DNA from: Pseudotamlana agarivorans
GTDB lineage: Bacteria > Bacteroidota > Bacteroidia > Flavobacteriales > Flavobacteriaceae
Assembly (NCBI RefSeq): GCF_001642835.1
Contig: NZ_LXEI01000003.1
Coordinates: forward strand, 62,001 to 126,000
Reading direction: 5' to 3'
DNA length: 64,000 bases
The translations under genes were made by a program, and so were the position numbers. Positions 1-64,000 of this stretch are shown piece after piece. The notes under the pieces were generated by a model. The model saw only the letters and a program-made list of their open reading frames with translations. It was not told the origin of the DNA and searched no databases. Each line of letters starts with the position of its first letter. Position 1 is the first letter of the stretch.

Positions 1-359
1 GGTGGAAAATTCTATTGGCTCATTTTGCTTCAGCCATTTATAATATTGGGGTGAATACTCATGTGATGCTTTATGGTGGTTCATATAATCGAAAAAAGAT
101 AGATCTTAATCAAAAGGCAGCGTTTAACTATCAAGGTACAGGCGCTATGCAATGGTTAATAGGTATTCCTCTGCTTGTGGTGCCTATGGTTGTTTTCGGG
201 CTACTTTATTACTTTTTAAATTTTGAGTATGCCTGTGCAATTATTGCTGGCTTAGGGGTTGTAGGAATTGTTTTACACGACAAGTTATTGGGTATAATAA
301 CCTCGAAATATTTAAAATCAAAATACGAAATGATTCATGCTTTCGAGCAAGATAACTAA
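1..359 (+). CDS. ABC transporter permease, C-terminal fragment (DUF5687-like)
   Basis: This is the last ~119 residues of a membrane protein whose start lies left of the window. The reading frame is open from base 3, so the internal TTG near base 15 is not a real start. The visible part has a GSYN-KKIDLN stretch followed by two hydrophobic segments (roughly bases 150-290) and a short charged tail. The stop lies 8 bp before an ABC ATPase gene, and the conserved loop resembles the Bacteroidota permease family annotated DUF5687, which pairs with such ATPases. It probably forms the membrane part of an ABC exporter with the next gene. The substrate cannot be read from the sequence. The family assignment is from memory; the membrane-protein nature is seen directly. 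Confidence 0.75.
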   Translation, partial: WKILLAHFASAIYNIGVNTHVMLYGGSYNRKKIDLNQKAAFNYQGTGAMQWLIGIPLLVVPMVVFGLLYYFLNFEYACAIIAGLGVVGIVLHDKLLGIITSKYLKSKYEMIHAFEQDN

Positions 360-367
360 TTGAAAAT

Positions 368-1063
368 ATGATTACGACTTCTAATTTAACTAAAAAATAT
401 GGAGGCACTCAGGTTTTAAGTATTGCGTCTCTAGAAATTCCTAAAGGTCAAAGTTTTGGCTTAGTAGGAAATAACGGCGCTGGAAAAACCACATATTTTA
501 GTTTGTTACTCGATCTAATTAAGCCTTCGACAGGCTTTATAAATTCTAATGGCGTTCAAGTTAGTACGAGTGAAGATTGGAAGTCTTTTACGTCATCCTT
601 TATAGATGAAAGCTTTTTAATCGGGTATCTTACTCCCGAAGAATACTTTTATTTCGTTGGGGAATTGCGAGGGCAGAATAAAGCTGATGTAAATAAGGTT
701 TTGCTTCAGTTTAAAGATTTTTTTCATGATGAAATATTAGGAAAAAGAAAATATTTACGCGATTTAAGTAAAGGAAATCAGAAGAAAGTGGGTATTGTAG
801 CAGCTTTAATAGGGAATCCTGAAGTGGTTATTTTAGATGAACCCTTTGCTAATTTAGATCCAACAACCCAGATCCGTTTAAAATCTATAATCAAAGATAT
901 TGCCGAAACACAAGGGGTTACCGTACTTATTTCAAGTCATGACTTATTGCATATTACCGATGTTTGTGAGCGTATTGTTGTTCTAGAAAAAGGTGAAATT
1001 ATTAAGGATTTAGAAACCAATACAGAGACTTTAAAAGAATTGGAAGCGCATTTTGCAAATTAG
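368..1063 (+). CDS. ABC transporter ATP-binding protein
   Basis: A 231-residue stand-alone ABC ATPase. Walker A (GNNGAGKTT) is at residues ~34-42, the signature is a variant LSKGNQKKV (S-K-G instead of S-G-G), and Walker B with its catalytic Glu is VVILDEP, followed by a D-loop and an SSH switch histidine. The length is normal for a single-domain exporter ATPase. It sits 8 bp behind the permease fragment, so the two are almost certainly one transporter and co-transcribed. It would hydrolyse ATP at the inner membrane face to power export; the cargo is unknown. Confidence 0.93.
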   Translation: MITTSNLTKKYGGTQVLSIASLEIPKGQSFGLVGNNGAGKTTYFSLLLDLIKPSTGFINSNGVQVSTSEDWKSFTSSFIDESFLIGYLTPEEYFYFVGELRGQNKADVNKVLLQFKDFFHDEILGKRKYLRDLSKGNQKKVGIVAALIGNPEVVILDEPFANLDPTTQIRLKSIIKDIAETQGVTVLISSHDLLHITDVCERIVVLEKGEIIKDLETNTETLKELEAHFAN

Positions 1064-1130
1064 TTTCCTTTTTAAAAGTGATTACATTATTTAGGTTAAT
1101 TCAAAAAGATGCTTATTTTTACCCCTATAT

Positions 1131-1160
1131 ATAATAATTACAAGCCTTTGTAGTTATTAT
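1131..1160. repeat. palindrome before sprE-like gene
   Basis: An A+T-rich inverted repeat with 13-nt arms (1131-1143 and 1148-1160; one G-T wobble) and a 4-nt loop, ending 20 bp before the sprE-like start codon. It has no T-run on its 3' side, so it is a poor intrinsic terminator. It could be an operator or an RNA 5' hairpin. Confidence 0.4.
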
Positions 1161-1180
1161 TAAGACTAAAAAAACCAGCG

Positions 1181-3736
1181 TTGAAAACATTTTTTAAAGT
1201 CTTAGTAACCTGTGTATTTTGTGCCTTATTCGCCTTAAGTTGCTCCAGGAAAAAAGACAAATTTATTAGTAGAAATTATCATGCCGTTACAGCCGAATAC
1301 AATGTGCTTTTTAACGGTTATAATGCTTTAGAGGCTGGTAAATCTACTTTAAATGCTTCTTATTTTGATAATTATTGGGACGTTCTGCCTGTAGAGCGCA
1401 TGCAGATTTCTGAGGAAATTTTACTTCCTGGTCAATCTCGAAACGAAAATTTCACCATCGCTGAAGACAAAGCGGCAAAAGCCATTCAAAAGCATAGTAT
1501 GCATATTGATGGTAAAGAAAAAAATCCGCAAATGGATGAGGCTTACCTGTTATTAGGTAAGGCACGATATTTCGATCAGCGTTTTATTCCAGCTCTAGAA
1601 GCATTCAATTACATTCTCTACAAATACGCGGCTAGCGATAAAATTAATCAGGCGAAAATTTGGCGCGAAAAAACCAATATGCGCTTAGATAATAATGAAT
1701 TGGCTATTAAAAATCTAAAACGCTTGTTGCGATATGCCGATATAGAAGGTCAAGATTTAGCCGATGCCAGCTCAACTTTAGCTCAGGCATACATTAATAC
1801 CCAAGTTATAGATACTGCAATTACAAAATTAGGTGTTGCAGCGCAGGCTACTAAAAGCCATGATGAGCGTGGTCGTTATCTTTTCATTCAAGGGCAGTTG
1901 TATAATGAATTGGGGAAAAAGGATAGTGCTAATATGGCTTTCGATAAGGTTATTGCTCTCAAACGTAAAACACCAAGAGTATATTGGGTAGTAGCACACC
2001 TAGAGAAAATTAATAATTTCGATTTTGAAAATGGCGACAAACTAGCCATGAGCGAAATGCTTACCGAGCTAGAGGAAAACAGAGAGAATCGTCCATACTT
2101 AGATAAGATCTATCACCAAATTGCAGTGTATCATTTAAGAAATGGATCCGAGTCCATAGCCAATCGTTATTTCAATAAATCTTTGCGAACCAATACCAAA
2201 GACACTTATTTAAAGGCTAAAAATTATGAAATTCTAGGTGATATGAATTTTGATAATTCTGTTTATGCTAAAGCGGGACAGTATTACGATAGTACCATGA
2301 TGAATATGACCGAAAATTCTAAACCTTTTCGCGTCATGAAAAGGAAGCGGGATAATTTAGAGGATGTCATATTGTATGAAGGTATTGCAAAGGTTGATGA
2401 TAGCATTATTGGCTTAGTAAACATGTCAGAGGCCGATCGTCAACAGTATTTTACTGAATATGTTACCGAGCTAAAACTTAAAGACGAAGCACTTAAAGCT
2501 CAAGAGGAATCAGCGAAGCGTAATAGTGGACTAGTAACTGTAAACAATCCAGTTGGTGGGGTGCGTACGGGAAGTCCAGATCAGGCACCTTTGTTTTATT
2601 TTTATAACCCCACAACGGTCGCTTACGGAAAAAACGAGTTTGTTAAAGTTTGGGGCGATAGGGTTGTTGAAGATGATTGGCGTTTGTCGAGCAAAGGCAT
2701 TGCGGTAGGTCCAACCGTTGCAGAACCTGTTGCTGTTGCAGAAACGGCTTCCGATGAAGAGCGATTTGATCCGGAATTCTATATTTCAAAAATTCCTTCA
2801 GATAAAACGGTTATTGATAGCATTTCTAAAGAGCGCAATTATGCCTATTATCAGTTGGGATTAATCTATAAGGAGAAGTTTAAAGAATACGAGTTGTCTA
2901 AAGATAAATTTCAGGATTTATTAGAAAGCGATCCAGAAGAGCGCTTAGTGTTGCCTTCGAAATACCATTTATATAAAATTTATGAATTGCTAGGCGAAAC
3001 CGATGAAGCTGAAATCGCAAAAAAAGAGATTATTTCAAAGTATCCCGATTCTCGTTATGCTCATATTTTAGAACATCCGGAGTTGGTAACTGATGCAGAT
3101 GAAAATAGTCCGCAGTATATTTATGAGAAATTATACGAACAGTATGAAAATCAGCAGTTCCAAACGGTAATTTCAAAATGTGAAGAATATATTAACCGTT
3201 TTGATGGGGATCCCATTGTGCCAAAACTTGAATTGTTAAAAGCATCGGCCTCAGGACGACTAAATGGGTTTGAAGCTTATAGCGAGGGAGTCAATCGAGT
3301 AGCCGTAGAATATGCCAATACCGAAGAAGGTAAACAAGCCAAGCACATCGCATCAAAAGTTTTACCAAAACTCGCATCGAAGGAATTTGTTGCCGATGTA
3401 GATGGCGTTCCAGAACATTACAAGGTTGTTTTTAGTTTTACAGATGAGTCTGACGAAACCATTTCAAAATTTAAAACCACTTTAGATGAGGTATTAAAAA
3501 ACATCAGTAATTATTACGTGTTAAAATCCTCTATAGATGTTTATAATGCGAATACTTCATTTGTGGTTGTTCACGGTTTAAACACCAAACAACTTGCAGA
3601 AACATTTCATCAAATCCTACTTAGTAAAGATAAGAGTAAAATTAACGTCCCCTATTTTGTAGCATCGTCTACAAACTATCAAATTATTCAAATTCATAAA
3701 AATTTGGATGATTATATGAATCTCTACAATAAATAA
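1181..3736 (+). CDS. sprE: SprE/PorW-like T9SS lipoprotein with TPRs
   Basis: An 851-residue protein with a lipoprotein signal: basic start, hydrophobic stretch and lipobox LALSC, giving a lipidated Cys near residue 21. After the Cys comes the N-terminal block with NYHAVTAEYNVLFNGYNA, which I recognise from SprE (Flavobacterium gliding) and PorW (Porphyromonas). The rest is helical TPR-like repeats to about residue 700. SprE/PorW is a periplasmic lipoprotein needed for type IX secretion, where it helps connect the trans-envelope machinery. The start is TTG at 1181; no better ATG lies upstream. It is followed after 12 bp by a bactofilin gene, so the two are probably co-transcribed. Length (851) is close to that of known SprE proteins. 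Confidence 0.85.
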   Translation: MKTFFKVLVTCVFCALFALSCSRKKDKFISRNYHAVTAEYNVLFNGYNALEAGKSTLNASYFDNYWDVLPVERMQISEEILLPGQSRNENFTIAEDKAAKAIQKHSMHIDGKEKNPQMDEAYLLLGKARYFDQRFIPALEAFNYILYKYAASDKINQAKIWREKTNMRLDNNELAIKNLKRLLRYADIEGQDLADASSTLAQAYINTQVIDTAITKLGVAAQATKSHDERGRYLFIQGQLYNELGKKDSANMAFDKVIALKRKTPRVYWVVAHLEKINNFDFENGDKLAMSEMLTELEENRENRPYLDKIYHQIAVYHLRNGSESIANRYFNKSLRTNTKDTYLKAKNYEILGDMNFDNSVYAKAGQYYDSTMMNMTENSKPFRVMKRKRDNLEDVILYEGIAKVDDSIIGLVNMSEADRQQYFTEYVTELKLKDEALKAQEESAKRNSGLVTVNNPVGGVRTGSPDQAPLFYFYNPTTVAYGKNEFVKVWGDRVVEDDWRLSSKGIAVGPTVAEPVAVAETASDEERFDPEFYISKIPSDKTVIDSISKERNYAYYQLGLIYKEKFKEYELSKDKFQDLLESDPEERLVLPSKYHLYKIYELLGETDEAEIAKKEIISKYPDSRYAHILEHPELVTDADENSPQYIYEKLYEQYENQQFQTVISKCEEYINRFDGDPIVPKLELLKASASGRLNGFEAYSEGVNRVAVEYANTEEGKQAKHIASKVLPKLASKEFVADVDGVPEHYKVVFSFTDESDETISKFKTTLDEVLKNISNYYVLKSSIDVYNANTSFVVVHGLNTKQLAETFHQILLSKDKSKINVPYFVASSTNYQIIQIHKNLDDYMNLYNK

Positions 3737-3748
3737 CTTAACCAGATT

Positions 3749-4162
3749 ATGTTTTCAGATAATAAAAAAGAAAAAACCATGGCAGAAGGCGGATCAAGTC
3801 AGAATTTAATAGCACAAGGCACAAAAATAGTTGGTGATTTAGCCAGTGAAGGTGATTTTAGAATCGATGGTACGATTGAAGGTAATATAAAAACGACAGG
3901 AAAAGTAGTCGTTGGTAAATCAGGATTAATAAAAGGAACTCTAGATGGTACCGATGCGTACTTTGAAGGGAGCTTCTCAGGGAAATTAACCTTGTCTGGC
4001 ACATTAACACTAAAGTCTTCAGCACGTATTGAAGGTGAAGTGGTTTCAGGAAAATTAGCTGTCGAGCCAGGCGCTACATTTAATGTAACCTGTTCTATGA
4101 ATGGCACAGGAATAGGATCTCAACATGGACAACAAAAATCAAAAGCCGAAAAATCAGCTTAA
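3749..4162 (+). CDS. bactofilin (polymer-forming cytoskeletal protein)
   Basis: A 137-residue protein with a short polar N-terminus, a central beta-helical bactofilin domain (about residues 20-115, rich in regular Gly/Val/hydrophobic alternation such as GDFRIDGTIEGNI and RIEGEVVSGKL) and a polar tail. Bactofilins polymerise without nucleotide and scaffold cell-envelope synthesis or machinery at the inner membrane. It follows the SprE-like gene by 12 bp, and its last 38 bp overlap the next gene in another frame. That suggests tight translational coupling of an envelope-scaffold gene to the ATP-synthase accessory genes. Confidence 0.9.
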   Translation: MFSDNKKEKTMAEGGSSQNLIAQGTKIVGDLASEGDFRIDGTIEGNIKTTGKVVVGKSGLIKGTLDGTDAYFEGSFSGKLTLSGTLTLKSSARIEGEVVSGKLAVEPGATFNVTCSMNGTGIGSQHGQQKSKAEKSA

Positions 4163-4367
4163 TAAATACGTAAGGTTTACTTCCATAGCATTACAAATGG
4201 GGTTAACCATTTATTTAGGTAGTCTGTTAGGTGGTTGGGTCGATTCTAAATTAGGAAACACCAATCAATTATATTATAAAATCATAACATTGCTAGCTGT
4301 TTTTCTAGCAATGTTTTCTGTTATTAGGCAAGTCCTTAATATCACAAATAACGATAAGAATGATTAA
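4125..4367 (+). CDS. AtpZ/AtpI-family ATP synthase accessory protein
   Basis: An 80-residue protein with a polar N-terminus (about 15 residues) and two transmembrane helices (about 19-37 and 50-70), with a GGWVDSKLG loop between them. This is the layout of AtpZ/AtpI-type proteins, which assist F-ATPase assembly or Mg transport. Its position, upstream of the F0 genes, matches the family. It starts 38 bp inside the bactofilin gene and overlaps the next gene by 8 bp. Function is inferred from family and position. Confidence 0.82.
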   Translation: MDNKNQKPKNQLNKYVRFTSIALQMGLTIYLGSLLGGWVDSKLGNTNQLYYKIITLLAVFLAMFSVIRQVLNITNNDKND

Positions 4368-4734
4368 AAGAATTCTCGTTTTTGCATTATGCATACTGCT
4401 GCTTTTTGCGATTTCATTAAGTGCGCATAGTTATTTTATAACCCAACCGATGGCTTTTGAGCTTTGGGAGGTCTATTTGTATCATGCTGTAGCGGCTTTT
4501 ATAGTGTATGTGTGTATCGAGGGTGTATCGCATACGTTACCTAATCAAGCAGGTTATGCTTACTTGGCTTTAATGCTTTTTAAAATCGGAATTTTTGTGT
4601 TTGTTTTTAAAAGTTCGGTGTTCGAAAATGAGGCTTTAACGCGCCCAGAACGCTTGGCTTTAGTGGTGCCGTTATTTCTTTTTTTAATAGCCGAAGCTAT
4701 CGGTGTTGCAAGATTGTTAAATAACCAAAAATAA
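4360..4734 (+). CDS. small polytopic membrane protein ahead of atpB (DUF6168-like)
   Basis: A 124-residue protein with four predicted transmembrane helices (about 5-22, 38-56, 68-86 and 104-120). It overlaps the AtpZ-like gene by 8 bp and precedes atpB, the place where many bacteria have an AtpI subunit. It resembles the Bacteroidota group I remember as DUF6168, but I cannot verify this. A role in F0 assembly is an inference from synteny only. Start ATG at 4360. Confidence 0.75.
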   Translation: MIKRILVFALCILLLFAISLSAHSYFITQPMAFELWEVYLYHAVAAFIVYVCIEGVSHTLPNQAGYAYLALMLFKIGIFVFVFKSSVFENEALTRPERLALVVPLFLFLIAEAIGVARLLNNQK

Positions 4735-4796
4735 GTGCTTTAAAGCTTAGAGTTGCTAATTCTAGATAACTATAAATACTAATTATAAAAAACCGC

Positions 4797-4825
4797 TTGC
4801 CTTTTTAAATTATTATGTACATTTG
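4797..4825 (+). promoter_or_regulatory. Bacteroidota-type promoter for the atp operon
   Basis: TTG at 4797-4799 and an exact TAnnTTTG (TACATTTG, 4818-4825) are separated by 18 bp. This matches the flavobacterial sigma-A -33/-7 pattern. A transcript would start near 4832, about 38 nt before the atpB start codon. Confidence 0.7.
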
Positions 4826-4869
4826 CACAAAATTTTAGAAAGCGTAATTTTTCATTAGTTTATAAAAAT

Positions 4870-5994
4870 ATGATGCTAGTAAAACAAACTACCAAGTTTA
4901 TTGCAATTTTAGTTTTATTGATGACTTCAGTTTCGAGCTTTGCAAATACTCAAGAGCATGGCAATCAACATGATGAGCAGGGGAATAAAGTAGATTCTCC
5001 AGAAGAAATTAAAGATTATATTGCGCATCACTTAAAAGATTCACACGATTTTCATTTGTATACCAATAATGAAACGGGAAAACATGTTGGTTTTCCGTTG
5101 CCAGTTATTGTTTGGACTAGTGAAGGGTTAAAAACTTTTATGTCTTCAGAATTTCATCACGATGATAACGGTCAAGTTATCGTAGAAAAAGGTGGTGTTA
5201 AATTAACAAAAATTCACAGTAAAATATACGAGTTGGAAGCTGGGGCAGAAGCTGTAGCTTTTGATGATCACCATCATGCTGAAAATGCACATAAGGTTTT
5301 AGATTTTTCTATTACTAAAAGTGTTTTCGGGATGTTGTTAACAGGGGTTTTAATGCTTCTAATGTTTGTGTCTCTTGCTAGAGCATACAAAAAAGGACCT
5401 ATACCAACTGGTGTTTCTAGAGCTTTAGAGCCGTTGGTAATTTATGTGCGTGACGAAATTGCACGTCCGAATATTGGTGAGAAGAAATACAGAAAGTTTA
5501 TGTCCTTTTTGTTAACCGTATTCTTTTTCATCTGGATATTGAATTTACTGGGCTTAACGCCATTTGGATTTAACGTAACAGGTCAAATTGCTGTAACAGC
5601 ATGTTTAGCGATCTTTACCTTAGTTATATATATGTTTAGTGGTAGTAAAGATTTCTGGGCACACACCTTATGGATGCCAGGAGTACCAGTAATATTACGT
5701 CCGATATTAGCGGTAATAGAACTTGTTGGTTTTATATTAATTAAACCATTCTCGCTTCTAGTACGTTTATTTGCCAACATTACAGCAGGACACTTCGTAG
5801 TTATGAGCTTAATTGCTTTAATGATTACGATGAAACAAGCCTTTGGCCCTGTAGCTTCTACAGGAATGTCGTTGGTATTATCATTATTTATTATGGTCAT
5901 TGAAATTTTAGTGGCCTTTTTACAAGCGTTTATTTTTACGATGTTATCATCGTTATTTATAGGTATGGCTGTTGAAGAACATGACCATCATTAA
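4870..5994 (+). CDS. atpB: F-type ATP synthase subunit a
   Basis: A 374-residue F0 stator subunit that forms the proton half-channels with the c-ring. The essential arginine lies in the motif LLVRLFANITAGH (about residue 296), and the C-terminal helices FLQAFIFTMLSSLFIG are typical. The N-terminus is unusual compared with E. coli: a cleavable-looking signal (residues 1-26, ending SSFAN) and about 110 extracytoplasmic residues rich in His, Asp and Glu (for example DDHHHAENAH). This extension is usual in Bacteroidota AtpB. It ends in EEHDHH. It has its own upstream promoter and is followed after 39 bp by atpE. Confidence 0.97.
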   Translation: MMLVKQTTKFIAILVLLMTSVSSFANTQEHGNQHDEQGNKVDSPEEIKDYIAHHLKDSHDFHLYTNNETGKHVGFPLPVIVWTSEGLKTFMSSEFHHDDNGQVIVEKGGVKLTKIHSKIYELEAGAEAVAFDDHHHAENAHKVLDFSITKSVFGMLLTGVLMLLMFVSLARAYKKGPIPTGVSRALEPLVIYVRDEIARPNIGEKKYRKFMSFLLTVFFFIWILNLLGLTPFGFNVTGQIAVTACLAIFTLVIYMFSGSKDFWAHTLWMPGVPVILRPILAVIELVGFILIKPFSLLVRLFANITAGHFVVMSLIALMITMKQAFGPVASTGMSLVLSLFIMVIEILVAFLQAFIFTMLSSLFIGMAVEEHDHH

Positions 5995-6021
5995 TAAGAA
6001 TTTGTTTAATTAATATTTTAA

Positions 6022-6222
<201 letters not shown>

Positions 6223-6242
6223 TCCTGCAAGAAACAAAGTAG

Positions 6243-6282
6243 AAGCAGCATTCTGTAACGGTTGGTTACAGAAGCTGTTTTT
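6243..6282 (+). terminator. terminator/attenuator hairpin between atpE and atpF
   Basis: The stem CAGC (6246-6249) plus CTGTAAC (6253-6259) pairs with GTTACAG (6265-6271) plus GCTG (6274-6277), around a 5-nt loop and a small internal bulge. It is followed by TTTTT (6278-6282). It lies inside the operon, 24 bp after the atpE stop, so partial termination would raise subunit c relative to b, delta, alpha and gamma. The structure is seen; its effect is inferred. Confidence 0.65.
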
Positions 6283-6325
6283 AAAATTAAACAAAAAAAA
6301 AGTTAAACTTATTATATAGTTACAC

Positions 6326-6826
6326 ATGGATCAGTTGTTAAATGATTTTTCTCCAGGATTGTTTTTTATGCAAGCCATCATCTTATTAATCTTAATTGTA
6401 TTAATGAGAAAGTTTGCCTGGAAACCTATTTTAGATTCTTTACAAACTAGAGAAGACGGAATCAAAGATGCTTTAGATGCCGCTCAAAATGCAAAATTAG
6501 AATTAGAAAATCTTCAAGCCGATAACGAAAAGTTATTACAAGAGGCCAGAGTAGAGCGTGAAACTTTATTAAAAGATGCACGTGATATTAAAACTAAAAT
6601 GATTGAAGACGCTAAAGGTGAAGCTGAATCTCAAGCGAACAAAATGATAGAGCAAGCGCAAGCTGCTATTGAAAGCGAAAAGAAAACTGCTATGGTAGAG
6701 CTTAAAAAGCAAGTAGCCGATTTATCTTTAGAAATCGCCGAAAAAATGGTGCGTAAAGAATTATCTAGCAATGACAAGCAATTAGAATTGGTGGAAACCA
6801 TGCTGTCTGAAAAATCATTAAACTAA
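6326..6826 (+). CDS. atpF: F-type ATP synthase subunit b
   Basis: A 166-residue protein with one N-terminal transmembrane helix (about residues 10-28, the FFMQAIILLILIVLMRKF region), then an extended Ala/Glu/Lys-rich coiled coil to the end. This is the peripheral stalk that links F0 subunit a to delta and alpha. The residue after the helix reads KFAWKPI, a hallmark of AtpF. Length is normal. It is separated from atpE by 103 bp containing a hairpin and from atpH by only 7 bp. Confidence 0.96.
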   Translation: MDQLLNDFSPGLFFMQAIILLILIVLMRKFAWKPILDSLQTREDGIKDALDAAQNAKLELENLQADNEKLLQEARVERETLLKDARDIKTKMIEDAKGEAESQANKMIEQAQAAIESEKKTAMVELKKQVADLSLEIAEKMVRKELSSNDKQLELVETMLSEKSLN

Positions 6827-6833
6827 TAGCATA

Positions 6834-7370
6834 ATGGCAGGAGCAAGAGCAGCAATACGATATGCTAAAGCAGTATTAAATGTGGCATCAAATCAAGGTA
6901 CAGCCGAGGTTGTAAATAATGATATGAAGCTTATCACTAATACGATTGCAGAAAGTAAAGACTTAAGCGACATGCTTCAAAGTCCTGTAGTACCGTCTTC
7001 AGTAAAAAAATCGGTTTTATTAGAAGTGTTTAATACAGCTAGTAAGGATGTGTTAAGCTTAATTGATGTTTTAATCAAAAATAACCGAATCAATATTTTC
7101 GATCAAGTGGCTTTAAAATACAGCCAGTTATTTGATGAATTAAACGGTATAGAACACGCTACAGTAACTACTGCAGTAGCTTTAACAGCAGATTTAGAAC
7201 AGCAAGTTTTAGCAAAAGCTAAAGCGCTTTCTGGAAAAAATGTTGAAATTAAAAATATTATCGATGAAAGCATTATTGGTGGTTTCATCTTACGTGTAGG
7301 TGATTTGCAGTATAACGCAAGTATCGCAAATCAGTTAAACAAATTAAAAAGAGAATTTACATTAAATTAA
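6834..7370 (+). CDS. atpH: F-type ATP synthase subunit delta
   Basis: A 178-residue soluble stalk protein. The start (AGARAAIRYAKAVLNVA) and the C-terminal IIDESIIGGFILRVGD block are family hallmarks. It forms the cap that joins the b stalk to the alpha subunit N-termini. It lies 7 bp after atpF and 59 bp before atpA, in normal operon order. Confidence 0.96.
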   Translation: MAGARAAIRYAKAVLNVASNQGTAEVVNNDMKLITNTIAESKDLSDMLQSPVVPSSVKKSVLLEVFNTASKDVLSLIDVLIKNNRINIFDQVALKYSQLFDELNGIEHATVTTAVALTADLEQQVLAKAKALSGKNVEIKNIIDESIIGGFILRVGDLQYNASIANQLNKLKREFTLN

Positions 7371-7429
7371 AAAGTTTTTAGATACGTGGTAGACAACATC
7401 ACCTATCTAAAGTCTAATACTAAATAACG

Positions 7430-9010
7430 ATGGCAGAAGTAAAACCAGCTGAAATATCAGCAATCTTAGAAAAACAACTTTCAGGCTTTGAGGCAGGTGC
7501 TTCATTGGATGAAGTAGGAACTGTATTAACTGTAGGTGATGGTATTGTACGTGCTTACGGATTGTCTAACGCACAATATGGTGAGTTAGTAGAATTCGAA
7601 GGCGGGTTAGAAGGTATCGTACTTAACCTTGAAGAAGATAACGTTGGTATTGTATTATTAGGAGGATCTGTAGGTGTTAAAGAAGGTTCTACTGTAAAAC
7701 GTACAGGACGTATCGCTTCTATTAATGTAGGTGAAGGTATTGTTGGTCGTGTTGTTGATACTTTGGGTACTCCAATAGACGGTAAAGGTCCTATCTCTGG
7801 TCAAACTTACGAAATGCCATTAGAGCGTAAAGCTCCTGGTGTTATTTATCGTGAGCCTGTTACCGAGCCATTACAAACTGGTATTAAATCTATCGATGCC
7901 ATGATTCCTGTGGGACGTGGACAACGTGAGTTAGTTATTGGTGACCGTCAAACTGGTAAAACAACAGTTTGTATCGATACTATCTTAAATCAAAAGGAAT
8001 TCTACGATGCAGGTGAGCCTGTTTATTGTATTTATGTTGCTGTGGGACAAAAAGCTTCTACAGTAGCAAATATTGCTAAAGTTTTAGAAGAAAAAGGAGC
8101 GCTTGCTTATACAACTATTGTAGCTGCAAATGCTTCCGATCCTGCTCCAATGCAAGTTTACGCGCCAATGGCGGGTGCTGCAATTGGTGAGTATTTTAGA
8201 GATACTGGTCGTCCAGCTTTAATTATCTATGATGATTTATCTAAACAAGCGGTAGCTTACCGTGAGGTATCTTTATTATTACGTCGTCCACCAGGACGTG
8301 AGGCGTACCCAGGTGACGTTTTCTACTTACACTCGCGTTTATTAGAGCGTGCAGCTAAAGTAATCAATAACGATGAAATCGCTAAAGATATGAACGATCT
8401 TCCAGATACCTTAAAACCTATCGTGAAAGGTGGTGGATCTTTAACAGCTTTACCAATTATTGAAACACAAGCGGGTGACGTATCAGCTTATATTCCAACA
8501 AACGTAATTTCGATTACCGACGGACAAATTTTCTTAGATGGTGATTTATTTAACTCTGGTGTACGTCCAGCAATTAACGTAGGTATTTCGGTATCTCGTG
8601 TTGGTGGTAACGCTCAGATTAAATCAATGAAGAAAGTATCAGGTACTTTAAAATTAGATCAAGCACAATTCCGTGAGTTAGAAGCTTTCGCGAAATTTGG
8701 TTCTGATTTAGATGCTGTAACTTTAAATGTAATTGAAAAAGGTAAACGTAACGTTGAAATCTTAAAACAGGCACAAAACGATCCGTTTACTGTAGAAGAT
8801 CAAATTGCAATTATCTATGCAGGTTCTAAAAACCTGTTAAGAGATGTGCCAGTTGAAAAAGTTAAAGAATTTGAAAGAAACTTTTTAGAGTTATTACGTT
8901 CTAAGCACAGTGGTGTTTTAGCAACTTTAAAATCTGGAAAATTAACTGATGAAGTTACAGATACTTTAACAGCTGTAGCAAAAGATTTATCAGCACAATA
9001 TAAAAAATAG
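7430..9010 (+). CDS. atpA: F-type ATP synthase subunit alpha
   Basis: A 526-residue non-catalytic nucleotide-binding subunit of F1. The P-loop GDRQTGKTT lies near residues 170-178, and the family motif [14 protein letters not shown] lies near residue 380. The alpha-specific arginine finger lies in that SRVGG region. Full length. Codon use is strongly biased, with many GTA/GGT codons, as expected for a highly expressed gene. It is followed by an unusual palindromic spacer before atpG. Confidence 0.98.
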
Positions 9011-9022
9011 TATAAAGTTCAA

Positions 9023-9068
9023 AGTTTAGAGTTATGAGTTCTTAAATGATGGTTCATAACTCTAAACT
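9023..9068. repeat. 15-bp-arm inverted repeat in the atpA-atpG spacer
   Basis: Arms at 9023-9037 and 9054-9068 are perfect complements with a 16-nt loop. A direct-repeat tail (aactcat units) continues to about 9080. The element fills most of the 78-bp gap between atpA and atpG. It has no 3' T-run, so it looks more like a dispersed palindromic repeat or mRNA-stability hairpin than a terminator. Confidence 0.7.
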
Positions 9069-9088
9069 CATAACTCATAACTTGTTTT

Positions 9089-9949
9089 ATGGCAAATTTA
9101 AAAGAAATACGTAACAGAATATCTTCAGTATCTTCAACCATGCAGATTACCAGTGCCATGAAAATGGTATCGGCTGCAAAGTTAAAGAAGGCTCAGGATG
9201 CTATTACTGGAATGCGTCCTTATTCAGATAAGCTAACTGAACTTTTACAAGGTTTAAGTGCTACTTTAGATGCTGATTCTGAAAGCAAATATTCTGAACA
9301 ACGTGAGTTAAAAAAAGTGCTTATTGTAGCGATTACTTCTAACAGAGGTTTAGCAGGTGCTTTTAATTCAAATATTATTAAAGAGGTTAACCTATTAACT
9401 TCTCAGAAATATGCGAACCAAGAAGTATCTTATGTTGCTGTTGGTAAGAAGGCTAATGACGCTTTCAAAAAAACCAACCGTGTTATAGCTAACGAAAGTG
9501 ATGTTTACGACGATTTAACTTTCGAGAATGTAGCTGTTATAGCGGAGTCTTTAATGGAGAAATTTGTTGAAGGTGAGTTTGATAGAATTGAAATCGTTTA
9601 TAACAAGTTTAAAAATGCCGCGACTCAAATCGTAACAACCGAACAATTTTTGCCAATTGTTCCTGTTGAAGGCGAAGTTGATAATGATACTTTTTACATT
9701 TTTGAACCTTCAAAAGAAGAAATCATTGAGCAATTAATACCAAAATCTTTAAAAACTCAGTTATACGGAGGTATTAGAGATTCATTTGCTAGTGAGCACG
9801 GTGCTCGTATGACGGCTATGCATAAAGCAACCGACAATGCTACCGAGCTAAGAGATCAGCTTAAATTGACTTACAACAAAGCACGTCAGGCCGCTATTAC
9901 TAACGAGATCCTTGAGATTGTTGGTGGTGCTGAAGCCTTAAATAACTAA
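9089..9949 (+). CDS. atpG: F-type ATP synthase subunit gamma
   Basis: A 286-residue central rotor shaft protein. The N-terminal helix has ITSAMKMVSAAKLKKAQ, and the C-terminal helix has ASEHGARMTAMHKATDNA followed by YNKARQAAITNEI, both conserved contact regions with alpha/beta. It is the last gene of this atp operon; a good terminator follows. The genes for beta and epsilon do not follow, as in other Bacteroidota where atpD-atpC form a separate locus. Confidence 0.97.
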   Translation: MANLKEIRNRISSVSSTMQITSAMKMVSAAKLKKAQDAITGMRPYSDKLTELLQGLSATLDADSESKYSEQRELKKVLIVAITSNRGLAGAFNSNIIKEVNLLTSQKYANQEVSYVAVGKKANDAFKKTNRVIANESDVYDDLTFENVAVIAESLMEKFVEGEFDRIEIVYNKFKNAATQIVTTEQFLPIVPVEGEVDNDTFYIFEPSKEEIIEQLIPKSLKTQLYGGIRDSFASEHGARMTAMHKATDNATELRDQLKLTYNKARQAAITNEILEIVGGAEALNN

Positions 9950-9984
9950 ATTCTAGAAACTAACATTAGTTTCAAACATACATT

Positions 9985-10020
9985 AAAAAACCTCACAAAA
10001 TGTGAGGTTTTTTTGTTTTT
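9985..10020. terminator. bidirectional terminator after atpG
   Basis: The stem AACCTCACA / TGTGAGGTT has a 4-nt loop, an A-run on the 5' side and a T-run on the 3' side. It therefore serves both atpG (plus) and the convergent repetitive T9SS client (minus). Confidence 0.9.
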
Positions 10021-10083
10021 AGAGTTGAACGCTTATTCAATAAGTGAAACTTTAAAGCGTTTCAAAATTGTTTTTAATTCTGT

Positions 10084-12660
10084 TTAGCGTTTCAAACTAA
10101 AATGCCCAGTATAGGTGGTGTTGTTTACGATAATAACATACCAGTAATCATCCGAATGCAGTAATTCTCCGTTGTAAGTACCATCCCATGAAAATGAATC
10201 ACTTTTGCTGTGCTTTAAGAGTTTCCCAAAGCGATCAAAAATAGAGACTTCATTAATAAGGATATTGGTGCTACTTTTTAATTCGAAAGTGTCATTATAT
10301 CCATCGTTGTTAGGAGTAAAAAATTTGGGAATTTCAAAGTGTAAATGTTCAAATGAACTAGTGGTATCGCAGGTATCATTTTTAACCACAATATTATAAA
10401 CGCCAGAAGGCATGCTGTAAAAAATGTTTTGGCTTTGAAAACTATGTCCGCCGTCTATGGAGTATAAATAATTACCTGAATTAGACATGTAAATAACAAT
10501 ATCGCTTTTTTGCGACTCCACCTTATCAATTACAGGAGGATCGATTTTAGTTACTGTAAAAGTAGCTTTTCTAGACAAGCATCCGCTTTCAGTTATATCA
10601 ACGCTATATTGGCCTTCTTGATTTACAGTGATACTTTCTGTGGTTTCACCGGTACTCCACAAAAAGCTTGAACCACTTGCGTTGTTGTTTGTTGTTAAAA
10701 TAACAGATTCGTTTGTACATAAATCGGCGTCATAAGTTTCTGTTACGATAGTGCTTTCTATATCCCACGAACAAGTCGTATTGTTGAAAGTAGCCGTTTC
10801 CCAGCATTCTAGGTTAGTAGGTTGTGCAGGTTGCGTTCCAGAAACGTTCCACGCACATGTTGTGCTATTGAAAGTAGCCGTTTCCCAGCACTCTAAATTA
10901 GTAGGTTGCGCAGGTTGCGTTCCAGTAACGTCCCACGAACAAGTAGTAGTATTAAAGGTAGCCGTCTCCCAACATTCTAGATTAGTAGGTTGCGCTGGCT
11001 GTGTTCCAGAAACGTCCCATGCACAAGTCGCGTTATTGAAAGTAGCCGTTTCCCAGCATTCTAAATTCGTAGGTTGCGCAGGTTGGGTTCCAGTAACATC
11101 CCACATACAAGTTGTGTTGTTGAAAGTAGCTATTTCCCAACATTCTAAATTAGTAGGTTGAGCGGGTTGCGTTCCAGTAATGTCCCAAGAACAAGTCGTG
11201 TTATTAAAGGTAGCTGTTTCCCAGCATTCTAAATTCGTAGGTGATGCAGGTTGAGCCCCTGTAATATCCCACATACAAGTCGTGTTATTGAAAGTAGCTG
11301 TTTCCCAACATTCTAGGTTTGTGGGTTGTGCAGGTTGCGTACCAGTAACGTCCCACGCACATGTTGAGTTATTGAAAGTAGCTGTTTCCCAACATTCTAA
11401 ATTAGTAGGTTGCGCAGGTTGCGTTCCAGAAACGTTCCACGCACAGGTTGTGTTGTTGAAAGTAGCCGTTTCCCAGCATTCTAGGTTAGTAGGTTGCGCA
11501 GGTTGCGTTCCAGAAACGTCCCACGCACAAGTTGTGTTATTAAAGGTTGCCGTTTCCCAGCATTCTAAATTAGTAGGTTGTGCAGGTTGCGTACCTGTAA
11601 TCGTCCATGTACATGTTGCTGGGTCAAGTGTGGCCGTTTCCCAACATTCTAATCCTGTAGGCGGTGTTGTGGTTTGTATGTTTATTTGAAAAGTGTCAGA
11701 ATACGAAATACAATTTGAATTGTTTAAATTGTTAGCATGTTCTGCAACTCTGGCGCGGTAATACATAGCGGTAGTTATACCCGATACATTTAAATCTTCA
11801 GAGGTTGAGCCTGAGATATCTGTCCAGTTTGTACCATCACTACTTTCTTCCCATTGATAAAAGTGACTGTTGAAAACAGCATGATCTGGAACCGCTGTAA
11901 TGGTGGTGCTATAAGGTAAATTAGCAGGGCATACATCGACTTGATCACTTGTTCCATCGGTAACAGTAATAGAATCCCCGCAACTTCTAAATACGATATC
12001 ATCGATAGCTAAATCGTTACCATAGCCTCCAATACCGTTGTTTACCATCTTTAAAACCACTTCGGTTTGTCCGGCTTGAGTCTGGAAAACGAGACCATAT
12101 TGTTCCCATTTGCCAGGTTCTCCCAATAAGCTTCCATAAAAGTCGCCAGTATCTCCCGATTTAATTATGATGGTTTCTGTACTATCCCATATTTCAAAAC
12201 TAACGTTACAAGGGTTTGGATAGCTCCCTCCGTGCAAGTCATCACGTGGCGTTAAGTTAAGAACCCATGAGGAAAACTCGTAGGTGGTATTCTCACAAAG
12301 CCCAGTTACCCGTAAATTAAAAAATTCACCCTTTACAAAATCTGCATTTACGAGCAGCATGCGGCCATTGGTGTCCCCCGTTGTATGGTCTTCAGTGTTA
12401 AACCAATTAAATTGTTGATAGTTCATATTAGTAACGGTATATTTCCCATCACCAAACGGAGTAGGTGGGTTACCTAAAAAGGTGTAATTGGTGGTTCCAG
12501 GAGGGGGTAAAGGAATGTGTTGTGTGGCAGATGATGGTGCTGTACCGAAATCTTCAATAAAAATTGGAGCGCCAGAGTTTCCTCCACAGAAGCCTAGTTG
12601 GGCATGTAAACTTAATATACTTATAAAAAAGAATAAAGAAGAACATAATGTTTTTCTCAT
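10084..12660 (-). CDS. repetitive T9SS-secreted protein, type B sorting domain
   Basis: A secreted protein of about 858 residues. The better start is the ATG at 12660 (MRKTL...), which begins a normal signal peptide ending SLHAQ; an in-frame ATG at 12678 is possible. Regions in order: signal peptide, an N-terminal carbohydrate-binding/jelly-roll-like region (to ~225), an Ig-like region (~235-330), eleven near-identical 28-residue repeats (about 334-634) with two Cys and two Trp each (core LECWETATFNNTTC.W), another beta domain, and the C-terminal ~85 residues with FFTPNNDGYND and FDRFGKLL. That last part is the gliding-motility-associated type B sorting domain recognised by the type IX system. 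Probably a cell-surface adhesin or surface-layer protein. It is monocistronic, convergent with atpG. Confidence 0.88.
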   Translation of the reverse strand: MRKTLCSSLFFFISILSLHAQLGFCGGNSGAPIFIEDFGTAPSSATQHIPLPPPGTTNYTFLGNPPTPFGDGKYTVTNMNYQQFNWFNTEDHTTGDTNGRMLLVNADFVKGEFFNLRVTGLCENTTYEFSSWVLNLTPRDDLHGGSYPNPCNVSFEIWDSTETIIIKSGDTGDFYGSLLGEPGKWEQYGLVFQTQAGQTEVVLKMVNNGIGGYGNDLAIDDIVFRSCGDSITVTDGTSDQVDVCPANLPYSTTITAVPDHAVFNSHFYQWEESSDGTNWTDISGSTSEDLNVSGITTAMYYRARVAEHANNLNNSNCISYSDTFQINIQTTTPPTGLECWETATLDPATCTWTITGTQPAQPTNLECWETATFNNTTCAWDVSGTQPAQPTNLECWETATFNNTTCAWNVSGTQPAQPTNLECWETATFNNSTCAWDVTGTQPAQPTNLECWETATFNNTTCMWDITGAQPASPTNLECWETATFNNTTCSWDITGTQPAQPTNLECWEIATFNNTTCMWDVTGTQPAQPTNLECWETATFNNATCAWDVSGTQPAQPTNLECWETATFNTTTCSWDVTGTQPAQPTNLECWETATFNSTTCAWNVSGTQPAQPTNLECWETATFNNTTCSWDIESTIVTETYDADLCTNESVILTTNNNASGSSFLWSTGETTESITVNQEGQYSVDITESGCLSRKATFTVTKIDPPVIDKVESQKSDIVIYMSNSGNYLYSIDGGHSFQSQNIFYSMPSGVYNIVVKNDTCDTTSSFEHLHFEIPKFFTPNNDGYNDTFELKSSTNILINEVSIFDRFGKLLKHSKSDSFSWDGTYNGELLHSDDYWYVIIVNNTTYTGHFSLKR
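10759..11661. repeat. 84-bp tandem repeat array (11 units)
   Basis: Eleven in-frame copies of an 84-bp unit (28 codons) inside the T9SS client gene. The first and last units are the most divergent. Silent differences between units are scattered, so the array is not a fresh duplication. Long open frames on the plus strand across this array are by-products of the period being a multiple of three. Confidence 0.95.
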
Positions 12661-13045
12661 TTTTAGAATTTGGGGCATGTCTAAATGTTTTAAAAAACGA
12701 TATTAATTAAAAGCCTTAAAGGCAGCTGACTAAAATCTAACCTATACAGGTTTTATATTACCTTATCGATAAAATTTTGGTGAAAATTTTAAGACTTAAT
12801 TAAGTAATCTGTCAAATTAATGGATAATTGTAGATTTAAAGAGGTTTTTCAACTAGACAAAAACTAACATTTGGAAGAAAATTCGTTAATATGGTTTAAA
12901 AAGCGCTTTTTTAATGAATGTATTTAAATGACGTATGCAGGATGAAAAACCATTTACCATCATGACTTTTTCCGCTTACATAATTCCTCAGAATTGATGA
13001 TTTTGATTTAATTTGTGTACTTTTAGCCATCTAAATATAATCTGT
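12661..13045. other. intergenic region between divergent genes
   Basis: About 385 A+T-rich bases between the divergent T9SS client and flippase genes. I find no gene. There is a perfect loopless palindrome at 12898-12911 (centre AGCGCT). Imperfect TAnnTTTG-like boxes exist on both strands (for example 13018-13025), but none has a well-spaced partner. Confidence 0.5.
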
Positions 13046-14518
13046 TTGGGAGGACTCAAAAATTTATTCAAACAAACATTCATTTATGGTTTAGCTACGG
13101 TTTTACCTCGAATGCTCAGCTTTTTATTAGTGCCTTTATACACCACTAAGGGGGTGCTATCTTCTGTTGCCGAGTATGGTGAAGTATCGGTTATATTTTC
13201 ATATTTCGTACTTTTTAATGTGGTTTTGGCTTATGGGATGGAAACCGCTTTCTTTAGGTTTTTTAATAAAGACCTCGATAAGTCTATCGTTACTAGTACC
13301 GTTTCCATATCACTCATACTTTCTTCATTCGGATTTTTCGCTATAGCGTTTCTATTCAAAGGTTATATTGCCGAATTTATAGAGATCAAGGAGCGCTATG
13401 TATCCTATGTGTTTTGGATTTTACTTTTAGATGCCCTAGTGATTATTCCATTCGCTTGGCTTAGAGCAAACGAGCAGCCTACCCGCTATGCTATAATTAA
13501 GATTTTTAATGTGATTGTGAATATTGGATTGAATATATTCTTCTTATTAGCTTTAAAAAACTTGGCTGCTAAAGGTGTTATATTTAAAAGTTTATACATC
13601 CCTAATTTTGGCGTGAGCTATATTCTAATTGCTAACGTTATAGCAAGCGGCATCACCCTTTTAATTATGTTGCCTTTTTATGCACGTTTAAAATATAAAT
13701 TCGATCTCACCTTATGGAAAAGTATGATGAAATATGCCGTCCCTGTATTAATTGCTGGTGTTGCTTTTTCAATTAATGAAACTTTCGATCGTATTTTATT
13801 AAATCATCTTTTACCAGCCGATATCGCTAAAACTCAAATTGGTCTGTATTCAGCTTGTTATAAATTAGCCTTGTTTATGACTTTATTTGCTACGGCATAT
13901 AGGTTGGGTATTGAGCCTTTTTTCTTTAGTCATGCTAAAGCCAAAAATCCGCAAAAAAATTATGCGCTCATTTTAGAGTTTTTTGTCATTTTTGGTTCTA
14001 TCATTCTTTTAGGAGCTATTGTTTTTGTGGACCTTTTAAAAGTAATTATCGTTCGTGGTCAAGGTTATTGGGAAGCCATGTGGATTGTACCTCTAGTACT
14101 AATAGCAAACTTTTGTTTAGGAATATATCATAACCTTTCGGTGTGGTACAAAATTACAGACCGTACCCGTTTTGGAGCTTATATTTCTATTTTCGGGGCG
14201 TTGGTGACCTTAATTTTAAATTTTTGGCTCATTCCTATTATTGGTTATCGCGGCTCGGCAATCGCCACATTAGCAGCCTATGCTTCTATGATGTTTTTAT
14301 CGTTTTACTTCGGAAGAAAATACTATCCTATACCGTATAATCTTAAAAAAATAGGGGTATATATGGGCAGCTCCATCATCTTGTCGTTATTATCGTTCTA
14401 TGAATTTAGAGGTAATTATGTGATCGGAGTTTCAATGTTAATTGTATTTTTGGGTGTCGTATATTATTCAGAACAAAAAGTAATCAAGCAACTTTTAATA
14501 AGAAAGCATGAAGATTAA
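13046..14518 (+). CDS. oligosaccharide flippase (MOP/PST superfamily)
   Basis: A polytopic membrane protein of about 490 residues with 12-14 hydrophobic segments. The start [21 protein letters not shown] is typical of Wzx-type lipid-linked oligosaccharide flippases. The frame opens at 13013 (TTG), but the family alignment fits a TTG at 13046 better; no ATG is available near it. It would move lipid-linked saccharides across the inner membrane. It overlaps the dut gene by 11 bp and begins a long plus-strand envelope cluster. Confidence 0.88.
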
Positions 14519-14942
14519 AATTATAAACAAATCCAATCATGAGATGCCAAACTACGAAACCTTGGCTTCCGCAGGGATGGATTTACGAGCAAATTTATCA
14601 GAATCAAGAGTTTTAAAACCTCTAGAGCGTAGTATTGTAGGGACCGGTTTATTTATTGAATTACCAGTGGGCTATGAAGCACAAGTGCGCCCAAGAAGTG
14701 GTTTAGCCGCTAAAAAAGGGGTTACCGTTTTAAATGCGCCAGGAACCATTGATGCCGATTACCGTGGTGAAATAGGGGTGATTTTAGTTAATCTTTCTCA
14801 TGAAAATTTTACCATTCAAAATGGCGAGCGTATCGCACAATTAGTTATCGCGAAACACGAGCGCGCCGAATGGGAGGTTGTAGAAAGCCTTACCGAAACC
14901 GATCGTGGCGAAGGTGGCTTCGGAAGTACCGGGGTGAAGTGA
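14508..14942 (+). CDS. dut: dUTP diphosphatase
   Basis: A 144-residue trimeric dUTPase that converts dUTP to dUMP and diphosphate. All five motifs are present: AGMDLRA (1), RPRSGLA (2), [10 protein letters not shown] (3, with the catalytic Asp), GERIAQLV (4) and the C-terminal [10 protein letters not shown] arm (5). Full length. It overlaps the flippase gene by 11 bp. Confidence 0.98.
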
Positions 14943-14947
14943 TAATA

Positions 14948-15048
14948 GCCCCTTTAATTCCCCAAAGGGGAAAACTCAGAAGGGGATAAAAAAAATAAAA
15001 ATAATTTAAACATAATAGTTTCTCCCCTTTGGGGAGATTAAGAGGGGC
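14948..15048. repeat. long inverted repeat with CCCCAAAGGGG cores
   Basis: The left arm starts at 14948 (GCCCCTTTAATTCCCC, then AAAGGGGA) and the right arm ends at 15048 (TCTCCCC, TTTGGGGAGA, AGAGGGGC). The arms are imperfect complements, each with its own CCCC-AAA-GGGG hairpin. The element fills the 109-bp gap between dut and the next gene and ends 3 bp before its ATG. Confidence 0.8.
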
Positions 15049-15051
15049 AGT

Positions 15052-16071
15052 ATGAAAATAATAGTACCAATGGCGGGACGCGGATCTCGTTTAAGACCAC
15101 ACAGTTTAACCGTACCAAAACCATTAATTCCAGTTGCAGGACAACCTATTGTTCATCGGTTGGTAAAGGACATCGCTAAAGTTTTAAAACAACCCATAGA
15201 TGAAATTGCCTTTGTTTTAGGTGATCCAGCTTGGTTTGGTGACGATGTGGTGTCTAGTTTAGAAGATTTAGCTAAAAGTCTAGGAGCTAAAGCATCCATT
15301 TATCGTCAGGACAAACCATTAGGAACAGGCCACGCTATTATGTGTGCTAAACCATCGCTTTCAGGGCCTGCCGTTATTGCTTATGCCGATACGTTGATTC
15401 GTGCACAATTTGATTTAGATCCTAGTGCTGATAGTGTGATTTGGACCAAGCAAGTGGATAATCCAGAAGCTTATGGTGTCGTGAAATTAAATGACAATCA
15501 GGAAATTGTTGAATTGGTTGAAAAACCAGAAACCTTTGTTAGCGATCAAGCGGTTATAGGAATTTATTATTTTAAGGATGTAGCTGTTTTAAAAGATAAA
15601 TTACAAGAAATCCTAGATGAGAACGTTATGAACGGAGGCGAATACCAAATTAATGATGGTATTAAACGTATGATGGCCGATGGGAAAATATTTAAAACAG
15701 GAACCGTTGATGAGTGGATGGACTGCGGAAACAAAGCCATTACCGTTGAAACGAATCAGCGTATGTTAGGATTTTTAAAAGCTGATGGTGACGAACAGTT
15801 AGTAGCTACTTCAGCCAAATTAGAAAATGCTAATATTATTGAACCTTGTTTTATCGGTAATAATGTCGTTATCAAAGATGCTACTGTTGGTCCGTTTGTG
15901 TCTATTGGAAACGATAGTGTTATTGAAAACGCAACCATTAAAAACAGCTTAATACAAAGTCATACAAGTATTAAAAATGCGAATTTGGATAATGCTATGA
16001 TTGGTAATCATGTAAAATATAACGGGGAATTTACTAGCATTAGTATTGGTGATTATTCTGTTTTAGAATAA
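15052..16071 (+). CDS. sugar-phosphate nucleotidyltransferase
   Basis: A 339-residue enzyme. The N-terminal nucleotidyltransferase fold starts with the signature PMAGRGSRLRPHSLTVPKPL, has a GTGHAI nucleotide-binding loop near residue 97 and an acidic AYADT metal-binding motif. After about residue 245 it has left-handed beta-helix (hexapeptide) repeats, such as NVVIKDATVGPFVSIG. It resembles glucose-1-phosphate thymidylyl/uridylyl-transferases, which activate a sugar-1-phosphate with an NTP. The exact sugar cannot be told. It lies in a cell-envelope cluster with a flippase, which fits surface glycan synthesis. Confidence 0.9.
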   Translation: MKIIVPMAGRGSRLRPHSLTVPKPLIPVAGQPIVHRLVKDIAKVLKQPIDEIAFVLGDPAWFGDDVVSSLEDLAKSLGAKASIYRQDKPLGTGHAIMCAKPSLSGPAVIAYADTLIRAQFDLDPSADSVIWTKQVDNPEAYGVVKLNDNQEIVELVEKPETFVSDQAVIGIYYFKDVAVLKDKLQEILDENVMNGGEYQINDGIKRMMADGKIFKTGTVDEWMDCGNKAITVETNQRMLGFLKADGDEQLVATSAKLENANIIEPCFIGNNVVIKDATVGPFVSIGNDSVIENATIKNSLIQSHTSIKNANLDNAMIGNHVKYNGEFTSISIGDYSVLE

Positions 16072-16086
16072 TAGATTCAGACCACT

Positions 16087-16168
16087 GCGTTAGGGATTGC
16101 AGCGGCATCCTTTTTGCCATTAAAGCAAAAAGATATAGCGGAAAGCCCGACCCTTGGGTAACGCCCAA
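16087..16168. repeat. structured intergenic element (nested inverted repeats)
   Basis: The outer arms GCGTTA (16087-16092) and TAACGC (16159-16164) enclose a hairpin CTTTTTG (16110-16116) / CAAAAAG (16126-16132). The conserved-looking single strands AGGGATTGCAGCGGCATCC and TATAGCGGAAAGCCCGACC lie between them. The pattern resembles a dispersed element I know from many flavobacterial intergenic regions; it may be a structured RNA or a palindromic repeat. Confidence 0.65.
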
Positions 16169-16188
16169 ATAAAATAGTATATTAAAAA

Positions 16189-17550
16189 ATGAAAAATAAA
16201 ATCTACATCCTTTGTTTGCTTTTCGGAATGCTATGGTTTCCGCAGGTAAACTATGCCCAAGTAGATTTTAATAAAAAACCAGATGACGATTTAGGTAATA
16301 GGGAAGATGAATTTCAAGAATTCTTTTTTGAAGGCCTAAAGCAAAAGGGCATAGAAAACTACGATAAAGCTGCTGAAGCCTTTGAAAAATGTATTAAAAT
16401 TGATAAGTCGGTTCCTGTGATTTACTTTGAATTGGGTAAATGCTATAATCATCTTAAAAATTTTGGTGCTGCCGAAGATGCTTTAAAAAAGGCGGTAGAT
16501 AAAGATCCTGATAATGAATGGTATTTAGATGAATTGTATGGCTATTATGCTGCCCAAAACGAACATGATAAAGCCATTAAAACCGTTAAACAGCTGGTTA
16601 AATACCATCCCGATTATAAGGAAGATTTAGCCGCCCTTTATGCGCGAACTGAAAAATATGATGATGCTTTAGAAATATTAGATGAATTGGATGCCGAATT
16701 TGGCATTTCGATGAGTCGGGATATCATGCGAAACCGTATTTATGAAGCTTCCGGCAGAAAAAAGGATCAGATAGAAAATTTAGAAGCCCGCGTTGAAAAT
16801 AACCCTGAAAAAGAATCTAATTATTTGGCTTTAATTTTCCGATACAGTGAAAGTAACGAAAAAGAAAAGGCGTTTGAAACGGCTAAGGAATTGTTGAAAA
16901 TAAATCCGAATTCGCAACTAGTGCATTTGGCTTTATATAAATTTTATCTGGATGATAATGACACAGATAAGGCGGTAGAGTCGATGAAAATTGTGGTTCA
17001 GAGCAATGAAATTAAGCCTGATGCCAAAATGAAGGTGCTTACCGATTTTATGGCCTTTGTGCAAAATAATCCGGAATATGAACCCGATTTAATTGAAGCA
17101 ACTGCCCTGGTTAGCGATTCCAACAGTAGTAAAACGGTTATGGAATTGGGACAGTATTATTTGTCTAAAAATGAAAATGAAAAGGCCTTAACGTATTTTG
17201 AAACTGCACTGCGTTTAGAACCTAATAATTTCAATACCCTACGTCATGTGATGCTTTTATATATCGATTTAAAAAAGTATGATTTGGCTAAGGAAAAAAG
17301 TGAGGAGTCTTTACAAAAATACCCCGCACAACCCTTATTTTATTTGATAAATGGCGTGTCTTTAAATGCTTTAAATCAACCTAAAAAAGCCTTGTCTTCA
17401 TTAGAAATGGGGCTGGATTTTATTATAGAAGATTCTCAAATGGAAATCGATTTTTATTCAGAAATGAGTAAAGCCTACACCATGTTAAACAATACAGCCA
17501 AAGCGAAAATATATAGTGATAAAGCCAAACAAATTCAATCCTCAAATTAA
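16189..17550 (+). CDS. periplasmic TPR protein
   Basis: A 453-residue protein with a Sec signal (residues 1-24, ending NYAQ) and about ten TPR-like helical repeats (for example YDKAAEAFEKCIKID and NEKALTYFETALRLEP). TPRs are protein-protein scaffolds. Its stop codon overlaps the start of the DUF4292 lipoprotein gene by one base, followed immediately by an EnvC-like gene, so the three are one translation-coupled unit. It likely acts with them in peptidoglycan or outer-membrane assembly; this is inferred from context. Confidence 0.88.
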   Translation: MKNKIYILCLLFGMLWFPQVNYAQVDFNKKPDDDLGNREDEFQEFFFEGLKQKGIENYDKAAEAFEKCIKIDKSVPVIYFELGKCYNHLKNFGAAEDALKKAVDKDPDNEWYLDELYGYYAAQNEHDKAIKTVKQLVKYHPDYKEDLAALYARTEKYDDALEILDELDAEFGISMSRDIMRNRIYEASGRKKDQIENLEARVENNPEKESNYLALIFRYSESNEKEKAFETAKELLKINPNSQLVHLALYKFYLDDNDTDKAVESMKIVVQSNEIKPDAKMKVLTDFMAFVQNNPEYEPDLIEATALVSDSNSSKTVMELGQYYLSKNENEKALTYFETALRLEPNNFNTLRHVMLLYIDLKKYDLAKEKSEESLQKYPAQPLFYLINGVSLNALNQPKKALSSLEMGLDFIIEDSQMEIDFYSEMSKAYTMLNNTAKAKIYSDKAKQIQSSN

Positions 17551-18317
17551 TGCGTAAATCTGTATATATCAGTTTAAGTTTCATGCTTTTATTACTGTTT
17601 AATTGCAAGTCGGTAAAATCTATAAAACCGGGAGAAGAAAACTTAAAACTATCCACGAAGCAATTAATAAAAGTAAATAACGATCAGGAGGCTCAGTTTA
17701 AAACCTTGCAGTCCAAACTTCGAATTGGCTTTACCCAACAAGGAAAATCACAAACCTATACGGTGACATTACGCGCTAAAAAAGATGAAGTGATTTGGAT
17801 AAATGCGCCTTTTTCGGTGATTAGAGCTATGATTACCCCCGACAGGCTCAGTTTTTACAATAAATTAGATAACACGTATTTTGATGGTGATTATCAATAT
17901 ATCAGTAAGTTGTTGGGTACTGACTTTGATTTCCAGAAGGTTCAAAACCTGTTGTTTGGAGAAACGATTTTTGATTTAACCTCGAATGATTATACGGCTT
18001 CGGTTGCCGATGGTGCTTACGTGGTTCAACCTAAACAGCAGCAAGCTTTGTTTGAGATTTTCTTTTTATTAAGTCCGAAAACCTTCAAAGTGACCTCACA
18101 ACAAATTTCACAACCATCAGAATTTCGTCATTTGCAGGTCGATTACGAAGCCTATCAGTTGGTTGAAAATCAAAATTTTCCGCAGCGCATTAAAGTAATG
18201 GCTGTTGAGGCTAATGAAGAAACCATTATCGACTTAGAATTTAAAAATGTGACTTTAAATGAAGATTTTAGATTTCCGTTTAAAATACCTTCAGGATTTA
18301 AAAAAATTGAGCTATAA
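17550..18317 (+). CDS. DUF4292 lipoprotein
   Basis: A 255-residue lipoprotein. The signal is MRKSVYISLSFMLLLLFNC, with Cys19 lipidated. The rest is a beta-rich domain (SKLRIGF, YTVTLRAKKDEVIWINAP) that matches the Bacteroidota DUF4292 family. The fold recalls LolA/LolB-type half-barrels that carry lipoproteins, but that relation is my inference. It is coupled to the TPR gene (1-bp overlap), and the next gene starts directly after its stop codon. Confidence 0.82.
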   Translation: MRKSVYISLSFMLLLLFNCKSVKSIKPGEENLKLSTKQLIKVNNDQEAQFKTLQSKLRIGFTQQGKSQTYTVTLRAKKDEVIWINAPFSVIRAMITPDRLSFYNKLDNTYFDGDYQYISKLLGTDFDFQKVQNLLFGETIFDLTSNDYTASVADGAYVVQPKQQQALFEIFFLLSPKTFKVTSQQISQPSEFRHLQVDYEAYQLVENQNFPQRIKVMAVEANEETIIDLEFKNVTLNEDFRFPFKIPSGFKKIEL

Positions 18318-19547
18318 ATGCTAAGATTACCTGCCACATATAAAACCCTTTTTCTAGGCTTTGTTTTGCTTTGCAATCTTGTTGGTTTTGCTCAAAATAA
18401 TAAGCAAAAACAGTTGGAATCGCGTAGGCAAGAATTACGCCGAGAAATTCAGAAAATTAACGAATTGCGCATCGAGCATAAATCTAAGGAAAAATCGGAG
18501 CTATCGTTAATTGAAGATTTCAATTATAAAATCAATGTACTTTCTAACCTGATTAAAGTTACCAATCAGCAGGCTAATTTGTTGTCTAGGGAAATTAATA
18601 ACAATCAGAAACACATTTCCGAATTACGAGACGAATTAAAGCAGCTTAAAGAAGACTACGCTGCTATGATAGTGAAATCCTATAAAAGTAAAAATCAGCA
18701 AAGCCGTATCATGTTTTTATTGTCTTCGGAAGACTTTAAACAGGCCTATAAGCGTATTCAATATATCAAGCAATACTCTAATTACCAGAAGAAGCAAGGC
18801 GAGTTGATAAAAGATAAGACAAACGAACTTCAAGAAACGAATATGAAGTTGTTAAAACAGCAAGAGGAGAAAAAGGCTTTAATTGCTGAAAATAGAATTA
18901 CTCAAAAATCATTAGAAAAAGAGCGTAAAGATCATCAAGTTTTGATGCAGTCCATCAAGAAAAACTTGTCGTTATACGCTTCTCAAATTAAAGAAAAGCA
19001 GCGTGAAGCCGATAGAATTGACCGAGAAATAGACCGTTTAATTAAGGAAGCCATTGCAAAATCGAATGCGAAAGCGGGTAAAACCACGAGTTCAAAAAGT
19101 TTTGCTTTAACAGCCGAAGAAAAGGTATTAGCTTCTAATTTTATGGCTAACCGTGGGAAATTGCCTTGGCCTGTAGAACGTGGTGTGGTACGTTTGGGTT
19201 ATGGTACACAGCGTCATCCCATCGATAATTCATTAACTATAAAAAGTAATGGTGTGCGTATTGAGACCTCTAAAGGCGCTAAAGTACGTGCTGTTTTTAA
19301 TGGTGAAGTGAGTGAAATTTTAAGGATGAAACACGTAAACCCTATCGTGATGATTCGTCACGGTAATTACTTAACCATCTATAAAAACTTGTCGAAGGTT
19401 TATGTTAAAAAAGGCGATAAGGTCGTTACCAAGCAAGAAATAGGTGAGGTGGCAACCAACCCAAGCAATGGTGAAACCATTTTAAGTTTTATACTTTCCA
19501 AAGGTCGCGATACCGAAAATCCAGCGAGTTGGATTTATAAAATGTAA
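18318..19547 (+). CDS. EnvC-like murein hydrolase activator (degenerate LytM domain)
   Basis: A 409-residue secreted protein: signal peptide (1-25), a long coiled coil (about 28-250) and a C-terminal LytM/M23 domain (about 275-409). The metal-binding residues expected in active peptidases are missing: where HxGxD should be, the sequence is KSNGVRI; the Y.HL motif reads YKNL; the HxH motif reads LSF. Only the HGNY strand is kept. This is the pattern of EnvC/NlpD-type activators, which switch on amidases at division sites rather than cut peptidoglycan themselves. It is directly coupled to DUF4292. Confidence 0.9.
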   Translation: MLRLPATYKTLFLGFVLLCNLVGFAQNNKQKQLESRRQELRREIQKINELRIEHKSKEKSELSLIEDFNYKINVLSNLIKVTNQQANLLSREINNNQKHISELRDELKQLKEDYAAMIVKSYKSKNQQSRIMFLLSSEDFKQAYKRIQYIKQYSNYQKKQGELIKDKTNELQETNMKLLKQQEEKKALIAENRITQKSLEKERKDHQVLMQSIKKNLSLYASQIKEKQREADRIDREIDRLIKEAIAKSNAKAGKTTSSKSFALTAEEKVLASNFMANRGKLPWPVERGVVRLGYGTQRHPIDNSLTIKSNGVRIETSKGAKVRAVFNGEVSEILRMKHVNPIVMIRHGNYLTIYKNLSKVYVKKGDKVVTKQEIGEVATNPSNGETILSFILSKGRDTENPASWIYKM

Positions 19548-19567
19548 ACACCATAATAAAATAATTT

Positions 19568-19921
19568 ATGTTAGGATTAGTATTACTCTACTGGATAGGA
19601 AAATATTTTTATAAATTGGCCGAGACTCATAACAAAAGCCAATGGGGCTATGCTATTTTGGGCGTGATAACTTATTATGGTGGTATTATTGTATGCGGAT
19701 TTATAATAGTGCTCCTTTTTGAATTAATGTCTCCAGGTGCTATTGATAGTGTGAATGATAGCTTATTAGGTATTTTGATGCTTCCTTTTGGGATATTAAG
19801 CTGCTATTTGCTTTATAAATATTTAGAAAAGAAATGGCAAAAGGAGTATTCAAACCCTGCTGAATTAATAGATGATATAGGAAAACCTGTAGATGACACT
19901 TTAAATACGAGTACTAAGTAA
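19568..19921 (+). CDS. small membrane protein of unknown function
   Basis: A 117-residue protein with hydrophobic segments at about 1-15, 26-52 and 65-82, followed by a polar C-terminus. It follows the EnvC-like gene by 20 bp and so probably ends that operon. I do not recognise its family. Confidence 0.65.
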
Positions 19922-19930
19922 ACTGTTTTT

Positions 19931-20000
19931 GGTTCTGACGTTTTTAAGGGTTAGAGCCGAATTTGAATTTAGGGTGAATTCACCAATTTTGCTTAAGCAA
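19931..20000. repeat. hairpin plus two tandem perfect palindromes
   Basis: A 9-bp hairpin (19931-19939 with 19950-19958) is followed by two perfect 12-bp palindromes, GGTGAATTCACC (19973-19984) and TTGCTTAAGCAA (19989-20000), 4 bp apart. They lie between the small membrane protein gene and the LRR gene. The hairpin may terminate the upstream operon; the palindromes look like protein-binding sites. Confidence 0.6.
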
Positions 20001-20093
20001 CATATTTATGTAAGTACTATATAAATGACGTAATAAGGATTAATTTATTCACCTTCTTTTATGTATTTTTATAGTAAAGAATAATCTAAGCTC

Positions 20094-20882
20094 ATGCCAA
20101 AATCCAGTACATCCATTAGAGAAATTACAAAATCGCCCCTTGATTTTGTGGAATTGAACCTTGATTCTAAACATTTAAAAGAGCTCAATCCTAAAATTAA
20201 AGCCTGCTTAAATTTAGAAATACTTTCGCTTCAAAATAATAAATTAACCGTTATTCCTGATTGGATCGGCGCATTATCTCATTTAAAAACATTACATGTA
20301 GGAGGCAATCAGTTAGAAAGTTTGCCAGAAGCATTGGGTACTTTAGTTCAACTAAAAACACTGAGTTTAGGTGGTAATCCTATTAAAAAACTGCCCGACG
20401 CTATTGGTAAGTTAAATCTTTTAGAACAGCTAAAAGTAGATGACGGTCACTTAACTAATCTTCCAGAAGGATTAGGTACCTTTTCGCATTTAAAGGAATT
20501 AGATTTATTTAGAAATCCTATTACGCATTTTTTAGAAGATGTTTCTGGCTTAACTAGTTTAACGTCCTTAAATGTCTCTCAAACACAATTGGGCACGTTT
20601 CCGGTAAATATCTGTTCATTAAAAACTTTAGAATATTTAGCTGTAAGTTCAGATGGCATAACATCCATTCCAGAGGAAATTAAAAATCTAAGTCAATTAA
20701 AACAACTTGTTTTGTCTGGATGTACTATTACAGCGTTTCCAGAAAGTTTGAGTAAGCTTAATAATCTTGAAGAGCTCAGTCTATACGACACAAAAATACC
20801 TGTAGAAACTGCTAAGCAGCTTTTTGAAAACATGCCAAACCTCGTTAGGCTAGAGCATCCAGATGCTTATCTTTCACGCTAA
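20094..20882 (+). CDS. leucine-rich repeat protein
   Basis: A 262-residue protein made of about ten 23-residue leucine-rich repeats (LxxLxxLxLxxNxLxxLP type), for example LKTLSLGGNPIKKLP. There is no signal peptide, so it appears cytoplasmic. LRRs form curved binding surfaces, and the partner is unknown. It is transcribed alone and converges on the thioesterase gene 25 bp away. Confidence 0.85.
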   Translation: MPKSSTSIREITKSPLDFVELNLDSKHLKELNPKIKACLNLEILSLQNNKLTVIPDWIGALSHLKTLHVGGNQLESLPEALGTLVQLKTLSLGGNPIKKLPDAIGKLNLLEQLKVDDGHLTNLPEGLGTFSHLKELDLFRNPITHFLEDVSGLTSLTSLNVSQTQLGTFPVNICSLKTLEYLAVSSDGITSIPEEIKNLSQLKQLVLSGCTITAFPESLSKLNNLEELSLYDTKIPVETAKQLFENMPNLVRLEHPDAYLSR

Positions 20883-20907
20883 AATAGACTTTAGAAATCT
20901 TCTTGTT

Positions 20908-21417
20908 TTATTCAAACAAAGCTTTGAGCTCCGTAGCGTCTTGAGGCTTTATTTTTCCAGCAAGAAGTAAACTAAGTTGTTTTCGGCGTAAAGCCGCTGC
21001 AAAGCGTTCTTTTTCCAGATCGGTTTCTGGAGCGACTTCTGGTACAGCTACTGGTCTTCCGGTTTCGTCTACAGCTACAAAAGTATAAATGGCTTCATTG
21101 GCTTTTGTTCGTGCACCCGATTCGCGATCTTCAATCCATACATCAATAAAAACCTCCATAGACGTTCTAAAAGCTCTAGAAACTTTAGCTTCTACTGTTA
21201 CTACACTACCTAAAGGGACAGCGCTATTAAAAGCGACATGGTTTACCGAAGCCGTTACTACAATTCTACGACTATGGCGTCTTGCCGAAATAGCAGCAGC
21301 ACGATCCATTCTAGCCAATAACTCGCCTCCAAACAGGTTGTTTAAGGGGTTGGTTTCGCTTGGTAAAACCAAATCGGTCATTATCGTTCTGGATTCTTGA
21401 GGAGCTTTAGCTGTCAT
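20908..21417 (-). CDS. acyl-CoA thioesterase (hotdog fold, YciA-like)
   Basis: A hotdog-fold hydrolase of 169 residues from the ATG at 21417; the frame continues to a TTG at 21438. It has the YciA/BACH motifs PSETNPLNNLFGGELLARMD with the catalytic Asp region, and VNHVAFNSAVPLGS. It cleaves acyl-CoA thioesters to free acids and CoA in the cytoplasm. The C-terminal 40 residues are charged and helical. It is monocistronic. Confidence 0.93.
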   Translation of the reverse strand: MTAKAPQESRTIMTDLVLPSETNPLNNLFGGELLARMDRAAAISARRHSRRIVVTASVNHVAFNSAVPLGSVVTVEAKVSRAFRTSMEVFIDVWIEDRESGARTKANEAIYTFVAVDETGRPVAVPEVAPETDLEKERFAAALRRKQLSLLLAGKIKPQDATELKALFE

Positions 21418-21637
21418 TATTTTTGAATTAAAGCTCAAAGGTACTGCGTTTTATGTGATTTTTGGAAGTTTTACTGTATTGAAGCCTCACTTTTAATAAC
21501 ATTTAATTGTTAGACCTAAATTGTTTAAATAATAGCCTGCTAGAAGTGTTAATTTTTTTGATATATAACAAAATATTGATTGATAACTTACATCTATTAA
21601 AAGGGGAGAGATAAAGTAGAAGTCTTCAATTGACTTT

Positions 21638-22216
21638 TTACGTAATAGGCAGTCCTTTTCCTTGCTTTTTCATAATGCCTAGTAGTGTTTTCGCATCAAG
21701 ATCAATTTTTTGAACCATTTGATTGTTTACTACGACAACTTCTCCTTCTAAATGATTTGTTGTGCTGGGAAAGAATACCACAGAACTTGTTTCTTTTTCA
21801 TCCACTAAAAGGCCTGGTTTATTGCCTAAAGTTGTATTTACTAATACGGGAATACGCGTATCTGGTTTCGGACTTATTTTATTCTCTAAATCTGATTTAT
21901 ACTTTGAATAGCCAGGTATAACGTCCAATAACATGGCTTCAAACCAATTGTAAAACTTCATAAATCTTGGTAAGGTTGCCAAGTAGCCAAAAATGTAAAA
22001 AATAAGTAGTATTAATAAACCTGTGGTTAAGGTTATGGAATATTTACCAAGGAAAGCATCTAAATGTAAATTGTGAGCGATGAATTTTCCAATGTGCTTT
22101 ATTTTGTACCAAAATTTTTCAATAACTATAAATAAAACAAACAGGGGTAGTAAGTACATCATACCACTTACAATTTTATTGCGTGGTTTTTCTAAGCGTT
22201 TTTTATAATCTCTCAT
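21638..22216 (-). CDS. DUF502 membrane protein
   Basis: A 192-residue protein with two transmembrane helices (about 17-37 and 60-82), then a soluble domain with FGYLATLPRF, the VIPGYSKYK segment and the VVFFPSTTNHLEGEV motif typical of DUF502. The function of DUF502 is unknown. It is the last gene of a minus-strand run with an Omp85-like barrel and an HdeD protein, 70 bp behind the barrel gene. Confidence 0.82.
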   Translation of the reverse strand: MRDYKKRLEKPRNKIVSGMMYLLPLFVLFIVIEKFWYKIKHIGKFIAHNLHLDAFLGKYSITLTTGLLILLIFYIFGYLATLPRFMKFYNWFEAMLLDVIPGYSKYKSDLENKISPKPDTRIPVLVNTTLGNKPGLLVDEKETSSVVFFPSTTNHLEGEVVVVNNQMVQKIDLDAKTLLGIMKKQGKGLPIT

Positions 22217-22286
22217 GATTTTAAGGTTGTTTATTGGTTTTTTAAATTCAAGTAAGACTTAGTAGGTGATAATTTATTTTAGGACT

Positions 22287-23576
22287 TTAGAAGTTTTCAT
22301 TTAATCTTAAAAATAAGCCTTTGGTGCCATAGTTACCCCAACCATAATCAATTCCGATATTTGTTCTTGCTTTTTGACTAATATTAAAGCGAAGTCCTAA
22401 TCCACCACCTGGTTCGATATATTCGAATAAATTAATGCCATTATTTTTGCCACTGGCGGTGGTGGCATTGGCATATAACACTAATCCTAAAAGTTTAGGG
22501 TTCTTTTTGGAAGCATATAAGTGCTTGCGGTACTCTATTCCAGTAAACATTAAGTTATTACCTCTAAAACGCCCTTGGGCATAAGGTTCTCCCGTTTTGG
22601 CGTATTGATCCCAACCAATCGCAGGCAGATTCATATAAGGCAAATCACCAGATACTGTAAAATTACCCACCATCCATAAGGCTAAAATATTATTGTTGTC
22701 TGGTGTAAAATTAAAGTAATCGCGGTATTCCATCCATAGTTGCGAAGATCTTTGGTCACTTCCTAAAAACTGCGGGTTTATTTTATATTGTACCATGGCA
22801 TAGCGGCCTTGGTATGGATTGTTTATGTTATCTCTTGTGTCGTAAATACCGTTTAGCGATAGACCTACTAATGTACTTTCGTCTTGTTTAAATCCATAGT
22901 GTTCAGAATAAGCATAATAAGGCGTAATCACGGGGGTATCTGCTTCAAGATCCAATAATTGGTCTTTTATATTCCTGAAAAAATCTAAATGTAGACCAAT
23001 ACCTGCGTAAAATGGAGAATCGTTTATCTGTCGCAAATAAGTTTGGTAAAATCGGAAAAATGAGAATTCCATCATATCCGTTTCTGAGGTTCCTTCAATA
23101 GAACCATCGTCAAAACCAAAATTATTATCAGCCAATCTTGCCGATTGTGGTCCGGTACCCAAACCCCAAGTGGGCTGTGATGAGTCTAAATAGCGCCAAT
23201 CTCCCAATAATATATACTTATTGTCTTCGCCATATATGGTAGATTTTAAAGTAATGATGGTTTGCTTTTTGGTAGTATGGGCTAGCCCAAGTAGGGCATT
23301 CGATATTTTAGTAGTTTCGGGTTCACCCAAAAAACCACTTACCGAAGCTCCCGCACCATAAATAAATCCAAAAGCCGGATTAGCACCAATAACAGGAACT
23401 GGTGAAAAATAAATGGTTCCTTTCGTTGGAGGCTCTTGTTTTTTTAATTTTTTCGCCTCTTTTTTTGCCTGTTTGCGTTCTTTTTTATCAGATTTAGTAT
23501 CGTTCTGACCTATTGCAGAAAGAGATAAAAACAACAACAACAACCAAGTGAGACAGGTTTTTATAGAATGAGTCAT
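22287..23576 (-). CDS. Omp85-like outer-membrane barrel without POTRA domains
   Basis: A 429-residue outer-membrane protein. A Sec signal (1-24) is followed by a short Lys/Glu-rich stretch (KKERKQAKKEAKKLKKQ) and then directly by a beta-barrel that fills the rest. It has the Omp85 C-terminal signatures IYDTRDNINNPYQGRY and YAQGRFRGNN, and ends in an aromatic residue (ENF). There is no room for POTRA domains, so this fits the 'noNterm' Omp85 group rather than BamA or TamA. It probably forms a pore or insertase-like barrel of unknown cargo. It lies between HdeD and DUF502 genes. Confidence 0.82.
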   Translation of the reverse strand: MTHSIKTCLTWLLLLFLSLSAIGQNDTKSDKKERKQAKKEAKKLKKQEPPTKGTIYFSPVPVIGANPAFGFIYGAGASVSGFLGEPETTKISNALLGLAHTTKKQTIITLKSTIYGEDNKYILLGDWRYLDSSQPTWGLGTGPQSARLADNNFGFDDGSIEGTSETDMMEFSFFRFYQTYLRQINDSPFYAGIGLHLDFFRNIKDQLLDLEADTPVITPYYAYSEHYGFKQDESTLVGLSLNGIYDTRDNINNPYQGRYAMVQYKINPQFLGSDQRSSQLWMEYRDYFNFTPDNNNILALWMVGNFTVSGDLPYMNLPAIGWDQYAKTGEPYAQGRFRGNNLMFTGIEYRKHLYASKKNPKLLGLVLYANATTASGKNNGINLFEYIEPGGGLGLRFNISQKARTNIGIDYGWGNYGTKGLFLRLNENF

Positions 23577-23654
23577 TTGGTTCTTCAGTTATTGGATTAA
23601 TTAAATATGACTTGTAACACTTAAGATTCTAGTAGTTAGTGTTCTATAAAATAA

Positions 23655-24236
23655 TTAATTGTATAAGTTCTTAGAGTTATTGCGTAAATTTTTCAATTTA
23701 AAAGCGAAGTAAATACTAAAAACTCCTGCTGATATTAAGGCCAAGCCTGTAGTAACTACTATAGTCATACCCGCAAATAAGGGGTTCCATAAAAGTATAA
23801 ACGAAAAGAATAATCCTAAAAAACTAATAACCAAAAGGTAACCCCAGCTTAGTACCTTATAGTTTTTTAATTCAATAGCAAAACTGATGCCCATAATAGA
23901 TCGAAAGAGCAACACAAAGCCAACATAAAATGGTAATGTCGTTAGAGATATTTCTGGTTCGCTTAATAACAAAACACCAATTAAAAAAGTTAATATTCCA
24001 AAGGTTAAGTTCCAGCCCCAACTGTCTATTTCATGACGATTGGATATAGAGAAAATAATTTCGCCTATTCCTGAAATTAAAAAAGAAATACTAAAAAGAA
24101 TAGATAGTGCTAAATAGGATTCTAGCGGTGAGGTAAATGTATATATGCCAACTATAATGAACAGCAAGCCGCTAATAAGATGCATGTACCAGTGTTTAAT
24201 AGAATTTCTTACTGTTTTTAAAAATGAATTTTCCAT
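23655..24236 (-). CDS. HdeD-family acid-resistance membrane protein
   Basis: A protein of about 193 residues from the ATG at 24236; a GTG at 24257 would add seven residues. It has six transmembrane helices in pairs, with HWYMHLISGLLFIIVGIYTF and WGWNLTFGILTFLIGVLLL typical of DUF308/HdeD. E. coli HdeD helps cells survive acid at high density. Here it is 78 bp upstream of an Omp85-like gene and behind a sulfatase gene. A link to acid released by sulfate-ester hydrolysis would be speculation. Confidence 0.85.
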   Translation of the reverse strand: MENSFLKTVRNSIKHWYMHLISGLLFIIVGIYTFTSPLESYLALSILFSISFLISGIGEIIFSISNRHEIDSWGWNLTFGILTFLIGVLLLSEPEISLTTLPFYVGFVLLFRSIMGISFAIELKNYKVLSWGYLLVISFLGLFFSFILLWNPLFAGMTIVVTTGLALISAGVFSIYFAFKLKNLRNNSKNLYN

Positions 24237-24360
24237 GGTTCTAATCTTTAACTTCACCCTTCAAAAATTTCCGTGTTTCATACTTCTTTTTGTTAGGCAA
24301 ATGTCTGTACAAATTGATTTTATTACTTTGTATTTACTTGTTTTTAATAATTTTATTAGT

Positions 24361-24395
24361 AAAAAAAAGAGGCTATTTAAAAAAAACGGCCCCTT
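24361..24395 (-). terminator. probable terminator after the first sulfatase
   Basis: On the minus strand an imperfect AGGGGC / GCCTCT stem (one G-U pair) is followed by a run of T's. It separates the sulfatase from the HdeD gene. The stem is short. Confidence 0.45.
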
Positions 24396-24410
24396 CATAT
24401 TAATTCTAAA

Positions 24411-25898
24411 TTATTGTCTTGGTGTAAAACTTCCAGGTTCTTGACGTACAGGGTAATCTTTAAATGATCCCATAAATTTAGCTACCAGTTTTTGAAGTGG
24501 CACAAAGGCGTACATGTGTCGTACCAACCAATCGTCATAATAAGATGATGATTCTGGAGCTTGCTCAAAAGGATCTGCTCTAAGGTCAATTAAAAGCGGC
24601 GCTTTTCTAGGGGTTTGGGCTTGCAACCAAGCATCTAAACCTTCATGTTCTTGTGTAGAGAAGTGGAATTTCCAACGACCATAACGCACAGCACCTAGGG
24701 TACCATCGTCTACAAAAGCAAAAAACTCTTCACGAGGACCTTTTTCTACTTTGCCAGTTAAATATGGTAAAAAGTTATACCCATCTAAATGTACTTTAAA
24801 TCCACGGTAGCCGCTTAATAATCTATTTTTAACATCACTTTCACCAGCAGCGGCAACTAACGTAGGGAAGCAATCTTCTAAAGAAATGATTTCATTAGAT
24901 ACTTTACCAGCTTCAATTTTCCCTGGCCATTTAACCATGAAAGGGACGCGTAGACCACCTTCCCAAGTCGTGGCTTTTTCTCCTTTAAATGGGTTCGTAC
25001 CACCATCAGGCCATGAAAACTTTTCAGCACCGTTATCAGTTGTGTAAATGACAATGGTGTTATCTTCAATACCTAATTCTTTTAGTAAATCTAATAATTC
25101 CCCTACTTGTAAATCATGTTGGGTCATACCATCAGCCACAATACCTAAACCTGTTTTTCCTTCGTACTCTGGGCTTAAATGGGTGAAAATGTGCATTCTT
25201 GTTGAATTAAACCAAGTAAAAAATGGTTTTCCTGCTTTGGCTTGCTTCGTAATAAAATTTTTGGTAGCCTCAAGAAACTCATGGTCTATCGTTTCCATTC
25301 TTTTTTTAGTAAGGGGTCCTGTATCTTCTACTTTTCCGTCTGCGGTAGATTTAATAACACCTCTAGGCCCAAATTCTTTTCTAAATTTTGGATCCTTTGG
25401 ATAGTCTGAATTTTCTGGTTCTTCCTCAGCATTTAAATGGTATAAGTTTCCGAAGAACTCATCAAATCCATGATTAGTAGGTAAAAATTCATCTAAATCA
25501 CCTAAATGATTTTTTCCAAATTGTCCTGTAGCATAACCTAGTGGTTTTAGCATTTCGGCAATAGTAGGATCTTCTTTTTGTAAACCGATAGGATCGCCTG
25601 GCATTCCAATTTTTAATAAACCAGTACGTTTAGGAGACTGACCTGTTATAAATGCAGATCGACCTGCGGTACAGCTTTGTTGGGCATAGGCATCTGTAAA
25701 ACGCATACCATCTTTGGCTATACGATCAATATTTGGTGTGGTATATCCCATCATCCCGCTATTGTAGGCACTGGTATTAAACCATCCTATATCGTCACCC
25801 ATAATTATTAAAATGTTAGGCTTTTTCTGAGCATGCACCAGTGGTATGGAAAACATACAAGCCAGTAGAAATGAAAAAAGTGTTTTTTTTGTTTTCAT
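24411..25898 (-). CDS. periplasmic sulfatase (arylsulfatase family S1)
   Basis: A 495-residue secreted enzyme with a Sec signal (1-23, ending VHAQ). The N-terminal alkaline-phosphatase-like fold begins KPNILIIMGDDIGW, which carries the two metal-binding Asp. The active-site motif is C76-T-A-G-R80, which would be matured to formylglycine; the usual C-x-P-S-R is changed at two positions. Other metal and sulfate residues appear in TTDNGAE and GKNHLGD. It hydrolyses sulfate esters in the periplasm; the substrate is unknown. No maturase and no SusC/SusD genes are nearby. Flanking terminators suggest it is transcribed alone. Confidence 0.92.
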   Translation of the reverse strand: MKTKKTLFSFLLACMFSIPLVHAQKKPNILIIMGDDIGWFNTSAYNSGMMGYTTPNIDRIAKDGMRFTDAYAQQSCTAGRSAFITGQSPKRTGLLKIGMPGDPIGLQKEDPTIAEMLKPLGYATGQFGKNHLGDLDEFLPTNHGFDEFFGNLYHLNAEEEPENSDYPKDPKFRKEFGPRGVIKSTADGKVEDTGPLTKKRMETIDHEFLEATKNFITKQAKAGKPFFTWFNSTRMHIFTHLSPEYEGKTGLGIVADGMTQHDLQVGELLDLLKELGIEDNTIVIYTTDNGAEKFSWPDGGTNPFKGEKATTWEGGLRVPFMVKWPGKIEAGKVSNEIISLEDCFPTLVAAAGESDVKNRLLSGYRGFKVHLDGYNFLPYLTGKVEKGPREEFFAFVDDGTLGAVRYGRWKFHFSTQEHEGLDAWLQAQTPRKAPLLIDLRADPFEQAPESSSYYDDWLVRHMYAFVPLQKLVAKFMGSFKDYPVRQEPGSFTPRQ

Positions 25899-26200
25899 AA
25901 AGGATTTATTTAGAATTAATAATTAAAGTTTGTTTGTTGTCAATTGGAACAACTAAGGTTGTAATTTTTTAATTTATATAATGTGTTCATAAAACACTAA
26001 TTTACAATACTTATTGGAGTATTTGAAGTAATTGATAAAAAAGTTGATGATGATTTTTGTTCTTGGGACTATAAAACAGCTTGGGTAGTAAACACACTTT
26101 TGCTATAATGTATTTATTCATGAGCGCCATTCATCCTTATACTGTCATTTTAAACATCTAAATAATTATTTATAGTATTTTAGTTTTCAATACGGAATAA
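25899..26200. other. intergenic region between two sulfatase genes
   Basis: About 300 A+T-rich bases without a convincing gene. It must hold the promoter of the downstream sulfatase, but I find no exact TAnnTTTG box on the minus strand. Confidence 0.5.
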
Positions 26201-26234
26201 AAAAGCTGATTTTGAAAGATCAAAATCAGCTTTT
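26201..26234. terminator. strong terminator after the second sulfatase
   Basis: A perfect 14-bp stem (26201-26214 with 26221-26234, AAAAGCTGATTTTG arm) has a 6-nt loop and ends in T's on both strands. It lies 32 bp behind the stop of the minus-strand sulfatase. Confidence 0.9.
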
Positions 26235-26265
26235 AAGGATATTAGTACTTTAATATGTATTTAAA

Positions 26266-28695
26266 TTATTGCACCATCATTGCACGTCGTGCTTCAGCTT
26301 CTAAGTTAACGTAAGGTTCGCCTTCAACAGTCACACCAACGCCTTGAATCTTTCCTCCTTTAAACGTGCCAGGAGCTTTATAAAGATTACTTACGTTATC
26401 ACCACTATCGTAACCTATACATAAACCATCACCAGATAAGGTGAATTTAGCTGGTTGCGTACGCATTGGGCCTTCGGCAACAACGTCTTCGTTAATGTAG
26501 AGTTTCATGTTTCCTATAGATTCACCATATTCTCCAGCTTTTTCTCTATTAAATTCCATACCAAGTGTATATGTTCCTGGCTTTAAGGTTTTGTTAGAAA
26601 CAAAAACTTGCTCTGGCTTAATGCCTAAGAAGTTATAGACGTAGTATAGCTTTTTGTCTTTAATGAACAAAGAGTGACCGCCAAATCGCGAACCGTGAGC
26701 AAAAAGTACACCACTCGCTTTAGGATTGGTAATCTCTACATTGGCTAGGATTTTATAATCACGTCCTCTAACATTTACAGCAACACCCTCTGGTACTGGT
26801 GCAGTATTAGGATAGTATACGTAACGGTCTTTTGGTTTTTCTTGTGTTGGTCGCTCTATGGTTAATAATTCTGCTGGACCTCTATCATCTAAAGGTAATA
26901 CCTTGTTAATTTTGGCTTGATTAAACCACTCATCTATAAGTTCTTGTAATTTTTCTGGGTGTTTTTCAGCAAGATTATAAGTTTCAGAACGATCTTCGGC
27001 AACGTTATAAAGTTCCCAAACATCTTTGTCAAAATGACCTTTACCACTAATAGGAGCGTGTACCGCAGCGGCTTTCCAACCGTCTTTCCAAATACCTCTA
27101 GTTCCTAACATCGCGTAATATTGTACTTCTTTTTGAGTTTTAGCGTCTGGTGCGGCATCAAATGTGTAAGCCATAGATACACCCGATAATGGTGTTTGTT
27201 TAACGCCATTGTAAACCTCAGGAAATGTAATGCCACATACTTCTAATAAAGTTGGTACAATATCTACGGAGTGATGATATTGATGTCTAATTTCTCCTTT
27301 AGCTTTAATACCTTTTGGCCAATGAATAACTAGCGGATCGTTGGTTCCTCCAGCATATTGCGAGTAACGCTTAAACATTTTAAATGGTGCTGAGAACGCA
27401 GCAGCCCATCCGGTAGGGAAATGGTTATAGGTATCTGGACCTCCTAAAACATCTATGTATTTCATGTTTTCAGCAAGCTCATCTGGATAGCCATTAAAGA
27501 ATTTGTTTTCGTTTACAGAACCATTAGGACTTCCTTCTCCTGAAGCACCGTTATCGGCAGCATAAAGGACTATGGTATTGTCTAATTGACCTGTTTCTTC
27601 TAAATAATCAATGATGCGTCCCACTTGAGCATCGGTATACTCAGAGAATCCAGCATATACTTCTGCCATTCTTGAAAACAGTTTCTTTTCGTTGGCGTTT
27701 AGTTTGTCCCATGGGCGTACAAAATCTCCTGGGTTAGCCATTTCTTCAGGCATTGGGTTAAAGTCTGCCATGCCTGTATTTTCAGGTAAGATGCCTTTTT
27801 CTTTCATACGACCAACAACCCATGTACGATATGCTTCGTAACCATCGTCAAATTTACCTTTGTATTTAGCGGTATATTCGGCAGGTGAATGGTGTGGTGC
27901 GTGATTGGCTCCAGGGTTAAACCACATATAAAATGGTTTTGATGGGTTGGTTGCATTTTTATCACGTAACATGGTAATAGCTTGATTGGCTAAATCTTTA
28001 GATAAATGATAGCCTTCTTCCGGCGTTTCAGGGGCTTCAATAAAATGGTTGTCCATCACTAAGTCTGGATACCAGTTATTAGTTTCACCTCCTAAGAATC
28101 CGTAAAAACGGTCAAAGCCCATTTGAGTAGGCCATTCGCCACGGCTTGCTCCAGGAGCGATATCCTGTTCAGGGACATTATGGTTTTTACCAATCCAAAA
28201 GGTGCTATACCCATTATCGCGCATAATTTGTGCAAAAGGTGCACAATCGTCAGGTATATGACCGTTTGATCCTGGGTAACCATCGGCAGTTTCAGTAATG
28301 GAAGCCATTCCGTTTAGGTGATGGTTTCTTCCTGTAAGAATGGTAGAACGCGTTGGTGAACACAAAGCTGTAGTATGCCATTGCGTATAGGTTAAACCAT
28401 TGGCAGCGAGGCGGTCCATAGTTGGCATATTAATGCGTCCACCATATGGAGACCAAGCTCCTAGGCCTGTGTCGTCATATAAAATAAATAAGATGTTAGG
28501 TGCGCCTTCTGGTGCCGATTTTGGTGTGTAAGCCGACCAGTCGGCCTTTGAATCACGAACATCTAAGGCGATCTTGCCTTTAAAATCGTTGTCTGATGCG
28601 GTGGTTTGCTCAGTCTTCCCAGCATCATGATTGGCATCCTTACATCCAACTAAAAGGAGGGCTGCAGTTGCTAATGTAATTGTAATTTTTTTCAT
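26266..28695 (-). CDS. lipoprotein arylsulfatase, long AtsA-type
   Basis: An 809-residue sulfatase from the ATG at 28695, chosen because it begins a lipoprotein signal (MKKITITLATAALLLVGC, Cys18); an upstream in-frame ATG would spoil this signal. The metal-binding start is NILFILYDDTG, and the formylglycine motif is the canonical C112-S-P-T-R116. After about residue 600 there is an extra C-terminal beta-sandwich (about 640-780), as in the long arylsulfatases of the AtsA group. It would be anchored in the periplasm or on the surface and remove sulfate from esters. It lies between an Omp85-like barrel gene upstream and a strong terminator. Confidence 0.92.
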   Translation of the reverse strand: MKKITITLATAALLLVGCKDANHDAGKTEQTTASDNDFKGKIALDVRDSKADWSAYTPKSAPEGAPNILFILYDDTGLGAWSPYGGRINMPTMDRLAANGLTYTQWHTTALCSPTRSTILTGRNHHLNGMASITETADGYPGSNGHIPDDCAPFAQIMRDNGYSTFWIGKNHNVPEQDIAPGASRGEWPTQMGFDRFYGFLGGETNNWYPDLVMDNHFIEAPETPEEGYHLSKDLANQAITMLRDKNATNPSKPFYMWFNPGANHAPHHSPAEYTAKYKGKFDDGYEAYRTWVVGRMKEKGILPENTGMADFNPMPEEMANPGDFVRPWDKLNANEKKLFSRMAEVYAGFSEYTDAQVGRIIDYLEETGQLDNTIVLYAADNGASGEGSPNGSVNENKFFNGYPDELAENMKYIDVLGGPDTYNHFPTGWAAAFSAPFKMFKRYSQYAGGTNDPLVIHWPKGIKAKGEIRHQYHHSVDIVPTLLEVCGITFPEVYNGVKQTPLSGVSMAYTFDAAPDAKTQKEVQYYAMLGTRGIWKDGWKAAAVHAPISGKGHFDKDVWELYNVAEDRSETYNLAEKHPEKLQELIDEWFNQAKINKVLPLDDRGPAELLTIERPTQEKPKDRYVYYPNTAPVPEGVAVNVRGRDYKILANVEITNPKASGVLFAHGSRFGGHSLFIKDKKLYYVYNFLGIKPEQVFVSNKTLKPGTYTLGMEFNREKAGEYGESIGNMKLYINEDVVAEGPMRTQPAKFTLSGDGLCIGYDSGDNVSNLYKAPGTFKGGKIQGVGVTVEGEPYVNLEAEARRAMMVQ

Positions 28696-28894
28696 AAAAA
28701 ATTGGGTTAAGTTAGCTATAACTAACAAGGGATTAATAACTAAATCTCCATAAAGATAAAGTTTTTTATACAATGATTACAAATTTTTAAAATAATGTTA
28801 AAATTTGAATTTATGCTTTTAACCTTTGTATATCAGATGTTTGTGAATATTTTTGGATAGAGTGCTATTAAAATATGGTGCAATGAAACCATTA

Positions 28895-28923
28895 GAATAT
28901 TAGAAGTTTAACTTCTAATATTC
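28895..28923. repeat. 14-bp-arm palindrome over the 3' end of the barrel gene
   Basis: The perfect arms 28895-28908 and 28910-28923 are separated by a single base. The right arm encodes the last residues (NIRS region) and includes the stop codon of the barrel gene. It may act as a terminator for that minus-strand gene. Confidence 0.6.
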
Positions 28924-30053
28924 CAAGCCGATCCAAAAACAATATACCAGCCAAAATCATGATTTGACCAAGCAAGGTCCACCCCCGTTCTAAGTTTAAA
29001 TTTTCTGGCGATTAAATATCTAAATCCTGTGCCATAGTTGTAAATGGTTTCAGCATTTTTGAAGGATATTTGTTCCGAAGGTGCCTTTGATGCGCCAACA
29101 AATCCTATGGCACTCCACCTAGGTGTGATGTCGTAACGTTGTTCGGTTTCTAGCATGTAGGTTTCATCACCTTGATATCTGGCCATGGGAACCCCACGGG
29201 CTTGAATAGAAGGTTTACTATAAAAAGGCGCATCCCCAAATTGAAAGGTACTTTGATATCTGAAACCACTTACCCATTTAGGGGTGAACTGAAAATATTT
29301 TGTTAAAAAGATATTTAAATTTTGAAACTCATAATCGCTTCCTGTCCAAGACGAATTTACCAAATACTCAATATTGGCAAGCCACCCGGTGTCTGGAGTG
29401 AAAATGGAATTACGTTTGTCAAATTCGGCCTGTAAGCCTAAACTGCCTAGCTGACTTTTTAAATCTTTTTCTAAAATATCATCTGGTCGGTTTTCAAAAT
29501 TGAAATTAGGATCTATGTTATTGTTAAGATACATGTATTCTAAACCCATATACAGTTCGGTTTTCCCTATTTGGCGCAGTATAGAACCGTACAATACGGT
29601 CGATTTAAAATTAAAGCTGAAGGCTTCTTCCCCAACTTGCGGAAGGGTCCTATAAAAATCTAAGTTGGCATTGCCGTAGGCTGCAGCCACACGGTATTTT
29701 AAATGTAGTTTGGGTAAAGATGCGATACGCATACCGCCAATGCCCCAACTTTTATTCGCAGTATACCCTATAAAGCCTGCGGTAATATCGGGTGGAATGT
29801 TTTCGCCTTCTGTTTTATATTTATTAGGTTTGATGAAAACAGGCGTGAGCAATAGACCAATATTACCTAAAGCTGGTTCTGTAATAATTTGTGGTACGGG
29901 AATAAAGCCGTTGTAGTCAATCAATAAACTACTAACATCTAATTTGCCATCAATAGAATCTTTTAAAACTTTGAAAGACATTTTTGGTTTGTCCTGAGCA
30001 AAGGATAAAAACGTGAAGAGAAAGAAAAAAAGGATAAAAAACTTCGTTTTCAT
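28908..30053 (-). CDS. Omp85-like outer-membrane barrel without POTRA domains
   Basis: A 381-residue outer-membrane protein with a Sec signal (1-19, SFAQ). The mature part is almost entirely beta-barrel, with the Omp85-type features FDKRNSIFTPDTGWLANIEY and RGVPMARYQGDETYMLETEQRYDI. No POTRA domains are present. It is related in type, though not closely in sequence, to the barrel at 22287-23576 on the other side of the two sulfatases. It is 63 bp downstream of another barrel gene and 212 bp upstream of the lipoprotein sulfatase. Confidence 0.8.
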   Translation of the reverse strand: MKTKFFILFFFLFTFLSFAQDKPKMSFKVLKDSIDGKLDVSSLLIDYNGFIPVPQIITEPALGNIGLLLTPVFIKPNKYKTEGENIPPDITAGFIGYTANKSWGIGGMRIASLPKLHLKYRVAAAYGNANLDFYRTLPQVGEEAFSFNFKSTVLYGSILRQIGKTELYMGLEYMYLNNNIDPNFNFENRPDDILEKDLKSQLGSLGLQAEFDKRNSIFTPDTGWLANIEYLVNSSWTGSDYEFQNLNIFLTKYFQFTPKWVSGFRYQSTFQFGDAPFYSKPSIQARGVPMARYQGDETYMLETEQRYDITPRWSAIGFVGASKAPSEQISFKNAETIYNYGTGFRYLIARKFKLRTGVDLAWSNHDFGWYIVFGSAWNIRS

Positions 30054-30116
30054 TGTGTTGAGGGATTTAAAGTAGTTAAGTTCTATTTTTTATTTCTCAT
30101 AGAATTTCTAGGGTAA

Positions 30117-31193
30117 TTATCTGAATTCTTTCTTTTTAACACCGAAACGGTATTGAATTCCTGTTAGAATAAAACGCTGTGCATCAGAAAGGCTGTATTC
30201 ACCTCTAAGCATCCACTTTTTATTAACTTGCAGGTTAAAACCCATTTGAAAAGTAACGGTTTGAACCAGGTCTTTTTTAATGTTATAATCAATTTCTGTT
30301 GAAAACACACCACTGTCATTTATTTTGTCTTCGATAGTTTGTAAGGCTTGATTTTGGGCTTGTAGTTTTAGTTTTTCTGCAGCAGATGTACCAGGGTCGT
30401 CTATGATGGCTTGATTGCTAGCTATTTTACTATCCACCGTTTCGTTAAACTTGGTATCTATGTCTGGGAAAACTTCGTTGAAGTTAATCTTTCCTGTGCT
30501 ACCACGAGCACCAACAAAGTTTCTGTACATAACACCAACATAAGGGGCTATCATAAATTCTTTATTCTTTTTTGAGAGTCCGAAACGATGTCCGAATCTT
30601 CCAGAAACGGTGGCATAACCTATTTGATTATCAAGTAGGGCCGTACTGGTTCTTGAGTAATTAAAATCGATACTAGAAAAATAACCCTTCCATCCAAATA
30701 CAAGGGTGCTTCCCAGGCCATAAGTCATGGCATCAAAATCTACATGAGATGAGAATTCAGGAAGCTGTAAGATGATTTCACCTTCAGAATTTTTCCAAGT
30801 TGGTTGAAGTTGTACCTCGGTACCGCCCGTTACAGTCGAAACAAGTGCGTAAACATTTAGAAAAGGTAATATCCAAGCATCAGCTCTAAAATTTAAACCA
30901 TTAGTTGTAGCGCTAACCTGTTTGAAATTCAAGGTTTCAACATTTACAATATTTGTGAGGTCATGACCAGCAATCGATAATCCAAATTCAGTAATCTCTA
31001 AATCCATGAAAGTGTTCACGTAATTTACATTTAACCCAAAAGGGAGCTGAAGCTGGTCTGCCATGCCACGTTCGGCAACTTTATCACCCCAAATAGGTAA
31101 AACATAAGGAAATGCTATGGAGTCTTGAGTTTGCGCTAAGGATTTAACTGGTAAGTATAGTGCAATAAGAAAAAGAATTATAAATCGCTTCAT
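30117..31193 (-). CDS. outer-membrane beta-barrel protein, unknown family
   Basis: A 358-residue secreted protein with a Sec signal (1-20, SLAQ). Alternating hydrophobic strands ending in YRFGVKKKEFR suggest a beta-barrel. A predicted helical insert (about 255-285, with KLKLQAQNQALQTIEDKI) interrupts it, probably a periplasmic or surface loop. I do not recognise the family. It is the first gene of the minus-strand barrel-sulfatase run, so it may be a porin for the same substrate. Confidence 0.72.
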   Translation of the reverse strand: MKRFIILFLIALYLPVKSLAQTQDSIAFPYVLPIWGDKVAERGMADQLQLPFGLNVNYVNTFMDLEITEFGLSIAGHDLTNIVNVETLNFKQVSATTNGLNFRADAWILPFLNVYALVSTVTGGTEVQLQPTWKNSEGEIILQLPEFSSHVDFDAMTYGLGSTLVFGWKGYFSSIDFNYSRTSTALLDNQIGYATVSGRFGHRFGLSKKNKEFMIAPYVGVMYRNFVGARGSTGKINFNEVFPDIDTKFNETVDSKIASNQAIIDDPGTSAAEKLKLQAQNQALQTIEDKINDSGVFSTEIDYNIKKDLVQTVTFQMGFNLQVNKKWMLRGEYSLSDAQRFILTGIQYRFGVKKKEFR

Positions 31194-31350
31194 ATTAAAT
31201 ACGCGGTTTGAGACATGGTTTTACAGGCTCTAAAGTAATTAAAACTTTTGAACTTTCATCTTATGTACTGCTTTTCAATATATGTTAATTGTATGGGGAG
31301 GAATAAAAGCGCACACGTTTTGAGTTGTAAATTTTAGATGCTCAAGCATA

Positions 31351-31384
31351 AAAAAGGTTAGCTTTTTGAGAAACTAACCTTTTT
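31351..31384. terminator. terminator after the HU/SPOR gene
   Basis: The stem AAAAAGGTTAG / CTAACCTTTTT (31351-31361 and 31374-31384) has a 12-nt loop and a T-run on each strand. Confidence 0.88.
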
Positions 31385-31409
31385 TTGTGTGTTAAAAAAT
31401 ATTTTGTAA

Positions 31410-32345
31410 TTAATCTAATTGCTTTGTTAATAACCAAGCACTAGAATTGTGAGATTTTTTAATGTTGCGCAGTGCTTTTAAAGCCTCTAAACGGTTTTCG
31501 TAACTGGCATAAACCACTTGGTGTAAACCGTATTTATTTACTCCAATTTTTCTTGCACTAAAACCTTCAGATTTTAGTTCGTTAACTTTTTTGTCGCAAT
31601 TTTCTTCTACACGAAAAGCCCCAGCGATAATATGATAGTTACCGGTTTGTTTGGTTACATTTAAAGTAACAGCAGGAAGCGGATTTAAGTTAAAAGTAGC
31701 TTGTTGAATTTGGGTATCCAATTGTTTTGTAGCCTCTTCTTGAGCTAATTGGTTATGCGTTTCCACTTGGTCAACATAATATTTTGAAGCTCCTAAACCA
31801 CCTAAAGTCAAGGCAATTAATGCTACTGCCGCATATTTTAAATATGATTTTGTTTCACGCTTTTCAGGAGTGATGGCAATAGGAATAACTTTTTCGATTT
31901 TTTCAACTTCTTTTTTGTACACTTCACGTGTGATAACAGGAGTTGATAATTGAGATAACCCAAAGGCATCAGGTAAGTAATTTAACTGATACGTAGGTTC
32001 AAATAAAATTTTACCCTCTTTATTAAAAACAATATCACCAATGTTTTTAAAGGTTAAAGTTTCACCTTGTGTTAAATATGATTTTATAAGTCGAACACGT
32101 TTCTCGATTTTTTTGTTAGCAATCTCGAACGGGATCTTTTCAATTTCAGCAATATAATTGGCTAACAAGCCATCATTTTTCTGAATTTGCTCATTAAAAG
32201 ACAGTACTTTTTTGGGCGCATGGAACGTATTTGTGTCGGTATCAATCGTTGCCGAGACAGATTGTGTTAAAAACGCACCAAAGCCAGGAATGGTAACGCA
32301 CTCATATCTATAGAGTAAATCGCTAATGTATGTTTCTAGTTGCAT
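31410..32345 (-). CDS. HU-like/SPOR-domain inner-membrane protein
   Basis: A 311-residue protein. Residues 1-120 resemble the prokaryotic HU/CCDC81-type domain (ISDLLYRYECVTIPGFGAF... then GETLTFKNIGDIVFNKEGKI). A Pro/Glu/Lys linker and one transmembrane helix (about 169-189) follow. The extracytoplasmic part has a coiled region and a C-terminal SPOR domain (about 233-305, YHIIAGAFRVEENC). SPOR domains bind denuded septal peptidoglycan. The layout suggests a bridge between a cytoplasmic HU-like domain and the division septum. It diverges from dprA and is followed by a terminator. Confidence 0.82.
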   Translation of the reverse strand: MQLETYISDLLYRYECVTIPGFGAFLTQSVSATIDTDTNTFHAPKKVLSFNEQIQKNDGLLANYIAEIEKIPFEIANKKIEKRVRLIKSYLTQGETLTFKNIGDIVFNKEGKILFEPTYQLNYLPDAFGLSQLSTPVITREVYKKEVEKIEKVIPIAITPEKRETKSYLKYAAVALIALTLGGLGASKYYVDQVETHNQLAQEEATKQLDTQIQQATFNLNPLPAVTLNVTKQTGNYHIIAGAFRVEENCDKKVNELKSEGFSARKIGVNKYGLHQVVYASYENRLEALKALRNIKKSHNSSAWLLTKQLD

Positions 32346-32448
32346 AAGTTCAAAGTTATAAAATTATGGGGTTAGATAAAATTTAAGCTTAACTTTTTAT
32401 TAACAGTAGGAAAATTCTTTTAATTTAGTTGAGATTTAATCAGATACC

Positions 32449-33552
32449 ATGACAGAAAACGATTTGCTTTACACGCTTGCCCTCCAGCATGTACCCAATA
32501 TTGGTGACATTACAGCCAAAAAACTCATGGCACATTGCGGTTCTGCGGAAGGGGTTTTTAAAGAAAAGCAACATAACTTACTTAAAATTGACGGTGTCGG
32601 ACAAGTGATTTTAAACAGCTTGTTTAAACCGCACCATTTAAATGAGGCTGAAAAGGAAATCGAATTTATTTATGCCAATGAGATTAAAGTGTCTTTTTTT
32701 GAAGATGACGACTATCCAGATAAGTTGAAACACTGCATCGACGGTCCTATTTTACTGTTTGAATCGGGGCAAATCAATTTGAAAAAACAAAACATCATAA
32801 GCATAGTAGGTACTCGGAAAATAACAACGAGTGGTGTTGCTTTTTGTGAAGAACTGGTAGAACATTTGGTCCCTTACGATCCTATTATTGTTTCGGGGTT
32901 TGCTTATGGTACCGATATTACAGCACATAAAGCTGCCATGAAAAACGAATTGCAAACGGTGGCTTGTTTGGCGCATGGTTTAAATCAGATTTATCCTAAA
33001 GTGCATAAAAAGTATATGGTTGATATGGAGAAAAATGGTGGTTTTATTACCGATTTTTGGAGCAATTCCACCTTTGATCGTAACAACTTTTTAAAACGAA
33101 ATCGTGTTATTGCTGGTTTAAGTGAAGCGACTATTGTAATTGAATCTGCCGAAAAAGGCGGAAGCCTCGTTACTGCTGATATCGCTAATTCTTATAACCG
33201 CGATGTTTTTGCCGTTCCCGGAAGAACAACCGATAGCCAAAGTATAGGCTGTAATAATTTGATAAAGCAACAAAGGGCGCACATACTTACTACCCCTTTG
33301 GATGTGCCCTATATTTTAAATTGGGCGTTAGAGGATGTAAAAAAACCAGCAATCCAAAAGCAACTTTTTGTAGAATTGGACCCTTCCGAAAAATCGATTT
33401 ATAATTACTTAAAAGACAATCAAAAACAGCTATTAGATGTCATTGCTTTGGAATGTCAGTTACCTATTTTTAAGGTAGCGAGTATTCTTTTAAATATGGA
33501 GCTTAAGGGAGTTATTAGGCCTTTGCCAGGGAAGTTGTTTGAGGTGATTTAA
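32449..33552 (+). CDS. dprA: DNA-processing protein DprA
   Basis: A 367-residue protein with an N-terminal helix-hairpin-helix region (VPNIGDITAKKLMAHCG), a Rossmann-like core with SGFAYGTDITAH and KGGSLVTA, GRTTDSQSIGCN, and a C-terminal winged-helix DML1-like domain. DprA loads RecA on incoming single-stranded DNA during natural transformation. Full length. The stop codon (33550-33552) overlaps the first base of a hairpin element. Confidence 0.96.
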   Translation: MTENDLLYTLALQHVPNIGDITAKKLMAHCGSAEGVFKEKQHNLLKIDGVGQVILNSLFKPHHLNEAEKEIEFIYANEIKVSFFEDDDYPDKLKHCIDGPILLFESGQINLKKQNIISIVGTRKITTSGVAFCEELVEHLVPYDPIIVSGFAYGTDITAHKAAMKNELQTVACLAHGLNQIYPKVHKKYMVDMEKNGGFITDFWSNSTFDRNNFLKRNRVIAGLSEATIVIESAEKGGSLVTADIANSYNRDVFAVPGRTTDSQSIGCNNLIKQQRAHILTTPLDVPYILNWALEDVKKPAIQKQLFVELDPSEKSIYNYLKDNQKQLLDVIALECQLPIFKVASILLNMELKGVIRPLPGKLFEVI

Positions 33553-33574
33553 TTCCTACGAAGGCAGGAATCTT
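33552..33574. repeat. left boundary hairpin of the dprA-trpS island
   Basis: ATTCCTAC-GAAG-GCAGGAAT plus TCTT, a near-perfect hairpin with one A-C mismatch, starting on the last base of the dprA stop codon. It is the reverse complement, with one mismatch, of the element at 33974-33996. Confidence 0.85.
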
Positions 33575-33595
33575 AATAACAAAGGGAGTTACATG

Positions 33596-33868
33596 GAGAT
33601 ACGCAGAGAAGTCGCAGAGGTTCACGGAGGTGTTTTTCGATTAGAACATAATGAATTGATGTTATTCAGAGGAAGAATCTGTTCGGGTGAATATTGCAAA
33701 AGTAGTTTCACTGAGATACGCAGAGAAGTCGCAAAGGTTCACGGAGTTATTTTTTGTATGGAACATATTGAATTGATGTTATTCAGAAGAAGAATTTGTT
33801 CGGGTGAATATTGCAAAAGTAGTTTCACGGAGATACACAGAGAAGTCGCAGAGGATCACGGAGTCATT
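33596..33868. repeat. 117-bp tandem repeat, 2.3 copies
   Basis: Units start at 33596, 33713 and 33830 (period 117 bp). The first ~35 bp of each unit have the motif GAGATACGCAGAGAAGTCGCA, of a type dispersed in many bacterial genomes. As 117 is a multiple of three, a 94-codon open frame crosses it, but the encoded repeat looks non-protein and I do not call a gene. Confidence 0.88.
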
Positions 33869-33973
33869 TTTCAGTAAAAAACATTATGGAAAACAAAAAC
33901 GCTCAAAATCAACAAAAAATAATTTTATTGAAGTTGAACGTTTTATTATTTTGAAATCTCGTATTTAAATCAT

Positions 33974-33996
33974 AAGATTCCTGCCTTCGCAGGAAT
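33974..33996. repeat. right boundary hairpin of the dprA-trpS island
   Basis: A perfect hairpin ATTCCTGC-GAAG-GCAGGAAT (read on the minus strand). It includes the last base of the trpS stop codon (33996-33998) and probably terminates trpS. Confidence 0.85.
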
Positions 33997-34964
33997 TAGT
34001 AACCAACTTTAGCGCGCACTCTCGCTAAAACATCATCAGCAACTAATCTGGCTTTTTCTGCACCAATGGCTAGGGCTTTATCAATTTCTTCTAAGTTATT
34101 CATATAGTAGCTATAGCGTTCGCGTTGTGTGGCGAATTTTTCTACCACCAATTCAAATAGGGCTTGTTTGGCATGACCATAACCATAGTTGCCATTTTCG
34201 TAATTGGCTTTCATGGTTTCTATTTGAGCTTCATCAGCTAATAATTTATAAATGGCGAAACAGTTACAGTTTTTCCAATCTTTTGGATCTTCAAGAGCTG
34301 TACTATCCGTTTGAATGGCCATAATTTGCTTGCGCAATTTTTTATCGGTTTCAAAGATGTTAATCGTGTTGTTTCTACTTTTACTCATCTTTTCACCATC
34401 TATTCCAGGAATAAGCATGGTGTTTTCTTGTATTTTTCCTTCTGGCAATACAAATGTTTCTCCCATTTTCGCATGGAAGCGAGAGGCTACATCACGGGTC
34501 ATTTCAATATGTTGCAATTGATCCTTTCCTACTGGTATAATGTTGGAGTCATAAAGTAAAATATCGGCAGCCATGAGCATAGGATAAGTAAAAAGCCCTG
34601 TATTAACATCTTCTAATCTGTCGGCTTTATCTTTAAAACTATGTGCTAATGTTAAACGTTGGTAAGGGAAGAAACAACTTAAATACCAAGACAATTCTGT
34701 GGTTTGTGGCACATCACTTTGTCTATAAAACACGGTTTTTTCTATATCTAAGCCAAAAGCAAGCCAAGTAGCGGCAACGGAGTAGGTGTTTGATTTTAAG
34801 GTCTCTGCATCTTTAATTTGTGTAAGGGTATGCAGGTTTGCAATAAATAAAAAGGATTCATTTTTTGGGTCGTTTGCCATTTCAATGGCTGGAATTAGTG
34901 CGCCTAAAATGTTTCCTAAATGTGGTGTTCCTGTACTTTGAATGCCTGTGAGTATACGTGCCAT
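33996..34964 (-). CDS. trpS: tryptophanyl-tRNA synthetase
   Basis: A 322-residue class I aminoacyl-tRNA synthetase from the ATG at 34964; the longer open frame adds 21 non-family residues. The HIGH-type motif is TGTPHLGN (residues 11-18) and the KMSKS loop is intact (EKMSKSRNN). It charges tRNA-Trp. A TAnnTTTG box lies 18 bp upstream. It converges on dprA across a repeat island. Confidence 0.97.
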   Translation of the reverse strand: MARILTGIQSTGTPHLGNILGALIPAIEMANDPKNESFLFIANLHTLTQIKDAETLKSNTYSVAATWLAFGLDIEKTVFYRQSDVPQTTELSWYLSCFFPYQRLTLAHSFKDKADRLEDVNTGLFTYPMLMAADILLYDSNIIPVGKDQLQHIEMTRDVASRFHAKMGETFVLPEGKIQENTMLIPGIDGEKMSKSRNNTINIFETDKKLRKQIMAIQTDSTALEDPKDWKNCNCFAIYKLLADEAQIETMKANYENGNYGYGHAKQALFELVVEKFATQRERYSYYMNNLEEIDKALAIGAEKARLVADDVLARVRAKVGY

Positions 34965-34981
34965 AAATTTTTTGTAAAGCG

Positions 34982-34989
34982 CAAATTTA
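34982..34989 (-). promoter_or_regulatory. -7 promoter element of trpS
   Basis: TAAATTTG on the minus strand is an exact TAnnTTTG, 18 bp before the trpS ATG. The -33 box is weak: a TTG lies 13 bp upstream, closer than usual. Confidence 0.5.
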
Positions 34990-35098
34990 AAGATAAGTTG
35001 GACAATAAAAAAAGTGGTAGAGGCCACTTTTAAAAATAAGCTGAAATATATCTATTTTATATAATTAGTATGCTTTAGAGATAATCAAATTATAATAC

Positions 35099-35106
35099 TA
35101 TTTTTG
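35099..35106 (+). promoter_or_regulatory. -7 promoter element of the acyltransferase gene
   Basis: TATTTTTG is an exact TAnnTTTG, with TTTAG 20 bp upstream (35074-35078). It ends 6 bp before the ATG at 35113, so the mRNA could be nearly leaderless. Confidence 0.45.
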
Positions 35107-35112
35107 AAGCTT

Positions 35113-35853
35113 ATGAAAATTCTGAAATACATATTTTGGACCTTTTACCGTATTTGGTTTTACATTTTAGTGTGTTTGCCCATACTGATATTGTTTCCGT
35201 TTTTAATACTATCTATTTTAAAGGAATCTTGGTACCCATTCTTTTTTAGGTTAGCTCGAATTTGGGCTAAATTTATTTTAATGGGCATGGGGTTTGTTCC
35301 CATTATAAAACGCGAAGAAGCTTTAGACAAAAGTAAAAGCTATATGTTTATTGCTAACCATACCTCTATGGCCGATATCATGCTCATGTTGGTTACGGTT
35401 AAAAATCCGTTTGTCTTTGTAGGGAAAGCCGAGTTGGCTAAAATTCCACTATTCGGATTTTTCTATAAGCGTACTTGTATTTTGGTAGACCGCAGTTCGG
35501 CTAAAAGTAGGCATGCAGTTTTTTTAAGGGCTCAAAAGCGCTTAAAATCAGGTTTAAGTATTTGTATTTTTCCAGAAGGTGGTGTACCCGAAGAACATAT
35601 TGAATTAGATACCTTTAAAGATGGGGCTTTTCGACTGGCGATTAATCATCAAATTCCAGTGGTGCCTTTAACATTTGCCGATAATAAGAAGCGATTTTCT
35701 TTTACTTTTTTTAGCGGAAGCCCTGGTCGTATGCGCGTGAAGGTGCATAAACTTATCCCGACCAGTGGTTTAACTATTGATGATACTAAAGACTTAAATG
35801 CTAAGGCTCGTGAGGTTATTTTGAAGCAGTTAGATGTTTTTTGCGGGAAATAA
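35113..35853 (+). CDS. plsC: 1-acyl-glycerol-3-phosphate acyltransferase
   Basis: A 246-residue inner-membrane enzyme from the ATG at 35113; a TTG at 35104 is less likely. It has N-terminal hydrophobic helices (about 1-40), then acyltransferase motif I NHTSMAD (HX4D) and motif III FPEGGVPE. It transfers an acyl group to lysophosphatidic acid to give phosphatidic acid, a phospholipid precursor. Monocistronic. Confidence 0.92.
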   Translation: MKILKYIFWTFYRIWFYILVCLPILILFPFLILSILKESWYPFFFRLARIWAKFILMGMGFVPIIKREEALDKSKSYMFIANHTSMADIMLMLVTVKNPFVFVGKAELAKIPLFGFFYKRTCILVDRSSAKSRHAVFLRAQKRLKSGLSICIFPEGGVPEEHIELDTFKDGAFRLAINHQIPVVPLTFADNKKRFSFTFFSGSPGRMRVKVHKLIPTSGLTIDDTKDLNAKAREVILKQLDVFCGK

Positions 35854-36077
35854 AAAGCGATTAAGAATTACTTCTATTATTTAAATTATTTGTGATTGTA
35901 AAATAAAGCGCCGACCGAAGTTGTCATTTTGTTCCAACATCAACAAAAATACTGTGAAATACCTGTGGGAGGTCAAGCGTGTCAAATACAAAACTCACAA
36001 TTCTAGCGTAATTACTTTCGTTAATAATACGGCTATTATCGTGTTGTATTAGCTTAGTGCTGCCTCAGATACCAGCT
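35854..36077. other. intergenic region, no gene recognised
   Basis: About 220 bases between plsC and the small minus-strand frame. No promoter or RNA is clear. Confidence 0.4.
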
Positions 36078-36239
36078 CTATTCCTCTTTTTTATTATCGT
36101 TTTTAACGCTATTTAAGTATGCTTCTTTTTTAAACTTGCCGAACCTCGCAAAATCTTCCCTAATTTGCTCAGTTGTTTTCCCTTTTAAATTGTCTTTCTT
36201 TTTCATACCTGTTCCTTCTGTATCTATTTCTTTCATCAT
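36078..36239 (-). CDS. small charged protein, hypothetical
   Basis: A 53-codon frame that starts with ATG-ATG at 36239-36234 and ends TAG at 36080-36078. It is highly charged (Lys/Glu/Asp), has no hydrophobic segment, and includes KGKTTEQIREDFARFGKF. It lies 111 bp behind the anti-sigma/barrel gene on the same strand, so it could be a third member of that operon or a chance frame. I do not recognise it. Confidence 0.4.
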   Translation of the reverse strand: MMKEIDTEGTGMKKKDNLKGKTTEQIREDFARFGKFKKEAYLNSVKNDNKKEE

Positions 36240-36350
36240 TTTTAAATTAAAAATAGATTTTTGGTTATGTTTAATTCCTAATTAAATAGCCTTCTGATTG
36301 TCTTCTAAAATGGTTGTAACATTTAACAATGCGTATAGTTTAATACGGTT

Positions 36351-37787
36351 CTAAAACTTAAATGAGAACCCTGTGTAAACGCCAATAAAGAATGGTGTGA
36401 AATTCCCAGAAGTGTTATCAAATGTATTGAATTGATATTTGAACATCGGCTCTAAATTCAAGTCAAATTTCTTCGAAAACTTGTAATTTAAGCCCAGACC
36501 CACGTTGGCACTATAACTTGTGTTATTGATGTTGTTGGCTTCCCCTAAATAAGTATTTGAACCGTCTTCGCCTTCAGAATAAATACCATTATCACTTAAA
36601 AAGAATGAACTAAAACCACCAATAACATTAACTCCAAAGCGTTTTTGTGAAATGGCGTATTGAATTTCTAAAGGTATTTCTATATAATCGAATGTTTGAT
36701 GAATGGAAACATTGGATGATGATATGGATTGTGGGAAACCCTGAGTGTTTTCGGCACTGGCAACCGATAGGTTTGATGACGAACTTTTTACATTTTGTAA
36801 AGCACTCACACCTGATCCTCTAGATTCATAAACCACAACATTATTGGTGTTGTAGCCTAAATTCACTTTATTGATTCCAGATCGAATTTTTATACGGTTA
36901 TTAACGGCATAGCTCGTAGAAATTCCGTAACTCATGTTTACATCACCCGTTTTTTGGTTGTTGTTAAACTGTTGATCTATAGACGAGCCTTCACCCAAGC
37001 TGTTAAAATAAACCGGTGCTACATTTGGCGTAACGCTCCATTTGCTTTCAGGTTTTGCATGAGCTACTTTCCCTTTGCTTTCGGCCATAGCTTCTTCAAT
37101 AGTAAGCTCATTTTGCTTAGAAGGTTTGTTTACTTCAGCAATTGTACTGTTGTTTTTGGACACATTGGATATATGTGTTTTAGCCGCTTCTTTATCTATT
37201 AAAACCGGTCCGTTGTTTTCCTTTTTAACCGACGCAGCTATTGCGGAATTAGTCGTAGTGTTATCTGAAGTTGTTTTTTCAAAATGTTGTTCTTCCGAAG
37301 ACTTCGTGTTATGGGATTTACTTACAGCAAAGTTTGTTGCTGTCTTTTTAGGTGTATGGTTTTGTTTTTCTGATTTACTTGAGGCTACTGCAGCTGAGGT
37401 GTTGTTGTTTGTGTTCGATGTCTGTTCAGTAGTTCCAGTACTATCGTTTTCAGCATTTGAATTTACCACGGATGGTGCTTGTTCAATCGTATTATTAATC
37501 GTGTTTTTTAATACTTCTGAAGCATTTTCAATCATGTCATCATTGGTGTCTACCACTTGAATTGTTGAGCTGTTGTTGTCACTTATTAAAAAGTTACCAA
37601 TGCCAATAAAAAGTAATAGTAGGGCAGCCACACCAGCATAGCGCCACCAAATTGGGATGATTCGACGTTTTTCTTCTTCGGTATTCAGTTTAGCCGCGAT
37701 GTTTTCCCATACGGCTTCGCTTGGAGTCGCTTCAAAATCTTTAAAGCGCTCTTGGAATAACCGGTCTATGTGTTTCTTTTCAGCCAT
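36351..37787 (-). CDS. anti-sigma/outer-membrane barrel fusion (Dma-like)
   Basis: A 478-residue protein with no signal peptide. Residues 1-45 form a charged cytoplasmic segment with an anti-sigma-like EAVWENIAAKL helix. One transmembrane helix follows (about 46-68, WWRYAGVAALLLLFIG). A ~180-residue Ser/Thr/Asn/Lys-rich linker comes next. From about residue 250 to the end is a beta-barrel of the PorT/OMP_b-brl type with a terminal aromatic (FSFKF). This order fits the dual-membrane-spanning anti-sigma (Dma) class described in Bacteroides. Its start codon overlaps the stop of the ECF sigma gene by 1 bp, so the sigma factor is the likely partner. Domain borders are estimated by eye. Confidence 0.8.
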   Translation of the reverse strand: MAEKKHIDRLFQERFKDFEATPSEAVWENIAAKLNTEEEKRRIIPIWWRYAGVAALLLLFIGIGNFLISDNNSSTIQVVDTNDDMIENASEVLKNTINNTIEQAPSVVNSNAENDSTGTTEQTSNTNNNTSAAVASSKSEKQNHTPKKTATNFAVSKSHNTKSSEEQHFEKTTSDNTTTNSAIAASVKKENNGPVLIDKEAAKTHISNVSKNNSTIAEVNKPSKQNELTIEEAMAESKGKVAHAKPESKWSVTPNVAPVYFNSLGEGSSIDQQFNNNQKTGDVNMSYGISTSYAVNNRIKIRSGINKVNLGYNTNNVVVYESRGSGVSALQNVKSSSSNLSVASAENTQGFPQSISSSNVSIHQTFDYIEIPLEIQYAISQKRFGVNVIGGFSSFFLSDNGIYSEGEDGSNTYLGEANNINNTSYSANVGLGLNYKFSKKFDLNLEPMFKYQFNTFDNTSGNFTPFFIGVYTGFSFKF

Positions 37788-38329
37788 TATAATGAATGTA
37801 AATGTTCTGTATTGTGATAATCTTCAATGGTCGATTTTAAAATCATCCTTGCTCTGGCCAGGTTCGATTTTGAGGTTCCAACGTTTATGTTTAGCATCTC
37901 TGCAATTTCTTTATGTGAATAGCCATCCAATACGTAAAGGTTAAAAACCAGACGGTATCGGTCGGGTAATTCTTGAATAATTCCAAGTAGATAATCGATA
38001 GAAACCAAATCTTCATCAATCTCTATTTCAACATCTTCTATAGCGCTTTCGTTTACCAGCTCGAACACTTTTTCGGTGCGGTAGCGTTGTAAAACGGTAT
38101 TTACTGTAATACGTTTTAACCAACCTTCAAAAGAGCCTTTGTTTTTATACTGTCCTATTTTATTAAAAATGGTTAAAAAGGCATCTTGCAGATTATCTTC
38201 CGCTTCTGCACGATTCCTCGAATACTTTAAGCTTACGGCGAATAACTTGTTTGAAAACAGTTTATATAATTCGCCTTGGGCTTTAGTATTTTGGGCTTTA
38301 CAATTTTCTATGAGCAATTCTAAACTCAA
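37787..38329 (-). CDS. RNA polymerase ECF sigma factor
   Basis: A 180-residue sigma-70 factor with region 2 (about 25-90, AEDNLQDAFLTIFNKIGQYKNKGSFEGWL) and region 4 (about 115-170, helix-turn-helix with LDGYSHKEIAEMLNINVGTSKSNLARAR). It directs RNA polymerase to a small set of promoters. The following gene is a probable membrane anti-sigma factor, overlapping by one base. A lipoprotein gene lies 41 bp upstream. Confidence 0.95.
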   Translation of the reverse strand: MSLELLIENCKAQNTKAQGELYKLFSNKLFAVSLKYSRNRAEAEDNLQDAFLTIFNKIGQYKNKGSFEGWLKRITVNTVLQRYRTEKVFELVNESAIEDVEIEIDEDLVSIDYLLGIIQELPDRYRLVFNLYVLDGYSHKEIAEMLNINVGTSKSNLARARMILKSTIEDYHNTEHLHSL

Positions 38330-38370
38330 ATGGAACAGGTTTTAAAAGAGTACTTAAAGTTACTAAATAG

Positions 38371-38787
38371 TTATGGTGTTTCTACAACTGGAACTTCAAT
38401 GACTAAATATTGATCTTCGCCATCCTCGTCTTTTCCTTGCCAAAATTTAAAAACATACGAACCATTACCTGTAACTACAAAATTGAAAGTGTTACTCACT
38501 AAAACGTCTTCGGTCGATTCACAATCATTGTGGTCAAAGACTAAATTAATAGGGGCTACGGTACGTTCGTTGTTGTGTTTTTTGTAATAGAAATTGTAAA
38601 AATCATAACATGAAGTAGGTTGGTAATAGAATACTTCAATAGGATAGGTTTCTCCCATTTCAAATTCGTCTGGGATATTTACACTATCAACAGGTAAAAT
38701 TTCTGAATGGTAGGCTGTGCCTTCATCTACACTACATGAGGTAAATAAGGCGATTGTTAAAAAAAGTGCTATTAATCTTTTCATCAC
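38371..38787 (-). CDS. small lipoprotein, unknown function
   Basis: A 138-residue lipoprotein: MMKRLIALFLTIALFTSC with the lipobox FTSC (Cys18). The mature part is beta-rich with two further Cys (in SCYDFYN and NDCES) that may form a disulfide. It is 41 bp upstream of the ECF sigma gene and may share its transcript. I do not recognise the family. Confidence 0.75.
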   Translation of the reverse strand: MMKRLIALFLTIALFTSCSVDEGTAYHSEILPVDSVNIPDEFEMGETYPIEVFYYQPTSCYDFYNFYYKKHNNERTVAPINLVFDHNDCESTEDVLVSNTFNFVVTGNGSYVFKFWQGKDEDGEDQYLVIEVPVVETP

Positions 38788-38859
38788 AAATAAATTAGGG
38801 GGTATTATACATAGTTTATATGTAGATACATTTATCTTACGATGGTTGCGTTAAAAGCA

Positions 38860-38887
38860 AAAAAAAATCCCGAATTAACGGGATTTT
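38860..38887 (-). terminator. terminator after recA
   Basis: The stem AAAATCCCG (38864-38872) / CGGGATTTT (38879-38887) has a 6-nt loop. On the minus strand it is followed by a T-run, so it ends recA transcription. Confidence 0.9.
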
Positions 38888-38892
38888 AAATT

Positions 38893-39894
38893 TTATTTTT
38901 CTGAAATGATTTGTCGAACTTTAGCTTCGAGTTCATCCATGAGTTCTGGATTGTCTTTTATTAATGCTTTCACAGCATCACGACCTTGACCCAATTTAGT
39001 TTCTTCGTAGCTAAACCAAGAACCACTCTTTTTAACGATTTCAAGTTCTACAGCTAAATCTAAAATTTCACCAACTTTAGAAACACCTTCGCCGTACATG
39101 ATATCAAATTCAGCCGTTTTAAATGGTGGTGCTACTTTATTTTTAACCACTTTTACACGGGTTTTGTTACCTGCAATATCCCCGTTGGTTTCTTTAATTT
39201 GTGTAGAACGTCTAATATCTAAACGTACAGATGCGTAGAATTTTAAGGCATTACCACCCGTTGTGGTTTCAGGGTTTCCAAACATCACACCAATTTTTTC
39301 ACGTAATTGGTTAATAAAGATTACCGTACACTTGGTTTTACTAATAGAAGCTGTAAGTTTTCTTAATGCTTGAGACATTAAACGAGCGTGAAGTCCCATT
39401 TTAGAGTCACCCATTTCACCTTCAATTTCACTTTTTGGTGTTAATGCGGCAACCGAATCGACAACCACAATATCAATAGCACCCGAACGAATTAAGTTAT
39501 CGGCAATTTCTAAAGCTTGCTCACCATTATCTGGTTGAGAAATAATTAAATTGTCAATATCAACGCCTAATTTTTCAGCATAAAAACGATCAAAAGCATG
39601 CTCGGCATCAATAAATGCTGCAATACCTCCAGCTTTTTGAGCTTCCGCAATAGCGTGCAACGTTAAAGTGGTTTTACCCGACGATTCCGGACCGTAAATT
39701 TCAATAACTCTACCGCGAGGATATCCGCCAACGCCTAAAGCAATATCTAAACCTAAGGATCCCGAAGGAATGGCTTCTACGTCTACAATGGCAGAATCGC
39801 TCATTTTCATTACGGTTCCCTTTCCGTAGGCTTTATCTAGTTTATCTAATGTAAGTTTTAGTGCTTTTAATTTCGCTTCTTTTTCGCTGCTCAT
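38893..39894 (-). CDS. recA: recombinase RecA
   Basis: A 333-residue DNA-strand-exchange ATPase. Walker A is GPESSGKTT, with VVVDSVAAL as Walker B, the L1/L2 region [13 protein letters not shown], and the C-terminal domain. Full length, with a short acidic tail. It filaments on ssDNA, pairs homologous DNA and activates the SOS repressor. It is monocistronic, with its own terminator, and divergent from trhO. Confidence 0.99.
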
Positions 39895-40188
39895 GGCTCT
39901 GTTTTTTTACTAAAAATTGAAGGGCTAAAATACTATAAGTTTTATCATAACACAATAATAGTTTTCAACATAAATTCATGAAAAATAGAACGTTGTTTTG
40001 TGTCATTATCAATAAAAATCGAAGTGCTACGCAACCTTTATGAAGCGGTTGCATCTCATTATAAAGAATGAGTATTTTTAAAATCTTGTTCTAAATAAAA
40101 AGTAGTTTGACTAACTCAAAATTAAGCACTTAGACTTATGTTTAAGTGCTTTTTATGTCTAAAAAATGGGATAACTACGATAAAATCG
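39895..40188. other. recA-trhO spacer with three hairpins
   Basis: A 344-bp divergent spacer. Within it GCAACC/GGTTGC (40031-40052), CTCATT/AATGAG (40055-40072, followed by TATTTTT) and AAGCACTTA/TAAGTGCTT (40124-40151, followed by T's) form three hairpins. No protein gene is seen. Confidence 0.6.
40124..40154 (+). terminator. terminator-like hairpin ahead of the trhO promoter
   Basis: A perfect 9-bp stem (AAGCACTTA / TAAGTGCTT) with a 10-nt loop, ending in a run of T's. It lies upstream of the trhO promoter box, where no plus-strand gene needs termination, so it may end a small RNA. Confidence 0.6.
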
Positions 40189-40196
40189 TACCTTTG
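40189..40196 (+). promoter_or_regulatory. -7 promoter element of trhO operon
   Basis: TACCTTTG is an exact TAnnTTTG. The -33 region has only a weak TGG. The ATG follows 43 bp later. Confidence 0.55.
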
Positions 40197-40238
40197 CACC
40201 TTCAAAAAATAGTCTTTAACCTTATAAATTAGTATAGC

Positions 40239-41312
40239 ATGCAACTGTACAATAAATTAAGTGCCAAAGAAAGAGCCGAATTAATCGAAAAAGCCGGAAA
40301 GGATCGATTAACACTTTCTTTTTATCAATATGCCAAAATTGAGAATCCTCAAGAATTTAGAGATCACCTTTTTCTAACCTGGGATCAATTGGATGTTTTA
40401 GGACGTATTTATGTCGCTACCGAAGGCATAAACGGCCAATTATCCTTACCTGCCGATCGTTTTAACGAATTCAAATCACATCTAGATACCATTGATTTTT
40501 TAAAAGATATCCGTTTGAATATTGCCGTGGAGCAAGACAACATGTCTTTTTTAAAGTTGAAAGTTAAAGTGCGTAACAAAATTGTTGCCGATGGTTTAAA
40601 TGATGATACTTTTGATGTAACCAATAAAGGTGTGCATGTGGCTGCTGATAAGTTTAATGCTCTTATTGAAGATGAAAACACGGTATTGGTTGATATGCGT
40701 AACCATTACGAAAGTGAAATTGGTCATTTTAAAAATGCCATTACGCCCGATGTCGATACGTTTAGAGAGTCTTTAGATATTATTGAAGATGATTTAAAAG
40801 ACCATAAAGAAGATAAAAACCTAGTGATGTATTGTACAGGCGGTATACGTTGTGAAAAAGCGAGTGCCTATTTTAAGCATAAAGGTTTTAAAAACGTATT
40901 TCAATTAGAAGGCGGTATCATCGAATACACGCGCCAGATTAAAGAGCAAGGGCTCGAAAATAAATTTGTAGGAAAGAATTTTGTTTTTGATGAGCGTCGT
41001 GCCGAAAAAATTAGCGACGATGTCATTGCTTGCTGCCATCAATGTGGTGCTCCTGCTGATATTCACACCAATTGTGCTAACGATGCCTGTCATTTACTTT
41101 TTATTCAGTGTGATAGCTGTAAAGAAGAAATGAATAACTGTTGTTCTAACAATTGTAAAGAAATTCATGCCTTACCGTTTGAAGAGCAAAAAGCCCTTCG
41201 TAAAGGACAAGCCAACAGTAACGACATTTTCAAAAAAGGTCGTGCGGACCATTTACCTTTCAAAAAAGATTTAAGAAACATTTTTGAGACACTAAAAGTG
41301 GACAAACTTTAA
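40239..41312 (+). CDS. trhO: tRNA uridine(34) hydroxylase TrhO (rhodanese-like)
   Basis: A 357-residue protein with an N-terminal ferredoxin-like domain (about 20-115), a rhodanese domain with catalytic Cys199 in MYCTGGIRCEK, and a Cys-rich C-terminal part (CCHQCGAPADIH, CDSCKEEMNNCC) that may bind metal. The family (formerly YceA) performs O2-dependent hydroxylation of wobble uridine 34 to 5-hydroxyuridine in tRNAs. It is 11 bp upstream of trhP, so an operon is likely. Confidence 0.93.
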   Translation: MQLYNKLSAKERAELIEKAGKDRLTLSFYQYAKIENPQEFRDHLFLTWDQLDVLGRIYVATEGINGQLSLPADRFNEFKSHLDTIDFLKDIRLNIAVEQDNMSFLKLKVKVRNKIVADGLNDDTFDVTNKGVHVAADKFNALIEDENTVLVDMRNHYESEIGHFKNAITPDVDTFRESLDIIEDDLKDHKEDKNLVMYCTGGIRCEKASAYFKHKGFKNVFQLEGGIIEYTRQIKEQGLENKFVGKNFVFDERRAEKISDDVIACCHQCGAPADIHTNCANDACHLLFIQCDSCKEEMNNCCSNNCKEIHALPFEEQKALRKGQANSNDIFKKGRADHLPFKKDLRNIFETLKVDKL

Positions 41313-41323
41313 AACTTAAAATC

Positions 41324-42568
41324 ATGCAAAAAATTGAATTAATGGCGCCTGCAGGGAACTTTGAATCTCTACAGGCTGCTTTAGATAATGGTGCCGATTC
41401 TGTTTATTTTGGTGTTGAACAATTAAACATGCGCGCTAGAGCAACTGTAAATTTCACTTTAGATGATTTAGATGAAATCGTAAAACGTTGCGAAGCTAAA
41501 AACGTAAGAAGTTATTTAACGCTTAATACCATCATTTACGATCACGATTTATCCATCGTAAAAACCCTAGTAAACAAAGCCAAAGAAGCGAATATTACTG
41601 CTGTTATTGCTATGGATCAAGCCGTTATTTCCATGGCTAGAGAAGCTGGCATGGAAGTGCACATTTCTACACAAATTAACGTAACCAACATCGAAACTGT
41701 AAAGTTTTATGCCATGTTCGCCGATACCATGGTGTTGAGTCGTGAATTGAGCTTACGTCAGGTTAAAAAAATTACAGAGCAAATAGAAAAAGATCAAATT
41801 AAAGGCCCTTCGGGGAACTTAGTTGAAATTGAAATATTTGGTCATGGTGCACTTTGTATGGCGGTTTCGGGTAAATGTTATTTGAGTTTACATTCTGATA
41901 ATTCTTCAGCCAATCGTGGTGCTTGCAAGCAAAATTGCAGAAAGAAATACACCGTTATCGATCAAGAAACAGGCTTTGAAATGGAGTTGGATAACGAATA
42001 TATTATGTCTCCAAAAGACTTGTGTACTATCGATTTTTTAAATGAAGTGGTCGATGCTGGTATAAAAGTTTTAAAAATTGAAGGGCGTGGTCGCGCTCCT
42101 GAATACGTTGCTAAGGTGATAAAATGTTACCGTGAAGCCATTGATAGTATTGAAAATGGTACCTATAGCAAAGAAGAAGTTATAGAATGGATGAAAACTC
42201 TAGAGACGGTTTACAATCGCGGCTTTTGGAGTGGATACTATTTAGGTCAGAAACTGGGCGAATGGAGTAAAGGCTCAGGGTCGCATGCTACACAAAAGAA
42301 AGTGTATATAGGCAAAGGAACACATTACTTTCCAAAAGCAGAGGTTGGCGAATTTAAAATTGAAGCTTATAATTTAAATGTCGGTGATACCATTTTAATT
42401 ACGGGACCATCAACAGGAGCGCAGGAAATGCAAGTGGACGATATGCTTGTTAACGATCAAAAGTTAAGTGCAGGTACCAAAGGCGATATGGTAACTCTAA
42501 AATTACCATTTAGAATCCGTCAATCCGATAAATTATACAAGATTGTCGAAAATAAAGTCGAAGCCTAA
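41324..42568 (+). CDS. trhP: tRNA hydroxylation protein TrhP (U32 peptidase family)
   Basis: A 414-residue member of the U32 family (YegQ-like). The start MQKIELMAPAGNFESLQAAL, the segment FGHGALCMAVSGKCYLS and the Cys cluster GACKQNC are family hallmarks; the Cys residues probably bind an Fe-S cluster. TrhP performs prephenate-dependent, O2-independent hydroxylation of tRNA U34. It lies between trhO and a ferredoxin gene with an 11-bp gap and a 1-bp overlap. The protease name of the family is misleading here. Confidence 0.9.
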   Translation: MQKIELMAPAGNFESLQAALDNGADSVYFGVEQLNMRARATVNFTLDDLDEIVKRCEAKNVRSYLTLNTIIYDHDLSIVKTLVNKAKEANITAVIAMDQAVISMAREAGMEVHISTQINVTNIETVKFYAMFADTMVLSRELSLRQVKKITEQIEKDQIKGPSGNLVEIEIFGHGALCMAVSGKCYLSLHSDNSSANRGACKQNCRKKYTVIDQETGFEMELDNEYIMSPKDLCTIDFLNEVVDAGIKVLKIEGRGRAPEYVAKVIKCYREAIDSIENGTYSKEEVIEWMKTLETVYNRGFWSGYYLGQKLGEWSKGSGSHATQKKVYIGKGTHYFPKAEVGEFKIEAYNLNVGDTILITGPSTGAQEMQVDDMLVNDQKLSAGTKGDMVTLKLPFRIRQSDKLYKIVENKVEA

Positions 42569-42798
42569 TGGTTGTAGTTACCCTTCAGCGTAAAAAGTGT
42601 ATTGGTTGTAATTATTGTGTGGAATTGGCTCCCAACCAGTTTCAAATGTCTAAAAAAGATGGTAAAACCGTTTTACTCCATGGGCAGGATAAAAAGGGCT
42701 TTTTCACATTAAAATCTAATGACGAATTTATCTTTGATAGTTGCGATAATGCCGCCAAAGCTTGTCCCGTAAAAATTATATCGGTAAAGCAAGTTTAA
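42568..42798 (+). CDS. 4Fe-4S ferredoxin
   Basis: A 76-residue single-cluster ferredoxin. The cluster ligands are three Cys in CIGCNYC and a distal Cys in KACPVKI. It overlaps trhP by one base (TAATG), a tight translational coupling. It may deliver electrons or support an Fe-S cluster for TrhP; that is inferred from position. Confidence 0.9.
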   Translation: MVVVTLQRKKCIGCNYCVELAPNQFQMSKKDGKTVLLHGQDKKGFFTLKSNDEFIFDSCDNAAKACPVKIISVKQV

Positions 42799-42930
42799 TT
42801 TATAAAAGCTGAGTAATTAAGGGGTTGAGAACTATATTATCATCTTCTTTTTTTAAGTCTTTAGAATAATCATATCTTTACGTCGTAAATGTTCTTGAAA
42901 CTTAGTTTTAAAAACATAAAGAAAATGTGT

Positions 42931-42949
42931 TCTTCACGCGAAAGCGGAA
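42931..42949. repeat. CGC-GAAA-GCG mini-hairpin
   Basis: TTC-A-CGC-GAAA-GCG-GAA: a short hairpin with a GNRA-type tetraloop, similar to the copy near 62034. It lies 65 bp upstream of ricT. Confidence 0.5.
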
Positions 42950-43013
42950 AACAAAAAATTAATAAATCTTCATTCGTAATAAGTTAATTATTAGCGAATT
43001 CAATATATAATAT

Positions 43014-44399
43014 ATGGCTTGCGCAAGTTGCTCAACAAAAGACGGCTCTCCTAAGGGCTGCAAGAATAATGGTACTTGTGGTACAGATAGTTGTAATAAA
43101 CTAACGGTATTCGATTGGCTGTCAAACATGTCCTTACCCGGTGGGGAAGCCCCATTTAGCTGGGTTGAGGTACGCTATAAAAACGGCAGAAAAGAATATT
43201 ATAACAATACAGAAAACTTAACTTTAAGCATTGGCGATATTGTGGCGACACAAGCTAAAGCTGGTCACGATATTGGTATGGTTACCCTTACGGGGGAATT
43301 GGTGCGCGTTCAAATGAAGCGTAAAAATATACCAGTAAATGTTGAAGAAGGCCTTAAAATTTACCGTAAAGCAAGTCAGAAAGATATTGATATCTGGCAA
43401 ACCGCACGCGAACGTGAAGAAGCCATGAAGGTTAAAGCACGCCAGTTTGCGATCGATTTGAAGCTGCAAATGAAAATTTCAGACATCGAATTTCAAGGTG
43501 ATGCTAGTAAAGCGACTTTCTATTATACGGCTGAAGATCGTGTCGATTTTCGTGAACTGATTAAGGTTTTTGCACGAGAATTTAGAACGCGTATCGAAAT
43601 GAAACAAGTTGGTTTTCGTCAAGAAGCCGCTAGGCTTGGTGGTATTGGTTCTTGTGGGCGCGAATTATGTTGCTCTACTTGGTTAACCGATTTTCGTTCG
43701 GTGAGTACTTCAGCAGCGCGTTATCAACAATTATCCCTAAACCCGCAAAAGTTAGCTGGGCAATGTGGTAAGCTTAAATGTTGTTTAAACTACGAGTTAG
43801 ATACTTATCTTGATGCTTTAAAAAGTTTCCCGAAATCGGATGTTAAATTATATACCGAAAAAGGTACGGCTGTTTGTCAGAAAACTGATATTTTTAAAGG
43901 CCATATGTGGTTTGCTTACGAAGGCGAATGGATGAACTGGCATAAGATAACGACCGAGCAGGCTAACGAAATCATTGCAATTAATAAGAAAAAAGAAAAA
44001 ATTACAAGTCTTGAGGAGTACGCTTTAGATTTGGTTGAAGATACTAAAACAGAATTTGAAAACGTTGTAGGGCAAGATAGTTTAACACGTTTTGATAATC
44101 CGAAACCTAATAAAAAACGTAGAAATAACAGACGTAAAAAAGGTCCGGCTCAAGGCCAAAAAAATACTGGAGGTGATACGAAGTCAACACCAAGAAAAAA
44201 TACACAGCCAGCAAATAAAAATACAGATCCTAATAAGCCAAAGGCTAAACCAAAGCAGCGACCAAACCGATCGAATAAACCAAAGGCTGAAGGTGACGTG
44301 AAAAAACAAAATCCTAATCAAAATAGGAATAGAAACCAAAGAAGAAAACCTGGCAATAACCAGAATAAATCTCAAAACAGTAAAAATGCTGAAAAATAG
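43014..44399 (+). CDS. ricT: RicT/YaaT-like PSP1-domain protein
   Basis: A 461-residue protein with an N-terminal Cys cluster (CASCS, CKNNGTC, C), the PSP1 core (about 55-330) with GGIGSCGRELCCS and GQCGKLKCCLNYE motifs, and a long basic Asn/Lys/Pro/Gln-rich tail (about 360-461). In Bacillus, RicT with RicA and RicF forms an Fe-S complex that controls RNA processing. No ricA or ricF is seen here. The tail is typical of Bacteroidota and probably binds RNA or is disordered. It overlaps gldH by 14 bp. Confidence 0.9.
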   Translation: MACASCSTKDGSPKGCKNNGTCGTDSCNKLTVFDWLSNMSLPGGEAPFSWVEVRYKNGRKEYYNNTENLTLSIGDIVATQAKAGHDIGMVTLTGELVRVQMKRKNIPVNVEEGLKIYRKASQKDIDIWQTAREREEAMKVKARQFAIDLKLQMKISDIEFQGDASKATFYYTAEDRVDFRELIKVFAREFRTRIEMKQVGFRQEAARLGGIGSCGRELCCSTWLTDFRSVSTSAARYQQLSLNPQKLAGQCGKLKCCLNYELDTYLDALKSFPKSDVKLYTEKGTAVCQKTDIFKGHMWFAYEGEWMNWHKITTEQANEIIAINKKKEKITSLEEYALDLVEDTKTEFENVVGQDSLTRFDNPKPNKKRRNNRRKKGPAQGQKNTGGDTKSTPRKNTQPANKNTDPNKPKAKPKQRPNRSNKPKAEGDVKKQNPNQNRNRNQRRKPGNNQNKSQNSKNAEK

Positions 44400-44883
44400 A
44401 GTCTTATTACTTTTAGTTTGTGTTTTTTTTAGTCTTTCATCCTGCGATTCAAAATATTATTTTGATGAGTACAAATCGGTACCTAAAAAATGGCATAAAG
44501 ATTCGGTTGTTAGTTTTAAAATCCATCCGCCAGATTCCATAAATCCCTATAATTTATTTGTAAACCTTAGAAATACGAGTGCTTATAAGTACAATAACTT
44601 ATTTCTAATTGTCGAAATGGTTTTTCCTCACGGTAAAACGGTTAAAGACACCCTAGAATATAAAATGGCCGAGCCTAGCGGTAAATTTTTGGGCACTGGA
44701 TATTCCGATATTAAGGAGAATAAATTGTGGTATAAAGAACAAGTTATTTTTAACGAGTCTGGAGAGTATGAAGTTAAAATACAACAGGCTATGCGTGAAA
44801 ATGGCATGGTAAATGGCGTTGAAGAATTGGAGGGGATTACCGATGTTGGGTTTAGTATTGAAAAAAACAAAATTAAAAAATAG
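44386..44883 (+). CDS. gldH: gliding motility lipoprotein GldH
   Basis: A 165-residue lipoprotein with signal MLKNRVLLLLVCVFFSLSSC (lipidated Cys20). The mature part matches GldH (KYYFDEYKSVPKKWHKDS, PYNLFVNLRNT, GEYEVKIQQAMR). GldH is needed for gliding and T9SS function in flavobacteria. It starts inside the ricT 3' end (14-bp overlap) and is followed by the PBP1A gene 57 bp on. Confidence 0.93.
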   Translation: MLKNRVLLLLVCVFFSLSSCDSKYYFDEYKSVPKKWHKDSVVSFKIHPPDSINPYNLFVNLRNTSAYKYNNLFLIVEMVFPHGKTVKDTLEYKMAEPSGKFLGTGYSDIKENKLWYKEQVIFNESGEYEVKIQQAMRENGMVNGVEELEGITDVGFSIEKNKIKK

Positions 44884-44940
44884 AGGCATCTTCTGTTTTG
44901 CATAAGCGAAGTAGTATCAAGATGTAGTAATAAATAGTAC

Positions 44941-47280
44941 ATGGCAAAGGCAAAAAAAGAAACGACCAAGGTTCAAGATTTTTCAAAGTACATCCGTTGG
45001 ATGTGGATTTTGTTTGTAGCAGGATTACTATCTGTAGTCTTCCTTTTTTTATTAGCATCATGGGGTGCATTTGGTGAAATGCCCGATCATACGGTTTTAG
45101 AAAACCCGAAAACCAATTTAGCTACCGAAATTATCTCTTCAGATGGTAAAACATTAGGGAAATTCTATTTTAACGATAATAGAACACCGGTGAGTTACGA
45201 CGAGTTACCACAACACTTAGTAAATGCTTTAATTGCCACTGAAGATGCCCGTTTTCACGAACATTCAGGGGTTGATGCTCGAGGGACGCTTAGAGCAGTA
45301 ATTAAGCCTGGAAGTGGTGGAGCAAGTACCATTTCACAACAGTTAGCCAAGCAATTATTTCATGGCGAAGGATCTAAGAATATTATTGAAAGGGTGCTTC
45401 AAAAAATTAAAGAATGGATTATTGCCATTCGTTTAGAGCGTCAATATACCAAGGAGGAAATTATCGCCCAGTACTTTAATATTTATGACTTTGGTAACAA
45501 TGCCGATGGTATTCGTAGTGCTTCGCGAATCTATTTCAATAAGGAGCCTAAGGAGCTAGATATTAAAGAATCGGCTATGTTGGTAGGGATGTTTAAAAAT
45601 TCATCACTGTACAACCCAAGACCTGAGCGTAACCCTATAGGAGTAAAAAACCGTAGAAATGTGGTTTTATCTCAAATGTATAAGTATGATTTCATTTCTG
45701 AAAAGGAAAAGGATTCACTTCAAAAAACCGAGCTTGATTTACGTTATTCTCCAGAGTCACACCGTGAAGGGATCGCCACATATTTTAGAGGTTATCTCGA
45801 TGGGTTTATGAAGGATTGGATTAAAAACAACCCGAAGCCGGATGGTACCAAGTGGAATTTATATAACGACGGACTAAAAATTTATACGACGATAGACTCT
45901 CGTATGCAAACCTATGCTGAAGATGCTGTGCAACAGCACATGCCAAGGTTACAAGCCGAGTTTTTTCATCAAAATACCCCAGAAAGAAATCCAACAGCAC
46001 CGTTTTTAGACTTAACTCCCGAAGAGGAACAAGCTTTAATGCGCCGTTCGATGCGTCAATCGGAACGTTGGAGACATATGAAATACGATTTGAAAAAATC
46101 GAACAAAGAGATTGAAGAGTCTTTTAAGAAACCTATTAAAATGACTGTTTTTAAATGGATTGACGGGAAACCTTCCGAAGTTGATACTCTTATGAAACCT
46201 ATGGATTCCATGCGTTATTACAAATCGTTTTTAAGAACGGGTATGATGTCTATGGATCCTAAAACGGGACATGTTAAAGCATGGGTTGGTGGTATGAACT
46301 ATAGACATTTCCAATACGATATGGTAAAACAAGGTAGGCGACAAACAGGTTCTACATTTAAGCCTTTTGTTTATGCTACAGCTATTGATCAGTTGCATTT
46401 TTCACCATGTGATGAATTTCCAGATACACCGTTTTGTATTGAAGCTGGGAAATTTGGAAACCCAGAAGAATGGTGTCCTAAAAACTCAGGAAATGAATAC
46501 GGCGGTAAGCGTACTTTAAAAGATGCTTTGGCCAATTCTGTGAATACCGTTACCGCGCGATTAATCGATAAGGTAGGACCACAAACTGTAGTTGATTTGG
46601 TTAAAAAACTTGGTGTTGAGGCCGATATTCCTGCGGTACCTTCCATTGCCTTAGGAACTACTGATATTAGTGTTTACGACATGGTTGGGGCTTATTCGAC
46701 TTTTGCGAATCAAGGGGTGTATACCAAGCCTGTAATGGTACTGAATATTGAAGATAAAAACGGTACTGTTTTATACCAATTTAAACCTGAAACTCGCGAT
46801 GTATTAAATGCCGAAACTGCTTATGTGACGGTAAAACTTATGGAAGGTGTTACACAGTCTGGTTCGGGCGGACGCTTACGTGGTAAAGGACGTGATTCGT
46901 ATAGAGCCGATTATAGAGAAATCGTAACAGGGTATCCTTACGAATTTACTAATCCGATTGCGGGAAAAACAGGAACGACACAAAACCAAAGTGATGGTTG
47001 GTTTATGGGTATGGTTCCAAATTTAGTGACTGGCGTTTGGGTTGGTGCTGAAGATCGTGCTGCACACTTTAAAACGATTACCTACGGTCAAGGTGCTGCT
47101 ATGGCTTTACCTATTTGGGGTGTTTATATGAAAAGTTGTTACGCCGATAAAGAGCTTGATGTGTCTAAAGAAGATTTCGTTGCACCGGATAACTTGTCCA
47201 TTAATGTGGATTGCTCGGCCGTTTCTCAAGATCAAAATAACGACGATGAAGATGATCGTCTAGACGAGCTAGAGTTTTAA
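44941..47280 (+). CDS. penicillin-binding protein 1A (class A PBP)
   Basis: A 779-residue bifunctional peptidoglycan synthase. It has one N-terminal transmembrane helix (about 18-42), a GT51 glycosyltransferase domain (EDARFHEHSGVD, GASTISQQLAKQ), and a transpeptidase domain with SxxK in GSTFKPF, SVN in LANSVNT and KTGTT. It polymerises glycan strands and cross-links peptides in the periplasm. The C-terminus is acidic. It lies downstream of gldH. Confidence 0.96.
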   Translation: MAKAKKETTKVQDFSKYIRWMWILFVAGLLSVVFLFLLASWGAFGEMPDHTVLENPKTNLATEIISSDGKTLGKFYFNDNRTPVSYDELPQHLVNALIATEDARFHEHSGVDARGTLRAVIKPGSGGASTISQQLAKQLFHGEGSKNIIERVLQKIKEWIIAIRLERQYTKEEIIAQYFNIYDFGNNADGIRSASRIYFNKEPKELDIKESAMLVGMFKNSSLYNPRPERNPIGVKNRRNVVLSQMYKYDFISEKEKDSLQKTELDLRYSPESHREGIATYFRGYLDGFMKDWIKNNPKPDGTKWNLYNDGLKIYTTIDSRMQTYAEDAVQQHMPRLQAEFFHQNTPERNPTAPFLDLTPEEEQALMRRSMRQSERWRHMKYDLKKSNKEIEESFKKPIKMTVFKWIDGKPSEVDTLMKPMDSMRYYKSFLRTGMMSMDPKTGHVKAWVGGMNYRHFQYDMVKQGRRQTGSTFKPFVYATAIDQLHFSPCDEFPDTPFCIEAGKFGNPEEWCPKNSGNEYGGKRTLKDALANSVNTVTARLIDKVGPQTVVDLVKKLGVEADIPAVPSIALGTTDISVYDMVGAYSTFANQGVYTKPVMVLNIEDKNGTVLYQFKPETRDVLNAETAYVTVKLMEGVTQSGSGGRLRGKGRDSYRADYREIVTGYPYEFTNPIAGKTGTTQNQSDGWFMGMVPNLVTGVWVGAEDRAAHFKTITYGQGAAMALPIWGVYMKSCYADKELDVSKEDFVAPDNLSINVDCSAVSQDQNNDDEDDRLDELEF

Positions 47281-47313
47281 AAGGCATACTTAAAACGCTT
47301 AGAAGCTGATATC

Positions 47314-47772
47314 ATGAACGATAATTTCGTAAATGAATTTTTTGGTATAGGTATTTTTAACGGAAAGACTCCCGAAAACCTTGGTGTTTTATGGCGTTCT
47401 GCACAAAATTTGGGCGCTAGTTTCATCTTCACCATTGGAAACCGTTATGCTAAACAGGCCTGCGATACCCACAATGCGGTTAAATCTATGCCATATTATC
47501 ATTATGAAAACTTCGATGAATTTTTTAATAATCTACCAAAAGGTACCCGAATTGTTGGTGTCGAGCTAGACGATTCTGCAGAGGACCTAGAAACCTTTCA
47601 TCACCCCAGACGTTGTGTGTATTTGTTAGGAGCCGAAGATCATGGACTAAGTAAAGAAGCTATCGAGAAATCGCACTTCTTGGTAAAGTTTAAATCTGAA
47701 TTAAGCTTGAATGTTTCTGTGGCCGGTAGTATCGTTATGTATGATCGCGGTATTAATAAACCAAGGAGTTAG
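47314..47772 (+). CDS. SPOUT-family RNA 2'-O-methyltransferase
   Basis: A 152-residue protein of the SpoU/TrmH class. It has the N-terminal KTPENLGVLWRSA motif 1, YLLGAEDHGLS motif 2, and SLNVSVAGSIVMYDR motif 3, which form the trefoil knot that binds SAM. There is no extra N-terminal RNA-binding domain, so it is a minimal enzyme, perhaps tRNA-specific as in TrmL. The target is unknown. It follows the PBP1A gene by 33 bp. Confidence 0.92.
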   Translation: MNDNFVNEFFGIGIFNGKTPENLGVLWRSAQNLGASFIFTIGNRYAKQACDTHNAVKSMPYYHYENFDEFFNNLPKGTRIVGVELDDSAEDLETFHHPRRCVYLLGAEDHGLSKEAIEKSHFLVKFKSELSLNVSVAGSIVMYDRGINKPRS

Positions 47773-47823
47773 TTTTTCGGTGATTCAAATATTTGAGGCT
47801 GTTTTAAAAGTCGATTTCACGTC

Positions 47824-47844
47824 AATCTGAATTTATTTCAGATT
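47824..47844. repeat. AATCTGAA/TTCAGATT hairpin
   Basis: A perfect 8-bp stem with a 5-nt loop in the spacer between the SPOUT gene and the CoA-transferase A gene. It probably belongs to a dispersed palindrome class, and may end the upstream operon. Confidence 0.5.
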
Positions 47845-48014
47845 CTTATAATCTTTGAACTTCAATGGAATGAGATGCTGTGTAAAGCATATAATAGCGA
47901 TTGTTTTTACTTTTTAGACAGCTCTACCTGTTTATGCATACTTAATTCTTAACAGTTACTTCCTTCCTAATTTCATTGAAATATTCGTAAATTTATAAGC
48001 ATAAATATGACGAA

Positions 48015-48722
48015 ATGATAAATAAAACGGTTTCTAGTGTCAAAGAAGCTTTGGAAGGGCTTTCTAGTGGTAACACACTCATGTTAGGTGGTTTCGGACT
48101 CTGTGGTATTCCTGAGAATGCTATCGCACGCTTAGTGCAACTTGGTGTGACTAACTTGACCTGTATTTCTAACAATGCTGGTGTCGATGATTTCGGATTG
48201 GGTTTATTGCTCCAAAAGAAACAAATTAAGAAAATGATATCTTCCTACGTTGGCGAGAACGATGAGTTTGAACGACAAATGCTTTCAGGTGAATTGGAAG
48301 TCGATTTAATCCCGCAAGGGACTTTAGCCGAACGCTGTAGAGCTGCACAAGCAGGGATCCCTGCTTTTTACACCCCAGCGGGCTATGGCACTGAAGTAGC
48401 CGAAGGAAAAGAAACCAGAGAATTTGATGGTAAAATGTATGTGTTGGAGCATGCTTTTAAGGCCGATTTTAGCTTGGTTAAAGCGTGGAAGGGCGATGCC
48501 GCAGGGAATCTCGTTTTTAAAGGAACCGCCAGAAATTTTAACCCCGTAATGTGTGGCGCCGCAAAAATTACAGTCGCTGAGGTTGAAGAATTAGTACCCC
48601 TCGGAACCTTAGACTCCAATCAAATTCATATCCCAGGCATTTTTGTACAACGTATTTTTCAAGGAACAAACTACGAGAAACGGATTGAACAGCGGACGGT
48701 AAGATTTAATGATACAATATAA
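48015..48722 (+). CDS. scoA: CoA transferase subunit A (3-oxoacid type)
   Basis: A 235-residue alpha subunit. It has the family start [20 protein letters not shown] and the conserved [10 protein letters not shown] and [11 protein letters not shown] loops. With subunit B it moves CoA from succinyl-CoA to a 3-oxoacid such as acetoacetate. The partner gene lies 487 bp downstream instead of adjacent, because a small gene cassette sits between them. Confidence 0.93.
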
Positions 48723-49204
48723 TTAATGTACTAATATATCAATATTCAAAAGTGCTTATTTAACCATTTTGTGGTTTAATCTGTGGATTTATGGGAAGAA
48801 CAAATATAATCTTAGAAAAGTCTATTGCTTTTGCAATATTAATTATTGAGTATAGTGAATTATTAGAAGCTCATAAAAAATATATAATTGCTAAACAATT
48901 ATTAAAGTCAGGAACAAGTATTGGAGCAAATATCCATGAAGCACAACAGGCAGAAAGCAAAGCTGATTTTATTCATAAAATGAAAATTGCATCAAAAGAG
49001 TTGGAGGAAACCAAATATTGGCTTCTACTGTGTGAGAAGTCTAATACTTATCCTTCTATGGAAAGATTAAAAAAGCCACTAATGGAATTAGGATTAATAT
49101 TATATAAAATTTTAAGTACAAGTTATAAGTCAAGATAAAATAAATGAGTAGAATGTTTCATTTTTACATTGGTACATTGAATTATTATTACATTGATACA
49201 TTAA
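48723..49204. mobile_element. S23/IVP gene cassette with inverted ends
   Basis: The whole gap between scoA and scoB holds one small gene flanked by A+T-rich ends. TTAATGTA (48723-48730) and its complement TACATTAA (49197-49204) form the termini. Inside the right end are tandem TACATTG units (TTACATTGGTACATTG and TTACATTGATACATT). The left terminus abuts the scoA stop codon and the right one lies 4 bp before the scoB start. No transposase is present; the mobility is inferred. Confidence 0.55.
48791..49138 (+). CDS. four-helix-bundle protein (S23/23S rRNA IVP family)
   Basis: A 115-residue all-helical protein with the family signature KQLLKSGTSIGANIHEAQQAESKADFIHKM and ELEETKYWL. This S23 family was first known from intervening sequences of 23S rRNA genes but also occurs alone in many flavobacteria. 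Function is unknown. Here it interrupts the scoA-scoB pair. Its base composition is visibly more A+T-rich than its neighbours, which is consistent with recent arrival. Confidence 0.9.
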   Translation: MGRTNIILEKSIAFAILIIEYSELLEAHKKYIIAKQLLKSGTSIGANIHEAQQAESKADFIHKMKIASKELEETKYWLLLCEKSNTYPSMERLKKPLMELGLILYKILSTSYKSR

Positions 49205-49208
49205 ACAT

Positions 49209-49862
49209 ATGTTAGACAAAACAGGTATAGCAAAACGTATTGCACGGGAAGTTCAAGATGGTTACTATGTGAATTTAGGCATAGGGATACCGACTTTGGT
49301 GGCCAATTATGTTCGAGATGATATTCAGGTTGAATTTCAAAGTGAAAATGGCGTACTAGGCATGGGGCCATTTCCTTTTGAAGGTGAAGAGGATGCCGAT
49401 ATTATTAATGCCGGGAAACAAACCATTACGACCTTGCCTGGGGCTAGTTTTTTCGATTCGGCATTAAGCTTTTCAATGATTCGTGGGCAACATGTCGATT
49501 TAACCATTTTAGGAGCTATGGAGGTTGCTGAAAATGGCGATATCGCCAATTGGAAAATTCCAGGGCGTATGGTTAAAGGAATGGGAGGCGCTATGGATTT
49601 AGTATCGAGTGCCGAAAACATTATCGTGGCCATGATGCATACGAATAAGCATGGCGATTCGAAATTATTAAAGCGATGTACGTTGCCACTTACGGGTGTA
49701 GGCTGTGTAAAAAAGATAGTGACTAACCTTGCAGTCCTTGAAGTGACCGAACAAGGTTTTAAATTATTAGAACGTGCCCCAGGGGTATCTGTGGAACACA
49801 TCCAAGAAGCTACAGAAGGTAAATTAATAGTTGTAGGAAATATTCCGGAAATGAAAATTTAG
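49209..49862 (+). CDS. scoB: CoA transferase subunit B (3-oxoacid type)
   Basis: A 217-residue beta subunit. It has NLGIGIPTLVANY and the catalytic Glu in FQSENGVLGMGP, followed by the MDLVSSAENIIVAM region. Together with subunit A it forms the active transferase. Full length and intact, so the insertion upstream has not broken it. Confidence 0.94.
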   Translation: MLDKTGIAKRIAREVQDGYYVNLGIGIPTLVANYVRDDIQVEFQSENGVLGMGPFPFEGEEDADIINAGKQTITTLPGASFFDSALSFSMIRGQHVDLTILGAMEVAENGDIANWKIPGRMVKGMGGAMDLVSSAENIIVAMMHTNKHGDSKLLKRCTLPLTGVGCVKKIVTNLAVLEVTEQGFKLLERAPGVSVEHIQEATEGKLIVVGNIPEMKI

Positions 49863-50043
49863 AGTTGTAATATCTTACCTGGTGTAGGGGTGAAAATTAC
49901 GAGTTTGTTAAAAAAATATGCGTTTCATCGAATTTATATGTTTTTAATCGGATAAAAGGAATATATTATCGATATTAGACTCAGCAAACAAAAAGAAAGT
50001 CTATAAACGGTTTTCCCCCAAAACTATCATAAATTTCAACCTT
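49863..50043. other. intergenic region after scoB
   Basis: About 180 bases without a clear gene or strong hairpin; the terminator of scoB is not obvious. Confidence 0.4.
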
Positions 50044-50169
50044 ATGAACACTGCAACCAACCTACATGAAGTACCTACTAACCAAAGCAAATTTAGAGCG
50101 TCTGTAAAAGATACTTATGAGTTTGTAAGAAGCTTATGTTATTTAACAAAAAAGATTTTCATGCTATAA
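50044..50169 (+). CDS. small protein, hypothetical
   Basis: A 41-codon frame starting MNTATNLHEVPTNQSKF and ending LTKKIFML, with the stop overlapping the 3' end of the convergent ABC gene by 6 bp. Codon use and the ordered amphipathic sequence (KDTYEFVRSLCYLTKKIF) look protein-like. No family is recognised. Confidence 0.45.
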   Translation: MNTATNLHEVPTNQSKFRASVKDTYEFVRSLCYLTKKIFML

Positions 50170-51843
50170 TCCTTTCGGAATAGCATGAATAAGCTTTTTT
50201 GTATATGCTTTCTCAGGCTTTTTATAGATGATGTCTGCATCGTCTAACTCTTCAATTTGACCTTGGTTCATAACCAATAATTGATCTGACATGTATTTCA
50301 CAACTGCTAAGTCATGTGAGATGAAAATATAGGTAAAATTGAAGTCTTTTTTAAGTGAATTAAGTAAGTTTAAAACCTGAGCTTGAACAGAAATGTCTAA
50401 GGCCGAAACTGATTCGTCACAAACAATGAGTTTCGGTTGAAGGGCAATGGTTCTAGCAATACCAATACGCTGGCGCTGACCGCCCGAAAACTCATGGGGG
50501 TAACGGTTAAAGTACGCCTCCGACAGCCCAACTTTTTCTAATATATCAATCACTTTCTCTTTACGTTCGGCATCCGAGCTATAAAGTTTATGCACTTTCA
50601 TAGGCTCCATTATGGCTTCGCCAACAGGGATTCTCGGATTTAAAGAAGAGTACGGATCTTGAAAAATGATTTGAATATCTTTTCTAAGTTTTCTAGTTTC
50701 AGACTTTGACAGTTTTGTGATATCAATGCCTTTATAAATTATTTTTCCTGCGGTAGCTTTATCTAATTGAAGTATGGCATTACCAAGTGTCGATTTTCCA
50801 CAACCCGATTCGCCAACTAATCCTAAAGTTTCCCCTTCATATAGTTTGAAACTGACGTCATTTACCGCTTTAAAACGTTCTGGTTTGGAAAAGAATCCAG
50901 ATTTAGAAAGGTATTCCTTCTCCACATTTATCACTTCTAATAATGGCGGTTTGCTGTAAATCTTTTCGTGATTTTTTTTGCGATCCTCTGGTGTAATGAT
51001 GCTGTTGGAGATCTTGTCCTCTAAAAAGTCTTTGATGGTGGGTAACACCTCCAAGCGTACATCTAAAGCAGGTCTAGAATTAATTAAAGCTTTGGTGTAA
51101 TTGTGCTCAGGGTGTTTAAAAATACGGGCTACCAAACCTTGTTCGACGATGTTGCCTTTATACATTACCAAAACACGATCGGCAATTTCTGAAATTAAGG
51201 CCAAATCGTGGGTGATAAAAATGATGCTCATTTTTGTTTGTGCCTGCAGTTCTTTCAGTAAAATAATGATATCCTTTTGTACCGTAACATCTAAAGCGGT
51301 TGTAGGCTCGTCGGCAATTAAAACATCGGGTTTACAGGCAATAGCCATGGCAATCATAACCCGTTGCTTTTGACCACCAGAAATCTCATGCGGATAGGCT
51401 TTAAAAACACGCTCAGGATCTGGAAGTTTAACCATGTTAAAAAGAGCTAAAGTTTCTTCCTTGGCTAATTTTTTGGAAACATGAGTATGTTGTAATAAGA
51501 TTTCTAAAACCTGGTTTCCACAGGTCATAGACGGATTTAAGGAACTCATAGGTTCTTGAAAAATCATGGCAATTTTGTTGCCTCGAATACTTTCAAATGA
51601 TGAGGACGATAATTCAATTAAATCACGGTCTTCAAAGAGGATAGAACCAGAATTTATTTTAGCGATTTTTTTTGGTAGTAAACCTAAAATGGCCAAAGAG
51701 GATACCGATTTCCCTGAGCCCGATTCACCTACAATGCCTAAAACTTCATTAGTATGTAGTTTATAGGAAATGTTATGAACCACTTCATTATCGCCAAATG
51801 AAACACTTAAATTCCGTACTTCTAAAATCTCGTTTTCTTTCAT
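50164..51843 (-). CDS. DppD/DppF-type double ABC ATPase
   Basis: A 559-residue protein with two ATPase halves. Half 1 has GESGSGKSV and ISGGQKQRV, half 2 has GESGCGKST and FSGGQRQRI; each is followed by the oligopeptide-type C-terminal extension. It is a fusion of the usual DppD and DppF, and would energise a peptide (or nickel) importer. The permease and binding-protein genes are not in the window. It overlaps the exonuclease gene by one base. Confidence 0.94.
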   Translation of the reverse strand: MKENEILEVRNLSVSFGDNEVVHNISYKLHTNEVLGIVGESGSGKSVSSLAILGLLPKKIAKINSGSILFEDRDLIELSSSSFESIRGNKIAMIFQEPMSSLNPSMTCGNQVLEILLQHTHVSKKLAKEETLALFNMVKLPDPERVFKAYPHEISGGQKQRVMIAMAIACKPDVLIADEPTTALDVTVQKDIIILLKELQAQTKMSIIFITHDLALISEIADRVLVMYKGNIVEQGLVARIFKHPEHNYTKALINSRPALDVRLEVLPTIKDFLEDKISNSIITPEDRKKNHEKIYSKPPLLEVINVEKEYLSKSGFFSKPERFKAVNDVSFKLYEGETLGLVGESGCGKSTLGNAILQLDKATAGKIIYKGIDITKLSKSETRKLRKDIQIIFQDPYSSLNPRIPVGEAIMEPMKVHKLYSSDAERKEKVIDILEKVGLSEAYFNRYPHEFSGGQRQRIGIARTIALQPKLIVCDESVSALDISVQAQVLNLLNSLKKDFNFTYIFISHDLAVVKYMSDQLLVMNQGQIEELDDADIIYKKPEKAYTKKLIHAIPKGL

Positions 51844-52556
51844 TAAATATGAATAATTTCATCATCAGTTAAAATGTCGTCACCCCGTAATCGTAAAAAT
51901 ATTTGAGCTACCGCAATGGTGTCTTTTTCACAATAGGTTACAATACGATCAATTTCATTTTCTTTATAATACACCTGATAAACTTCACTGCCATCAATAT
52001 CATCTTTTGGTGATGGAATGCCTAAAACATGGGTGAGTAATTTTAAAGAGGTGTAACTTTTAAAATCGCCAAATTTCCAGAGTTCTAAGGTGTCTAAATG
52101 CGGAACTTCCCATGGTTTTTTACCAAATAAATTGAGTTTATGAGGTAATTCGATGTTATGGATAATCATGCGTCGAGCAATATACGGAAAGTCAAATTCT
52201 TTGGCGTTATGACCACAAAGTAAATGCTTGGGTTCGTTGTAATGTGTGTTTAATAGGTTTTTAAAGTCTTTCAGAATTTTAGCTTCATCACCAAAAAAAG
52301 AGGTGGTTCTAAATTTTCTTAAGTCGTTTTGAAAGTTAAAATAGCCCACCGAGATACAAACAATTTTACCAAATTCGGCCCATATACCAGCACGGTCATA
52401 AAACTCTTCGGCGGTATAATCATCCTTTCTTTGGTATTTGGATTTGTCTTCCCAAAGGATTTGTTTGGTGTCGTTCAGTTCTGAAAAATGCTCAGTTTCT
52501 GGAACGGTTTCAATATCGAGAAATAGAATATTCTCAAGATTAATCTTTCTAATCAT
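51843..52556 (-). CDS. 3'-5' exonuclease (DnaQ/PolB-like, DEDDy)
   Basis: A 237-residue nuclease. The acidic motifs are FLDIETVP (I), GHNAKEFDFPYI (II) and Y-C-E-K-D in IVTYCEKDT (III), the DEDDy set that binds two metal ions. It resembles the stand-alone predicted 3'-5' exonucleases of the PolB-exo type. It overlaps the ABC gene by 1 bp and the serine hydrolase gene by 8 bp. Confidence 0.9.
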   Translation of the reverse strand: MIRKINLENILFLDIETVPETEHFSELNDTKQILWEDKSKYQRKDDYTAEEFYDRAGIWAEFGKIVCISVGYFNFQNDLRKFRTTSFFGDEAKILKDFKNLLNTHYNEPKHLLCGHNAKEFDFPYIARRMIIHNIELPHKLNLFGKKPWEVPHLDTLELWKFGDFKSYTSLKLLTHVLGIPSPKDDIDGSEVYQVYYKENEIDRIVTYCEKDTIAVAQIFLRLRGDDILTDDEIIHI

Positions 52557-53697
52557 GCCCTAACATTTTATAGGCTTCTTCAATATAAACATCTTGGTCT
52601 TTGGTGAAATGTGTGGTGCCTTCATCATCGGAGGTTCTTTGCCCAAGCCTCACAATAATTACATTGTCGTCCGGCTCGACCATAACCAATTGACTGTGAT
52701 GCCCTAGCATCATAAAAAAGTTTTTGTCTTCATATTTTCGCAACCACCAGCCGTATCCATACTCTGGACTTTCTTTAAAACGAGGGCGGATGGATTTTGC
52801 CACATAGGCAGAATCTAAAAGCTGTTGGCCTTCCCATTTTCCGTGGTCTTTATAAAGTTTTCCAAAACGGGCAAAATCTCTCGCGTTACTTGAAATACAA
52901 CAAAATGTTTTTGCCAAACGATGCTCTTTGCCATCCAATTGCCATAAAGCATCTTGAGCAGCACCCATAGGTTTCCAAAAGTTTTCCGAAAGGTATTCTG
53001 CAAGGGGTTGTCCTGTAGCTTTTTGAATAATCATGCCTAACAATTCGGTGTTTCCACTTAAATACTCAAAGGATTCCCCTGGGGTTTCAATAACTTTTTG
53101 ATTTAAAATGGCCTTGGCTAAATTATTGTCATAATTGGCTCTAGCGGTAACCGAAAACGGACTGCTATAATGTTCAACCCAGTCTAACCCCGATGCCATA
53201 GACGCCAAATCACCAACGGTAGTTTTTGCATAGCTGTATTGCGGATAAAAATCACTTATTGGCTGATCCAAGCTTTTGATATGTCCTTGCATGATGGCTT
53301 TTCCTAATAAAGCTGTGGTGATGCTTTTTGCCATTGAAAAGGAGTTGGTTTTTGAGGCATCGCTATAATCCGGCGCATACCATTCGTAATAAATACTGTC
53401 GTTTTTAATTATTAAATAGGCTACAGTACCTAATTTTTCATTAAAAGTGTTAAGTCTTTCAGTAGATTCTACCGTGTTGTAATTTTTATGAAGTGGCCAT
53501 GGCGAAATGTTGTTTCCTTTTTTAATAGTATCGTTTTCAAAATATGGATAGTCGTCAATAAAAACGGTTTTATGTCCTGTGAAATATACAATTCTAGCAC
53601 CTCTTAAAATATAGTCGTAATCGAAAATATAAAGTAATGCAATGATGGCTACAACAAGAATAGCAAGCCATTTAATAACGCGTTTAATGAATTTCAT
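52549..53697 (-). CDS. serine hydrolase (beta-lactamase/class C PBP family)
   Basis: A 382-residue protein with an N-terminal membrane anchor (about 8-26). It carries the catalytic SxxK in FSMAKSITTALL and YLSGN at the YxN position. The C-terminal part has HHSQLVMVEPDDNVIIVRLG. It belongs to the beta-lactamase-like esterase/peptidase group. The substrate is unknown; it acts on the periplasmic side. Confidence 0.88.
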   Translation of the reverse strand: MKFIKRVIKWLAILVVAIIALLYIFDYDYILRGARIVYFTGHKTVFIDDYPYFENDTIKKGNNISPWPLHKNYNTVESTERLNTFNEKLGTVAYLIIKNDSIYYEWYAPDYSDASKTNSFSMAKSITTALLGKAIMQGHIKSLDQPISDFYPQYSYAKTTVGDLASMASGLDWVEHYSSPFSVTARANYDNNLAKAILNQKVIETPGESFEYLSGNTELLGMIIQKATGQPLAEYLSENFWKPMGAAQDALWQLDGKEHRLAKTFCCISSNARDFARFGKLYKDHGKWEGQQLLDSAYVAKSIRPRFKESPEYGYGWWLRKYEDKNFFMMLGHHSQLVMVEPDDNVIIVRLGQRTSDDEGTTHFTKDQDVYIEEAYKMLGHD

Positions 53698-53770
53698 ATA
53701 AAAAACTTTTAGTTGAAATAAATATAGGAAATATTTTAAGTTTTAGTACCTATAACCGCTTTGAAAGCTT

Positions 53771-54244
53771 TTAAAACAAAGTTTGTTGCTTGTTAGAGCT
53801 CTCGTGATTAAGAAGCCATTGTTTACGATGTAAGCCACCAGCATATCCGGTTAAACTACCGTCGCTACCAATGACGCGATAGCAAGGCACGATAATCCAC
53901 AAGGGGTTTTTGGCATTAGCATTGGCAACAGCCCGAATGGCTTTTGGCTGATCCATTTGCTTTGATAACTCTAGATAAGACAGGCTTTTTCCAAAAGGAA
54001 TTTGTTCCAAATATTTCCAGACTTTCTTTTGAAAATCGGTGCCTTTGGGGTTTAATGTTAATTGGAATTGTTGGCGTTCTCCGTTAAAATATGCTTTAAG
54101 TTGCCTAGCACAGTCTTGTAATACATGAGGGATGGTTTCGGTTTCCACAGCTTTAGAATTACTTATGCTAACCGAATTAATGCCGTTTTCATCACCACAA
54201 ATTTTTGCATAGCCTAGAGGCGTATGGATGATGCAGCTTTCCAT
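53771..54244 (-). CDS. ogt: methylated-DNA-protein-cysteine methyltransferase
   Basis: A 157-residue O6-alkylguanine repair protein. The C-terminal domain has FQKKVWKYLEQIPFGKSLSY, AVANANAKNP and the active-site motif IVPCYRVIG. The acceptor Cys is present, but the usual His of PCHR is Tyr. It transfers alkyl groups from DNA to its own Cys. The start codon directly follows the stop of the DUF21/CBS gene, so the two are coupled. Confidence 0.9.
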   Translation of the reverse strand: MESCIIHTPLGYAKICGDENGINSVSISNSKAVETETIPHVLQDCARQLKAYFNGERQQFQLTLNPKGTDFQKKVWKYLEQIPFGKSLSYLELSKQMDQPKAIRAVANANAKNPLWIIVPCYRVIGSDGSLTGYAGGLHRKQWLLNHESSNKQQTLF

Positions 54245-55333
54245 TTATTCTAAAGGCTTGGTTTTGTCTTCAAAAATCCCTAGTTTTTTGGCGCGTACTT
54301 CCCAGCTTTTTCTGGCTAAAAGTTGCAGGTCTGATACGTTGTCACTCTCATCCATAATTTCTAGACCTAATAAGGTTTCGATAACATCTTCCATAGTTAC
54401 TAGGCCGCTTACGGTACCATATTCGTCGACAACTAAAGCCATGTGATTTCTGCTTTCGATAAGTTGTTCAAACAAATCGGGGATGGGCAGGGTGCGGTTC
54501 ACAATAATAATGTTTCGTTTAAGTTCGGAAAGTGTTTTGCTACCGTTCCCTAAAGCCATTTCTTTAAAAATTTCATCTTTAAGTACCAACCCTTTGATAT
54601 CGTCGGGTTCGTTTACAAAAACAGGAATACGAGAAAAACGTAAATTGATATTTTGTTTGAAAAATTCTTCAACGGTGGTGTTTTCATCAACAGTTTTCAT
54701 GACGGTTCTAGGGGTCATAACATCTTTGGCGAAGACCTCTTTAAAAGTTAATAGGTTTTTTATGACTTTGCTCTCATTCTCTTGAAAAACGCCTTCTTCA
54801 TGAGCTAAATCGGTCATATCCATAAAACTTTGACGGGTTAGAACACTACCATGACCTTTACCGCCTATAAGTTTAGTGGTAAGTTGTAGTAACCATAAAA
54901 TACCGGTCCATTTTAATGGAAAAATTAAAATCGTTAGGGTTTTTGAAGTGAAATTAGCCAACTGCCTCCAATAGGTAGCACCAATAGTTTTCGGAATAAT
55001 TTCTGAAGCTACTAGAATTAAAAAAGTCATTATAGCCGAAACTACCCCAACGGTATTAATGCCAAAAAGTTCAATTTTAAATGGTAATTTTTCTGCTTGT
55101 ATACCAACCATCATGGCTCCTAAAGTATGTGCAATGGTGTTAAGAGTTAAAATGGCTATAAGCGGTTTATCGACATCTTTTTTAAGGGACTCTAAAGTGA
55201 GTGCGTATTCTTTTTGTTCACGCTTTTTAAGGTTGATAAAAGTAGGCGTGACGCTTAGTAAAACGGCTTCTAGTATAGAACATAAAAAGGAAAAAAAGAT
55301 GGATAAGGTTGCCCAAAAAATTAATGTGCTCAT
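54245..55333 (-). CDS. CNNM/HlyC-type membrane protein with CBS pair
   Basis: A 362-residue protein with an N-terminal DUF21/CNNM domain of about four hydrophobic segments (residues 1-150), then two CBS domains (about 185-325) with MTPRTVMK, FSRIPVFVNEPDDI and VVDEYGTVSGLVTMEDVIE. The family is linked to Mg2+ export or regulation. The C-terminal CorC/HlyC domain found in longer homologs is absent here. It lies between hemB and ogt. Confidence 0.9.
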   Translation of the reverse strand: MSTLIFWATLSIFFSFLCSILEAVLLSVTPTFINLKKREQKEYALTLESLKKDVDKPLIAILTLNTIAHTLGAMMVGIQAEKLPFKIELFGINTVGVVSAIMTFLILVASEIIPKTIGATYWRQLANFTSKTLTILIFPLKWTGILWLLQLTTKLIGGKGHGSVLTRQSFMDMTDLAHEEGVFQENESKVIKNLLTFKEVFAKDVMTPRTVMKTVDENTTVEEFFKQNINLRFSRIPVFVNEPDDIKGLVLKDEIFKEMALGNGSKTLSELKRNIIIVNRTLPIPDLFEQLIESRNHMALVVDEYGTVSGLVTMEDVIETLLGLEIMDESDNVSDLQLLARKSWEVRAKKLGIFEDKTKPLE

Positions 55334-55385
55334 TAAAAATGTTTTTTGATGAAGACTAATTTACGAAAGTAATTTTACAACAGGA

Positions 55386-55421
55386 TTTTGCAGCCTTTTA
55401 TTTAGTTGAAAGGCTGCAAAA
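55386..55421. terminator. inverted repeat after hemB
   Basis: Perfect 13-bp arms (TTTTGCAGCCTTT / AAAGGCTGCAAAA) with a 10-nt loop lie 23 bp behind the hemB stop. There is no clear T-run, but the strong stem fits a terminator. Confidence 0.6.
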
Positions 55422-55443
55422 TTAATTTGATTTGAAGGTTTAA

Positions 55444-56436
55444 TTAGCCGTTTAAAATTTTAATCACATCTTTGGCAAAATAAGAAGCGATAATATCAGC
55501 GCCAGCACGCTTAAAAGCGGTGGTAGTTTCCATCATAACTTGATCGTGATCTAACCAGCCTTTTTCGGCAGCAGCTTTTATCATAGCATATTCACCAGAA
55601 ACTTGATATACAGCTACGGGAACATCCACTTCATTTTTAATGTCTCTTAAGATATCTAAATAAGAAAGTCCTGGTTTTACCATCACGATATCGGCACCTT
55701 CATCAATATCCATTTCGGTTTCACGAAGGGCTTCAAAACGGTTACCGTAATCCATTTGATAGGTTTTTTTATCTTTTGGAATATCAACTAAATCCACAGG
55801 AGCAGAATCTAAAGCATCACGAAAAGGACCATAAAAAGCAGAGGCATATTTTGCTGAGTAGCTCATAATCCCTGTGTTGATGAAACCTTCATCTTCCAAA
55901 GCTTCACGAATGCTTAAAATACGACCATCCATCATATCGCTTGGTGCTACAAAATCGGCACCAGCTGTAGCGTGAGAAATGCTCATTTCAGCTAAAAACG
56001 CGGCAGTATCGTCGTTTATAATTTGTCCGTTTTCAATAATACCATCATGACCGTAAATTGAGTATGGATCTAGGGCTACATCGGTCATAACCAACATATC
56101 AGGGCAGGCATTTTTAACCGTTTTAATGGCGCGTTGCATCAAACCGTTTGGGTTTAAAGCTTCAGTACCCTTATTGTCTTTTAAGTTATCTGGTACTTTT
56201 ACAAAAAGCAACACCGATTTTAAGCCTAGTTGCCAAAGTGCTTTAACTTCAGCTTCTAATAAATCCAAACTATAACGGAAGTAATTAGGCATCGATGGAA
56301 TTTCATCTTTAACCCCTTTGCCTTCAACCACAAAAAGCGGTACTAAAAAATCGTTTGGCGTGAGTATGGTTTCTCTAACTAGAGAACGAATGGCTTCATT
56401 GGTTCTTAATCGTCTATTTCTTTTTAAAGGGAACAT
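55444..56436 (-). CDS. hemB: porphobilinogen synthase
   Basis: A 330-residue enzyme that condenses two 5-aminolevulinates to porphobilinogen. The Schiff-base Lys residues lie in MSYSAKYASAFYGPFRDA and IVMVKPGLSYLDI. The metal site uses an Asp-type motif (TDVALDPYSIYGHDG) rather than the Cys-rich zinc site, so it is probably Mg-type. It ends an operon-like run, 7 bp behind ychJ. Confidence 0.97.
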   Translation of the reverse strand: MFPLKRNRRLRTNEAIRSLVRETILTPNDFLVPLFVVEGKGVKDEIPSMPNYFRYSLDLLEAEVKALWQLGLKSVLLFVKVPDNLKDNKGTEALNPNGLMQRAIKTVKNACPDMLVMTDVALDPYSIYGHDGIIENGQIINDDTAAFLAEMSISHATAGADFVAPSDMMDGRILSIREALEDEGFINTGIMSYSAKYASAFYGPFRDALDSAPVDLVDIPKDKKTYQMDYGNRFEALRETEMDIDEGADIVMVKPGLSYLDILRDIKNEVDVPVAVYQVSGEYAMIKAAAEKGWLDHDQVMMETTTAFKRAGADIIASYFAKDVIKILNG

Positions 56437-56443
56437 AGTTTTT

Positions 56444-56830
56444 TTATTTACTGAGTCCTAAATACATCCAAAGGTTGTTTTCTTTTAAAAATGCCGATTT
56501 TTCATGAATACAGTCTACTTTACCATTTTCATAAAAATAGGCATCAAAGGTAACAGTGCCTTCAGAATCTTTTTCTAGGCCTTTTGTGGTTTCTAATACG
56601 TCTAATTTAATCCATTGTACCGATTTTGCCCAGTTTACAATGGCTTTCTTTTCTTTAGGTTGCCTTGTTTTACTGTGGTGACTAGCCATTAAATAATCGC
56701 CATCGGCCAAAACAAAAGCACTATATCTAGAGCGCATAAGCTGCTCGGCAGTTTTAGCATGAGCTATGTTTTGGTGCACTTTTATGCAACAATTGGCATA
56801 GGTTTCTTGGCTTCCGCAGGGGCAATTCAT
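56444..56830 (-). CDS. YchJ-family SEC-C protein
   Basis: A 128-residue protein. It starts MNCPCGSQETYANCC, a SEC-C-like zinc motif (C-x-C...C-C), and then a nuclear-transport-factor-like fold with RSRYSAFVLADGDYLMASHH. The family function is unknown. It lies 7 bp upstream of hemB and 3 bp behind a barrel gene. Confidence 0.88.
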   Translation of the reverse strand: MNCPCGSQETYANCCIKVHQNIAHAKTAEQLMRSRYSAFVLADGDYLMASHHSKTRQPKEKKAIVNWAKSVQWIKLDVLETTKGLEKDSEGTVTFDAYFYENGKVDCIHEKSAFLKENNLWMYLGLSK

Positions 56831-56833
56831 AAC

Positions 56834-57871
56834 TTAGTTAAAATGTAGTTTTTTGTTAACGCTATCGGCTTTGTTTACCATTTTTCTGGAAGCTTTAAAA
56901 CGATATCCTACAAAAAATTGCATGAAGGGAATGTTATCTTTAACATAGGACGAGGCATCACTATTATAGTTTAAGATAAGATAATTGTATTGAGCGCCTA
57001 AGTATAATTGTTTGATGTCGTAGGTTATGGTTCCCGAAAAGTCTAATTCTGTAAGCAGGGAAACTAAATTTTCATCATCATCAGAATTTTTACTGAAGTT
57101 AGCGCCAATACCGGCCGAAACCCCTGCGGAGATAAACAAATTTTTAGTTGGCACAAAATTGTATAAGTATGAAGGTGCTAAGGCTATATCGAAGGCCCTA
57201 TATTCTGTGTCTACAGACGCTCCTGTTGCTTCATTATAAGCTCTGAGGTTATGTTTTGTATAGTAATACACGAGGTTAGGCATAAACGTTCCTGCGCTTT
57301 TTAGCTGTTTTTCGTTTTGTGATGCTCGGGCCCTATACGAGAAATTTTCATTAAATATGTATGAGGTGGTACCACCTATTTTAAATGATTTAGTTTTAGG
57401 GAGGTAGACTTGATGATTGTCTTGATCTTTTAAATGAAAGCCCTTTTGGCTATAAATATCTAAAGTTTGCATCCAATGTTTACCAAAGTAATTTCTGAAA
57501 TTAAAATTTACAACCTTGGAATCCTTGTCATCAGGATTTTCAGCTAATGCATTTGGAGAAAATGAATAGGATGCTGAAATTGATCTAAAAGCCACCGAAG
57601 CTCCAATTTTATCTTGTTTATTAGGGTTTAACTGATACTGAATATGCGATTCATCACCACGTCCTCTTATTGTTAAAGGGTTGGAGGTTTTTATAAAGAA
57701 TGCACGTGCTGTAACTCGATTTTTATAAATGTATATGTAATCGTTATTTTGTACGCCGTAAATAATTTCTTGTAAGCTGTCGTTTACTGCATTTTGTGGT
57801 TCATTTTGAGCAAAAAGTGAGGTGCTTAATAAGCTCAGAAGGAGGTAGATTGGTTTTAATTTCAAACCCAT
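56834..57871 (-). CDS. DUF4421-like outer-membrane protein
   Basis: A 345-residue secreted protein with a Sec signal (1-21, SLFAQ) and a beta-barrel-like sequence with many aromatic strand ends (for example ISASYSFSP). It resembles the Bacteroidota DUF4421 family; that assignment is from memory. Its 5' end overlaps hemF by 10 bp. A role in heme or iron is not shown. Confidence 0.72.
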   Translation of the reverse strand: MGLKLKPIYLLLSLLSTSLFAQNEPQNAVNDSLQEIIYGVQNNDYIYIYKNRVTARAFFIKTSNPLTIRGRGDESHIQYQLNPNKQDKIGASVAFRSISASYSFSPNALAENPDDKDSKVVNFNFRNYFGKHWMQTLDIYSQKGFHLKDQDNHQVYLPKTKSFKIGGTTSYIFNENFSYRARASQNEKQLKSAGTFMPNLVYYYTKHNLRAYNEATGASVDTEYRAFDIALAPSYLYNFVPTKNLFISAGVSAGIGANFSKNSDDDENLVSLLTELDFSGTITYDIKQLYLGAQYNYLILNYNSDASSYVKDNIPFMQFFVGYRFKASRKMVNKADSVNKKLHFN

Positions 57872-58764
57872 GATTTTGGTTCTTGTAATGTTTTAATTAG
57901 TTTTTCTTCGTCACTGCCAGGTTTTGGGTGGTGGTCATACACCCATTGTACATGCGGCGGTAAACTCATTAAAATACTTTCTATACGGCCGTTTGTTTTT
58001 AAACCGAAAAGGGTGCCTTTGTCGTGTACCAGATTAAATTCCACATAGCGCCCACGACGAATTTCTTGCCAATTGCGCTGATCTTGGGTATAGGGAAGAT
58101 CTTTTCTACGTTCAATAATAGGAACATAAGCCTCTAGGAAACTATCGCCAACTTCGGTAACAAAGTTGTACCAATCTTCCATGGACATGGTGTCATTGGC
58201 TTTGCAATAATCGAAAAACAAGCCACCAATACCACGCCCCTCATTGCGGTGGGCATTATAAAAGTATTCGTCGCAACGTTTTTTATAGGTTGGGTAAAAC
58301 TCTGGGCTGTGTTTATCGCAAGCTGTTTTACAGGTTTGATGAAAATGTTTAGCATCTTCATCAAACAAGTAATACGGTGTTAAATCTTGTCCGCCACCAA
58401 ACCAGCTATCAATAATTTCACCTTTATCATCATACATTTCAAAGTAGCGCCAATTGGCATGTACCGTCGGAGCCATAGGGTTTTTAGGGTGGAGCACTAA
58501 ACTTAATCCGCAGGCAAAAAAATCAACATCACCTACTTTAAAATAGGCCTGCATAGATTTAGGTAATTTACCGTGTACACCGGAGATGTTTACACCGCCT
58601 TTTTCAAAAACATGTCCATTTTCAATTACTCGGGTTCTTCCGCCGCCACCTTCTGGACGTTCCCATAAATCTTCTTGAAATATGGCTTTACCATCAATAA
58701 GCTCTAATTTAGAAGTGATTTGATCTTGTAAATTTTGAATGTATTGATAAAATTTATCTTTCAT
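57862..58764 (-). CDS. hemF: coproporphyrinogen III oxidase, aerobic
   Basis: A 300-residue O2-dependent enzyme that converts coproporphyrinogen III to protoporphyrinogen IX. It has the hallmarks RPEGGGGRTRV, WFGGGQDLTPYY, KKRCDEYFYNAHR and the C-terminal LFGLKTNGRIESILMSLPP. Full length. It lies 33 bp behind nhaA. Confidence 0.98.
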   Translation of the reverse strand: MKDKFYQYIQNLQDQITSKLELIDGKAIFQEDLWERPEGGGGRTRVIENGHVFEKGGVNISGVHGKLPKSMQAYFKVGDVDFFACGLSLVLHPKNPMAPTVHANWRYFEMYDDKGEIIDSWFGGGQDLTPYYLFDEDAKHFHQTCKTACDKHSPEFYPTYKKRCDEYFYNAHRNEGRGIGGLFFDYCKANDTMSMEDWYNFVTEVGDSFLEAYVPIIERRKDLPYTQDQRNWQEIRRGRYVEFNLVHDKGTLFGLKTNGRIESILMSLPPHVQWVYDHHPKPGSDEEKLIKTLQEPKSWV

Positions 58765-58797
58765 CTATAAATGAATCTTCTTGTTTTAAATGGTGTT

Positions 58798-60150
58798 TTA
58801 AGGTATTATTACTTCATCAGGATCTTGATTTTGTTTCACTTTCGAGCCCTGACTTTTAAGTAGAAAATAACCAATAATCCCTGAAATTGATGAACCAATT
58901 AAGATACCTATTTTGGCAGAATCTATATATTTTGGTTGATCTGCAAATGCTAAACTAGCAATAAATATTGCCATAGTAAACCCGATACCCGCTAAAAACG
59001 AAACACCAATAATATGTGATTTCGAGATATCGATAGGGATACTAATTATTTTTAATTTATTTGCCAACAACACAAATACGGAAACTCCAATACTTTTACC
59101 TAATAGTAAACATAAAGCAATATTAAGTACTAGTGGAAAATCTAAACCTTCACTACTGCTCAAACTAACTCCCGAATTGGCCAGTGCAAATATAGGAATG
59201 ATAAAGTAAGCGACCCAATCGTGTAAATGATGTTCTAAATTTTGAAGTGGCGATTGGTATTTGTATGTCCATTCTTGTAATTCGTCAATTTCATGAATTT
59301 GCTCGGCAGAAAGAATGGGTTCTTTTAATTCTGAAGATCCTTTAATTTTGGTTGTGATTTCTTCTAATCGTGATAGGAATTGAGAAGTGTCCACTTTTTG
59401 TCTAATTGGCACAGAAAAGGCTAATAAGATACCTGCAAGAGTAGGGTGTACTCCAGATTTTAGGAATAAAATCCAAATGGCAATCCCGAAAATAATCATT
59501 AAGAATTTAGAATAATACCCTTTATTAGATAAGAAATATAAAATAGCTAGAAGCCCTAGTGCAACACCTAAAAACACCATTTTAATAGTGCCTGTATAGA
59601 ATAAGGCAATGACAATAACAGCACCTAAATCGTCTACAATGGCGAAGGCCGTTAAAAATATTTTAAGGCTAATAGGCACTCGATCTCCCAAAACTTTTAA
59701 AATGGCTAAAGAAAAGGCAATATCGGTAGCCATAGGAATTCCCCAACCGTGTAAAGTCGCATCAGCATGTCCGCTAAAATATTTATTAATAATAAGAAAA
59801 AATACCACGGGAATAACCATACCGCCAATAGCTCCAACAAGTGGGAAAGCTAATTTTTTAGGGGAGTTAAGTTCTCCAATCAGAAATTCTCTTTTAATTT
59901 CCAGACCAATAAGGAAAAAGAAAACCGCCATGAATCCATCGTTTATCCAGTGTAATAAGGATAAATTAAGTTCAAAACGATCCGATTTGTATCCTAAATG
60001 ATAGTGTTGTAATGCTGTATATCCCTCTGCAAATGGCGAATTTGCCCAGATAAGGGCTGCAATGGCAGCAAATAGGAGTAGTATACCACTAAAACTCTCA
60101 ATTTTGATGAATTTTTGAAATGGGGATAAAAAGCTATTTTTTGTTTCCAT
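58798..60150 (-). CDS. nhaA: Na+/H+ antiporter NhaA
   Basis: A 450-residue antiporter with about 12 transmembrane helices. The ion-binding Asp pair is in FAIVDDLGAVI, and MATDIAFSLAIL (with Asp) is also present. A long cytoplasmic loop (about 260-320) splits the two halves. It exports Na+ in exchange for H+, which fits a marine habitat. It is 13 bp behind the EI24 gene, within the heme-gene run. Confidence 0.96.
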   Translation of the reverse strand: METKNSFLSPFQKFIKIESFSGILLLFAAIAALIWANSPFAEGYTALQHYHLGYKSDRFELNLSLLHWINDGFMAVFFFLIGLEIKREFLIGELNSPKKLAFPLVGAIGGMVIPVVFFLIINKYFSGHADATLHGWGIPMATDIAFSLAILKVLGDRVPISLKIFLTAFAIVDDLGAVIVIALFYTGTIKMVFLGVALGLLAILYFLSNKGYYSKFLMIIFGIAIWILFLKSGVHPTLAGILLAFSVPIRQKVDTSQFLSRLEEITTKIKGSSELKEPILSAEQIHEIDELQEWTYKYQSPLQNLEHHLHDWVAYFIIPIFALANSGVSLSSSEGLDFPLVLNIALCLLLGKSIGVSVFVLLANKLKIISIPIDISKSHIIGVSFLAGIGFTMAIFIASLAFADQPKYIDSAKIGILIGSSISGIIGYFLLKSQGSKVKQNQDPDEVIIP

Positions 60151-60163
60151 ATGTCTATTGTAT

Positions 60164-60901
60164 TTATTTCTGATTTAGAACTTTAACGGTTTGGGTTGTA
60201 GCGGCGGTTACCGAAAGTGGTAATACTAAAATTACCCCAATAAATGGAATAAAGAGGCAAAGCATAAAAACGATACCGTTTCCAATAGCCAATCCGCGAT
60301 TTTCATGTACAAATTTGATGCTGTTTTTATAGTTAAAATGACGTTCTAGGGTGTAATCCATATTCCCGAATCCCGCATAATAGGATTGTAAAAAAAACAA
60401 TAATATGGTCGAGAAAATGTTCACAATGGGAATGAATTTCAATACTAAGATAGGCATTGTAAATAATAATTCTCTAATCAAATTACGCAGGTTAATGCGT
60501 ATGCCCCGCCACAGTTGTTGAGCGAACGTGTTGTTTGTAAAATTTTGGTTAGGGTTATTGGTTAAATACACCTCAATTTTTTCGGAAACCGGACTCATAA
60601 AGGGCGCCGAAAATGCCATGACAATATGTTTAAAAAGAATAATGCCAATAGCAATTATAATTAACAGACCTAAAATGGTACCTAGGGTTGTAAACGCACT
60701 TTTACCCCAGTCCCAAATCCATAAATCTGAAACATAAGCACCTAAATTATCCGACAAGTTGTAAGCTATAATACTTATGCCAGAAGCTGTAATTAAGCTT
60801 ATAAGCATAGGTATAATAAAGTATTTCCAGAGCTTTAGTTTAGATAATAAACTAAAAGCCCCTAAGTATGCTTTAACACCGCTTAGTATATTTTTTAGCA
60901 T
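60164..60901 (-). CDS. EI24/CysZ-like membrane protein
   Basis: A 245-residue protein with four to six membrane helices and the family segments AFSAPFMSPVSEKIE and YYAGFGNMDYTLERH. EI24/CysZ proteins include a sulfate importer of E. coli, but here the substrate is not shown. It lies 97 bp behind hemE and 13 bp before nhaA. Confidence 0.85.
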   Translation of the reverse strand: MLKNILSGVKAYLGAFSLLSKLKLWKYFIIPMLISLITASGISIIAYNLSDNLGAYVSDLWIWDWGKSAFTTLGTILGLLIIIAIGIILFKHIVMAFSAPFMSPVSEKIEVYLTNNPNQNFTNNTFAQQLWRGIRINLRNLIRELLFTMPILVLKFIPIVNIFSTILLFFLQSYYAGFGNMDYTLERHFNYKNSIKFVHENRGLAIGNGIVFMLCLFIPFIGVILVLPLSVTAATTQTVKVLNQK

Positions 60902-60998
60902 TTATTAACCAGTTTTATACTTTAATTCTTTAGGTTAAACGTTTAAGCAAGTTTTGCTGCTTTAAATATAAGCGTTATTTAGTTAGATAAAAAGCGGT

Positions 60999-62024
60999 TT
61001 ATCGATACTCTTTTACAGCATCAATAAACGCTTTAGCATGGTCTAAAGGTATATGTGGTAGAATACCATGACCTAGATTTACAATATATTTGTCTTTACC
61101 AAACGCATCAATCATTTGGTGAACCATTTTTTTAATTTCAGCTGGAGGAGATAACAAGCGTACAGGATCAAAATTACCTTGTAAGGTGATGTTTCCTCCT
61201 GTTAAATAACGAGCATTCTGTGGTGAGCAAGTCCAATCGACACCTAAGGCCGATGCGTTACTTTTAGCCATTTCTCCAAGGGCAAACCAGCACCCTTTTC
61301 CAAAAGCAATTACTGGAGCATCGTCTTTTAAAGCTTCAATAATTTGATTGATGTATTGCCAAGAAAACTCTTGATAATCGGTTGGTGATAACATCCCTCC
61401 CCATGAATCAAACACCTGAACCGCATTTACACCTGCAACTACTTTTTCTTTTAAGTAAGCAATAGTCGTATCGGTTATTTTTTGCAATAGTTGATGCGCC
61501 GCAACGGGATTTGTAAAACAAAATTCCTTGGCTTTATCAAAGTTTTTACTGCCTTGACCTTGTACGCAGTAGCATAAAATCGTCCAAGGTGATCCAGCAA
61601 AACCAATAAGTGGGATCTCGTTATTTAAAAGTTCTTTTGTAGCCTTAATACCTTCGAAAACATAGTTTAATGCCTCTTTAACATCAGGCACTATTACGTT
61701 ATCTACATCTTTTTGAGTACGCACTGGATTTGGTAAATAAGGGCCAAAATTAGGTTTCATCTGTACCTCAATATTCATAGCTTGAGGAATTACCAAAATG
61801 TCACTAAACAAAATAGCAGCATCCATACCGTAGCGTCTAATAGGCTGAACAGTAATTTCACTAGCTAGTTCTGGAGTTTGACAACGCGTGAAAAAATCAT
61901 ATTTTTCACGAATGGCCATGAATTCTGGTAAATAACGTCCAGCTTGACGCATCATCCAAACAGGTGGACGTTCAACAGTTTCTCCTTTTAATGCTCTTAA
62001 AAATAAATCGTTTTTAATACTCAT
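60999..62024 (-). CDS. hemE: uroporphyrinogen decarboxylase
   Basis: A 341-residue enzyme from the ATG at 62024 (MSIKNDLF), which matches the family start; the longer frame adds 26 unlikely residues. It has [15 protein letters not shown] and [11 protein letters not shown]-like [12 protein letters not shown], and FGKGCW and LGHGILP. It decarboxylates uroporphyrinogen III to coproporphyrinogen III. It is 211 bp behind hemCD. Confidence 0.98.
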
Positions 62025-62033
62025 TTTCTTGTT

Positions 62034-62045
62034 CCGCGAAAGCGG
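62034..62045. repeat. CCGC-GAAA-GCGG mini-hairpin
   Basis: A perfect 4-bp GC stem with a GAAA tetraloop, 10 bp before the hemE start codon. Similar to the copy at 42931. A hairpin at 62086-62116 lies further upstream. Confidence 0.55.
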
Positions 62046-62085
62046 TAATCTTTTATCTGAAATCAGAAATCGTGTAAAACTACTA

Positions 62086-62116
62086 GATAAATCATTTTTC
62101 AAAAATGATATTTATC
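62086..62116. repeat. A+T-rich hairpin upstream of hemE
   Basis: GATAAATCATTTTT pairs with AAAAATGATATTTATC (a 2-nt insertion in one arm). It lies in the 211-bp spacer between hemCD and hemE and may be regulatory. Confidence 0.45.
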
Positions 62117-62235
62117 ATAGTTTTAAATTCTCAACTAGAAAGTAGGTTCCCTATTTTGGGGGTACTTTAAAGTTTTAAATCTTTTTCGTTTCAGTGGTTA
62201 TAAAATGTTTATTGCAGCCAAAAAATAGTTGCCTG

Positions 62236-63813
62236 TTAGGAAGTATAATGCGTGTTTACTAACTCAATTACACTTTCTACCGTTGGCACTTTAGCGATAC
62301 GAACATCTTCAAAATGTTTTCTTGCTTCTTTAGCTGTGGTTTCACCAATACAGAATGCAATCACGTTCGATTTGTTATTTTGAACGAAACTTTCAACCGT
62401 AGAAGGGCTGTAAAACATGACACTTTCTACAGAATCAGCAACTTTAAATCCGTCAAATTTAGTTTGATATGCTTCTACCTCGGTTACCTTAATGTTATTT
62501 TCTTCTAGAATATTTGGTAAATCGTCTAGCCTTAAATCACTGCAAAAATACATGACTTCAGTACCTTCTAAATAATCAACTAAATAGGAGGCCAGTTTTT
62601 TAGCGCTATTTTCGGAGTGCTTAACTTTTCCTATGGTATTTTCTACAAGGCGTTTGGTACGACGGCCTACACAGTAAATATTTTTAAATTGTAATTCCAA
62701 GGCCGAGTAGTTTGTAATTAATGACTGTACGGCATTTTTACTGGTTATAATTACGTTTTCAACTTCGTTTTTTAGGAAACGTGGATGAATACGATTTAGG
62801 CTTATTTTAATGAAATCGGAGCTTTCGCTTGCAATATTTTCATGGAATAATAAGCGTTGATCTTCGGTAAGAGATTTTGTAGAAAAGACCGTGGTTTTCT
62901 TGCTGGATTTAATGTTATCCATCAATCGTTTACCTCCACGTTCAATTACAAAATCGGCGCAAAATTGGGCCATATCTTTATGTTCTCCTAGTTTTTTAAC
63001 TCGGGTGACATCAATACGTTTAGAGCCATCTTCGCTTAATAACACTCCTTTAAAGTGAATTTCTTCATCTTTAATATAGGCTAACGCGCCTATGGGAGCA
63101 GTACAGCCGCCTTCTAATTTATTTAAAAATTCGCGCTCAATACTGGTGCAAATTTCGGTTTCTTCATGGTTTAATTCGGCACAAGCGGTTTTAACGAATT
63201 CGTCATTTTCTAATGCTGTAATCATAATCGCACCTTGCGCAGGTGCTGGAATCATCCAATCTAGGTTAAAAGATTCTTCAGGACGAATGCCTATTCTACC
63301 AATACCTGCGGCAGCAAAAATAGCAGCGTTCCAATGCTCGTTATCTTGTAATTTTTGAAGGCGTGAATTGACATTACCTCTTAAATCTACAATGGTATGC
63401 GAAGGAAAGCGGTTAAGCCATTGTGCACGACGTCTTAAGCTCCCGGTGGCAATGACAGCTTTTTTTGAAGCTAAAAACTCTTCATTGTGTTTAAAAACTA
63501 GGGTGTCGTTAACATTGCCTCGTTTTAAAACGGCAGCCTGAATAATGCCTTTAGGTAGCACTGTAGGGACATCTTTTAAAGAGTGTACGGCAATATCGAT
63601 ATCATCATTAAGCATGGCAATATCAAGAGTTCTTGTAAAAATACCGGTGATGCCTAATTCATAAAGAGGCTTGTCTAAAACTAAATCGCCTGTAGATTTT
63701 ACAGGAACCAGTTTAGTTTTATGCCCAAGGGCTTCCAGTTGCGTTTTTACGATGTTGGCTTGCCATAGTGCTAATTCACTATCGCGCGTACCAATTCTTA
63801 TGGTTTTAGACAT
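62236..63813 (-). CDS. hemC: HemC-HemD fusion (hydroxymethylbilane synthase / uroporphyrinogen III synthase)
   Basis: A 525-residue two-domain protein. Residues 1-300 are hydroxymethylbilane synthase (start SKTIRIGTRDSELALWQA, GSLRRRAQW, and the dipyrromethane-binding Cys237 in LEGGCTAPIG). Residues ~305-525 are a uroporphyrinogen-III synthase-like domain (IITSKNAVQSL, YCVGRRTKRLVE, VMFYSPSTVESF, AFCIGETTAKEA). The fusion would make and cyclise hydroxymethylbilane without release. Its start overlaps the hemA stop by 8 bp. Confidence 0.93.
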   Translation of the reverse strand: MSKTIRIGTRDSELALWQANIVKTQLEALGHKTKLVPVKSTGDLVLDKPLYELGITGIFTRTLDIAMLNDDIDIAVHSLKDVPTVLPKGIIQAAVLKRGNVNDTLVFKHNEEFLASKKAVIATGSLRRRAQWLNRFPSHTIVDLRGNVNSRLQKLQDNEHWNAAIFAAAGIGRIGIRPEESFNLDWMIPAPAQGAIMITALENDEFVKTACAELNHEETEICTSIEREFLNKLEGGCTAPIGALAYIKDEEIHFKGVLLSEDGSKRIDVTRVKKLGEHKDMAQFCADFVIERGGKRLMDNIKSSKKTTVFSTKSLTEDQRLLFHENIASESSDFIKISLNRIHPRFLKNEVENVIITSKNAVQSLITNYSALELQFKNIYCVGRRTKRLVENTIGKVKHSENSAKKLASYLVDYLEGTEVMYFCSDLRLDDLPNILEENNIKVTEVEAYQTKFDGFKVADSVESVMFYSPSTVESFVQNNKSNVIAFCIGETTAKEARKHFEDVRIAKVPTVESVIELVNTHYTS

Positions 63814-64000
63814 TTTTTGTTGCGGGTTCTAACTGAAATACTTTTTTAATAAGTTCTAAACTATCGTCTGTAGAAATATTATCATCTTTAAGGTGATGAG
63901 CAAAGTGATTCGTTATTTTTTGAATGATGTTGTTGCTAATTAATTCGGCTTGTGCTTCATTAAAATCAACATTTTTTTTGCGTTGTGTGTCTAATTCTGC
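63806..64000 (-). CDS. hemA: glutamyl-tRNA reductase, C-terminal fragment
   Basis: The last 64 residues of a gene running off the right edge; the frame is open from base 64000 (AELDTQRKK) to the stop at 63808-63806. The sequence ELISNNIIQKITNHFAHHLKD is helical and matches the C-terminal dimerisation domain of HemA. Position upstream of hemCD with an 8-bp overlap supports this. HemA makes glutamate-1-semialdehyde, the first step of the C5 heme route. Confidence 0.82.
   Translation of the reverse strand, partial: AELDTQRKKNVDFNEAQAELISNNIIQKITNHFAHHLKDDNISTDDSLELIKKVFQLEPATKNV

Follow-up and report, generated by a model that had tools for sequence, protein, structure and literature searches.

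In E. coli, the RpoE-RseA and FecI-FecR systems place an ECF sigma factor under the control of envelope state, and the outer-membrane sensor and the anti-sigma factor are separate proteins. Dma1, Dma2 and Dma3 of Bacteroides thetaiotaomicron, described with Das1 and Das2, are dual membrane-spanning anti-sigma factors; according to the available part of that report, genes of the class lie beside an ECF21-group sigma factor and their loss raises vesiculation (PMC13088901). The anti-sigma factor of the EcfO-Reo system of B. fragilis and P. vulgatus spans all layers of the envelope and, as far as the accessible portions of the two accounts go, the P. vulgatus system is induced by envelope-damaging agents and has NigD lipoproteins in its regulon (PMC9308784, PMC13114119). 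The inducers named in those portions are toxins and a BamA-binding bacteriocin, the regulon comprises lipoproteins and an LPS-region glycosyltransferase, and the nigD locus tag adjoins that of the sigma factor (PMC9308784, PMC13114119). The sections of the literature covered here give no promoter for Dma-type proteins, and our search, which took in few subscription papers, found no earlier description of a flavobacterial sigma/Dma system.

The window (the whole 64,000-nucleotide stretch of Pseudotamlana agarivorans DNA that was analyzed) encodes an ECF sigma/anti-sigma pair of the Dma type. This variant has a lipoprotein partner of its own and a regulon predicted from its promoter (Table 1). 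We consider it likely that the three genes form an autoregulated operon for outer-membrane stress, similar to Dma and EcfO-Reo, with its own lipoprotein and regulon. Published work on Dma-type proteins concerns a few gut Bacteroides and Phocaeicola; the arrangement found here is syntenic across many Flavobacteriaceae.

Table 1. Features of the sigma/anti-sigma locus, in window coordinates.
Feature	Coordinates	Strand	Remarks
Dma-type (dual-membrane) anti-sigma factor, operon gene 3	36351..37787	-	478 aa; start overlaps sigma stop
Outer-membrane beta-barrel, 8 strands, residues 250-478	36354..37040	-	Pfam, AlphaFold2, Foldseek
Disordered periplasmic tether, residues 69-249	37041..37583	-	AlphaFold2; short pre-barrel helix at 230-239
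Inner-membrane helix, residues 46-68	37584..37652	-	AlphaFold2 and hydrophobicity
Presumed cytoplasmic sigma-binding head, residues 1-45	37653..37787	-	two helices; conserved
ECF sigma factor, operon gene 2	37787..38329	-	180 aa; TTG start (38327-38329)
Lipoprotein, operon gene 1, Ig-like beta-sandwich	38371..38784	-	137 aa; lipobox Cys17
Predicted ECF promoter of the operon, ACGCAACCATCGTAAGATAAATGTATCTA	38823..38851	-	ends 38 nt before lipoprotein ATG
Second predicted promoter site	40029..40057	+	1 mismatch; far side of recA, towards trhO-type gene
Rhodanese-type gene, taken to be TrhO/YceA; possible regulon member	40239..41312	+	182 nt after second site

Both reading frames of the pair were confirmed, and the sigma stop codon and the anti-sigma ATG share one base (TAATG). 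Pfam recovered sigma-70 regions 2 and 4 in the sigma factor (Sigma70_r2, 6.8e-13; Sigma70_r4_2, 2.2e-17) and OMP_b-brl_2 at residues 269-445 of the anti-sigma factor (4.5e-7), the N-terminus of which matched no credible Pfam family. Among 30 relatives searched at E up to 1, OMP_b-brl was found in 29 and OMP_b-brl_2 in 23. The AlphaFold2 model of the anti-sigma factor, built from 52 sequences (mean pLDDT 67, pTM 0.51), places head helices at residues 5-16 and 24-34, with block means for the head that are only fair (pLDDT 59-73), and a transmembrane helix at 46-68 that coincides with the sole hydrophobic peak (KD19 2.22 at residue 51; next peak 0.94). Four Lys/Arg residues lie in residues 35-49 and none in 69-83. 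Most of the tether (residues 70-197, 211-226 and 239-243) falls below pLDDT 50, and eight long strands follow over residues 250-476, with block means mostly of 86-97 and dips to 69, 75 and 63. The best PDB matches of the model by Foldseek are OmpA-type barrels (E 3.1e-7), and the C-terminal residue is Phe in all 52 sequences. Conservation follows this layout: the mean frequency of the commonest residue is 0.77 in the head, 0.68 in the barrel and 0.27 in the tether, and the tether, measured over the columns of residues 69-226 in the 52 sequences, is 146-264 aa long (median 176). The original prediction had proposed an ECF sigma factor with an anti-sigma factor joining transmembrane helix, linker and outer-membrane barrel in one chain, and Pfam, AlphaFold2 and Foldseek agree with it; the barrel, which structure prediction could have refuted, was predicted confidently, with eight strands and OmpA-type PDB matches.

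Gene order at the locus is strongly conserved. We compared the best 80 of the 543 loci encoding a relative, which are therefore close kin. The sigma and anti-sigma genes are adjacent in all 80, a degree of conservation that excludes chance for the pair, and 79 have the recA, lipoprotein, sigma and anti-sigma genes in this order; the convergent acyltransferase of the window is also present in 72 of these 79. The upstream cysteine-containing lipoprotein had been mentioned beforehand, in terms that understate it: by its retention in 79 of 80 loci it is a core member of the operon. A possible downstream small protein, also suggested at that time, fared less well: the reading frame at 36081-36239 (minus strand) matched only its own genome across loci L002-L117, with no match in the relatives' loci, and we reject it as an operon member. 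By a first-start rule, the sigma reading frames of the 80 loci begin with TTG in 37, GTG in 34 and ATG in 9 (71/80 non-ATG) versus ATG for the anti-sigma factor in 79/80, which may mean that the sigma factor is kept scarcer than its inhibitor. Elsewhere in the window, a 117-base unit is repeated 2.5 times in tandem at positions 33580-33872 (88% matches), between genes that we take to be dprA-like and trpS-like.

Kinship with the Dma class, which had been put forward from the architecture, was borne out by profile comparison in both directions. By hhalign, the flavobacterial anti-sigma family aligned with Dma-type relatives in the barrel (99.0%, E 8e-18); these relatives appear Bacteroidales-like because their genomes hold NigD. 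In the reverse search, a profile of five Dma-type proteins, taken from NigD-bearing genomes and not from B. thetaiotaomicron, picked out the window protein from head to tether at 7.3e-15, with the next gene of its genome at 0.017; one of the five (L302) is a weak match to the flavobacterial profile (0.069). The anti-sigma factor combines a transmembrane helix, a disordered tether, a C-terminal outer-membrane barrel and an adjacent ECF sigma factor with sequence kinship to the class. A second Dma was sought in the P. agarivorans genome and rejected, the next profile match being a FecR-like protein (by eye) beside another sigma gene.

Across the class, the flavobacterial anti-sigma profile found relatives in 224 of 395 genomes. 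All 29 class-search loci (18 from other families and 11 from the window's), barrel-less versions included, have an ECF sigma gene immediately upstream in the same orientation, which indirectly favors binding of the sigma factor by the head. The architecture itself varies: two anti-sigma factors carry two tandem head copies (L127, L128), two relatives without the barrel (L141, 279 aa, and L144, 263 aa) stand beside an ECF sigma gene whose promoter is of the same type, and L306 and L309, from two NigD-bearing genomes, have the sigma factor fused to transmembrane helix, tether and barrel, the head being absent. In L301 and L302, both from NigD-bearing genomes, the genes run nigD, sigma, anti-sigma. 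In three others, the anti-sigma gene is followed by genes for NigD_N-like lipoproteins, assigned by Pfam in L303 and L304 and solely by alignment in L305. For the promoter, 28 loci were compared: 18 of other families, 9 of the same family, and L307, a duplicate of L134, which had no motif before its sigma gene. A similar motif precedes the sigma gene in 9 of the 18 other-family loci (0.38 expected by resampling), and two of the nine loci without it (L134, L135) lie on stretches too short to judge. A looser pattern gave 4 of 9 for the same family, some of them anchored at a wrong start, and near forms seen by eye in L137, L140 and L146 were not counted. Three sigma-Dma-lipoprotein loci of one family (f71; L303-L305) carry the form TGCAGCG...ACATCA, with 17 nt between the boxes. 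Layout and promoter look to predate the split of these groups, the promoter part of this reading resting on half the loci.

The lipoprotein was modeled as an Ig-like sandwich at pLDDT 90 and has three invariant cysteines, namely the lipobox Cys17, Cys59 and Cys88. Pfam searches over 52 family members found the lipid attachment site LPAM_1 in 6 and otherwise scattered matches (E of 0.0077 or above), none of them credible, and a PDB profile search reached at best E 0.31. By structure, the model matched 3k0y (VIA Z 6.4), 3nqi (BF3042; 5.8) and 3k6o (4.9), all within the stated noise band; 3k0y and 3k6o we take to be kin of NigD. The lipoprotein was rejected as a NigD homologue: hhalign against two NigD-type profiles aligned the signal peptide only. 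The NigD1/NigD2 model NF051862 had no match in the P. agarivorans genome. We claim only a positional analogy between the operon lipoprotein and NigD.

The original prediction overlooked the promoter and the predicted regulon. Both suggest that the pair responds to outer-membrane stress, with lipoproteins as its output, more than that it serves vesiculation specifically. The motif GCAACC-N16-ATCT lies between recA and the next gene in all 80 loci and in the window. Only GCAACC and ATCT were fixed in the search; the 16-nt distance between them, which was free to vary, is conserved, and so are A, C, TT, G, C and A at flanking positions, which were free too. The operon site of the window differs from ACGCAACC-NTT-N13-ATCT at one position (ATC for NTT). 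With up to two mismatches allowed, the window holds two sites against 0.14 expected, and relatives also carry sites before the trhO-type gene.

Genome-wide, the motif was found together with the anti-sigma gene. In 59 relatives searched without mismatch, ACGCAACC-NTT-N13-ATCT occurred at 89 sites in 30 genomes, versus 2 for the reversed control. Of the 37 genomes in which the anti-sigma factor has a match (E up to 0.001), 30 hold an exact site; of the 22 without a match, none does (Fisher 1.7e-10, a value that ignores kinship). The gene and the motif each follow phylogeny in their occurrence, and 29 of the 30 site-bearing genomes belong to the window's own family; within the family, leaving out the weak match G028, sites are found in 29 of 32 genomes with the gene and 0 of 3 without. 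Seven genomes have an anti-sigma match and no exact site (G008, G028, G030, G035, G039, G040, G049), and the matches of G028, G040 and G049 are weak. With the spacer changed from 13 N to 12 or 14, 38 gene-bearing genomes yielded 2 and 1 sites, respectively; a two-box promoter predicts such a lock on spacing. In the P. agarivorans genome, GCAACC-N16-ATCTA has five exact sites versus none for the control, whereas the longer pattern with up to two mismatches has 12 versus 10; we therefore used only sites with no or one mismatch and rejected the two-mismatch sites as promoters. One exact site (L149) sits within a long reading frame.

We examined the genes downstream at 71 loci, comprising 65 of the 89 sites in relatives and 6 in the P. 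agarivorans genome. In all, 66 of the 89 were fetched, the additional one (G031, trhO flank) standing outside the 71, and the remaining 23 were assigned to the operon by position. At 18 of the 71, the site lies before or near a trhO-type gene (16 labeled as such, plus L216 and L247 by position). The other 53 are followed by a lipoprotein start 9-46 nt on in 30 cases, by a peptide of up to 45 residues in 12, and by something else in 11, the last including an OMP-like DUF3575 protein (L214), family-2 glycosyltransferases (L258, and L246 by likeness) and a SusD-like protein (L218). The lipoprotein share, 30/53, compares with 22/151 in a background of reading frames of at least 100 aa from the same loci, spurious ones included (Fisher 8.8e-9). 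The regular expression used for lipoproteins is crude: some of the other rows resemble lipoproteins by eye, and it also flagged four 30-residue trhO-flank peptides, which were left out of the 30.

Two families of unannotated peptides, of 28 and 30 residues, come out of this analysis. Ten peptides from ten genomes (L262, L203, L220, L231, L235, L237, L241, L242, L245, L196), each of 28-36 residues with one hydrophobic stretch, directly follow a predicted promoter; this membrane peptide is present in all six genus members examined (G000-G005), and a hairpin and T run follow its stop in the P. agarivorans genome (by eye). Another peptide, of 30 residues and with C-K/R-x-DGG as its C-terminus, lies after the trhO-flank site in six relatives (L202, L207, L216, L222, L225, L250), and no such reading frame was seen by eye after the trhO-side site of the window. 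NCBIfam gave no credible match for either family. Two loci counted as small peptides by length, L263 and L252, look unlike the membrane peptides, and L263 was rejected since its site has no plausible target downstream.

Regulon content varies between genera. Among the loci of the P. agarivorans genome, L260 has as predicted targets a DUF4377-META lipoprotein and, after it, an FKBP isomerase lipoprotein, L259 and L261 each have a lipocalin-like lipoprotein, L262 has the 28-residue peptide and L264 the trhO-type gene. The lipocalin-like gene L261 (L152 at its perfect promoter site) has an early in-frame stop, while that of a relative (L236) is open.

The mechanism we propose builds on anatomy, gene order, promoter motif, the co-occurrence of motif and gene, and the downstream genes, all taken from sequence; from these we infer sigma binding, reading of the motif by the sigma factor, the nature of the signal, the way the sigma factor is released and any influence on vesicles. 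In an undamaged cell, the head of about 45 residues would hold the ECF sigma factor at the inner membrane, with the barrel folded in the outer membrane some 180 disordered residues away. Failure of barrel assembly or disturbance of the outer membrane would lead the head to free the sigma factor, whether through loss of the chain, its degradation, or a change passed along it. Free sigma factor would then read promoters of the ACGCAACC-NTT-N13-ATCT(A) type, including that of its own operon, so amplifying both the lipoprotein and the anti-sigma factor, the latter resetting the switch. Further outputs would be small lipoproteins (here the DUF4377/META and FKBP isomerase lipoproteins and the lipocalin-like ones), the membrane peptide of 28 residues, and recA's neighbor, the trhO-type gene. 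In F. johnsoniae, according to the accessible part of the report, depletion of TamL raises outer-membrane lipoproteins and OMV yield, and the authors suggest a possible stress response for the lipoproteins. By analogy with this report and with the inducers of EcfO-Reo, and given the lipoprotein-rich predicted regulon, the signal is probably outer-membrane damage or failed barrel assembly.

It is possible, though somewhat unlikely, that the pair is chiefly a vesiculation switch like Dma1 and Dma2 of B. thetaiotaomicron, the freed sigma factor raising OMV output through a lipoprotein effector. The anatomy is the same as that of Dma, many of the predicted outputs here are lipoproteins, and TamL depletion in F. 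johnsoniae raises lipoproteins and vesicle yield alike; moreover, in the available part of the Dma account, NigD1 is required for the dma1 effect, and NigDs are reported elsewhere to be surface lipoproteins. However, NF051862 goes unmatched in the P. agarivorans genome, the operon lipoprotein shares only a signal peptide with NigD-type proteins, and vesicles may be a by-product of lipoprotein overproduction. Both membranes need not be linked at all if the chain is cut, the barrel part then acting as a normal OmpA-like protein and the head part as an anti-sigma factor of the classical sort, freed by regulated proteolysis. A tether predicted to be disordered would suit such cleavage, and the barrel-less relatives of 263 and 279 aa adjoin the same kind of sigma factor, so the head can do without a barrel. 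Nonetheless, we regard a cut chain as unlikely: head and barrel are in one frame in all 80 loci, tether length is confined to 146-264 aa in 52 sequences, and headless fusions of sigma, transmembrane helix, tether and barrel occur (L306, L309).

The regulon, in turn, would not belong to this pair if the GCAACC...ATCT promoters were read by another, co-occurring ECF sigma factor. At least one further such sigma gene is present in the genome, beside the FecR-like protein identified by eye, and the authors of the F. psychrophilum study warn, in the part available, of possible overlap between ECF regulons (PMC9723704). We consider this improbable, as the motif precedes this operon in 80/80 loci and same-kind sigma genes in other families, and no site occurs in the 22 genomes without an anti-sigma match.

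Beyond the stress operon that we favor, we offer a broader reading only tentatively, and doubt that it will hold in all its parts: the pair could serve Flavobacteriaceae as their general system for outer-membrane stress, taking the place of RpoE-RseA with a single chain. The barrel would then be a sacrificial BAM client, its failed assembly freeing the sigma factor, and the conserved two-cysteine lipoprotein would act on the barrel as a co-sensor or as a reset factor. The output would consist of fast-evolving lipoproteins and a membrane peptide of about 28 residues that tunes the response, with one promoter code (GCARC, 16-17 nt, ATCT/A) serving Dma-type sigma factors across Bacteroidia. The promoter signature is sharp enough for a regulon to be predicted from a genome, and what the barrel senses, why lipoproteins are produced, and whether vesiculation is a cause or a by-product are now open to direct tests.

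The window's system shares with Dma1-3, as given in the available part of the report, the N-terminus that binds the sigma factor (here presumed), the transmembrane helix, the disordered tether, the barrel, the adjacent ECF sigma gene and an origin in Bacteroidota; unlike them, its operon begins with an Ig-like lipoprotein without demonstrable NigD kinship, its regulon is known as a prediction from sequence, and fusions of sigma factor and barrel like that of Dma3 were met only in L306 and L309, from NigD-bearing genomes (PMC13088901). As in the accessible accounts of EcfO-Reo, a sigma gene is followed by that of an envelope-spanning anti-sigma factor and the regulon, here predicted, includes lipoproteins; the order nigD, sigma, anti-sigma in L301 and L302 mirrors that of the window, although the window's lipoprotein lacks NigD sequence kinship (PMC9308784, PMC13114119). 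The available part of the F. psychrophilum study reports a set of ECF promoters, SM6, with a rhodanese-type gene, YceA, and one sigma/anti-sigma pair among its targets, as here, but SM6 has a CGT-box -10 and T9SS genes in its regulon, and its cognate sigma factor is not established (PMC9723704). The boxes are 16 nt apart at the window's promoter versus 17 in the three f71 loci. Like RpoE-RseA and FecI-FecR, the pair appears to be an envelope-controlled ECF sigma system; unlike them, it joins sensor and anti-sigma factor in one chain.
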